From a virus: a stretch of DNA of 34,354 bases. The first letter of the stretch is position 1. Every line of letters starts with the position of its first letter. The notes under the pieces are model-generated. The model did not search any database, was not told the DNA's origin, and saw only the letters and a program-made list of their open reading frames with translations. The DNA is taken from positions 1 to 34,354 of the IMG/VR virus record IMGVR_UViG_3300049629_001406; one strand, written 5' to 3'. Of the stretch, positions 1-34,354 are shown in pieces. The translations under genes were made by a program, and so were the position numbers.

Positions 1-1
1 G

Positions 2-121
2 ATAACAACAACAGGCATTTACCCAGACGGTCCAGACACATTGCACATTGTTGCTACGAACATCGGTGCTGCTTCTGCGACAGTGTTTGCTCGCCTCTCA
101 TGGACGGAAGCACAGGCTTAA
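2..121 (+). CDS. 3' end of an upstream structural or tail protein (partial)
   Basis: The open frame enters from the left edge and ends at TAA 119-121, giving 39 visible residues with a beta-rich, Ala/Thr-rich composition (ends in RLSWTEAQA). The next gene starts 2 nt later and is a tail-fibre-like protein, so this is probably another virion protein such as a fibre, tail or baseplate component. No family can be assigned from so short a fragment. Confidence 0.6.
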   Translation: MTTTGIYPDGPDTLHIVATNIGAASATVFARLSWTEAQA

Positions 122-123
122 TC

Positions 124-900
124 ATGCCAGCGATTGACTTTCCATCAGACGCGCAATCAGGCGACCTTCACGTAAGTGCGGGTAAGACCTGGACGTTTAA
201 CGGTTCTGGCTGGGTGCTTGTAACAATCCCCTCGGCAATGTTCTCTTCAGGTGCTGTTGCTGGTTCATCTCTGACCGAGGACTCTGTTCCTCTCAACAGA
301 CTTGTGGACAGCGATGCTGGCAAGATTGTTATGTACAACTCATCCGGTGTTGCCACCTCAACCGCCATATCTGGCGATGTATCAATGACTAGCTCTGGTG
401 TTTTGACAATTGACAGTGATGTCATATCAAATACCCACATCGCAAGCGGTGCAGAAATTGACCCAGACAAAATTGCAGGTACTGCAGTTGTATTAACAGA
501 CCAAGCAGTGATTACTTCATACATGATTGAAGATGGAACTATCGTCGATGGAGACATATCCTCAGATGCTGGAATAGGTCGAAACAAGTTATCTGAACCG
601 TTGACGAATGCTCAAGCAGCCAGCTACACACTGGTTCTTTCGGATAGAAATAAGATTGTTGAAATGGGTGTGGGAACTGCAAATACATTAACTGTTCCAC
701 CAGATTCTTCGGTTGCTTTCCCCACTGGAACTCACATCACGATTATCCAGACCGGCTCAGGTCAGTGCACTGTCACTCAGGGCTCTGGAGTGACGATTAA
801 CGCGACTCCAGGACGTAAGCTTCGTGCTCAGTGGTCTGGTGCTACGCTGATAAAACGAGCAGCAGATACCTGGGTGCTCATCGGAGACCTTTCGGCGTAA
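124..900 (+). CDS. Tail-fibre-like structural protein
   Basis: 258 residues from ATG 124. An in-frame ATG at 100 also exists but lies inside the upstream gene, and 124 follows that gene's stop by 2 nt. The N-terminus has the GDLHVSAGKTWTFNGSGW motif (about residues 13-30) seen at the start of many phage fibre or attachment proteins. The middle is a Ser/Thr/Gly-rich beta region containing DGTIVDGDISSDAGI (138-151). Residues about 164-254 form a beta module (YTLVLSDRNKIVE ... TLIKRAADTWVLIG) that recurs at the N-terminus of the fibre protein at 20690-21739 on the other strand. It is likely a virion receptor-binding or fibre component, followed 3 nt later by the FN3 gene. The family is inferred from motifs; the receptor is unknown. 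Confidence 0.7.
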   Translation: MPAIDFPSDAQSGDLHVSAGKTWTFNGSGWVLVTIPSAMFSSGAVAGSSLTEDSVPLNRLVDSDAGKIVMYNSSGVATSTAISGDVSMTSSGVLTIDSDVISNTHIASGAEIDPDKIAGTAVVLTDQAVITSYMIEDGTIVDGDISSDAGIGRNKLSEPLTNAQAASYTLVLSDRNKIVEMGVGTANTLTVPPDSSVAFPTGTHITIIQTGSGQCTVTQGSGVTINATPGRKLRAQWSGATLIKRAADTWVLIGDLSA

Positions 901-903
901 ATC

Positions 904-2148
904 ATGGAAGCACTAAAAGATAGTGGTGGTAAAAAGCCAACGACGCCAACAGATGTTGTGGCGACAAATACAGGCGCAGGTACTGTAGCTTCAATATCTT
1001 TTACCCCGTCTGAATATATCGGCAAAGACACAATTACTTACACAGCCACATCAAGTCCTGGCAGTGTTAGCGCATCAGCATCTAGCTCGCCGGTAACAGT
1101 TACTGGCCTGACAGCTGGAACAACATATACATTCACGCTAGTGGCTACAACAAACTACGGCGTATCTTCGGATACCGTTACAACTGGTTCTGTGGCAATC
1201 GGCCAAAACCCTGGCGCCCCAACAATTGGAACTGCTTCAATTGTCGCAAACGTTGATAGAGCAATTGATGTTACCTACACTGCTGGAGCTGCTGGTACCG
1301 GTGTAACAACATTTACTGCAACCTCGTCACCTGGTGGAATTACTGCAACTGGTTCTAGCCCAATTCGAGTTACTGGCCTAACAGCCGGAACTTCATATAC
1401 CTTTACGGTTACTGCATCAAACTTATTCGGTTCGGCAACTTCTGGCTCAACTGGTTCGGTTACGGCAGGTAACGCGCCTAGCGCCCCAACAATAGGTACT
1501 GCTGTAATAGTTCAGAACGTAGACAGAGCTATTGATGTTCCTTTTACTCCAGGCTCAGCTGGAACCGGCTCTCCTACATATACGGTAACCACAACTCCAG
1601 GGAGCTTGACTTTCACTGGGACAAGCCCAATTAGGGCAACTGGGTTAACAGCTGGAACTGCTTATACATTTACGGTCAGTGCATCTACCGCATACGGTTC
1701 AGCGACATCAGCGTCCTCTAACTCAGTCACTGCTGGAAACAGGCCTGGAGCTCCAACTATTGGTACCGCTACTGGCGGAAACGCTCAAGCAACTGTTACC
1801 TACACTGCTGGAACAGCAGGAACTGGAACGACAACATTTACCGCAACGTCTTCCCCAGGTAGTCTTACTGGAACTGGAACATCACCCATTACTATTACGG
1901 GCCTTACCAACGGAACTGCCTATACATTCACTGTCAGAGCATCCAACTCATACGGTTCCCAAACTTCTGGGTCTTCAAACTCCGTAACACCAGTTGCGCC
2001 ACCGTATTTTCCTCCTTATTTCCCGCCGTTTTTCCCGCCGTTTTTCCCGCCTTTCTTCCCGCCGTTCTTCCCGCCTTTCTTTCCTCCGTTTTTCCCTCCG
2101 TTTTTCCCACCGTTTTTCCCACCACCATTTGGGCCAGGCTTTAAGTAA
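904..2148 (+). CDS. Fibronectin-III-repeat virion protein with (PPYF/PPFF)n C-terminal tail
   Basis: 414 residues. Four tandem FN3-like repeats occupy about residues 12-97, 104-190, 195-283 and 285-362. Each ends in a variant of TGLTAGTxYTFTVxAxNxYGS. From residue 366 the protein becomes a low-complexity tail: two PPYF units, eight PPFF units, then PPPFGPGFK. FN3 repeats are common on exposed phage tail and adhesin proteins, and the tail-fibre gene upstream supports a virion location. The proline tail is unusual. Ten consecutive PP motifs would be expected to burden translation elongation (EF-P dependence is known for polyproline). The tail sits directly upstream of an operon of prolyl-hydroxylase-like enzymes, so it is a candidate substrate; that link is inference. 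The start is ATG 904, 3 nt after the fibre stop. Confidence 0.75.
   Translation: MEALKDSGGKKPTTPTDVVATNTGAGTVASISFTPSEYIGKDTITYTATSSPGSVSASASSSPVTVTGLTAGTTYTFTLVATTNYGVSSDTVTTGSVAIGQNPGAPTIGTASIVANVDRAIDVTYTAGAAGTGVTTFTATSSPGGITATGSSPIRVTGLTAGTSYTFTVTASNLFGSATSGSTGSVTAGNAPSAPTIGTAVIVQNVDRAIDVPFTPGSAGTGSPTYTVTTTPGSLTFTGTSPIRATGLTAGTAYTFTVSASTAYGSATSASSNSVTAGNRPGAPTIGTATGGNAQATVTYTAGTAGTGTTTFTATSSPGSLTGTGTSPITITGLTNGTAYTFTVRASNSYGSQTSGSSNSVTPVAPPYFPPYFPPFFPPFFPPFFPPFFPPFFPPFFPPFFPPFFPPPFGPGFK
1999..2118 (+). repeat. 12-bp coding repeat, ten units (PPYF x2, PPFF x8)
   Basis: Ten in-frame 12-nt units encode Pro-Pro-Tyr-Phe twice and then Pro-Pro-Phe-Phe eight times. The units differ at synonymous positions (ccg, cct and cca for Pro; ttt and ttc for Phe) while the amino acids stay constant from the third unit on. 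This suggests the peptide is what is conserved, rather than a very recent slippage expansion. The sequence runs into PPPFGPGFK and the stop codon. Confidence 0.9.
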
Positions 2149-2172
2149 GAGTGGACACAAGTAAAATCTGGG

Positions 2173-2200
2173 TTGGTAGTTTTGCCCACTGTGCTAGCAT
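2173..2200 (+). promoter_or_regulatory. Candidate sigma70-like promoter of the accessory operon
   Basis: In the largest gap of the left half (2149-2237) there is a TTGGTA box at 2173-2178, a 16-nt spacer, and an extended -10, TGC-TAGCAT (-10 hexamer 2195-2200). It lies about 38 nt upstream of the GTG start at 2238. It separates the structural genes from the modification-enzyme operon, where a new promoter would make sense. The match is imperfect and unsupported by any second copy. Confidence 0.3.
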
Positions 2201-2237
2201 TTCTATTCCAAGCAGCAATCAAGTCAGGGAGAGAGCA

Positions 2238-2597
2238 GTGAAAAGTCTGTACATGCGAGATGAAAACACGCAAGATAGTAAAACTGTTTCCATGTATGAA
2301 CTTCATGCCGTAAATCTATTAAAGTCAATCCACCTGCTAGACCCTTTGGTCGATTCTTTCGACAATATAAAAAAAAGTCGTAATTACATGTTGGTCCAAC
2401 AGGTAGCGAATAGTGTTTATATTCAAATGGGTGGTTTAACATATGAAGAAATTGGTGAGTCGATTCAGAAGGAAAGCAATCAAGATGGCTTGACTGAAAC
2501 AATTTCCGAGTCAGAAGCTGTCATATATTGGGGAGTACCAGAGCATCTTGATTCATATGAGAAACATATTGCTAATTTACGCAACCATGTTAGTTGA
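2238..2597 (+). CDS. Hypothetical protein, first gene of accessory operon
   Basis: 119 residues from GTG 2238, chosen because a purine-rich AGGGAGAG ribosome-binding site lies just upstream. A GTG at 2151 in the same frame would add 29 residues lacking any such signal. The protein is acidic and mostly helical by composition (MYELHAVNLLKSIHLLDPLVDSF). It ends with a Tyr/Glu-rich segment (GGLTYEEIGESIQ) that could suggest a small regulatory or helix-turn-helix fold, but no family is recognised. It is immediately followed by a 2OG oxygenase gene. Confidence 0.6.
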   Translation: MKSLYMRDENTQDSKTVSMYELHAVNLLKSIHLLDPLVDSFDNIKKSRNYMLVQQVANSVYIQMGGLTYEEIGESIQKESNQDGLTETISESEAVIYWGVPEHLDSYEKHIANLRNHVS

Positions 2598-2605
2598 TTC
2601 TTCTG

Positions 2606-3229
2606 ATGTTTTCCCAGGAAAAATTTATCGGATTAGAAGGTCTCCCATATGCAGACCCATCAAATATAGTAATAATTGAAAATTTTATTAGCAATGAACA
2701 TCTTGGGCTAATACGCGAATACTGTTATTCGATAACCGAATGGGAGTCTCAAAGCGAGCTTGGTACAGACAGCATCCATGCCCCAGAATTGATAGAGAAA
2801 AACTCCCCAAAAATTTTTTCAATAATGCAAGAATACGTAGATTCAGTGCAGCGTGAAGTTCAGTACAAATTTGGAAGATTTCTTGAAAGAACTAAACCAG
2901 GAATAAGAAAATGGAACCCTGGCGAAAGTCAAGGTGTCCATGCGGACGGGGAAACAGCAGATGGTTGGCCTGGGTATAACTACGTAGTTGATTATGGCTC
3001 AATAATCTACTTAAACGATGAGTACGAAGGCGGAGAGCTATTTTTTCCAAAATACAACATTCATATGAAGCCACAACCAGGAACGTTGATTTTTTTTCCA
3101 TCAACCAATATGTATGCTCATGGGGTTACGGAGGTTACGGATGGGGTTAGGTACACTTCTCCACATTTCTGGATTCCGGTAAAACATAAGATATTGATGG
3201 AGATGGCGGCCATGGATGTCCAAAAGTAA
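2606..3229 (+). CDS. 2OG-Fe(II) oxygenase, prolyl-4-hydroxylase type (no. 1)
   Basis: 207 residues from ATG 2606 (TTG 2594 is an alternative start overlapping the previous stop). The double-stranded beta-helix signature is complete: iron ligands H112 and D114 (GVHADGE), the strand motif YLNDEYEGGELFFP (about 135-148), KPQPGTLIFFPS, distal iron ligand H172 (YAHGVTEV) and R182, ten residues later, as the expected 2-oxoglutarate carboxylate anchor. Members of this family use O2 and 2-oxoglutarate to hydroxylate a substrate, classically peptidyl proline. The substrate is not known here. The C-terminus overlaps the start of the sulfotransferase gene by 14 nt, suggesting co-translation. It resembles the oxygenase at 4762-5388 most closely (EN-FI opening, EGGEL core). 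Confidence 0.88.
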   Translation: MFSQEKFIGLEGLPYADPSNIVIIENFISNEHLGLIREYCYSITEWESQSELGTDSIHAPELIEKNSPKIFSIMQEYVDSVQREVQYKFGRFLERTKPGIRKWNPGESQGVHADGETADGWPGYNYVVDYGSIIYLNDEYEGGELFFPKYNIHMKPQPGTLIFFPSTNMYAHGVTEVTDGVRYTSPHFWIPVKHKILMEMAAMDVQK

Positions 3230-4004
3230 AAAACTTTATTTCTTGCATATACCAAAAACATCTGGTATCAAAATGCAATACGAATTGATTGATGCCTCAT
3301 CAAAAAGTCTGTTAAAAAATAAGCCAAAAGTATATGCGCAGGATGCAAACAGGTCGCAGCATAAAGGTGATAAATTCGAGTTTGTTTTTGACCCATCAAT
3401 AGCAGATTCATACGACATAATATGCGGTCACTTTGCAAGAAACCCAATTGCAATAGTAGATGATTTAATAACATTCTCTATAATAAGAGAACCATTTGAG
3501 CAGTATCTGAGTTTGGCAAAATATGCAGCAGTTCAGTCTGGGGTTAATTTTACCGAAGAATTTCTGGACTCATTCTTAAATAATGATGACGAATTCAATA
3601 CTCAATTTGAAGGAATTTCTGGATGCAATAATCCACAGTCTTGTTTTTTATTCTCCAAAATTGCATGCATTGAAAATGAACCCTATATTAATTCATATGG
3701 AAATTTGGTTGAAGCTAGGTATCAAGCGTTCTTTGTAGAAAAGCCAAAGTCTTATTCAGAACTAAATGAAAGATTGAGCAAAATAATAATAGGGACTTTA
3801 GAAAATAGAACTTTTTTTGTAGAAAGAATAAATAAACTTTTATTTGATTTATATGGAATTAAAATATCCAATAACGATTCAGTGATTAACGAAACCCCTA
3901 AGCCAACATTTAGAATAAGCAAACAGCACAAATCTAAAATATATTCAAAAATTGAGCTAGACATTGAGCTGTATAATAAAATAAAAGAAACAGAACATGA
4001 ATGA
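3216..4004 (+). CDS. Sulfotransferase-family protein (first of a tandem pair)
   Basis: 262 residues. LHIPKTSG at residues 10-17 is the phosphosulfate-binding loop typical of PAPS-dependent sulfotransferases of the HIPKTxG group (heparan sulfate 2-O-sulfotransferase-like). The IREPFEQYLS segment (R91, S99) matches the 3'-phosphate-binding Arg...Ser motif, and CGHF at 70-73 is the usual internal motif. The expected reaction is transfer of sulfate from PAPS to a hydroxyl, usually on a glycan or tyrosine. The acceptor is unknown. The host would have to supply PAPS, as no PAPS-synthesis gene is visible. It overlaps the upstream oxygenase and the downstream paralogue. Parts are extremely AT-rich (11 G/C in 60 nt at 3781-3840). 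Confidence 0.75.
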   Translation: MSKSKKLYFLHIPKTSGIKMQYELIDASSKSLLKNKPKVYAQDANRSQHKGDKFEFVFDPSIADSYDIICGHFARNPIAIVDDLITFSIIREPFEQYLSLAKYAAVQSGVNFTEEFLDSFLNNDDEFNTQFEGISGCNNPQSCFLFSKIACIENEPYINSYGNLVEARYQAFFVEKPKSYSELNERLSKIIIGTLENRTFFVERINKLLFDLYGIKISNNDSVINETPKPTFRISKQHKSKIYSKIELDIELYNKIKETEHE

Positions 4005-4743
4005 TAAAAAAATATATCATTTACATATACCCAGAACATCTGGATATGGAATTGCTAATGCATTAGAGAAAACATTTTCTGAACAGGGTTTTCATCTACA
4101 CAAACCCACTCAGAGTGAAATCTTTTCACAGGATATATTTAAGGATAATCCATACGTATCTGGTCATTTTGCTTCAAACCCAATTTTTCAAAATAAAAAT
4201 GCTTACGATGTATTTTCACTTATTAGAGAGCCTATTCAGCATTATCTGAGTATTGCTAAATACGTGGCCAAAAGCGGCAATGTAGAGTTTGATAATTATT
4301 TTCTTGAAGAATTTATGTGGGGTAGTGTCACGCCATTCGGAGCCAACGAACTATTTTCTAGTTCTGGAAACATACAGTCAAAAATGCTTTTCTGCAGACT
4401 AGCAACATGTGACGAGTCGGTAGTTGCGTTACGTGAAATTGACGTCGCAAGTAATGTGAACTTAGTTTTTATCGAATCAGACCTACCAAAACCAAGCGCA
4501 ATAAGTGAATGCATTGAAAGTATGAATCTTTTTACTATGGATGATAGGGAAACCGCAATTAATTGGCTGGCTGATAAAGTCAAATTTACCCATGGATTTA
4601 CGCTTTCAGAAAACGCTTATTTTAAAATGAATTCAATAACTAGTCAAGACATTAAAATTTCAAATCGTACGAAACTAGAAATACTCGAAAGGTCGTATCT
4701 TGATGTCCTTTTGTACGATTTGGTCAAATCCAAGCATAGATAG
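3997..4743 (+). CDS. Sulfotransferase-family protein (second of a tandem pair)
   Basis: 248 residues, paralogous to the preceding gene. It has the binding loop LHIPRTSG at residues 9-16 (Arg in place of the more usual Lys at residue 13), VSGHF at 54-58, and LIREPIQHYLS with R77 and S85 as the 3'-phosphate-binding pair. The shared order and spacing show a tandem duplication followed by strong divergence in the C-terminal, acceptor-binding half. The ATG overlaps the previous stop by 8 nt, so the two are probably co-translated and may act on different acceptors or as a heterodimer (inference). The Lys-to-Arg change in the loop could lower activity. Local base composition is AT-rich like its neighbour. 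Confidence 0.72.
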   Translation: MNDKKIYHLHIPRTSGYGIANALEKTFSEQGFHLHKPTQSEIFSQDIFKDNPYVSGHFASNPIFQNKNAYDVFSLIREPIQHYLSIAKYVAKSGNVEFDNYFLEEFMWGSVTPFGANELFSSSGNIQSKMLFCRLATCDESVVALREIDVASNVNLVFIESDLPKPSAISECIESMNLFTMDDRETAINWLADKVKFTHGFTLSENAYFKMNSITSQDIKISNRTKLEILERSYLDVLLYDLVKSKHR

Positions 4744-4761
4744 CCTGTTAGTGTTATTGAC

Positions 4762-5388
4762 ATGTCAACAGACAGCAAATCACCATGGAAGATAAAACCT
4801 GGGCACTTTGGGTCAGGTCCTGAAAATATACATGTTTTTGAGAATTTCATCGATGCTGAAGACTTGATTGCAGTGCAGGAATTCTGTCCAAAAATTAATG
4901 AATGGAATAACTCAAAAGAAAGCATCTTCGCAGAAGACGGAACATGTCTATATAACGCAGATTACTGGAATGACAGACAGTGCAGTAGTGACATTCTTGA
5001 AAGGCTTTCCCCCCAGGTATTTTTAATAATTGAAAAATATATAAACAAGATGCAATTGGTGCTTGAGGATATATATACAGTTGAGCTATCTCCACGACCA
5101 CCAGTAATTATGAAATGGCGTCCAGGCATTGAGCAGAGGCCACACGCCGATAAGCAGTTAAATAATGGTGAACCAAACGCCTTCGTTGACTATGACCTGA
5201 ATTCGCTTTTCTACTACAACGACGATTTTGAGGGCGGGGAGCTTTATTACCCCCAACACGACATAAGCATTAAGCCAAAACCAGGCCTAGCCGTTGCTCA
5301 TCCAGGTGATGTGAACTATCTACATGGAGTAACAATGGTGACAGAGGGGTACAGATACACGACTCCTTCGTTCTATACGATTAAGTAG
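4762..5388 (+). CDS. 2OG-Fe(II) oxygenase, prolyl-4-hydroxylase type (no. 2)
   Basis: 208 residues. It has iron ligands H128 and D130 (RPHADKQ), core strand YYNDDFEGGELYYP (151-164), KPKPG, distal H188 (YLHGVTMV) and 2OG-binding R198. It is similar to oxygenase no. 1 throughout, including an N-terminal VFENFIDAEDL opening; the two probably arose by duplication and now flank the sulfotransferase pair. The start is ATG 4762, 18 nt after the sulfotransferase stop, with no strong Shine-Dalgarno. The next oxygenase begins on the base after its stop codon. Confidence 0.87.
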   Translation: MSTDSKSPWKIKPGHFGSGPENIHVFENFIDAEDLIAVQEFCPKINEWNNSKESIFAEDGTCLYNADYWNDRQCSSDILERLSPQVFLIIEKYINKMQLVLEDIYTVELSPRPPVIMKWRPGIEQRPHADKQLNNGEPNAFVDYDLNSLFYYNDDFEGGELYYPQHDISIKPKPGLAVAHPGDVNYLHGVTMVTEGYRYTTPSFYTIK

Positions 5389-5919
5389 ATGATGCTCATT
5401 ACGAAGGTAGATGCTGTAAAGCAAAAAGAATGTGAAGTAATTGCAAGTGCAATTAAAGCGATTGGGTCTCCTTCAAATCTTGCAGAAGATGACCCGTCTA
5501 CTGGGTATTATCAAAAATCATATTTATTGGAGTACGATTTTTTTGCATATGGAATCTTCGAAGAGATATGTGAACGAGTTCTTGGATTAGCCGAACAGGA
5601 GTTTGGCCTTAATCTAGAAATTGACCAGGCAGCCCTGATTGAGGTGGTTCCAGGGAACACAACAGAGGAGCATGCCGATAACCAAAATCTCGACGGAACG
5701 CCAAAACCTGGTTGTAGTAATTTTGTTATTTCTGCAGTGGTTTACTTGAATAACGATTTCACTGGTGGTGACTTGGTATTTCCAGGGATTGATTATCGAT
5801 ATAAACCCAATATTGGTGATTGTGTCATGTTTCCAAGCGATTTAATACACCGGCATTATGTGGATAGGGTTCTTAGTGGAAATAGGATAAGTTTGGCAAT
5901 ATGGTTTTCCGAGGTATGA
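5389..5919 (+). CDS. 2OG-Fe(II) oxygenase, short P4H type (no. 3)
   Basis: 176 residues, among the shortest of the cluster and close to a minimal catalytic domain. H95 and D97 (EEHADNQ), VVYLNNDFTGGDLVFP (117-132), GDCVMFPS, distal H156 and R166 ten residues later fit the family spacing. H154 is a second nearby histidine, but the spacing favours H156. The start is ATG 5389, directly abutting the previous stop, or ATG 5392. The compact size resembles bacterial and viral free-standing prolyl hydroxylases; substrate unknown. Confidence 0.85.
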   Translation: MMLITKVDAVKQKECEVIASAIKAIGSPSNLAEDDPSTGYYQKSYLLEYDFFAYGIFEEICERVLGLAEQEFGLNLEIDQAALIEVVPGNTTEEHADNQNLDGTPKPGCSNFVISAVVYLNNDFTGGDLVFPGIDYRYKPNIGDCVMFPSDLIHRHYVDRVLSGNRISLAIWFSEV

Positions 5920-5926
5920 TGAAAAA

Positions 5927-6658
5927 ATGAGAAACATTGATGTTGAGTACGTAGGAGACCCGAAAGCTGGATTTCTGGTTTACAGGAACATATTAAGTGA
6001 AGACTTAAAAATTCCCGAAAGACTAGAAGCAACCATAGGAGACAGCACTACTCCTCCATACTCATGGATGCAGGCACTTGTTGGTGATGGTCAGGTCATG
6101 AAGGACTATAGAGACTGTGTTGATTGCAAAATGAGCCCTGCCCACTTTGAAAACTGTCCAACCCAATTCGGTGAGTTGATAAATATCTATAATGACACGG
6201 TAACTGGATTGACTGCGTGCCTACAAGATTATGAATCAAGATACAACATCCGCATGGACTTCATGGAAGCAATCAATTACGTGAGATATAACGAAGGCCA
6301 GCACTTCAATGTCCATGCTGACCATGGCTTTTCATATGTATGCACGGTTTCGTCGGTAATGTACCTAAACGACGACTACGACGGTGGCGAACTTTGGTTT
6401 CCGTTCTTGGACATTACGTTCAAGCCAAAATATGGTGACATCGTACTATTTCCTTCAACATACATCTACTCCCATGCATCAAGACCTGTAACAAGAGGGA
6501 CAAAGTATGCAGCCGTCACCATGTTTGACTACAACGACAGATATCACAAGTTGTGGAAGGGATACGGGAAAAACATGGATGGAACAGATGCCGAGTATGG
6601 ACCTGGAATAGTAAACCCAGCAGCAAACCAAGTTGATAGGTTTATCTTTAAAAAATGA
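5927..6658 (+). CDS. 2OG-Fe(II) oxygenase, P4H type with Lys 2OG anchor (no. 4)
   Basis: 243 residues. It has H130 and D132 (VHADHG), VMYLNDDYDGGELWFP (144-159), KPKYGDIVLFPS and H183 (YSHASRPV). The residue ten positions after the distal His is K193 rather than Arg. Lysine at this position is what animal collagen prolyl 4-hydroxylases use (H412, D414, H483, K493 in human P4HA1), so this is a functional variant, not a lesion. A C-terminal extension of about 40 residues (DRYHKLWKGYGKNMDG...) lies beyond the catalytic core and looks like a lid or partner-binding tail. The start is ATG 5927, and the stop overlaps the DUF6065-like gene (ATGA). Confidence 0.88.
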   Translation: MRNIDVEYVGDPKAGFLVYRNILSEDLKIPERLEATIGDSTTPPYSWMQALVGDGQVMKDYRDCVDCKMSPAHFENCPTQFGELINIYNDTVTGLTACLQDYESRYNIRMDFMEAINYVRYNEGQHFNVHADHGFSYVCTVSSVMYLNDDYDGGELWFPFLDITFKPKYGDIVLFPSTYIYSHASRPVTRGTKYAAVTMFDYNDRYHKLWKGYGKNMDGTDAEYGPGIVNPAANQVDRFIFKK

Positions 6659-7356
6659 CTAAATTGTTTTTAAAGAAAACGCATCAGCACCCTCCAAAGA
6701 TAGCTCAGTCACGAATCAAGCGCGACTGGATGGATGAAACCTACAATAAGCATGCATATCAGTGCCTTCCGATGACGGTTGCAAATGTTTATGGGTGGGA
6801 GATTGTCATGGAGGAGGACCTTGTTGTCCAGTGGGATGGAGGCAACACTCCACCGTCAATTCTTTCTGGTGAGGTAACTTCTTCTGGCAGGGTTCAGGCA
6901 ATCTCGTCAATTATTGGAATGATTTCAATAAACATGGGATGGGTAATGAACACGGAGGAGGGTTACAACACCTGGTTTTCTGGTTCACCAAACTATTTCG
7001 TTGACGGCGCGGTGGCTTTGACCGCAACGATTCCAAGCTATTGGTGGCCAGATGAGTCTCAAATGAACTGGAAGATTACAAAAATTGGAGAACCTGTCAC
7101 ATTCAAAGCCGGCACACCATTTTGCTTTTTTAACATTTATGACAATTCTGTCCTCGAAAATGTAGAAATCATTGAATCAACCCTTTGGGATGACTCAAAG
7201 CTAATTGCTTCTCGGATGAAATATGGTGAATTGAAAGCCAAAAACAATGTTGAAAAGCCATGGACGTGGACAAAAGGAATTAAAACAGGTCTTGACGCTG
7301 ATGGCAATAAAATAGGCCCCACATTCACTGGCCTGCCAAAATTAGCCAACCCGTAG
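6655..7356 (+). CDS. DUF6065-like protein
   Basis: 233 residues, coupled by a 4-nt ATGA overlap to oxygenase no. 4. The segment RDWMDETYNKHAYQCLPMTV followed by ANVYGWE (about residues 23-48) and a following beta-rich domain with WDGG, TIPSYWWPDE and GTPFCFFNIY match what I remember of the DUF6065 family, found next to 2OG oxygenases in phage and bacterial genomes. No catalytic role is established. Its tight linkage suggests it works with oxygenase no. 4, perhaps in substrate presentation (inference). The family name rests on recalled motifs and would need an HMM check. Confidence 0.6.
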   Translation: MTKLFLKKTHQHPPKIAQSRIKRDWMDETYNKHAYQCLPMTVANVYGWEIVMEEDLVVQWDGGNTPPSILSGEVTSSGRVQAISSIIGMISINMGWVMNTEEGYNTWFSGSPNYFVDGAVALTATIPSYWWPDESQMNWKITKIGEPVTFKAGTPFCFFNIYDNSVLENVEIIESTLWDDSKLIASRMKYGELKAKNNVEKPWTWTKGIKTGLDADGNKIGPTFTGLPKLANP

Positions 7357-7401
7357 TGTAAAATATGGGTAATTGTCCAATACAGGGATTATGGAGCCGC
7401 T

Positions 7402-7638
7402 ATGAAATTTGAATCTTCTTTTACAACTCAGGAAAAAAAGCTTGTCTACCAGCGCACCTTGAAGGACCTTGAGAGACAGTTGATGGAACGCCTACTCCAA
7501 GAAGGCATTAACCCTGACACGTTTGATGAAAAGACTTTTACTCCAGGAACTGAAGACGGAAGAATAATTCACGGTCATAAGTTGATTGCTGATTTCCTTT
7601 CAAAGATTGACAATATAAAATCACGAATCGCAGAGTAA
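7402..7638 (+). CDS. Small hypothetical protein
   Basis: 78 residues, predicted largely alpha-helical, with a charged N-terminal helix (EKKLVYQRTLKDLERQLMER) and a C-terminal helix (LIADFLSKIDNIKSRIAE). A GGAG ribosome-binding site about 6-8 nt upstream supports ATG 7402. It is the first of four small unrecognised genes between oxygenases no. 4 and no. 5. The composition would suit a small coiled-coil or structural accessory protein; no function can be assigned. Confidence 0.65.
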   Translation: MKFESSFTTQEKKLVYQRTLKDLERQLMERLLQEGINPDTFDEKTFTPGTEDGRIIHGHKLIADFLSKIDNIKSRIAE

Positions 7639-7648
7639 GCTTTAGAAC

Positions 7649-7882
7649 ATGGCACTTTCGGCAGAACAGTTAGCTAAAGCAAAAGCTGAAGCAATACAAA
7701 TACTTGAATACTCAATCTATACGCTCGCGTTCGCCCTTGGGGTGGAAGACGCTGACCTCGAGGCCGATATGGTAAATCCGATTAATCTTGCTGTTGAGGA
7801 AAATACTGCACTGCTAGCACAGTATGACGGTTACGAATGTCTCAAGTTGCAATTGGCGGCGCTAGCAAGACTACAGGCGTAA
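7649..7882 (+). CDS. Small hypothetical helical protein
   Basis: 77 residues, Ala/Leu/Glu-rich and probably a bundle of three helices (SAEQLAKAKAEAIQILEYSI at the start, CLKLQLAALARLQA at the end). The gene starts 11 nt after the previous stop and lies in the same direction. No family is recognised. Confidence 0.6.
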   Translation: MALSAEQLAKAKAEAIQILEYSIYTLAFALGVEDADLEADMVNPINLAVEENTALLAQYDGYECLKLQLAALARLQA

Positions 7883-7889
7883 AATCGCC

Positions 7890-8198
7890 ATGAAGATAAC
7901 GCCAAAAATACCTAAACAGATTTCAATTGTCGAAGAGGCAATTAATTCTGGAAGATATGAAATTTGTCCAGACGTAGACCCAGACTTTCCAAATATTCAA
8001 GAGCCACTCAGTAATCCAAACAGAGACCAACAAGTTGCTGTATGGAATCCAAAATTGTTTTCTTTTGAACTACCCGACGGCGCTGCATTCTTTTGCGACT
8101 TATTGCAGTCGAGCGACCCACAGAAGAAGTGGGAAGAGACAGAGCAAGGCGACTTCATGCGCGACGAGGATGTAGAGGAGTTGTTTAATGAGGAGTAG
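7890..8198 (+). CDS. Small acidic hypothetical protein
   Basis: 102 residues, acidic at the C-terminus (MRDEDVEELFNEE), with a possible compact alpha/beta core (VAVWNPKLFSFELPDGAAFF). It starts 8 nt after the previous gene and overlaps the next by 11 nt. No motif of a known family was seen. Confidence 0.6.
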   Translation: MKITPKIPKQISIVEEAINSGRYEICPDVDPDFPNIQEPLSNPNRDQQVAVWNPKLFSFELPDGAAFFCDLLQSSDPQKKWEETEQGDFMRDEDVEELFNEE

Positions 8199-8508
8199 AG
8201 TCTCTGGTGGCGAAAATCTGTATGACGCAGATGGAGATATTGCGTACTACGAAACAGAACTGGCCGTATTGTCATACATACTTGGTTACGACCCGGAAAA
8301 CGTAGAATCATTCAATATTCCTGGAGCGGTTTCAGACATCAGGATGATGTGGAGATACAGCAGCGACTTGAGAGGTTCCTTGGAGCCCACCTACACCAAT
8401 AACTCAATACCTAGATTCCTCTCGAAAATGAATTCCAGAATGACGGACAGAGCGAGAAAAGCTAACTGGAACTTCACTCTTGCAAGGGCAGTAAAAAATG
8501 GACAATAA
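8188..8508 (+). CDS. Small hypothetical protein
   Basis: 106 residues. The N-terminal half is acidic, with a Tyr/Leu-rich helix (YYETELAVLSYILGYDPENV), and the C-terminal part is basic (MNSRMTDRARKANWNFTLAR). ATG 8188 overlaps the end of the preceding gene, and its own stop overlaps the next start by 11 nt, so the run is translationally coupled. No family recognised. Confidence 0.6.
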   Translation: MRSRVSGGENLYDADGDIAYYETELAVLSYILGYDPENVESFNIPGAVSDIRMMWRYSSDLRGSLEPTYTNNSIPRFLSKMNSRMTDRARKANWNFTLARAVKNGQ

Positions 8509-9256
8509 ACAACTCAGAACAGCAATGGTTACAGCATCTATATCAAAATATATGGCGACTACTATTTTGGGTGAGGATGGCGTCAGGATAGCTGCAACAG
8601 AAAGATTTGAATCCTCTACGAATATTAAAAATTGGAGAGATACCCTTAATCTAGACTTGTCAATTGCCGCAAGAGGAGCAACCGAGGGTCTCTGGTACAT
8701 TGACCAACTAGTGACACCAGAGTCCCCATGGGCAGATATGATGATAGTTGCACAAGCCCCTATCGAATTAATGATGTGCACAAAAAAACCAAATAAAATT
8801 CTTGCTTTCAACCCAGACCAGGCACCAACTCCAATTTTTCAGAAAATCAGATTCCCAAGTACCGAAGTATGTTTTGTAAATAATCAGGCACTTTGGAATT
8901 TTGAACATTTTGTACGAGACCAATCGATGGAGATTGACGGAAAACCATATGCTGACATTGACTACTCCGTAGTAGAAAAGTCAGAAATAGGACAAGGTGA
9001 GGCTGTAGATTTTGATTTGATTACAATGCAAGCGTTCGAATGCAACTCAAACGGGCAACTGTTGATTGATTGCATTGAGGCTCTAGCCGCTAATGGTGTG
9101 TTGCTTATAAACTTTAATAATAATTCTGGGAAACTTTATCGTGACGACTTCTGGTTTCATCCACACAATGAAATGCATCAAATTCTTAAGTCATATGATG
9201 GCTTTGTCTTTCACGACTCAGGCCAATACGGGTTCACGGTGTTTGTTAAGAATTGA
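8498..9256 (+). CDS. Hypothetical protein, possibly class I methyltransferase-like
   Basis: 252 residues. The C-terminal half has a pattern seen in Rossmann-fold methyltransferases: an FDLITMQAFE strand followed by a helix (LLIDCIEALAANGVLLINFN) and a terminal beta-hairpin (GFVFHDSGQYGFTVFVKN). However, no clear glycine-rich SAM-binding motif I (E/DxGxGxG) is present in the N-terminal half, so the resemblance may be only structural or accidental. It follows four small genes by overlap and is separated by 36 nt from oxygenase no. 5. Confidence 0.55.
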   Translation: MDNKQLRTAMVTASISKYMATTILGEDGVRIAATERFESSTNIKNWRDTLNLDLSIAARGATEGLWYIDQLVTPESPWADMMIVAQAPIELMMCTKKPNKILAFNPDQAPTPIFQKIRFPSTEVCFVNNQALWNFEHFVRDQSMEIDGKPYADIDYSVVEKSEIGQGEAVDFDLITMQAFECNSNGQLLIDCIEALAANGVLLINFNNNSGKLYRDDFWFHPHNEMHQILKSYDGFVFHDSGQYGFTVFVKN

Positions 9257-9292
9257 TACACGGCGTAAAAGTGCGTGTAGTCTTGGTGAACC

Positions 9293-9964
9293 ATGAAAGT
9301 ACTGGACAATTTTCTCGGAAGCTCGCTTCTTAGTTCAATATCAGATTCTCCTGATTTTTTTCCAGGATTGATGCAAGATGAGAGCAGAATAGCAAGCGAG
9401 CTCAATTCTTACCATAACGAGCAAGCAAGCTGTTATGCGCCATACATGTTCTGGGAGGGTTGGTGGTCTTCCCCGGTCGACACAATAAGGAAGCGCGTAA
9501 TTAGAAACATATGGGAGAGCAACCTACCCGTACCATCTGGCGAGGTTCTTGGCTTTGAGTATTGGACAAGAACTTTCGGGCCAGGTCAATTCCTTGGTCC
9601 GCACGTAGATGAGGATACATTCCTATATCAAGACACAAAAATTTACAATGGGCCAGAAATAGGTTGCGTTTACTATGGACCATCTAAAGAAAATGTTGTA
9701 GGTGGATTTCTTGAACTGTTTGAATCAAAGCTTACTTTCGGAGAAAAAAATGCGCTTGAATGGGAAAATCTTGAAAAAAAATTAGACCCAATTGAGCTGC
9801 GAGAAAGAATCGCTTTTAAAGAAAATAGATTAATAATATTTGACGCAGGAAGGGTCTTACATCAAACCAGCCCATGCGTTTCTGGAATAAGAAATGTAAT
9901 GGTTGTGAATGTTTGGCTTAAATCAAATCCTCCGGTAGACATGGCTAATTTTGTTTATGAGTAG
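9293..9964 (+). CDS. 2OG-Fe(II) oxygenase, divergent type (no. 5)
   Basis: 223 residues. H104 and D106 (GPHVDEDTF), a central strand ending CVYYGP, an inserted charged helix (about 149-175) inside the beta-helix, distal H190 (VLHQTSP) and R200, again ten residues later. The usual YLNDxYxGGEL core is replaced by VVGGFLELF (about 135-143), so it belongs to a different subfamily from nos. 1-4. GGTG upstream is a weak ribosome-binding site for ATG 9293. It overlaps the next oxygenase by 8 nt. Confidence 0.8.
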   Translation: MKVLDNFLGSSLLSSISDSPDFFPGLMQDESRIASELNSYHNEQASCYAPYMFWEGWWSSPVDTIRKRVIRNIWESNLPVPSGEVLGFEYWTRTFGPGQFLGPHVDEDTFLYQDTKIYNGPEIGCVYYGPSKENVVGGFLELFESKLTFGEKNALEWENLEKKLDPIELRERIAFKENRLIIFDAGRVLHQTSPCVSGIRNVMVVNVWLKSNPPVDMANFVYE

Positions 9965-10583
9965 AGATTTCAAAAAGATAAATCTAATAAGTCTGGATGT
10001 ATTTACAACTAACATCACAAATATTGATAACGATTTAATCGCTAGGGAAATAGACGAATATTCTGGAGCTTTACCCTATATTAAGGACCCAAGTCCAGCT
10101 CATACGTTCTACGAGGATAGACATTATCCGTTTTCAATGCCTGAATGCTCAAAACTTATTGATGAGTTAAGAACTGCTGTAAATTCGATTATTGGCAAGG
10201 AGATGGAGCTTGACTCAATATGGACATTAACCCTTGAGCACGGACAGTCCGTTGCTGGCCATACGCATAGGGTAAACACGCACCTTCATCCAAATGATTA
10301 CTTTTCAATTTCTTACTATGTCAATGCCCCGGATGGAAGTGCGGATTTAATATTTTTAACTAATCACTGCAATTTGATAGAGAATTCTTACGCAATATCC
10401 ACAAAAACTGGAATGTTGGTTATATTTAATTCCTATATTCATCACATGACGAATAGACACTACGGTGAAGAAAAAAGAATTGTCGTAAGTGCAAATTTTA
10501 AACCCAAAAACGAGAATATGACTGCCGTGCCGGATTGGTCCGAGTATTCAATTAATGGTCCGTCTGCTATTAAAATCCGGTAA
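9957..10583 (+). CDS. 2OG-Fe(II) oxygenase, 2OG-FeII_Oxy_5-like (no. 6)
   Basis: 208 residues from ATG 9957 (overlapping the preceding stop; an in-frame TTG at 9951 is less likely). The region THLHPNDYFSISYYVNAPDG (H109, H111, D114, then SISYYV) followed by GMLVIFNSYIHHMTNR (distal H162/H163) and R174 fits the family that has HxHPN...SGVYYV...H...R signatures. Members are putative 2OG oxygenases with unknown substrate. It is sequence-divergent from the P4H-like neighbours, so the cluster contains at least three oxygenase subfamilies. Confidence 0.75.
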   Translation: MSRDFKKINLISLDVFTTNITNIDNDLIAREIDEYSGALPYIKDPSPAHTFYEDRHYPFSMPECSKLIDELRTAVNSIIGKEMELDSIWTLTLEHGQSVAGHTHRVNTHLHPNDYFSISYYVNAPDGSADLIFLTNHCNLIENSYAISTKTGMLVIFNSYIHHMTNRHYGEEKRIVVSANFKPKNENMTAVPDWSEYSINGPSAIKIR

Positions 10584-10601
10584 CTATGGTATGTTTTTGC
10601 C

Positions 10602-11462
10602 ATGAATTGTGAAGCAATAAATCTTGGAGGTGGGGTGGTCGTTTTTGAGAACGCCATAGATGTTCCTCAAAAAGAGATTATAAGCCTTATAGACGAACTG
10701 TCAGAAAAGTCTTTAAGCGAGCAATATGAGTATGTTAAAAACGATAGCGGCGAAGTTACGCATGCAATAAACAAAAGTGGTTTTATTTTTGAGCTTGAGT
10801 CAATATCAAAAACACCAATAAGAATACAAAACCTTAACCATCAGTTTTTTTGGGATTGCGAAAAAACAATTTACAGTTGCCTGATGCAATATATAGAATT
10901 GTTTCCGTGGGTTCTGCAGTGTCTTTGGTGGAAAACAGAGGGCCATGCATTAAAATATCCGACTGGTTCAAAGCTTGGGCTGCATTGCGACAACGACGTC
11001 AACTACAGGTACGGCCAGTTCCCTCCTGTTGAGAATGCAACAAGGGCAGTTATAACTGTTTTGGTTTATATCAACGATAGTTGCGATGAAGGAGAATGCG
11101 ACGATAACTCTTTTTCTGGTGGAGAAATGGTTGTGCCTCACGCTGGGGTTACTGTCAAACCTAAAAGCGGAAATATAGTATTCATGCCATCAAACTATCT
11201 TGGTGCACATGAAATACTTGAAGTCACCTCTGGGTGCCGATACACATATCTCACTTTGTTCTCTCAGGGTTCAGAGCAAATTGATAGGGGCATATCCCCA
11301 ATGGACCCAGACTTGTACACAGACAGGCCAATTGGTGGTCAGTGGTGGATGAAGAATGTAATATCTGACTATGACGAATATCTAATGAAAAAATATGGCG
11401 ATGAAGGAAAAATACCAAATGAAGTCATGCCGTTCAAGTCGCGAAAGAATGACCACAAGTGA
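10602..11462 (+). CDS. 2OG-Fe(II) oxygenase, LGGGVVVF subfamily (no. 7)
   Basis: 286 residues. It opens with NLGGGVVVFENAID (8-20), has an IELFPWVLQCLWWKTEGHAL block (98-117), H128 and D130 (GLHCDNDVNY), an enlarged loop before FSGGEMVVP, KPKSGNIVFMPSNY, distal H203 and R213 (GCRYTYLTLFSQG). The same layout is shared with nos. 8 to 11, which makes a five-member paralogous family within this window. A C-terminal extension of about 60 residues follows the core. ATG 10602 has no evident Shine-Dalgarno. The stop overlaps the GTG start of no. 8. Confidence 0.86.
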   Translation: MNCEAINLGGGVVVFENAIDVPQKEIISLIDELSEKSLSEQYEYVKNDSGEVTHAINKSGFIFELESISKTPIRIQNLNHQFFWDCEKTIYSCLMQYIELFPWVLQCLWWKTEGHALKYPTGSKLGLHCDNDVNYRYGQFPPVENATRAVITVLVYINDSCDEGECDDNSFSGGEMVVPHAGVTVKPKSGNIVFMPSNYLGAHEILEVTSGCRYTYLTLFSQGSEQIDRGISPMDPDLYTDRPIGGQWWMKNVISDYDEYLMKKYGDEGKIPNEVMPFKSRKNDHK

Positions 11463-12370
11463 TTTTTAATAACGTAAAAGCCGAACATCTTGGTGGGGGT
11501 GTTGTTGTATTTCGCAATGCCATATCCATAAATTGGACGTTTGCTAATGATATCTCAAAAGAGATAGTTGATAGAGAAGTTGCAGAAATGTATTCTCCAG
11601 CAATAAACCCAGACAGCGGCCAAGAGGAATACGTAAATAGAAGTGGCTATTTCTTCTCTAAAAATGGAATTGATAAAATGCCAAAAAGAGGCTCTAGGGT
11701 GCATCAGGATACAAGAGCCGAGGTTGTTGAGCTGTTCACGTTTTTGGAAGATTCAAAAGATAAGTATTTACTCAAATACATGCACATGTTCCCCTTGGCG
11801 TACAAGAATATTTGGTGGAAAGTTAAAGGCCATTTAGTCAACTATTCGTCCGAGTGTGGTGGTTATATAGGTGAACACAGCGACACAAGCGTTGACTATG
11901 TATACGGAATACCTCATCCACCTCACCAGCTTGCTTCACGCAACACTCTGTCTTGTTTAGTGTATTTTGGCAGCTGCATTGATGGTCTTGGTTCTCGAGG
12001 TTTTCCTTTCGAAGGTTTTGGTCCAGGTGATTTCACTGGCGGACATCATAAATTTACTTATCTTGATATTGAGTACATCCCAAACCGTGGTGACATATTG
12101 ATGTTCCCGTCAAATTATGTTGCAGCACATGAAGTAACTCCTGTCAAGTCTGGGGATAGATTCACTTATCTTGGTTGGTACGCCCATGGAACGCCGAATC
12201 CAAACGTAAATGAGGAAGTTGAAGACCCAGAGGTAAACCCAGAAAAAGCTGCAATATCTTCAAACGTATATATCCCATATTTGAGAGAAAAGTTTTTAGA
12301 GTATCTAGATTCTGTTGGTGAGGACAAGTCTTCCAAGACATACAGACTGGTACTCGGGGAAAGCCTATGA
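11459..12370 (+). CDS. 2OG-Fe(II) oxygenase, LGGGVVVF subfamily (no. 8)
   Basis: 303 residues from GTG 11459, which overlaps the previous stop by 4 nt. HLGGGVVVFRNAIS is at 10-23, MHMFPLAYKNIWWKVKGHLV at 108-126, H140 and D142 (GEHSDTSVDY), FTGGHHKFTYLDIEYIPNRG in the core, distal H224 (AAHEVTPV) and R234. The usual GGEL is replaced by GGHHKF, as in no. 11 (GGHLKF). The catalytic residues are complete, so activity is expected; the substrate is unknown. Confidence 0.85.
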   Translation: MIFNNVKAEHLGGGVVVFRNAISINWTFANDISKEIVDREVAEMYSPAINPDSGQEEYVNRSGYFFSKNGIDKMPKRGSRVHQDTRAEVVELFTFLEDSKDKYLLKYMHMFPLAYKNIWWKVKGHLVNYSSECGGYIGEHSDTSVDYVYGIPHPPHQLASRNTLSCLVYFGSCIDGLGSRGFPFEGFGPGDFTGGHHKFTYLDIEYIPNRGDILMFPSNYVAAHEVTPVKSGDRFTYLGWYAHGTPNPNVNEEVEDPEVNPEKAAISSNVYIPYLREKFLEYLDSVGEDKSSKTYRLVLGESL

Positions 12371-13095
12371 AGTTAATACACCTGGGCAGTGGAATAGTGT
12401 TAGTGCGAAATTTAGTCCAAATTTCGCACGATGATACTAATGAAATAAATCACATATTTGAATCAACCGCCCCACAGGGGTATTCGATTGTGGATGGAAA
12501 AACAATAAGTGATGGTGGTTATGAGTTTGATGAAATTAGCAAAAGTAAATCTCCAACTAGATACACGAACATAGGTGAATTCGACATAACCAAAAAACTC
12601 AGAGAATCTATATATTCAGCGGTAGTTGAGTATTGCAAAGTTTTTCCGGTTGCCTTGGAGTGTATAACTGGGCAAACTGATGGCTATTTAATTAGATATG
12701 GCGATGGTAACGATATGGGGCCGCATTCAGACTGCAATATACCTTATAAGCCTGGAACTCTTGAGCCAATGACAACAAGCCCTGCGTTCAACACACTTAC
12801 AACGTCAATATTTTTGAATGACTCATATTCTGGTGGTGATGTTATATTTAGGATATGGGGAATAAACGTTAAGCCAGAAGCAGGTTCAGCAATTATCTAC
12901 CCATCAAACTTCATAGGGTGCCACGAGGTTTCAGAGGTGAGCGGAGGGGAGAGATGGGCTTTCCTGAGCTGGTTCTTTCATGGCAACGGGCAAGAAGAAA
13001 AAGAAGGCTCATACGAATGGGCTCAGGAGCTTAAAAGTAATTCTGGGACAGGAAACAATCTTCAGAAAACAGTTCTCGTTGGGGAAGTTGACTAA
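12367..13095 (+). CDS. 2OG-Fe(II) oxygenase, LGGGVVVF subfamily (no. 9)
   Basis: 242 residues, the shortest of the LGGGVVVF group. HLGSGIVLVRNLV (5-17), YCKVFPVALECITGQTDGYL (89-108, with the WWK block lost), H120 and D122 (GPHSDCN), FLNDSYSGGDVIF (149-161), KPEAGSAIIYPSNF, H186 (GCHEVSEV) and R196. It is the last gene on the plus strand. Its TAA shares bases 13093-13094 with the TAG of the oppositely oriented dehydrogenase-like gene, so the two operons collide end to end without an intergenic terminator. Confidence 0.85.
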   Translation: MKLIHLGSGIVLVRNLVQISHDDTNEINHIFESTAPQGYSIVDGKTISDGGYEFDEISKSKSPTRYTNIGEFDITKKLRESIYSAVVEYCKVFPVALECITGQTDGYLIRYGDGNDMGPHSDCNIPYKPGTLEPMTTSPAFNTLTTSIFLNDSYSGGDVIFRIWGINVKPEAGSAIIYPSNFIGCHEVSEVSGGERWAFLSWFFHGNGQEEKEGSYEWAQELKSNSGTGNNLQKTVLVGEVD

Positions 13096-13634
13096 AAAAG
13101 TCTTTTAAATCTTGTTCTATTTAATGCTTTTGCTGATTCTTGGACAATGTGCACTTTCCAAATTCCGTCGGAAAATAAAGATTCAACAACTTTTGCAAAC
13201 TCCGATTGACCAGACAGATATAAGTCTCTCTTATCCTCACCGCCACCTTGGTCATACCCAATTGGGTAACCCCTAAACAGTGCCTCTACATATTTTATAT
13301 CTGCAGATTCTGCTATTTCACTTATTTCTTTCTCTGAAGATTCACCGCTGAGATTATTCCCGTCTACATATATCCCATCAAATTTGTTGTCTGCGGCCGA
13401 ATTGATTGTGTCTATTCCTGCCCCAAGCCTGCCAATGCAAAATACAACATCTGAAGAATTAAAAAGTTCCCTTATGCTTTCGTGCTCTATTGAGCCTTCA
13501 AGGTTTCTCCCATTTTGTTTTGTTTGCTCAGAGCGGCCCTCTGACGTCCAGTGAATTTTATTTCCTGAATTAATCATGCTTGCCGCTATGGTGAGCCCCA
13601 TATTCCCCATTGAAACAATTCCTATATTCGCCAC
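13092..13634 (-). CDS. Truncated NAD(P)-binding dehydrogenase-like protein
   Basis: 180 residues from GTG 13634 (TTG 13640, overlapping the upstream stop, is the alternative). ANIGIVSMGNMGLTIAASMI at the N-terminus is a GxxxMGxxG dinucleotide-binding motif of the 6-phosphogluconate/3-hydroxyisobutyrate dehydrogenase group. SSDVVFCIGRLGAG fits the next strand of the Rossmann fold. Whole members of this family run to about 290 residues with a helical dimerisation domain. Here the protein stops at ESAKALNRTRFKRLF, exactly where that second domain would begin. It is either a stand-alone Rossmann protein or a remnant. It is the last gene of the minus-strand accessory operon. Confidence 0.65.
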   Translation of the reverse strand: MANIGIVSMGNMGLTIAASMINSGNKIHWTSEGRSEQTKQNGRNLEGSIEHESIRELFNSSDVVFCIGRLGAGIDTINSAADNKFDGIYVDGNNLSGESSEKEISEIAESADIKYVEALFRGYPIGYDQGGGEDKRDLYLSGQSEFAKVVESLFSDGIWKVHIVQESAKALNRTRFKRLF

Positions 13635-13636
13635 TA

Positions 13637-14626
13637 TCAATCAAGCTTTCTGTTTAGCGGATTTATGTAACCTTTTTCCCCTTCGAGGTTCCTCACTAGA
13701 TAGTCAATTTTGTTGACATTTTCTTTTAGGTGAGAGTAATTCTGCTTGATGTGATTTGAGTACTTTTGATAATCATCGTAAACAGTGTCTATCCAGTGTG
13801 GGACACACCAGCTTGAAACCTCATCCGGCTCGGCAACTTCGAGTCTGATGTTTATGTCTGGGCTGCCTTGCGAGAAGAACTCCAAGTATGCATACCTTGT
13901 TCCACCAGTTACTTCGTTAACTCCGTGGGATGCGACATAGTTTGTTGGGAAGATTATGATGTCGCCCTTTTTGGCCTGATGGCTTATGTTTAGGTATGGA
14001 AAATACAATTCGCCACCGCTGTAATTTGTGCCATCAAGCTGGTCGACAGAATCAACGCAATCGTTTATGTACAGAAGTACGGCAACAGTCTGCCTTGCTC
14101 CAACCTGCCCGTAAGGAATATATCTTTCTCCACCAGTAGCTCTATAGTTGGTGTCGTTGTCATTATGCAGACCAAGATGCTTACCTGGGTCGTATCTAAG
14201 AACATGGCCACGGTTTCTCCACCATATGGTTCCAACCACCAGGGGGAACATGTCTATGTACCTGATTAACGTTTTGTAGATGGAGTCTTCCCATCCTCTG
14301 ATTATTTCGACTATTTCTTCTTCTGTTCCGTCCTGTACTGGCTCGAGGACTCTTACTGGAACAGTTTCAACTTGTTCAATCGAGAACTTGTTTCCGTCTT
14401 CGTTTTTTGCGTAAACAACACCGTTTTTGTCAATGTCGTATTTCCATCTTTGTTGGTGTGCAGCTAGCGCGTTATCGTCTATCCACTTTGACATCAATGG
14501 CAGGTCTACATCCATCACATCATGAAAAACAACAACCCCACCACCAAGGTCGGTGAACTTAAGATTGCGTATTTCCTCTAGTACTTCACCTGAAATGTCT
14601 GGTGTATCAACTTCATATCGTTTCAA
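13637..14626 (-). CDS. 2OG-Fe(II) oxygenase, LGGGVVVF subfamily (no. 10)
   Basis: 329 residues from TTG 14626, preceded at 7 nt by AGAGGTG. DLGGGVVVFHDVMDV (26-40), YIDMFPLVVGTIWWRNRGHV (123-142), H154 and D156 (GLHNDNDTNY), YSGGELYFPYLNI (202-214), KKGDIIIFPTNY, distal H234 (ASHGVNEV) and R244. It is the closest relative of no. 11, directly upstream, with which it overlaps by 14 nt. An approximately 70-residue C-terminal extension ends in a basic tail. Together with no. 11 it forms a tandem duplicate pair pointing towards the three plus-strand relatives. Confidence 0.87.
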   Translation of the reverse strand: MKRYEVDTPDISGEVLEEIRNLKFTDLGGGVVVFHDVMDVDLPLMSKWIDDNALAAHQQRWKYDIDKNGVVYAKNEDGNKFSIEQVETVPVRVLEPVQDGTEEEIVEIIRGWEDSIYKTLIRYIDMFPLVVGTIWWRNRGHVLRYDPGKHLGLHNDNDTNYRATGGERYIPYGQVGARQTVAVLLYINDCVDSVDQLDGTNYSGGELYFPYLNISHQAKKGDIIIFPTNYVASHGVNEVTGGTRYAYLEFFSQGSPDINIRLEVAEPDEVSSWCVPHWIDTVYDDYQKYSNHIKQNYSHLKENVNKIDYLVRNLEGEKGYINPLNRKLD

Positions 14627-15611
14627 CTTGGTTCACCTCTTGAGTCGTGTGTGTTTCACCGTACTGCGTTACGCACCTGTTTTGGAAAACAGGATTGGAG
14701 CCAAGTTCTAAGCCTGGTGTTGGTTTTGACCAAATTGAATACTCTGATTTGCAATAAAGTTCGTAGTCGTCGTAAATGTTGTCAAACCAGACTGGCTCGC
14801 ACCATTGAATGCTTGCGTCTTTCTCCTTAATTCTTATATTCGCCGCATTGTCGGTTCCGCCTTGACCAAAGAATGAAAGATATGCGTACCTAGTTCCACC
14901 CTCCATTTTTGTTACTCCGTGTGCGCAGATGTAGTTCGTTGGGAACATGATGATGTCCCCTTTTCTTGGCTTGTAGTCAATCCCGAGATACGTGAACTTA
15001 AGGTGCCCACCAGCGAAGTTTGTTCCATCAAGCTCATCAGCGCTGTCAACACAATCATTGAAATATGCCAAAGCCCCAGCTGTCTGCCTGAGAGCCACCT
15101 GCCCGCGTGGCATATATCTGACGCCCTGGGTCACCTTGTAGTTGGTGTCGTTGTCTTGGTGCCATCCAAGTATTCCGCCACCGTCGTATCTGAGGATGTG
15201 ACCCCTGGTTTTCCACCATAGGCTCCCAACGATTAACGGGAACATGTCCGTATAGCGAATCAGGCACTTGTAGATGGCGTCCTCAAGGCCTGTGAAGTAT
15301 TTGACTACATCTGGGCTTGTCGCCTCTGTAACGGGCTCTAGGAGCCTTACAGGGGCGTTTGGGACGTCTTCTAGGCGATACCTGAAGCCATCTTCGTTGA
15401 TGCCATACTCAACCCCGTCCTCATCGGTGATATATGACCACCGGCTCTTGTGTGCTTCGGCTGCGCACTCGTCAATATGGCTCAAAATTGACTGCTCGAC
15501 ATTGAATGCATTTCTGAAAACAACTATCCCACTTCCAAGGTCGTCAACAGTTAATTGACTAATCTCCAGAAGCTCTTGCGCTCCAATGTGTGGAGTGGAT
15601 GGCATTTTCAT
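14613..15611 (-). CDS. 2OG-Fe(II) oxygenase, LGGGVVVF subfamily (no. 11)
   Basis: 332 residues from ATG 15611. DLGSGIVVFRNAFNV (24-38), YTDMFPLIVGSLWWKTRGHI (120-139), H151 and D153 (GWHQDNDTNY), FAGGHLKFTYLGI (199-211), KPRKGDIIMFPTNY, H231 (CAHGVTKM) and R241. It shares with no. 10 the insert VDS.D.LDGTN before the core strand, showing recent common descent. An approximately 80-residue C-terminal extension ends in a Thr/Gln-rich stretch. The gene starts 2 nt after the glutathione-peroxidase-like stop. Confidence 0.87.
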   Translation of the reverse strand: MKMPSTPHIGAQELLEISQLTVDDLGSGIVVFRNAFNVEQSILSHIDECAAEAHKSRWSYITDEDGVEYGINEDGFRYRLEDVPNAPVRLLEPVTEATSPDVVKYFTGLEDAIYKCLIRYTDMFPLIVGSLWWKTRGHILRYDGGGILGWHQDNDTNYKVTQGVRYMPRGQVALRQTAGALAYFNDCVDSADELDGTNFAGGHLKFTYLGIDYKPRKGDIIMFPTNYICAHGVTKMEGGTRYAYLSFFGQGGTDNAANIRIKEKDASIQWCEPVWFDNIYDDYELYCKSEYSIWSKPTPGLELGSNPVFQNRCVTQYGETHTTQEVNQVETI

Positions 15612-15613
15612 GA

Positions 15614-16237
15614 TTAACCTACAAGAAATTTTACTGCTTCAATGACGGTCCAAGACGAACCAGCAGCGAGTGGCTTATCTGCCAATGGTAGGTCGGCCCA
15701 ATTAAATCTTCCCACCTGCTGACCATCCCTGCTAACCATAAATTTTTCATGGTTGTGAGGTATCCGCATTATTGCTTGTCCAGCAAGGTTCTGACCAGCA
15801 GCAGCCCTTTCAGAACCGTCTGCCTTGTTGTCGTCAAAAGCGCGTACAACTTCACCTTTTAGAAAGGTCCAAATTTGGTGTTCGTTAGGACCGTTAACTT
15901 CAACTTTTTCCGTAACTGGAAAAGTTACAAAAGGATAAGCATCTAAAATGAATTGCGCAATATCGCCATTTTCTGCTGGTTCCATTTCGCCAAACTGATT
16001 ACATGGAAAAGCAACAACACTAAAGCCTTTGTCCTGAAACATTTCATGCAGTTGCTGAAGTTCCCACAACTGTTTCGCTGCTCGAGCATACGACCAGACA
16101 GGACTACATTTCGGAGAATACCCAGTCCTTGTAGCAATATTTGTGAACAAACAAACCTTGCCTCGGACCTGCTCCATTACATTGACTGAGCCATCTACCG
16201 AATTTATTGGCATGTCAAAAACAGATTTAATGCTCAT
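15614..16237 (-). CDS. Glutathione-peroxidase-like protein lacking the peroxidatic Cys
   Basis: 207 residues. The fold signature is clear: KVCLFTNIATRTGY (27-40), LQQLHEMFQDKGFSVVAFP followed by CNQFGEMEP (60-87), FPVTEKVEVNGPN (106-118) and KFMVSRDGQQVGRF (165-178). In active family members NVAS-x-(U/C)-G carries the peroxidatic residue; here that position is T38. The WNF triad tryptophan is also replaced (HNHEKF at 161-166). C79 and Q81 of the CNQFG motif remain, and an insert of about 15 residues with C44 follows the mutated loop. Classical peroxidase chemistry is therefore doubtful unless C44 substitutes. The protein may be an adaptor or thiol-binding protein. It overlaps the upstream gene by 4 nt. 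Confidence 0.8.
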   Translation of the reverse strand: MSIKSVFDMPINSVDGSVNVMEQVRGKVCLFTNIATRTGYSPKCSPVWSYARAAKQLWELQQLHEMFQDKGFSVVAFPCNQFGEMEPAENGDIAQFILDAYPFVTFPVTEKVEVNGPNEHQIWTFLKGEVVRAFDDNKADGSERAAAGQNLAGQAIMRIPHNHEKFMVSRDGQQVGRFNWADLPLADKPLAAGSSWTVIEAVKFLVG

Positions 16238-16533
16238 ATCTTTACCCCTGTAAGTTCAATCTTTGCGTACTTGCCAATTTCTACAAACCCAGTCAACGAC
16301 TTCCCCATGGACTCAAACTGACAGAAATAATCAACACTCATAGGGATGTCTGTGTGGCCACAAATCCTCACATTGATTGATGTGTCAGAGCTAGTTATCA
16401 GCGCGTCAGAGAACTCTACAGTGCCCCTGTCGTGAGATATGGAGCCAGAACCATCACTGTTCAGGCGAATATTGTATGTCTCTTTTCCCAGTGGCGATTT
16501 AGCCGTTACAAACCATGTTCCTATCAATTCCAT
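16234..16533 (-). CDS. Small beta-barrel-like hypothetical protein
   Basis: 99 residues. The pattern GTWFVTAKSPLGKETYNIRL with NSDGSGSIS, then IPMSVDYFCQFESMGKSLTG and FVEIGKYAKIELTG, matches small all-beta proteins that open with GTW and alternate short strands and Gly turns. These are seen in bacteria as stand-alone 100-residue proteins of unknown role. ATG 16533; the end overlaps the GPx-like start by 4 nt, so the two are probably co-translated. The function is not known. Confidence 0.6.
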   Translation of the reverse strand: MELIGTWFVTAKSPLGKETYNIRLNSDGSGSISHDRGTVEFSDALITSSDTSINVRICGHTDIPMSVDYFCQFESMGKSLTGFVEIGKYAKIELTGVKI

Positions 16534-16552
16534 GCCAAGATGCTAGCACCGG

Positions 16553-17503
16553 CTATGGCGTGCGTATGTGTGTTTTAGGACCATTCAGTACATTGACTGT
16601 TCCATCTCTAAAATTTAAACCAGAGAACTCTTCGTACTCATCCAAAGTTCGTTCACTTCCTAAAGCACCCTCACCGACGACTCGGTCTGTAAATATTGCC
16701 CTGTATTCAGCTTTTGATTCAGCGTCCAAAATCTCCCATTCTTTTGAAAAATCAGTCCAAACATGATGCCGTCTTGTCTTTTCAAAAGATTGTTCACCTA
16801 TATATAGGTGACCGACCACAGGCGTCAGTGGGACAACCAGCGTAAACCCATGGGTGAAAGCTCTTGCAGCGATTAAAGGCTCTTCCCCCCAAAAAGCAAT
16901 TTTTTCATTTGGCTTAATTTGATGAAAATCACCAGAAGTAAATATAAAACCACCAGAAACAGATGGTGTAAAAACGCAGTTTTCTCGAGCAGTTACTGCA
17001 GTTTGACTAGGTATTAATGTATTTTTGAATTTTTTAATATCGTCAAAAAAAGATATTTCAGTCATATGTTCTAAACCGTGTTTAAATATTGCGTTCCCAT
17101 CCTCGTCGTACACATACGCTGCTGGGTACATTGTGATTAGTGGTTTGGTTATACCGCAAGATGTGATTTTTTCTAAGTCGGTTATTAATATCGCATCCCA
17201 GTTTTTTGTAAATCGCATATGTGAATCAATTTGCAGATAATAGTCTTCGCCGTTATAAAATTCATTAGCTATATATCTGGATTTCTGTAGACCTATATTT
17301 TTTGGTGCAACGCTTTCTGCGTAGTTAACTGTTACCCAAAATGGATAATTTGTGTCAACAATTGTTTCCCCGCTGAATAAAACACAATTGTGTATACCGA
17401 AAGACAGTTTGATAAATCCGCTGGCATTTTCAACCAAGCTTCTGACAGTGTTATTCAGCTCATGGTCTCTGTATGCTGGTATTTGTATAAATATGGATTT
17501 CAT
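16553..17503 (-). CDS. GT60-like N-acetylglucosaminyltransferase (Skp1 GnT1 / polypeptide GlcNAc-transferase family)
   Basis: 316 residues. The N-terminal FIQIPAYRDHELNNTVRSLV (YRD at 11-13), GLQKSRYIANEFY (71-83), YYLQIDSHMRFTKNWD (88-103, with D93-S-H as the metal/nucleotide-sugar motif), SGGFIFTSGDF (183-193), FWGEEPLIAARAFTHGF (204-220) and GHLYIGEQ (231-238) follow in order the conserved blocks of the GlcNAc glycosyltransferase family (PF11397, GT60). Known members transfer GlcNAc from UDP-GlcNAc to hydroxyproline of Dictyostelium Skp1, made by a prolyl 4-hydroxylase, or to Thr of trypanosome mucins. Its presence among P4H-like genes is therefore suggestive. The donor and acceptor here are inferred. 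ATG 17503 is 1 nt after the radical SAM stop. Confidence 0.8.
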   Translation of the reverse strand: MKSIFIQIPAYRDHELNNTVRSLVENASGFIKLSFGIHNCVLFSGETIVDTNYPFWVTVNYAESVAPKNIGLQKSRYIANEFYNGEDYYLQIDSHMRFTKNWDAILITDLEKITSCGITKPLITMYPAAYVYDEDGNAIFKHGLEHMTEISFFDDIKKFKNTLIPSQTAVTARENCVFTPSVSGGFIFTSGDFHQIKPNEKIAFWGEEPLIAARAFTHGFTLVVPLTPVVGHLYIGEQSFEKTRRHHVWTDFSKEWEILDAESKAEYRAIFTDRVVGEGALGSERTLDEYEEFSGLNFRDGTVNVLNGPKTHIRTP

Positions 17504-17504
17504 C

Positions 17505-18521
17505 TTACTCCCACACGGCGCTTGAGCATGATGTGCATATTGATTCTAGTGCTCGTTCTATCATGGACACATGAGAATCGCTTTGCCAGATACTGTTCAA
17601 ACTGTTTTCATTAAGTGAGCCAAAAGTGTAGTCAAAATCAAAATCGTTACAACAAAGAAAAGCATCACCCAGCGCGTTTACATGTAGCCAACCGTATATG
17701 CGCCCATTTTTTCCATTTGAACAACCAACAACGTTTGTCTTATCTCCCTTGAGCCTCAAGATTGCTTTGGAGTTATTTATTACTTTATGTTCGGCGAGTA
17801 TAGATGCCCTATCCACAAGGGACTCAACTGGGAATATATTCAACCCAGGGAAAAGTGATTTTGCTAATTTTACTTGCTTTTGCGATTCTCCAGTCTGAGG
17901 GTTTAGGTCAATATCAGGAGCATTCTCCATCATCTCCATCCATCCACCGTTTTGCTCTTGGTGTGCTGAAGTTGGAATGTTCACACCAATAGAAAAATTC
18001 CCGCTTTCAGTTAGTTCTGGAAACGACTTCATAGTTCGTAAAACATTGTCTGCAAGATGGGAAAAAGAATATCTTGTAATGCCAGACCTTTCCTGCCAAA
18101 GTCCATCCTCAAAAGCTGGGATATTCAAATTTATACCCGTGACTACGTCTTTGTACTTTTGTAAGATTTCAACTTTTTCCTCATTTAGATTTACCCCGTT
18201 TGATAGCACCATTGTCTTGAAGCCGTAACACCTAGCCAAAAGAAGCATCTCTTCTAGGTGTTTGTAAAGCAGTATTTCATTGTAGTGAGCAGTATAGAAA
18301 TGCCAAAAATTATTGTCAACAACTCCATTTGATTTATGTTTTTCTTTATGCAACTCGGATAAAATTTTATCCATTAGGTCCACTGGCATGTGTTTTGCTG
18401 TCTGCGGTGGGTTCTTCTGATATCTAACAGGGCAAAACCAACATTTTGCATTACAAAAACCAAATGGGTCTATCTGGGCATCTGTTATCTTGAATGTTTT
18501 TAAATTGTCTAATACTGACAT
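17505..18521 (-). CDS. Radical SAM enzyme with SPASM-like C-terminus
   Basis: 338 residues from ATG 18521 (a TTG 57 nt upstream lies inside the preceding gene and is less likely). FGFCNAKCWFC gives the CxxxCxxC cluster motif (C23, C27, C30) that binds the SAM-cleaving 4Fe-4S cluster. The barrel strands follow (KTMVLSNGVNL, GINLNIPAFEDG). The C-terminus has C267, a conserved GWLHVNALGDAFLCCNDF segment (C290, C291), a FGSLNENSLNSIW motif and C329-TS-C332, typical of SPASM-domain auxiliary clusters. SPASM enzymes usually modify peptides or other large substrates by radical chemistry. No precursor-peptide recognition domain is evident. It sits between a 2OG oxygenase and the GT60-like gene, so a shared protein substrate is possible (inference). 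Confidence 0.82.
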   Translation of the reverse strand: MSVLDNLKTFKITDAQIDPFGFCNAKCWFCPVRYQKNPPQTAKHMPVDLMDKILSELHKEKHKSNGVVDNNFWHFYTAHYNEILLYKHLEEMLLLARCYGFKTMVLSNGVNLNEEKVEILQKYKDVVTGINLNIPAFEDGLWQERSGITRYSFSHLADNVLRTMKSFPELTESGNFSIGVNIPTSAHQEQNGGWMEMMENAPDIDLNPQTGESQKQVKLAKSLFPGLNIFPVESLVDRASILAEHKVINNSKAILRLKGDKTNVVGCSNGKNGRIYGWLHVNALGDAFLCCNDFDFDYTFGSLNENSLNSIWQSDSHVSMIERALESICTSCSSAVWE

Positions 18522-18558
18522 GGTGTGTTCTTTTTGTGTGACTTCAGATGAAAATTGA

Positions 18559-19149
18559 TTAAGACCACCAGTTAACAACCGAATACTTGGTTCCTTCTAT
18601 GACCGGCATTGATGAGTGCGAGTATGGTGCGACAGATGGGAAAATGACGATATCGCCAGCTGATGGCGGATAGTTGAATTCTATTTTATCAAAGTCTAAA
18701 TTCCCACCAACAAAATCGTCATTAAGGTATCCAACTGCTGAAACTTTGCGTGGTGTTTTTTCACCATCGTCTAAATGGTGTATATAGTGTTCGCTGATTC
18801 CATATTTTAAAATTGAGTAATACTTTGATTTGTCAATATCAACTTCAATATTGAACCTAAATAAAAAATCAATCAGGCATTTCGTAAACGATTCGTGAAA
18901 AAAGTTATTAACATATCTTGTTGCAGAACAGAAAATGTCGTTTCCCAGTGTCGAGAGAGCAAAATCACTGTTTGTTCTAATCGTACTGATAGATGAAGTG
19001 CCATTAGGATTTACCACAGAAGCTTTTTTCCAAGAAAATTTGGTGTTTAATTCATTTCCTAAAACCGACTCAACTACATCAATTATTGACTGTGGATGCT
19101 TAATTGCTCCTCTGTAAATCGCAACCCCATTACAAATGACTGGTTGCAT
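18559..19149 (-). CDS. 2OG-Fe(II) oxygenase, P4H type with Lys 2OG anchor (no. 12)
   Basis: 196 residues from ATG 19149 (an in-frame TTG is 9 nt upstream). H125 and D127 (IHHLDDGE), VGYLNDDFVGGNLDF (139-153), AGDIVIFPS, distal H178 (YSHSSMPV) and K188 ten residues later in GTKYSVVNWW. Like no. 4 it uses lysine as the probable 2OG anchor, and both share the GTKYxxV sequence, so they are a distinct subgroup. It is the first enzyme gene of the minus-strand accessory block after the two small genes downstream of the fibres. Confidence 0.86.
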   Translation of the reverse strand: MQPVICNGVAIYRGAIKHPQSIIDVVESVLGNELNTKFSWKKASVVNPNGTSSISTIRTNSDFALSTLGNDIFCSATRYVNNFFHESFTKCLIDFLFRFNIEVDIDKSKYYSILKYGISEHYIHHLDDGEKTPRKVSAVGYLNDDFVGGNLDFDKIEFNYPPSAGDIVIFPSVAPYSHSSMPVIEGTKYSVVNWWS

Positions 19150-19176
19150 GATTTCCAAAGAATTACGTGAGTTTTT

Positions 19177-19404
19177 TTACCACTTGCCTATAGGGCATGC
19201 GGCTGATTGCACTTTTACTTTTAGCTTCATAAAACAACCACATTCCTTGCACTGTTTTGTTGATTTAATCAACCTAGGGCACTCTTCGCAAATCGCAAAC
19301 CGCCGAGTTGCTTCTACGTCTGATGATTGGACAACGTTTGGATTCAAAACGTCCCACGGACGAGCCTCACCTAATTTTGCTTTATACTCTTTCCATGCGC
19401 TCAC
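19177..19404 (-). CDS. Small Cys-rich (zinc-ribbon-like) phage protein
   Basis: 75 residues from GTG 19404, preceded by AGGAGAG. FAICEECPRL, QCKECGCFMKLKVKV and AACPIGKW place five cysteines plus a sixth near the end in a metal-binding arrangement (CxxC, CxxCxC, C). The ending CPxGKW is shared by a family widespread in phages of aquatic bacteria (DUF6171-like by recollection). It probably binds zinc. The function is unknown; it lies between the fibre genes and the modification block. Confidence 0.7.
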   Translation of the reverse strand: MSAWKEYKAKLGEARPWDVLNPNVVQSSDVEATRRFAICEECPRLIKSTKQCKECGCFMKLKVKVQSAACPIGKW

Positions 19405-19405
19405 G

Positions 19406-19627
19406 TTAAACAGCTCTCCTAAATTCGCCGTCTACGTACACCCAGTCACCGTCAACCTGTCCAACGAGCTCCTGTGGAATCAGGACCACTTGTGGTTGTG
19501 ATGAAAGAGCTGCACAGTGTGCTGGCATTGATGCTCGATGAAATGAGTGTGTTACCGCCACCTCCCCATCAACGACAAATGCAAAATTATCAAACTCGGT
19601 TGCGTCGTATTCAGCTACTTCGGCCAT
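19406..19627 (-). CDS. Small hypothetical phage protein
   Basis: 73 residues with acidic/hydrophobic alternation (FAFVVDGEVAVTHSFHRA, PQVVLIPQELVGQVDGDWVY). It probably forms a small beta-rich domain. A CAGGAGA ribosome-binding site precedes ATG 19627. Short genes with the 'VVDGEVA ... SQPQVV ... GDWVYVDGEF' layout are common near tail or fibre genes of aquatic phages; no function is known. Confidence 0.65.
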   Translation of the reverse strand: MAEVAEYDATEFDNFAFVVDGEVAVTHSFHRASMPAHCAALSSQPQVVLIPQELVGQVDGDWVYVDGEFRRAV

Positions 19628-19657
19628 GGTTTCTCCTGATTTTTGAGTTGCTGCATC

Positions 19658-20683
19658 TTATGGGCAGGATGGGCCTGCGCAGTACGAATACGAGGCACAT
19701 CCAGCTTTTGTACAAGTATATACACGACAGTTAGCGCTTGCCCCTGGTGGAAGCGGGCTACAAACCGCTCCAACGGTGCATGTGAAGCCAGTGGAACAGT
19801 TAACTGGAGCCGCGGTAGTTGGTGGCGGGGTAGCTGCTGGAACCCCGCAGTAACCAGGAACCTCCGCCGCGGATGCGACGTATTGGCCACAGCATCCGTC
19901 ACTGTATACCTGCTGGAGGAATGTTCCATTACAATTTTGCCCATAATAGACGGTGTCTTTTGCTGGGCAGCCAGCGCAAGGGGGGGCGGTAGTTGGTGGC
20001 GGAGTAGGCACTGGAGTAGTTGGTGGCGGAGTAGGCGCTGGAGTGGAAACATTCGTTGACTCTGACAAGAATATTGCATCTGAGTTTGCCCAGCCAGTCT
20101 TTGACACGTATAGGTATGTTTCTCTGTATACGTTCTCTCCAAGGCCGGTCCATCCGTGGCAGCTTCCACTTTGGTCGTTTGGAGCAGAAACATTGAAGTC
20201 GTAGTAGTTATATACATAACCATTATCTTGGTCAATTGACGCATAGTTGTCAAAGCACCAAGGAATAGTACTTGTTGTCTCTGTAATGTCCGAAACGACA
20301 GGTGTTGGGACTTTGCCGAACAGTGGTGTTACCGAATTTGATGCAGTTGAATATGGACCAGTTCCAATATTGTTAACTGCGGCAACTCTAAACACGTATG
20401 CAGTTCCATTAACTAGACCAGTAACAGTGACCGATGTAGCAGTGGAAACCGTGTCCGTAAAGGTTGTCCAAGTGCCTCCGCTGTCGCTTGAGTACTGAAT
20501 CGTATAGTCGCTAAAAGCAGGACTACCAAGCGTAACTGGAGCAGTCCAAGCAACCGATGCAGTCGTATTACCGTATGTGCTCGGAAGACTTGCTGTAACA
20601 GAAGTTGGTGCGCCTGGAACGAATCCCATGCGAAAACCAAACTTACTAGTTGAGCCGCTTCCAATACGGTTTAAGAATGGCAT
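19658..20683 (-). CDS. FN3 adhesin-like protein with Thr/Pro-rich linkers and Cys-rich C-terminus
   Basis: 341 residues. One FN3-like domain spans about residues 24-120 (APTSVTASLPSTYGNTTASV to SNSVTPLFG). A second beta segment follows (121-210), including a Cys/Tyr-rich YVYNYYDFN portion. A Thr/Pro-rich tract (STPAPTPPPTTPVPTPPPTT, about 213-232) leads into a Cys-rich region (14 Cys between 236 and 340). A second TPPPTT tract is at about 285-290. The arrangement resembles an exposed stalk with mucin-like linkers and disulfide-rich tip domains. The Thr/Pro tracts are plausible acceptors for a hydroxylase plus a GT60-type transferase, which is inference. It lies just downstream of the fibre gene at 20690-21739, probably the same virion substructure. 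Confidence 0.75.
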   Translation of the reverse strand: MPFLNRIGSGSTSKFGFRMGFVPGAPTSVTASLPSTYGNTTASVAWTAPVTLGSPAFSDYTIQYSSDSGGTWTTFTDTVSTATSVTVTGLVNGTAYVFRVAAVNNIGTGPYSTASNSVTPLFGKVPTPVVSDITETTSTIPWCFDNYASIDQDNGYVYNYYDFNVSAPNDQSGSCHGWTGLGENVYRETYLYVSKTGWANSDAIFLSESTNVSTPAPTPPPTTPVPTPPPTTAPPCAGCPAKDTVYYGQNCNGTFLQQVYSDGCCGQYVASAAEVPGYCGVPAATPPPTTAAPVNCSTGFTCTVGAVCSPLPPGASANCRVYTCTKAGCASYSYCAGPSCP

Positions 20684-20689
20684 AGTTCA

Positions 20690-21739
20690 TTACGCAAATT
20701 TCGTTTGACTCGCAAGAACAGTAAATGCAGCATTTCCTGTTTTTATTACAGACAACGTGTAGGCATCAATTGAGTTTGCATTTCCTGTTGTCGGTGCGGT
20801 TCCGCCCATCCACTTCGGAGTTACAGCCGAACCATCTACCTGGAATACAGTCGGTCTTCTCTGCGTCGTACCTATCGTTGCAAGAAAAGTCACTGTAGCA
20901 ATTTGTCCAGTTGAGATAGTGTCATTAAGAGAGACGCTTGATGTTCCTCTTACGTTTAACGTCCAGTCGGCTGATGCATTTCCTGTGTAGTAAACAGTTG
21001 GGTTTGTGCTGAAATCAATGTTGACTGTTCCAGTGGCTGAAGCCGAGACAATATTTGCTATTTCAATTACTGTGGTTACATCTGCGGTTGCAAGCGTTGC
21101 TTTTCCAGCGATGAAGTTTCCAGAAGCATCTCTCGCAACAATTGCTGAAGCGGTGTTGGCATTTGTTGCAGTAGTTGCCGAGTTTGATACTTTTCCAGCT
21201 GTAGCGATAGTCGCCAATTTCGTATCTACTATGCCAGCAGAAGCATTTATGTCTGCGTTAACTATTGTGCCATCAAGTATTTTGTCACTTGTAACAGCGC
21301 CTGTGGCTAGTTTGGATTCTGTGACCGCACCGTTCTGTATCTCGGCTGTTTGAATCTCAGTGCTTCCACCAGTTAGAACCCACAAGTCAGTCCCACGCTT
21401 TATCAGTGTTGCTCTAGTCCACTGGCTTGCAAGTGTTGTTAATCCACCCTCTGCGTTGAGTGTTACTCCAGAGTCACCAACGATGCTCAAGGTTCCAGTA
21501 GAAGCAAGCAGAATATCAACTCTGTCACCAATTTCGATTGGCGCTGCCGCGTTTGTGGGTATCGTTAAGGTGATTGAGCCAGTGTTTTCAAACTCAACAA
21601 GTTTTCCTCTGTCGGAAAAAACTATTGTGTACGAGGTTCCGGGTTGAACGTTGCGCGTGAAGTTGAAGTCGCTTGCCTGAAGCGTGTTCATCTGGGCAGC
21701 TGTAAGCGTTTGCCCTGCTGTAAATGTTTGAATTGTCAT
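20690..21739 (-). CDS. Tail-fibre-like structural protein
   Basis: 349 residues from ATG 21739. It opens with FTAGQTLTAAQMNTLQASDF, a common phage fibre start. Residues 30-124 carry the module YTIVFSDRGKLVEF...TLIKRGTDLWVLTGG, also found at the C-terminus of the plus-strand fibre (164-254 there). Residues about 139-175 have repeated SKLATG/KILDGTIVNADINASAGI elements, typical of fibre shafts, and the C-terminal region is Thr/Ala-rich beta. It starts the minus-strand fibre block and is followed 6 nt later by the FN3 adhesin gene. It is likely a receptor-binding fibre or its shaft; the ligand is unknown. Confidence 0.75.
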   Translation of the reverse strand: MTIQTFTAGQTLTAAQMNTLQASDFNFTRNVQPGTSYTIVFSDRGKLVEFENTGSITLTIPTNAAAPIEIGDRVDILLASTGTLSIVGDSGVTLNAEGGLTTLASQWTRATLIKRGTDLWVLTGGSTEIQTAEIQNGAVTESKLATGAVTSDKILDGTIVNADINASAGIVDTKLATIATAGKVSNSATTATNANTASAIVARDASGNFIAGKATLATADVTTVIEIANIVSASATGTVNIDFSTNPTVYYTGNASADWTLNVRGTSSVSLNDTISTGQIATVTFLATIGTTQRRPTVFQVDGSAVTPKWMGGTAPTTGNANSIDAYTLSVIKTGNAAFTVLASQTKFA

Positions 21740-21773
21740 GATAACTCTTTACTTTGTAAGCAGACCCTATAAG

Positions 21774-21813
21774 ATTATACCTAATGCGATAACCGCTAAT
21801 TGAAGTATGTCAA
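21774..21813 (-). promoter_or_regulatory. Candidate promoter ahead of the fibre block
   Basis: The 74-nt gap 21740-21813 is the longest in the right half apart from the chaperone region. Read on the minus strand it holds a perfect TATAAT (21779-21774), 34 nt upstream of the fibre ATG. A TTGACA lies at 21813-21808, but 28 nt separate the two boxes, too far for a standard sigma70 pair. No good -35 is seen at 16-18 nt. It may be an extended or atypical (phage late) promoter; the TATAAT is seen, the function is inferred. Confidence 0.35.
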
Positions 21814-22047
21814 CTATTCGTCATTAAGTTCGCCTGAAGCAATCATGTCTGATGCGTACTTCAGCATTCCATCCGCAAGCCACGGTGTCATACCGTCTGA
21901 CACAGACACCGATAACTCGCTTGATTTACTATTTGCCACCTCAGCCACAATAATAAAATTTGAAACCAACTTGGACGGAAGTATGTCACGAAGCATATTC
22001 TCAAATTGAACCCTTAACTCATTACTGGAAATCGGATTGTCATCCAT
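21814..22047 (-). CDS. Small hypothetical protein between baseplate and fibre genes
   Basis: 77 residues, amphipathic (ELRVQFENMLRDILPSKLVS, VSDGMTPWLADGMLKYASDM). ATG 22047 overlaps the end of the I-like gene by 8 nt, so it is co-translated with it. Its position suggests a small baseplate or fibre-assembly factor (a fibre chaperone is one possibility), but no family is recognised. Confidence 0.6.
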   Translation of the reverse strand: MDDNPISSNELRVQFENMLRDILPSKLVSNFIIVAEVANSKSSELSVSVSDGMTPWLADGMLKYASDMIASGELNDE

Positions 22048-23287
22048 TTGATGCAGTCATTTCGTGAGTGACCAAGACACCTAGTGGCTTTGCAAACGAA
22101 ACAGCATCCAAAACAAGAATAGAAGACAAACCAATCACTTCTTCACCGACAGAGCCAAATGTTTGGTCCCAAGGGCTGTACAAATGAATCACCCATGGTT
22201 CTGTTCTAAAGTCGTATTCTGTTACTAGTTCCTTGTTTCCAGTAAGCATTAGTTTTGCCGCTTCTTGAACAGCTGGCAAAGTCCCTGCATTTTTGCCGTA
22301 ATAACCATAATCAAGTTGCCATCTGAGGAGGTTTTCTTGAGCGGTAAGGTTCAATACTGGCGGGTTCAATTCAAGGTAGCTAGTCAAGCGCAAAGCGGCA
22401 GTTGAATTGAGTTCACTTGAATCAAGCTGGAATGGTTCTCCAAGTGAATCAAGAGAAGATTCAAATCTCGTGATTGGTCTAGTCCCCGAAAATTTTGCGA
22501 GCCAAACAAGTGTTTCAAATGTCGCAACATCTTGATTAACAAGCGTGCTTTTAGTTGTATTGTCGGATTCTTTAAAACCTTCACTAAAGTCCTGGAATAG
22601 ATAATCCACCGCGTTTGAATACACCGAATCAAGAGTGAGTGTGCATATATCAATAAATCTGTGCAGTGGTATGTCTGGTTTTCCAGAATATGCAATGTCT
22701 TCAGCTCGAAAAACCTCTGGAATGTTAATCATCACAGAAGGGAGAACATTGTTTTTAAATACAGCATCAAATTGCTGATAACAAAGTGGAAGAGTAAAAT
22801 ATATGCTTTCTGAAGGTTCGTTTGGAATAATTTCTAAACTGATATCCAAAGCAGGTGTTCCAGAGTCAACCGTAAGCGTTATTGGGTCAGAACGCAGGAT
22901 GCTCCACTGTGGAGACAAAACGCCAGGAGCATTAACTACAGAATCAGAAAGATTGACAAGAAGACTTGTCTCTATCACTTCGTTTTGTTCTTCCTCAACA
23001 TTTTTCAGTCTGCTGATAAAAGTTCCACCAGATGGCATTTTGATAGCTGACAGGAATATCAAAGGAGCGTTTAAATCGCTATCCTCAAGATGCAAAACTG
23101 CCAAATCTAAAAAACACGAAGATGCGCCAGGGGACAACGTTAATTCTATTTGCTTATATTCCGAATCTGGATAAAGCTCAGATATGGCATCAATTGTTAT
23201 CGTTGCATTTGTTGATGTCCACGTTGTCTGGGTTCCAAAAGATGTCAAATAAGCTTGAGGACCAATAAGCCGGTTTGAAATGGCCAT
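22040..23287 (-). CDS. Baseplate protein, tail protein I-like
   Basis: 415 residues. The C-terminal part (LVWLAKFSGTRPI, LLRWQLDYGYYGKNAGTLPA, VQEAAKLMLTG) matches the pattern of P2 gpI-like proteins: a WLA-type helix, a long loop, then a GT..A helix leading to A..L. The N-terminal half is a beta-rich extension absent from the shorter P2 protein. The gene order J then I is the standard myovirus baseplate arrangement. It probably joins the J-like wedge protein to fibres. The start ATG 23287 overlaps the J-like stop. Confidence 0.7.
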   Translation of the reverse strand: MAISNRLIGPQAYLTSFGTQTTWTSTNATITIDAISELYPDSEYKQIELTLSPGASSCFLDLAVLHLEDSDLNAPLIFLSAIKMPSGGTFISRLKNVEEEQNEVIETSLLVNLSDSVVNAPGVLSPQWSILRSDPITLTVDSGTPALDISLEIIPNEPSESIYFTLPLCYQQFDAVFKNNVLPSVMINIPEVFRAEDIAYSGKPDIPLHRFIDICTLTLDSVYSNAVDYLFQDFSEGFKESDNTTKSTLVNQDVATFETLVWLAKFSGTRPITRFESSLDSLGEPFQLDSSELNSTAALRLTSYLELNPPVLNLTAQENLLRWQLDYGYYGKNAGTLPAVQEAAKLMLTGNKELVTEYDFRTEPWVIHLYSPWDQTFGSVGEEVIGLSSILVLDAVSFAKPLGVLVTHEMTASNG

Positions 23288-24780
23288 TAGATGACCACCA
23301 CCTCTACTGAAGCTCTTGGCATTACACCTGCGTAAAGAAAGCTGTACCCAATAGTATTTCCGCCATCAGTCAATATGCTGACAAGATTCTGGTTTCCATA
23401 CATAGCGCCATCTGCGTACTCGCTTATATCTCCAACGACACTGTAAACATAGGAAACACCAGGAACACGATTTGCCCTAACTACTATGTCAAAAATTCTT
23501 AAAGTTGATTCCCAGTTTGGCCAGCCAGCAAGAGACATGTAACTTTCAAGTTCGGTGCTTACGTCCGTTGCCACAGAGCTGGCTCCAAACTCTTCATCAA
23601 CAGATATGGTCACTGTAAAAGTCAAATCTACAGGAAACGCATCAAGTATCTTGAAGCTCAAACCAGCAACTATTCTGTCATTAACGTCGTTGTGGATTGT
23701 TGTTTTATATGAATCAGATACTGGAAGACCATCTCGGTCGCACAAAAATATAACGAAGAACCCTGGATTGCCACCAATATTTGTCAGCTCAATGCTTTCC
23801 ATTGCAATAACATCAATCGGACCGTATGAACCAGAATTGCTTATAACATCCGTATATGCAACGCTTGAGCTTCCAGAAGAAGCGCCATTGTAATGACCAG
23901 ATGGAAGAAGTGTTTCAAAAGCAACGCTTCCGCTAAGTGATGGACTAACAATCCGAAGCAGTGTTTCTGCTCCTACAGTAAGGCCATTCATATCTGCGAC
24001 AAAATCGTTGTCGGTCATTACGGTTACTGATGTTCCAGAACGACTAGCATTCTGAGAACCAGAAGCAGCTTCGTAAACAATCGCCTCTGTTAAGTCATAA
24101 ACTTTGCATCTATGAACTTCAGAATATGTTGTCAGGATATAATTTTCAACCTGCTTGGCTGTTGTTAGAACTGAAGAAAGTGACTCAAGTTTGCTTGTTG
24201 CCCTATTAAAGTATTCGGTTTGAGTTTCAGGTCTACCACCTTGGGTTATTGCGCCTGTTGTTGTTGCTGAAAGAACCACAGCGCTTGGCTGCGAAAGAAT
24301 CAGTGTTGTTCCAGATGGTATGGACGGAAGGATTCCAGCTACTTGAGATGTGGCTATCCCAACTACGGTTGTTTCCCCAACTTCTGCAATCAACTCAGAC
24401 GTAAGTTCAAAAGGATACTGAATTCGAACATCACCATCTGTTGTTTCAAAAACTGCAATAGTTCCAGCTGGGACAATGTCTCCAGCAGAGCCAAGTGTAA
24501 ATTCAATCGAGGCTGAACCGAAAGTTGCTTCATTGCGAAGAATGTCCATGAACTTAAGAACACCTTCCATCAGTCCATCTGGCAATCTATTTATTGAGCC
24601 AACTGTTGTCCCAGCAATATATGCTGTTGCTTGGATTACTGCATCTTCAACTGTTCCAGCGCGTGGAGCAAACTCTGGCAATGCTGTTCGTGCGTACTCA
24701 ACTGCAGCGTCGTAAATATCTCCAGGCTGGAGGTCATTTATTGTTAGGTCTATGTAATTAGAAAAGTCTGGGGATGGCAT
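23287..24780 (-). CDS. Baseplate J-like protein
   Basis: 497 residues from ATG 24780, one base after the gp25-like stop (TAA 24784-24782); the in-frame upstream start lies inside that gene. The N-terminal helices (PGDIYDAAVEYARTALPEFA, GTVEDAVIQATAYIAGTTVG) and the following strand segments (GDIVPAGTIAVFETTDG, IPSGTTLILSQPSAVVLS, GRPETQTEYFNRATSKLES) are the standard layout of baseplate_J proteins: helical N-terminus, beta-domain with 'VPAGT', then the E-T-x-E-x-R helix. It is the inner baseplate wedge protein that links the hub to peripheral parts. Confidence 0.85.
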   Translation of the reverse strand: MPSPDFSNYIDLTINDLQPGDIYDAAVEYARTALPEFAPRAGTVEDAVIQATAYIAGTTVGSINRLPDGLMEGVLKFMDILRNEATFGSASIEFTLGSAGDIVPAGTIAVFETTDGDVRIQYPFELTSELIAEVGETTVVGIATSQVAGILPSIPSGTTLILSQPSAVVLSATTTGAITQGGRPETQTEYFNRATSKLESLSSVLTTAKQVENYILTTYSEVHRCKVYDLTEAIVYEAASGSQNASRSGTSVTVMTDNDFVADMNGLTVGAETLLRIVSPSLSGSVAFETLLPSGHYNGASSGSSSVAYTDVISNSGSYGPIDVIAMESIELTNIGGNPGFFVIFLCDRDGLPVSDSYKTTIHNDVNDRIVAGLSFKILDAFPVDLTFTVTISVDEEFGASSVATDVSTELESYMSLAGWPNWESTLRIFDIVVRANRVPGVSYVYSVVGDISEYADGAMYGNQNLVSILTDGGNTIGYSFLYAGVMPRASVEVVVI

Positions 24781-24781
24781 G

Positions 24782-25084
24782 TTATTGGCCTTCGAAAGTG
24801 AAATCAATTACCAAACGAGAAATTCCATCTTTGTCTGGTGGTAGTTGTTCCAATGTTGATATTCTTATTTCTGGCCAAAATTTAGCCATTGAGTAGGTTA
24901 ATTCAGCTTTACGGAAATTAGTGAAGCTTGCATCTTTAACGCCATATGTTATTTCAAGCGGCAATTCTGTTTTTTCTATCCTGCAAGCTAACGCTATTAC
25001 CTGGGAATAGTATGGACGTGTTTGTTCCTCAATTATAGACATTCTTCCTTTGTCAAATGTTATTGGGAATTTGATTGTGTCCAT
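24782..25084 (-). CDS. gp25-like / W-type baseplate wedge protein
   Basis: 100 residues. Size, position (between the spike-like gene and the J-like gene) and the final strand ISRLVIDFTFEGQ fit gp25/W family wedge proteins, which are short alpha/beta proteins with lysozyme-like naming but no enzymatic activity. The typical internal signature (EIxxxI...L.T..GER) is not clearly seen, so the identification rests mostly on order and size. Confidence 0.55.
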   Translation of the reverse strand: MDTIKFPITFDKGRMSIIEEQTRPYYSQVIALACRIEKTELPLEITYGVKDASFTNFRKAELTYSMAKFWPEIRISTLEQLPPDKDGISRLVIDFTFEGQ

Positions 25085-25089
25085 AGCGC

Positions 25090-25470
25090 CTAAAGGTTTG
25101 ATATCTGCTGGTCAATATATGCACGAAGGTCTGATATTTCAGTATCTACATATAGTTTATTACTTGCGTCAGTAGTAGCGGTTGGAGTATCAACATCTTT
25201 TAGAACTTTACTTGTTGTTTCTCTGCCAAGTACTACAAGTTCTTCAAATCTGTTGTCAAGAAATGCACATAGAACATTATCTCCAACTATTGGATATGGA
25301 CCAAAAACCATGCATGGACCGAACGGCTGCCCTGGAGCAACTTTTGGAACAGAAACAAATACGCCACCAGCAACTCTTTCAACCTTGCCTCTATAAAGCC
25401 CTCCAGTACGTGGTTTTCTTGATGATGCCTTAGTTGAATTGCCAAATCGTTCTGTTGCGTCGTAAAGCAT
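25090..25470 (-). CDS. Baseplate spike / gpV-like OB-fold protein
   Basis: 126 residues preceded by a strong AAGGAG site. GLYRGKVERVAGGVFVSVPK and CMVFGPYPIVGDNVLCAFLD give an OB-like beta-barrel, as in tail spike/hub proteins. The C-terminal coiled segment (LYVDTEISDLRAYIDQQ) could be a trimeric helical tip. The C-terminus lacks the usual HxH iron-binding tip. The order hub-spike-wedge supports the assignment. Confidence 0.6.
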   Translation of the reverse strand: MLYDATERFGNSTKASSRKPRTGGLYRGKVERVAGGVFVSVPKVAPGQPFGPCMVFGPYPIVGDNVLCAFLDNRFEELVVLGRETTSKVLKDVDTPTATTDASNKLYVDTEISDLRAYIDQQISNL

Positions 25471-25478
25471 AAATCTCC

Positions 25479-26930
25479 TTATGTAGCTGAAGTGGTTCCA
25501 GTTCGAACAGTTCCTGGTCCAAGAGACAAACCAGGCCGAGTTCCACTTCGAGGTTTAATAGGCTTATTCTTTTGATTCAACGGTTCTGCTGGTGTCCTAA
25601 ATGAAACTTGAGCTGATTCTGGAGACGCCTCGTTAAATGAAACTTCTGTAATCAAATATCCACCGAAAAAATATGAAGGATAAGGACCAACTAAAACAGT
25701 ATATCCAGGGCGGAGCATCCCGCCATTTGGCATCAGCACATTGCACGAACCTTGAGCCGCTAAAGGCTCGTTATCTGATGCAGAAAAATCTGGCCAAGTT
25801 TCAAGTTCAAACATGGTATCTGTTGCATTAACGGCAAGAAATTCGCCTGCTAGCTCCTGAGGCGTTAACCCAGGCATATACAGGAAGGGTATAAATTTTT
25901 TTACAGTTGCCACTCCAGCCGTTGTTGTACTCGTGCTTTCCCACATTCCATATTTCCACAAAAGCCAATCTTGAGAAGCATAAACAAGAGTGTTGTCAAC
26001 CTCAAAAACAACATACTGATTGTCTCCAGCTGTTCTAGTAAGAACATCCCAAACAGATTCTTCACCGTCTCCGGTTCGAGCCTTAAAAGTGGACTTGGTT
26101 TTGCTTGTCTGCTGACCAAGAAATTGCATCCCAAACTTTCTGGCAGCGTTTTGCGCATACTCAAAGCCAGAAGCTCCAACAACAGAACCGGGGGTTTTAT
26201 CCCTTCGCATTCTCTGAATGGCTTTGTTTCTGCACTTTATTGTCACATTTGGGCTTCCACCAGCTCCGGGACCAGTAGAAACTTCAGCTATTTCATACTG
26301 TCGTCCCCTGTATGTAACGTCACGTCTAATAACAAAATAAGCAGCCTCAAACATTTTGTAATCAGTATCAACGATACCTATGGTTATTTCTGGATTCAAG
26401 TCCATCGTGTAACTAACTGTCACAGAAGTAAGCGAATTTGCAAACGTCGCCTGCGCCTCAGATGTCGGAAGGTCGGCAAGTTGCACAATACCTCCCAGAT
26501 TTCTTTTTCCAGCATCTGGTATTTGGTTTACTGGAACCCAAGAATCACCACTTCCATAAAGTGGATTATTTTTAATTGAGAGGTTGTACCTATTGAGCTC
26601 TTTTGCGCTCAACACTTTTGCATACTTATTTGATGCAGCTATTGATATGAATTTTCCTAAATGTCTACCAGTTTGACCATACAGTTTTTTGGCGCTAGCG
26701 TCGGTCAGCTCAATTCCGTCATCACTAACTGAAGGAATAAGAACTTGGACAACTGTTCCGTCGCTTATTGTTTCACCTACACCGATTGAAAAAATAGTCT
26801 TTATTGAACCATTTTTAAGTTTTGCGACAGGACGAGTTAAAAGATTGATATTCCCATATTGAATAACGTCTTGCTCGGATACTCCAGCTTCTGAAGCTGT
26901 TGGGTATTCTGGAAAATATCTGGTAGCCAT
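25479..26930 (-). CDS. Baseplate hub protein (gpD/gp27-like)
   Basis: 483 residues. The N-terminal 150 residues are beta-rich (FSIGVGETISDGTVVQVLIP); the centre has VTVSYTMDLNPEITIGIVDT followed by GRQYEIAEVSTGPG. The late domain has YAQNAARKFGMQFLG and GEESVWDVLTRTAGDNQYVV, the pattern of gpD/late-control and phage-hub proteins in which an EFxxxxAxxx helix precedes a 'W..L..LA...g' motif. It ends with a Lys/Pro/Gly tail. Its place between the tape-measure-proximal gene and the spike supports the role as trimeric hub. The start is ATG 26930. Confidence 0.65.
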   Translation of the reverse strand: MATRYFPEYPTASEAGVSEQDVIQYGNINLLTRPVAKLKNGSIKTIFSIGVGETISDGTVVQVLIPSVSDDGIELTDASAKKLYGQTGRHLGKFISIAASNKYAKVLSAKELNRYNLSIKNNPLYGSGDSWVPVNQIPDAGKRNLGGIVQLADLPTSEAQATFANSLTSVTVSYTMDLNPEITIGIVDTDYKMFEAAYFVIRRDVTYRGRQYEIAEVSTGPGAGGSPNVTIKCRNKAIQRMRRDKTPGSVVGASGFEYAQNAARKFGMQFLGQQTSKTKSTFKARTGDGEESVWDVLTRTAGDNQYVVFEVDNTLVYASQDWLLWKYGMWESTSTTTAGVATVKKFIPFLYMPGLTPQELAGEFLAVNATDTMFELETWPDFSASDNEPLAAQGSCNVLMPNGGMLRPGYTVLVGPYPSYFFGGYLITEVSFNEASPESAQVSFRTPAEPLNQKNKPIKPRSGTRPGLSLGPGTVRTGTTSAT

Positions 26931-26936
26931 AAAGGA

Positions 26937-27653
26937 TTAGAATTTTTTTGTGATTCCGGCTACAGCCCTTGCGGCCGAGTTCGTAAGGGTTAGACGCTCA
27001 ACGTCATCAACGCCAGGGCCCTTATCGTCGTTTTTTTTCTTTTTTACTATTGGAGTAAATTTTCCATAAGAAAATCTTGGCAACAAAATTAATCTAGTTG
27101 TTTTCGGAACAAACTCAATTAGCGACATAGTACAAATAGCTTGAGCAGTTTCTCCAGATACGGCTATACGTGAATGATTAAATGAAATAGTGTCTATATA
27201 CCAAGCTGGAGTAGTGAGCGCTGGATGCATGTTTGTGAACTGCACAGGAACACCATAGTTCGCAAATTCTTGGAGCAACAAAATCTCGCCATCAACACTT
27301 GATGAAAAACCATCAAGAAGCTCTCTGTTCGTCAACTGTCTTGCAACAACAGGAAACTCAAAACTAGCTCTCAAAGATTTACCACTAGTTACGTCAACCA
27401 AAGGTGTTAAATATGGTCGGTTAATCTCATTGAGAGTTACCCCATATCCTTCGTGATTAACCTGTCCTGGTGGGACGGAAAATGAGTAATCCCAAAAAGG
27501 TGCCGAAATCTGTTGCATAGAACGACCAATGGTTTCAGCAAGAGCAACAACACTGGTGCCCGCAGAGTCGGTTCGTTCAAGACGGCTAATTTTTACAGCT
27601 CCAGCCTTTGGGATGTTTGCAGGAACAGGTCTTCCAGAAATTGATAATGCCAT
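26937..27653 (-). CDS. Tail/baseplate protein downstream of tape measure
   Basis: 238 residues, beta-rich (PFWDYSFSVPPGQVNHEGYG, LRASFEFPVVARQLTNRELL) with a basic KKKK stretch near 205-208. Proteins in this slot usually link the tape measure tip to the hub (XkdP/gp53-like), often with a LysM domain; no LysM is seen. The gene starts 2 nt after the tape-measure stop. Confidence 0.55.
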   Translation of the reverse strand: MALSISGRPVPANIPKAGAVKISRLERTDSAGTSVVALAETIGRSMQQISAPFWDYSFSVPPGQVNHEGYGVTLNEINRPYLTPLVDVTSGKSLRASFEFPVVARQLTNRELLDGFSSSVDGEILLLQEFANYGVPVQFTNMHPALTTPAWYIDTISFNHSRIAVSGETAQAICTMSLIEFVPKTTRLILLPRFSYGKFTPIVKKKKNDDKGPGVDDVERLTLTNSAARAVAGITKKF

Positions 27654-27655
27654 GT

Positions 27656-30600
27656 TTACGACCTCTGCTTCCAGTTGCGTTGCATGCTCAAAAGCTGTTT
27701 AGCAACTTCCTGAGCGGTTGCACGTGGGTCCTTCGTCTCATATACGTTCACCGTAATATTGTCGCCAGCTGATACTTGCGGAGCATTTCCATTTGCTGCC
27801 ATAGCAACTTTTGCGGTGCTCGTATCACCAGTTGGACCAGCAGGCGGAACAACATGCAAATGTCTTGAACCAGCTGCACCATGGAATTCAGCAAAACCAC
27901 CAGCAGCGTTAATCATTGTTGCATACTGGCCAAGGTTCTGGCCGGTTAGGTCATAAGCCTTTCCTGTTACGTGGTCGGAGCTTGGTGAGCCTAGGTTGTA
28001 ATCTCTCCATGAACTTGTAACTGTACGCTTTCCAGTAAGCATGCTGTCAAAATGGTTGTGACGCGACATTGTTCTACCGAGGGTCTTTGATACAGATGTA
28101 TCTCCAACTCTGCCGGCACGTGGAGTTGACGTGTCCTCTGCTGGTACTAGATTTCCATCTTTATCTACTTTTAATCCAGCTTGCCACCATGAAGGTGTAG
28201 TATTCCACCAGTCTGGAGTTCCTTTTGCTGCAAAGAATCCGCTTTCAATAGCGTCTAGGAAACCCTGTCTAAGAGCAGTAGCTTCTTCATTGAGAGCCTT
28301 GCCGAACTGTTCGTAACTACCAGACACTTCGCCAATTACACTTTGGCCCATGAATGTTGTGGTGCCCTTCTGGCCCTCTGTGCCAAGCTTCAAAGAACCA
28401 CCAAGCGTGGATGAGAGGTACTGAGCAATCTGGTCGCCAGTCTTGCCCTGTAGTGCTGTTCCGCGCAAAAGGTCTTCTTCAAGCTTCTTGACCTGTCCGA
28501 TGGCTGTTTCATCGCCACCAGCAGCTTTGCGCATGAGTGTTTCAATTTGGATTTCAAGGTTCTTTCGACCAAGGTCAGCATTACCAAACTGGAATCCAGC
28601 ACCAGTCATCATTGAGCCGAGCTGTGAAGCTGCCGTTTGTGCAACTCCCTTCATCTGCTGGTCTCCCATAGAGCCAATCAACTGTGTGGTCTCAGCATCA
28701 AGAGTTGTTCCAGCTAAAGGTCCACCAGCTTGGAATATGCGTCCCTTGCCCGCATTCAGGCCAGTTCCAAAGTCTTGGAGCTGGAACACAATATTGCTGA
28801 GAGGGCTATCTGGGTTCTTGTAGTTAAGTAGGTCGGCTTGTTTCTGTAGGTAGTCAGCAACGGCTTCAGTTGAGGCATCTCCACCACGAATAGTTTCACC
28901 TGCAGCTTGAAGGGCATCTTTCATGTCTTTGCTCTTCTTGAATTGTTCAAATACGCCCATTGAAGCAATCTGGACATCACGCAATGAGTCACTGAATTGC
29001 TTAGCCGTCTTTGTCATGCCTTCACCAAGTTTCGCTGTGATGTCAGAAAGCTTTAGTGTTGAGTCATACAAGTTGACGTTCTTCTCCATGGCGAGAGCCA
29101 TGATTTCATCACCAGTTTTACCAGTTGAAAGCATCAACGAACGCATTACGTCATCAAATTGGTTGAAAGCTGGGGTTAAGGCAGCTTTCATATTATTTGC
29201 TGTTTTCTTAAACTGCGTAGCTGCATCGCCTGCATTATCACCAGTCATTAAATCAAACTGATTTTTGCCCAAAATATCTTCATATGGCTTGAGAACTTCT
29301 TCTCTTTGGGCTTTGCTTGTTGTTGCGCTGAATGATTTTGACAAAGCACCAAAACGTTCAACTTGCATTCGGGCGCCAGTTGTTGAGCCCGTGTTCACAC
29401 CAGCAAGTGCAGAGGATGCAACCTGCGACATAAATTGGTTGCCAATGTTCTTAACACCTTCTTTGGCCATCTTCTTTTGATTTCTTTTAGCGGCAAGAAC
29501 TCCTAGTCCTGCGCCAATAAAAGTTCCAAAGAAAGCTCCAGCTGGTCCAGCAATCATTCCGCCGATAGCTGCACCACTGACTGCGCCAGAAACCATCCCA
29601 CCCATTTTTGTTTTGGAAGAAAGCGCTGTTAAGCCAGCGCCAACTGCAAGACCAAGCATTGGGTTAATAGCAGCTAGAGAAGCGCCAAGTTGCATTCCGC
29701 CACCAGCTTCTTCAGAAACAATGCCCTTGTTTTGAAGAGCGCTTATTCCAGCGCTAGCAGCAAGCGACGCAATCATTCCGCCGCCACTCAAACTGTTTTT
29801 GAGTCCAGCTCGCATTCCTTTGCCGCGAGAGAATTTTTGACCAGACTCTAAAGCGTTGGCCCTGGCAGCCCTGTATCCTTCGCCAAATCGTCCACCACTT
29901 CTTCCGCCTTCCTCCATGCCAAGCATTTGCGCAGTTCTCTTAGAGAAACCCATTTTTTCACCAGGCACATAGCTTTGGCCAAGAGCAAAACGACCAAATC
30001 TTTCCCTCAGCCCGCCGCTTCTTCCAGCTGACATAGAACCCATAGCCCCACTAAGACCACCACTAGCTCCTCCACCTAAAGAGCCACCAGACTGAGGGCC
30101 ATAATATGCCGTAGCAAAAAGATTTTTTAACCCATCTTTGCTGAAATTTCTTTTTACGGATTCTCTCGCATTATTGAATGGTCTAGAGAATGTCCCCGTA
30201 GGAAACATCTGATGCATTCTTGTTCCGGCTGAAGAGTAATTTGTTAACTCCCCCGAGGAACTTCTACCACCGACGAACCCACGTAGACTGCGCATCCTGT
30301 CCATGGCTTTTTGTTGGAGCGCTCTTCGTCTTCCGCCCTCTTTGGTATTGGCCATCTGCTGAACGGCCATTCCACCATAACCACCCGGCATTGATGGGAC
30401 ACCAACGGTGTACATGTTCGCTCCACCATCTATGGCTCCGCGCATTCTTTGAGGGTTTATTCCCACTCTTGGATTTGCTGCAGGCTGACCAGCAGGACCA
30501 CCTTTCCGGCCGCCACGAGTTCTTGAAACATTGACTACATCTCCGTAGACGTTTACTGTTGAAGCTTTAACTGCATCAAGAGCCTTGCTGATTTTTCCGC

Positions 30601-32461
30601 CTTTTGAATCGGCTTTGCCTTTTAGCTTTGCTATGGTGTCAATTTGTTTTGCCCGTTCTTCAAGTTGTTCAACAGCAGAAGTTCCACCTCCACCCATCTC
30701 GCCACTGACACCCATTGCTCCTGAAAGAGGAGATAACCCTGGCTGTCCAGGACCTGTCATGTTCTGGAATCGCATACCGCTATATGTGGCTTCTTCCAGC
30801 GACATTGGAACAGTCCCAGATGCAGCCATAGCAGCGTTTTTGTTGTTCTGGAAACGTGCAGCTCTTCTGCCTTTAAATGCAGCATAACCAAAGCCCATTG
30901 TTGCAAGAGCGCCACCAGCAGTCCCAAGAACACCTGGAAGATTGCCGGCCATTTTCATCATGGAGCCAATCAACGACATCAACTGTCCGACGAACTTTAT
31001 GAGTAGGGAGATTATTGGTAGCGCTGCATCAAATGCAGTCCTGAAACCTTTTGACATATCAAAAAAACCTTGAACAAAACGTGTGATTGCATCACTGAAT
31101 TTTTCCCAGTTTGCACGGTTCTTTTTTGCCAGCTCACCAATGGCGGCAGCGCTTTTGCCAATTTGTTTGAATATTTCGAGGAGTGGTTTACCAAAAGTTT
31201 TTATAACAATTGAGCCACCTTCTCTCAATCTGTCTAAAGCATCTCTGACTTCATAGAAGTAAACTTTTAATCCTTCAAAAACTCGACTAACACGTTTCCA
31301 AAAACCTTCTGTAGCTGGAAGGAACTTTCTAAAAAGTGTTACTGTGAATTCTTCAATCCTGTATGTGAAATCAACCAATGACTGCAGGAATGGTCCTTTT
31401 CCGAAACCAACCAAGTCACCACTTACACGTCTAAATGTTCGCATCAAACCGTTGAATATGTTGAACATTGCTTCTTTTACTGGTTCAAGAACTCTTGTTC
31501 CAACATCTGAAAGCTCCACCAATCCAGCTGACAGGTAACTCTTAAACTGAGCAAATAGTGTTTTATTTACTGCATCTGCTTGGCCAGCAACACCAGCACT
31601 TGTTGCAAGTTTTCCGCTTGTTAGGTCATCCATGAATTTCTGAACGTCTTTATATCCGCCCTTCTTGAAAGCTTTTTCAAACTCAGGGCTAATTTGCTTG
31701 GCTGCAGCAAGTGTTTCTGATGTGAACTTCTTATTCTTTTGCATCAAGCCAACAAAGTTTGCTGCTGCTGCAAGGCTTTCCTGCGGGTTGCCACTCGCTT
31801 GAGCAAAGTCGGCTAATGCTTTAAGTGCTGCTTTTGTTGCAGGAGTAAATGCGGAATTTTTATTCACCCCAGCGAAAGCGGCTGACAATCCTTGCACGCC
31901 AAAAGAAGCCAAAGTGCTGTCTTTGTATAAAGAACGAAGCGCATATCCGGACTGGTCTAATGCTGTACCGACTTCTTTAGAGTCCTTGTATCTGTATTGA
32001 TACTGCGCAGCTTGGAACTCTTTAAAAGCTGCCGCCGCGGCTATGGCTGCAACGCCAAAAGCAGCCACGGTTCCAGCAAGAGCTTGCATACCGACGTTAT
32101 AAGCCTTCATCACTGCTTGACCTATTACGAAAAGACCGTTCACAGAGGCAAGGGTTAATGCTGACACGCCAAATTCGGCAACCATTGCAATTGTTGCAAA
32201 CATGATTGACCGAGCTCTTTTTACAACTTTTGCACCAACGCGTTCAAGTAGGCCAAGTTGCCTAGTAAATTGCATAGTGCCATTTTTGCCCTTAAGCATC
32301 TGCAAATTGCTTCCGGCCATTGCACCAGAAAGTTTGTTTAATCTTTGCTCTGTTTTACCTGCAGCGATATTAAGGCCTTTTAGGGCGCCACTAGTTAAGA
32401 GAACTTGTTTTAAATCTTTGACATCAATGTCAATAGTTATATTTACGCGTTCGTCAGCCAT
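27656..32461 (-). CDS. Tape measure protein with C-terminal M15-type peptidase domain
   Basis: 1601 residues. The N-terminus (about 20-60) has the usual helical head; hydrophobic segments lie at about 87-146, with a glycine-zipper-like stretch at about 955-992 (GGMVSGAVSGAAIGGMIAGP). The C-terminal region 1470-1540 has a metallopeptidase motif: S-S-W-R-D-Y, then DHVTGKAYD (H1497, D1504) and RHLHVV (H1534/H1536), the H(x6)D...H zinc-ligand pattern of M15 D,D-carboxypeptidases/VanX-like enzymes. This suggests peptidoglycan cleavage at the tail tip during entry. At about 0.15 nm per residue the tail would be over 200 nm long (inference). It follows the frameshifted chaperones, as expected. The domain covers roughly nt 27842-28054. 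Confidence 0.88.
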   Translation of the reverse strand: MADERVNITIDIDVKDLKQVLLTSGALKGLNIAAGKTEQRLNKLSGAMAGSNLQMLKGKNGTMQFTRQLGLLERVGAKVVKRARSIMFATIAMVAEFGVSALTLASVNGLFVIGQAVMKAYNVGMQALAGTVAAFGVAAIAAAAAFKEFQAAQYQYRYKDSKEVGTALDQSGYALRSLYKDSTLASFGVQGLSAAFAGVNKNSAFTPATKAALKALADFAQASGNPQESLAAAANFVGLMQKNKKFTSETLAAAKQISPEFEKAFKKGGYKDVQKFMDDLTSGKLATSAGVAGQADAVNKTLFAQFKSYLSAGLVELSDVGTRVLEPVKEAMFNIFNGLMRTFRRVSGDLVGFGKGPFLQSLVDFTYRIEEFTVTLFRKFLPATEGFWKRVSRVFEGLKVYFYEVRDALDRLREGGSIVIKTFGKPLLEIFKQIGKSAAAIGELAKKNRANWEKFSDAITRFVQGFFDMSKGFRTAFDAALPIISLLIKFVGQLMSLIGSMMKMAGNLPGVLGTAGGALATMGFGYAAFKGRRAARFQNNKNAAMAASGTVPMSLEEATYSGMRFQNMTGPGQPGLSPLSGAMGVSGEMGGGGTSAVEQLEERAKQIDTIAKLKGKADSKGGKISKALDAVKASTVNVYGDVVNVSRTRGGRKGGPAGQPAANPRVGINPQRMRGAIDGGANMYTVGVPSMPGGYGGMAVQQMANTKEGGRRRALQQKAMDRMRSLRGFVGGRSSSGELTNYSSAGTRMHQMFPTGTFSRPFNNARESVKRNFSKDGLKNLFATAYYGPQSGGSLGGGASGGLSGAMGSMSAGRSGGLRERFGRFALGQSYVPGEKMGFSKRTAQMLGMEEGGRSGGRFGEGYRAARANALESGQKFSRGKGMRAGLKNSLSGGGMIASLAASAGISALQNKGIVSEEAGGGMQLGASLAAINPMLGLAVGAGLTALSSKTKMGGMVSGAVSGAAIGGMIAGPAGAFFGTFIGAGLGVLAAKRNQKKMAKEGVKNIGNQFMSQVASSALAGVNTGSTTGARMQVERFGALSKSFSATTSKAQREEVLKPYEDILGKNQFDLMTGDNAGDAATQFKKTANNMKAALTPAFNQFDDVMRSLMLSTGKTGDEIMALAMEKNVNLYDSTLKLSDITAKLGEGMTKTAKQFSDSLRDVQIASMGVFEQFKKSKDMKDALQAAGETIRGGDASTEAVADYLQKQADLLNYKNPDSPLSNIVFQLQDFGTGLNAGKGRIFQAGGPLAGTTLDAETTQLIGSMGDQQMKGVAQTAASQLGSMMTGAGFQFGNADLGRKNLEIQIETLMRKAAGGDETAIGQVKKLEEDLLRGTALQGKTGDQIAQYLSSTLGGSLKLGTEGQKGTTTFMGQSVIGEVSGSYEQFGKALNEEATALRQGFLDAIESGFFAAKGTPDWWNTTPSWWQAGLKVDKDGNLVPAEDTSTPRAGRVGDTSVSKTLGRTMSRHNHFDSMLTGKRTVTSSWRDYNLGSPSSDHVTGKAYDLTGQNLGQYATMINAAGGFAEFHGAAGSRHLHVVPPAGPTGDTSTAKVAMAANGNAPQVSAGDNITVNVYETKDPRATAQEVAKQLLSMQRNWKQRS

Positions 32462-32491
32462 AGCCTCTAACCCTAAGTATTAGTGGACGCG

Positions 32492-33177
32492 TTAATAGCC
32501 CTGAGCTTTCCGCTCAGAGGCCTCACGGTCTGCTTGAACCACTTTAGCACAAGCGAGCCTTATAACCCATTCCTCGAAGGTGCAGTCAAGCAGTCGGACT
32601 GGGTCTGTTCCGAAAACTTCGCCTAGGCGAGCCGCGGTAATAATCCGCGTGTCTTCACTTAATTCGTCTAGGGCTGCTTCGTAGGGTTTTCTTGTTGCTC
32701 AACAGTGTCACCGTATCCAGCAGCATCAATGATTGCCAAAGCAGCGGCTTCAACGTGTGGGTCAAGACCAAAAAACTTTTGTACTGCATCAGGCAATGCT
32801 CTTGCAGCACCAGTCATCTTAAGGATTGAAGGAGAAGCAAATCCGAGTGGCTTTCCACCTTCAAACGCTTCTTCACCATTCAAAAAGATTCCACGAGTTG
32901 AATGACCAATTACTTGGCAAGCAAACTTCGTTGCATCAACACCATTCTTTGTTTCAGAGCCGGCATTCTTTTGCCATGACTTGATTTGGTTCTGTGTGAT
33001 GTTTGGGCTAATCAACAATGTGACGCCTGGACGTTCTGGAACGTTAATAAAAATGTCCGCACGCTTTACAGCTTTTCCAATGACGACCTTTAATTGGTCA
33101 AGGACATTGTCGCTCTCTTCAAGAGATTGTGTGTCGCGTGTGGTTTCTGTTGTTTCTTCGTAGAATGAGTTGCTCAT
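32492..33177 (-). CDS. Tail assembly chaperone G-T fusion by -1 frameshift
   Basis: Through a -1 slip at 32689-32683 the chaperone frame continues for 63 more residues (YEAALDELSEDTRIITAARL through SERKAQGY) to TAA 32494-32492, giving a 228-residue fusion. The added part has no start codon of its own, a good codon structure, and is acidic/helical. It sits between the tube/chaperone gene and the tape measure, exactly where phage lambda-like gpG-T and many myovirus E/E' products are. These products are needed for tape-measure folding and tube assembly. The slip efficiency is unknown. Confidence 0.75.
32633..32649 (-). other. Hairpin downstream of frameshift site
   Basis: CGCGG-ATTATTA-CCGCG on the minus strand (32649-32633) forms a 5-bp GC-rich stem with a 7-nt loop, followed by the 12-nt perfect palindrome TCGCCTAGGCGA (32630-32619). 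The stem begins 33 nt after the heptamer, farther than the 5-9 nt typical of stimulators, so a role in frameshifting is uncertain. Confidence 0.35.
32668..33177 (-). CDS. Tail assembly chaperone (gpG-like)
   Basis: 169 residues from ATG 33177, the zero-frame product. It is acidic at the N-terminus, with a central KRADIFINVPERPGVTLLIS segment and a C-terminal helical part (VQKFFGLDPHVEAAALAIID). It lies between the tube gene and the tape measure and ends with a slippery heptamer 5 codons before its stop. Both are typical of the tail chaperone position. No sequence family is assigned beyond position and layout. Confidence 0.7.
   Translation of the reverse strand: MSNSFYEETTETTRDTQSLEESDNVLDQLKVVIGKAVKRADIFINVPERPGVTLLISPNITQNQIKSWQKNAGSETKNGVDATKFACQVIGHSTRGIFLNGEEAFEGGKPLGFASPSILKMTGAARALPDAVQKFFGLDPHVEAAALAIIDAAGYGDTVEQQENPTKQP
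32683..32689 (-). other. -1 frameshift slippery heptamer A AAC CCT
   Basis: On the minus strand the zero-frame codons GAA AAC CCT contain AAACCCT with the X XXY YYZ phase (X=A, Y=C, Z=T). Slippage lets the tRNAs re-pair on AAA and CCC, then reads TAC in the -1 frame. It lies just before the zero-frame stop of the chaperone, and the -1 frame is open for 63 codons. Confidence 0.75.
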
Positions 33178-33230
33178 ACGCGAAACACTATCAAAGACTA
33201 AAGCTTAGTAGTGGATGTCAACAGTTATTA

Positions 33231-33674
33231 TTACTGTGTTGGAGCACCAGAAACAGCAAATGTCAAAGCAATTGTTGCTGGAGCGCCTGAAGATGCATCA
33301 CCTTCTGGCTCAGAAAGACCAACAAGAAGAGCCTTTGAATAAACACGCTCTGACTGCTGATTTGCAAGGTCGCAATCTGTGTCATAAACCTTGATTTCAT
33401 AGTATGCACGACCAACGATGGTGCGCAAACCCTGAATCGTGGTTCTCAAGTCTTGGTCGTAGTGCTTAGTAAGGGTTACGTCGCCGACTTCCGATGGTGC
33501 ACAAAGCACCTCTGGGAATGCTTGTCCGCCAATGTAAATCTTTTCAACAGCAGCCGTGATTTCTCCACCCGACACCTGTGCAAAGTATCCAGAAAGGTTT
33601 GGACCAGTCACGTCACCAGTGATTGGCGTGATTTCGGCAATTATTTGCCTTTGAGCCAATTTATTGCTAGCCAT
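33231..33674 (-). CDS. Tail tube protein
   Basis: 147 residues from ATG 33674 with a strong GGAGG site. It is beta-rich (IIAEITPITGDVTGPNLSGY, VEKIYIGGQAFPEVLCAPSE, YYEIKVYDTDCDL) and about the length of P2 FII/T4 gp19-type tubes. It lies directly downstream of the sheath gene and upstream of the chaperones, the standard myovirus order. A 53-nt gap (33178-33230) with a small hairpin follows it. Confidence 0.75.
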   Translation of the reverse strand: MASNKLAQRQIIAEITPITGDVTGPNLSGYFAQVSGGEITAAVEKIYIGGQAFPEVLCAPSEVGDVTLTKHYDQDLRTTIQGLRTIVGRAYYEIKVYDTDCDLANQQSERVYSKALLVGLSEPEGDASSGAPATIALTFAVSGAPTQ

Positions 33675-33692
33675 TTATTCCTCCGTAACTTC

Positions 33693-34354
33693 CTAAACCA
33701 ACGATGCCGTCAGGTTCGATTTTGTAATTTCTACTTCAATTGTGTCACCAATTGAGGAGACTCTTGCGCCAACCTTGGCCTTGATGACACCAGTTGCAAG
33801 CTGGGTCAAAGGATTGTTGGCATCATTAACTTGGACCGTGTAGCCCTGGTCAATTTGCTTGCCGTTCGCATCAAAGGCCTCGTAGAGACCTCCACCGATA
33901 CGGATTCTGTCCATGATTGCAACCAGTGTTGCCTGAACTCTCGCAAATGTTGATTTACGACCGTCAATTGGCAAGAACAGCAGTGCTTCAAGAGCAGATT
34001 CTGCTTCGTAAGTAATTTGGTTAAGAACTTCACGAGCCATGATGAAGCGGAAGTTGTCGGTATCATCAGAAGCTGAACGAGCTCCATAAACACGAACTGT
34101 TCCGTTTATAACTCTGATTGGGTTCACAAAACCAGCATCAAGAGCATCAGCAGCAGTCTTTGACAGCGTCTGATAAACACCTGTTACGAAGTTTGCTTCT
34201 GTTCTTTCACCAGCGTATGGGTTCCAAGAACCAAACAGGTTATGAACTCTTGCGCGCTTGCCACAAACATATCCCTCAGGTGGAATTACCATCGTCAGCG
34301 AGCCGTTCGGCTTCTTGACCCATGAGAAGAAGAATGCACCAAATTCTGCATTTA
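33693..34354 (-). CDS. Tail sheath protein, C-terminal part (5' end beyond window)
   Basis: 220 complete codons are visible, continuing open to the right edge (the in-frame ATG at 34292 is internal). SLTMVIPPEGYVCGKRARVH, GFVNPIRVINGTVRVYGARS, FRFIMAREVLNQITYEAESA and VQATLVAIMDRIRIGGGLYE are the end-domain pattern of contractile tail sheaths (G...AR.D...G.w..PaG; R.R.v..i...; the 'i.gai' fold) followed by the C-terminal strand that tethers neighbours. It defines the phage as a myovirus. The stop lies 18 nt upstream of the tube ATG. Confidence 0.8.
   Translation of the reverse strand, partial: NAEFGAFFFSWVKKPNGSLTMVIPPEGYVCGKRARVHNLFGSWNPYAGERTEANFVTGVYQTLSKTAADALDAGFVNPIRVINGTVRVYGARSASDDTDNFRFIMAREVLNQITYEAESALEALLFLPIDGRKSTFARVQATLVAIMDRIRIGGGLYEAFDANGKQIDQGYTVQVNDANNPLTQLATGVIKAKVGARVSSIGDTIEVEITKSNLTASLV

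Follow-up and report, generated by a model that had tools for sequence, protein, structure and literature searches.

A GT60 glycosyltransferase gene that is exchanged together with the threonine/proline linker of a phage fibre protein

The minus strand of the window, by which we mean the whole 34,354-base virus record analysed here, carries an operon in the order fibre gene, two small open reading frames (ORFs), 2OG oxygenase, radical SAM protein and GT60 glycosyltransferase. The most informative finding of our analysis is that the linker of the fibre protein and the enzymes encoded behind it are exchanged together, and the best reading of that exchange is a swappable cassette that passes as a unit between phages. 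We hold with moderate confidence that the GT60 protein O-glycosylates threonines in the linker of the upstream fibre, the oxygenase and radical SAM protein modifying that same linker, and that these genes form the exchangeable cassette; all three enzymes of the operon, that is, probably decorate the Thr/Pro-rich fibre linker. The features of the operon, with the basis of each assignment, are as follows.

20690..21739, minus strand: fib2, a fibre-like tail gene upstream of the tip gene (phrog_8780 minor tail protein, phrog_5906)
19658..20683, minus strand: fibre/tip protein FN3_TP, the proposed substrate (PF00041; PHROG minor tail protein; sequence)
19810..20049, minus strand: linker segment of FN3_TP, replaced in locus L306 along with the enzymes (blastn break, flanks 94% and 88% identical)
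19406..19627, minus strand: small ORF of 73 aa, directly after the fibre gene (sequence)
19177..19404, minus strand: small ORF of 75 aa with CxxC pairs and a C-terminal CPIGKW (sequence)
18559..19158, minus strand: 2OG-Fe(II) oxygenase OG_l, prolyl-4-hydroxylase-like (PF13640, 48 bits; HLD...H...GTK; AF2 fold)
17505..18578, minus strand: radical SAM/SPASM protein, 357 aa (PF04055 and PF13186)
16553..17503, minus strand: GT60 (PF11397) glycosyltransferase, 316 aa (PF11397, AF2 model, invariant residues)

OG_l overlaps the start of the radical SAM gene by 20 bp, and the radical SAM stop codon lies one base ahead of the GT60 ATG (sequence 17503-17510), so that OG_l and GT60 share an overlapping operon with one gene between them. 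FN3_TP comprises a fibronectin type III domain, a Thr/Pro linker (STPAPTPPPTTPVPTPPPTTAPP; a peptide of the linker is STPAPTPPPTTPVPTPPPTT) and a Cys-rich end, and a 27-bp tandem repeat lies at 19989-20044 inside the linker segment. The 75-aa CxxC/CPIGKW protein, possibly a fibre assembly factor, is encoded within a 633-bp spacer (window 19178-19810) whose DNA is 88% identical in L306; the CPIGKW ending is also found on an ORF just upstream of the GT60 gene of L044, and many relatives have similar-sized small ORFs between the fibre gene and GT60 or radical SAM. At a larger scale, sheath, tube, tape measure and baseplate genes run leftward from the right end of the window and are followed by the fibre genes on the same strand, the sheath protein being 40-41% identical to actinobacteriophage sheaths. 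Downstream of GT60 there are more 2OG oxygenases, a glutathione peroxidase and an NAD-binding protein; the glutathione peroxidase gene (15614-16237, minus strand) sits inside the modification gene cluster and is kept in relatives.

The coupled exchange was seen in an allelic series of 12 loci with the same scaffold, found by searching with the N-terminal 200 residues of the fibre, which are conserved. Thr/Pro linkers (window, L308 and L309) are followed by a radical SAM gene and a close GT60, PPSFTAP/PPTFTAP linkers (L306 and L312) by a different oxygenase that overlaps a different GT60, with no radical SAM gene, and PPSFPPSF linkers (L311 and L315) by a protein of ~150 aa and oxygenases, no GT60 being found downstream in either locus, where the sequence of L311 is short. 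PPPPDP linkers (L307, L310 and L314) are followed by still other genes. The DNA of L306 is 94% identical to the window up to the linker, 88% across the spacer and 89% past GT60, and this otherwise near-identical phage has replacements in just two places, the linker (19810-20049) and the oxygenase-radical SAM-GT60 stretch (16551-19178). The linkers of L306 read PPSFTAPPSFTAP, and its GT60 is 28.7% identical to that of the window and scores 97.8 bits against PF11397. L309 differs from the window just in the absence of the oxygenase, and the main difference of L308 is the linker itself. This joint swap of linker and enzymes suggests that such phages build mucin-like fibres, and it makes the substrate assignment directly testable.

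A second fibre in the window serves as a comparator.

904..2148, plus strand: second fibre, with FN3 domains and an (FFPP)n tail (PF00041, sequence)

There is no GT60 gene near this fibre, which is followed by a plus-strand oxygenase array and two ORFs with sulfotransferase-like (ST) motifs. A tandem repeat at 2002-2120 (plus strand) encodes the (FFPP)n tail. About 40 related loci, many of them near-duplicates, share this tail and a similar order of oxygenase and ST genes, and they too have no GT60. The two ORFs adjoin one another (3216-4743, plus strand) and begin with HIPKTSG or HIPRTSG, recalling the PAPS-binding loop of sulfotransferases; they have no Pfam match at E 0.01, and their recurrence beside (FFPP)n fibres suggests that this fibre may be sulfated. 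A DUF6065 protein (6655-7356, plus strand, 151 bits) adjoins the oxygenase array. In the series examined, neither (FFPP)n nor (PPSF)n linkers adjoining oxygenases have a GT60 nearby. It is tempting to generalize that each linker type (Thr/Pro, Pro-Ser/Thr-Phe and Phe-Phe-Pro-Pro) travels with enzymes of its own, and that here a prolyl-4-hydroxylase (P4H)-like oxygenase, a radical SAM protein and GT60 would give a hydroxylated, O-glycosylated, radical-SAM-modified spacer of mucin or HRGP type, an extension that we offer only tentatively.

The association of GT60 with threonine extends well beyond this series. GT60 relatives of about 37% identity or more mostly have a Thr-rich low-complexity tract in a same-strand upstream fibre or tail gene, examples being TTTTTTTTTTTTTTTPAPP, TPTPTPTP, TTAATTAATTAATT and TTATTATTATT. 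With a tract defined as at least 16 of 18 residues T, P, A or S, including at least 6 T, and with same-strand genes within 4 kb considered in 34 loci dereplicated at 75% identity, a tract was present upstream of GT60 in 25 of the 34 and downstream in none of 31. Only one of 799 genes in GT60-free control loci contained such a tract; these loci were picked by another fibre protein, fib1, because a baseplate-J query gave only near-identical phages. The low-complexity criterion was adopted because simply counting Thr also picked up Thr-rich FN3 domains among the control genes, and an initial score of Pro plus Ser/Thr was dropped because it missed poly-Thr tracts. When placement was examined over whole contigs (23 contigs), 16 had a tract no more than 4 kb upstream, where genes drawn at random from the same contigs would have given 2.31 (P 2e-15; P 1e-7 and 9e-13 with two alternative tract criteria), values to be read with the reservation that the criteria were picked after inspection of the data and that GT60 relatives are not fully independent. 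Clustering of the close class at 55% identity left 15 clusters, 11 of them with a tract, and the 31 upstream genes fell into 21 families once the tract was masked.

It is important to note that this association does not hold everywhere. Among distant GT60s a tract accompanies only 6 of 18, L042 combines GT60 with a Phe/Pro linker, L045 has no tract, and in the closest relative (L236) no GT60 lies within 3.5 kb of a second Thr-Pro fibre. The reverse link, from Thr tract to GT60, is weak: of 85 loci where a gene encodes T8 or longer, 1 had a GT60 in view, as did 5 of 120 with TPTPTPTP. Such GT60-free tracts may be served by other enzymes or left unmodified.

An earlier note on this DNA, written from the sequence alone, had assigned the protein to GT60 from its YRD, QIDSHMRF, GGF, WGEE and HLY blocks and had proposed a profile comparison as the check. 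All of these blocks are present, and the profile bears the assignment out, with a PF11397 match at E 2.9e-40 and 139.3 bits against a Pfam cut-off of 21; that cut-off was also passed in a search of the virus's own record, and PHROG 24687 ('glycosyltransferase') is matched as well. The ORF has the coordinates given in that note but lies on the minus strand, with its ATG at 17503. D93, H95, E208 and H232 are among the residues invariant in a 35-sequence alignment of relatives, and D93-S-H95 forms a D-x-H motif that is a candidate metal-binding site by likeness to related enzymes. PDB sequence searches with the protein and with a 35-member profile detected no relative; only fold comparison gave one. 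The AF2 model (pLDDT 79, pTM 0.83) has as its nearest solved fold the polypeptide GalNAc-transferase ppGalNAc-T2, of family GT27 (Z 16.4 over 242 residues, about 16% identity), a preference that is modest because other GT-A enzymes reach Z 14. The alignment covers the catalytic domain only, and 316 aa are too few for the ricin-type lectin domain. Among viral models, the fold is matched best by unstudied proteins from uncultured phages that carry the name 'Glycosyltransferase, GlcNAc'. We predict from the model that GT60 is a retaining GT-A polypeptide O-glycosyltransferase.

GT60s are common in uncultured phages, with relatives at no fewer than 498 loci in viral contigs (at least 498), while only three cultured-phage records with a relative were found, all of jumbo phages. 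XacN1, RAS14 and CM1 are cultured phages with both a GT60 and Thr/Pro proteins. A PF13640 oxygenase is present in 17 and absent from 25 of the 42 GT60-bearing contigs of at least 25 kb, although contigs may be incomplete. Among 23 contigs covered for the most part, 6 have an oxygenase no more than 4 kb from GT60 where chance would give 3.4, a difference that is not significant (P 0.07). A scan of genome contigs added six distant GT60 loci (26-30% identity) with no clear Thr-tract pattern. One ORF of 1200 aa (L498, 3627-7226) combines HPAT-like, PF11397 and 2OG-oxygenase domains, HPAT being hydroxyproline O-arabinosyltransferase; its contig is metagenome-assembled and binned as 'Gammaproteobacterium', possibly wrongly, and, given the fusion, distant GT60s may glycosylate hydroxyproline. 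As to other neighbours, an NAD-dependent sugar epimerase gene overlaps or abuts GT60 in L034 (4695-5540), and tandem GT60 gene pairs with overlapping or abutting ends are present in L076, L077, L080 and L085. A DUF7164 protein, possibly a second glycosyltransferase, is encoded just upstream of GT60 in L028 and L049 (by Pfam) and in L005 (similar by eye); a second such enzyme would be expected beside GT60 if the first sugar is extended.

We classed twelve ORFs of the window as 2OG-Fe(II) oxygenases, nine of them above the PF13640 cut-off, one above that of PF13759 and two just under the PF13640 cut-off, with an HxD...H...R/K pattern in most. Besides OG_l they include two genes downstream of GT60.

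14613..15611, minus strand: 2OG oxygenase OG_k, same direction as GT60 (PF13640, 35.7 bits)
13637..14626, minus strand: 2OG oxygenase OG_j, same direction as GT60 (PF13640, 39 bits)

That GT60 has prolyl-hydroxylase-like neighbours had also been claimed in the earlier note, and OG_l agrees with it: the AF2 model (pLDDT 83.5) has as its nearest solved fold 3gze, an algal P4H with (Ser-Pro)5 (Z 20.4, rmsd 2.0, 171 residues), nearly all of its top 50 fold matches are prolyl hydroxylases, with PBCV-1 vCPH among the close folds, and its HLD...H...K residues supply the HxD...H and the basic 2OG-binding residue of a P4H. OG_l may be called P4H-like by its modelled fold, which by itself does not give the substrate. 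Another oxygenase of the window (5927-6658) matches bacterial P4Hs by sequence (E 1e-6). The radical SAM protein is itself coupled to GT60. In 8 of 8 relatives of at least 63% identity with downstream sequence, GT60 follows in an overlapping frame; no GT60 follows the more distant relatives (34-44%). Among loci that have both radical SAM and GT60, linkers of alternating Thr-Pro accompany an upstream oxygenase and poly-Thr linkers its absence (P 0.003, 6 v 10), a post hoc hint that the oxygenase may act on linker prolines; across all loci the link between oxygenase and Thr-Pro is not significant (P 0.065).

Prolyl 4-hydroxylase genes have been listed among the auxiliary genes of viruses, their use being cryptic (PMC9301287). 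2OG oxygenases are widespread in cyanophages (157 phage records), and these and the PBCV-1 prolyl hydroxylase belong to the same superfamily as the window oxygenases, but their pairing with GT60 and a fibre linker was not reported in the open-licence literature searched, nor did that literature yield a paper on any phage GT60, or on one that modifies a fibre linker. Mycobacteriophages have glycosylated capsid and tail-tube proteins (Freeman 2023, cited in PMC12619734) and so resemble the proposed system in phage-encoded glycosylation of structural proteins; they differ in that capsid and tail-tube C-termini are involved, and the text consulted mentions neither a GT60 nor a linked gene for P4H or radical SAM. 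Two activities of GT60 itself are known from experiment, the addition of alpha-GlcNAc to Thr (TcOGNT, Gnt2) and to the hydroxyproline of Skp1 (Gnt1) (PMC3769586, PMC9472816, PMC8724618). The T. cruzi enzyme TcOGNT acts on Thr, with KPPTTTTTTTTKPP as assay peptide (PMC3769586; also PMC9472816). TcOGNT and Dictyostelium Gnt2 share a Pfam family with the phage protein, and their acceptors are rich in Thr, as are the putative phage acceptors, the often Pro-containing tracts of the upstream-only association described above. TcOGNT and Gnt2 are eukaryotic enzymes that modify surface mucins in the Golgi, whereas the phage GT60, a predicted transferase, shares an operon with its putative substrate. 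The Skp1 P4H/Gnt1 pathway of protists resembles the window in the P4H-like oxygenase adjoining GT60, but its target is a single hydroxyproline of Skp1, whereas the phage tracts are Thr-rich and sometimes proline-free, and many of the phages have no detected oxygenase. Judged by acceptor tracts, the Thr-acting mucin branch appears the better precedent than Skp1 Gnt1.

What our data show directly are the genes and their coupling, the modelled folds, the tie of GT60 to Thr tracts and the joint replacement of linker and enzymes; the sugar, the linkage, the acceptor residue, the order of steps and the benefit given next are inferred. GT60 would be a cytoplasmic UDP-HexNAc (probably UDP-GlcNAc):polypeptide alpha-O-glycosyltransferase whose acceptors would be threonines in the low-complexity Thr/Pro linker of the fibre protein of its own operon. 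The product would be a short mucin-like spacer, stiff and protease-resistant, between the fibre body and the Cys-rich tip. Further modifications of the same linker would come from the oxygenase and radical SAM protein, the oxygenase most likely hydroxylating prolines of Thr-Pro or Pro-Pro repeats, and proline hydroxylation is likely to be an extra step beside threonine glycosylation.

The main alternative is a series of the Skp1 kind, in which linker prolines are first hydroxylated by the oxygenase and GT60 then adds GlcNAc to the resulting hydroxyproline. The earlier note had proposed such a two-step pathway aimed at virion proteins. Its choice of target agrees with our results, the fibre protein being the likely one, and the pairing that it supposed is physically present, because oxygenase and GT60 share an operon and the oxygenase has a P4H-like fold; for the window allele and its sisters a two-step pathway seems plausible. 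The oxygenase-radical SAM-GT60 trio recurs in L004, L046, L051 and L055, oxygenase and GT60 form the overlapping pairs of L306 and L312, and the link of oxygenase to Thr-Pro alternation, the fusion in L498 and a plant-pathogen fusion of P4H and GlcNAc-transferase (as cited in PMC8724618) all lean the same way. What is not supported is GT60 acting on hydroxyproline as a general rule. Were GT60 dependent on a hydroxylase of its own genome, the 25 of 42 contigs without PF13640 would be hard to accommodate, though these may be fragments and a host could supply the enzyme; proximity of oxygenase to GT60 and the all-loci link to Thr-Pro are not significant, and Pro-rich linkers adjoin oxygenases with no GT60. 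GT60 is accompanied instead by Thr tracts, several of them proline-free (T11S; TTAATTAATT), and L032, L036 and L041 combine T11S with contigs that have no PF13640 gene at all, so hydroxyproline cannot be the sole acceptor residue if the tract is the acceptor. Threonine thus appears the better-supported acceptor, and we regard the Skp1-like series as unlikely.

Two further readings dispense with the fibre as substrate. GT60 might target the host or a non-protein molecule (a surface glycan, DNA or a small molecule) and merely be stored in a host-recognition island near the fibre genes; glycosyltransferases of phage host-recognition clusters have been interpreted as O-antigen modifiers (PMC7029224), and the GT60 of jumbo phage XacN1 adjoins a carbamoyl transferase. 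The association with Thr tracts, the co-replacement with the linker and a fold like that of polypeptide transferases speak against this, and we consider it improbable. Alternatively, the Thr tracts may be hypervariable simple repeats tolerated at fibre ends, adjacent to GT60 by chance and with no enzyme-substrate relation, as the many T8 and TPTP tracts with no GT60 nearby would allow. This seems to us very improbable given the near absence of tracts from matched GT60-free fibre loci, their spread over 21 masked families and the joint change of linker type and enzymes in one allelic series.

If modification of the fibre linker by GT60 and its companions is correct, mucin-type O-glycosylation of Thr/Pro linkers would be widespread in phage fibres and phage-encoded, with substrate and enzymes packed in one small module. 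Many glycosyltransferases of uncultured phages would thereby acquire a function, as would at least part of the numerous 2OG oxygenases found in aquatic phages, for which a cryptic role has been described (PMC9301287), and compact GT60s, with their natural acceptors alongside, would become available for testing in E. coli.
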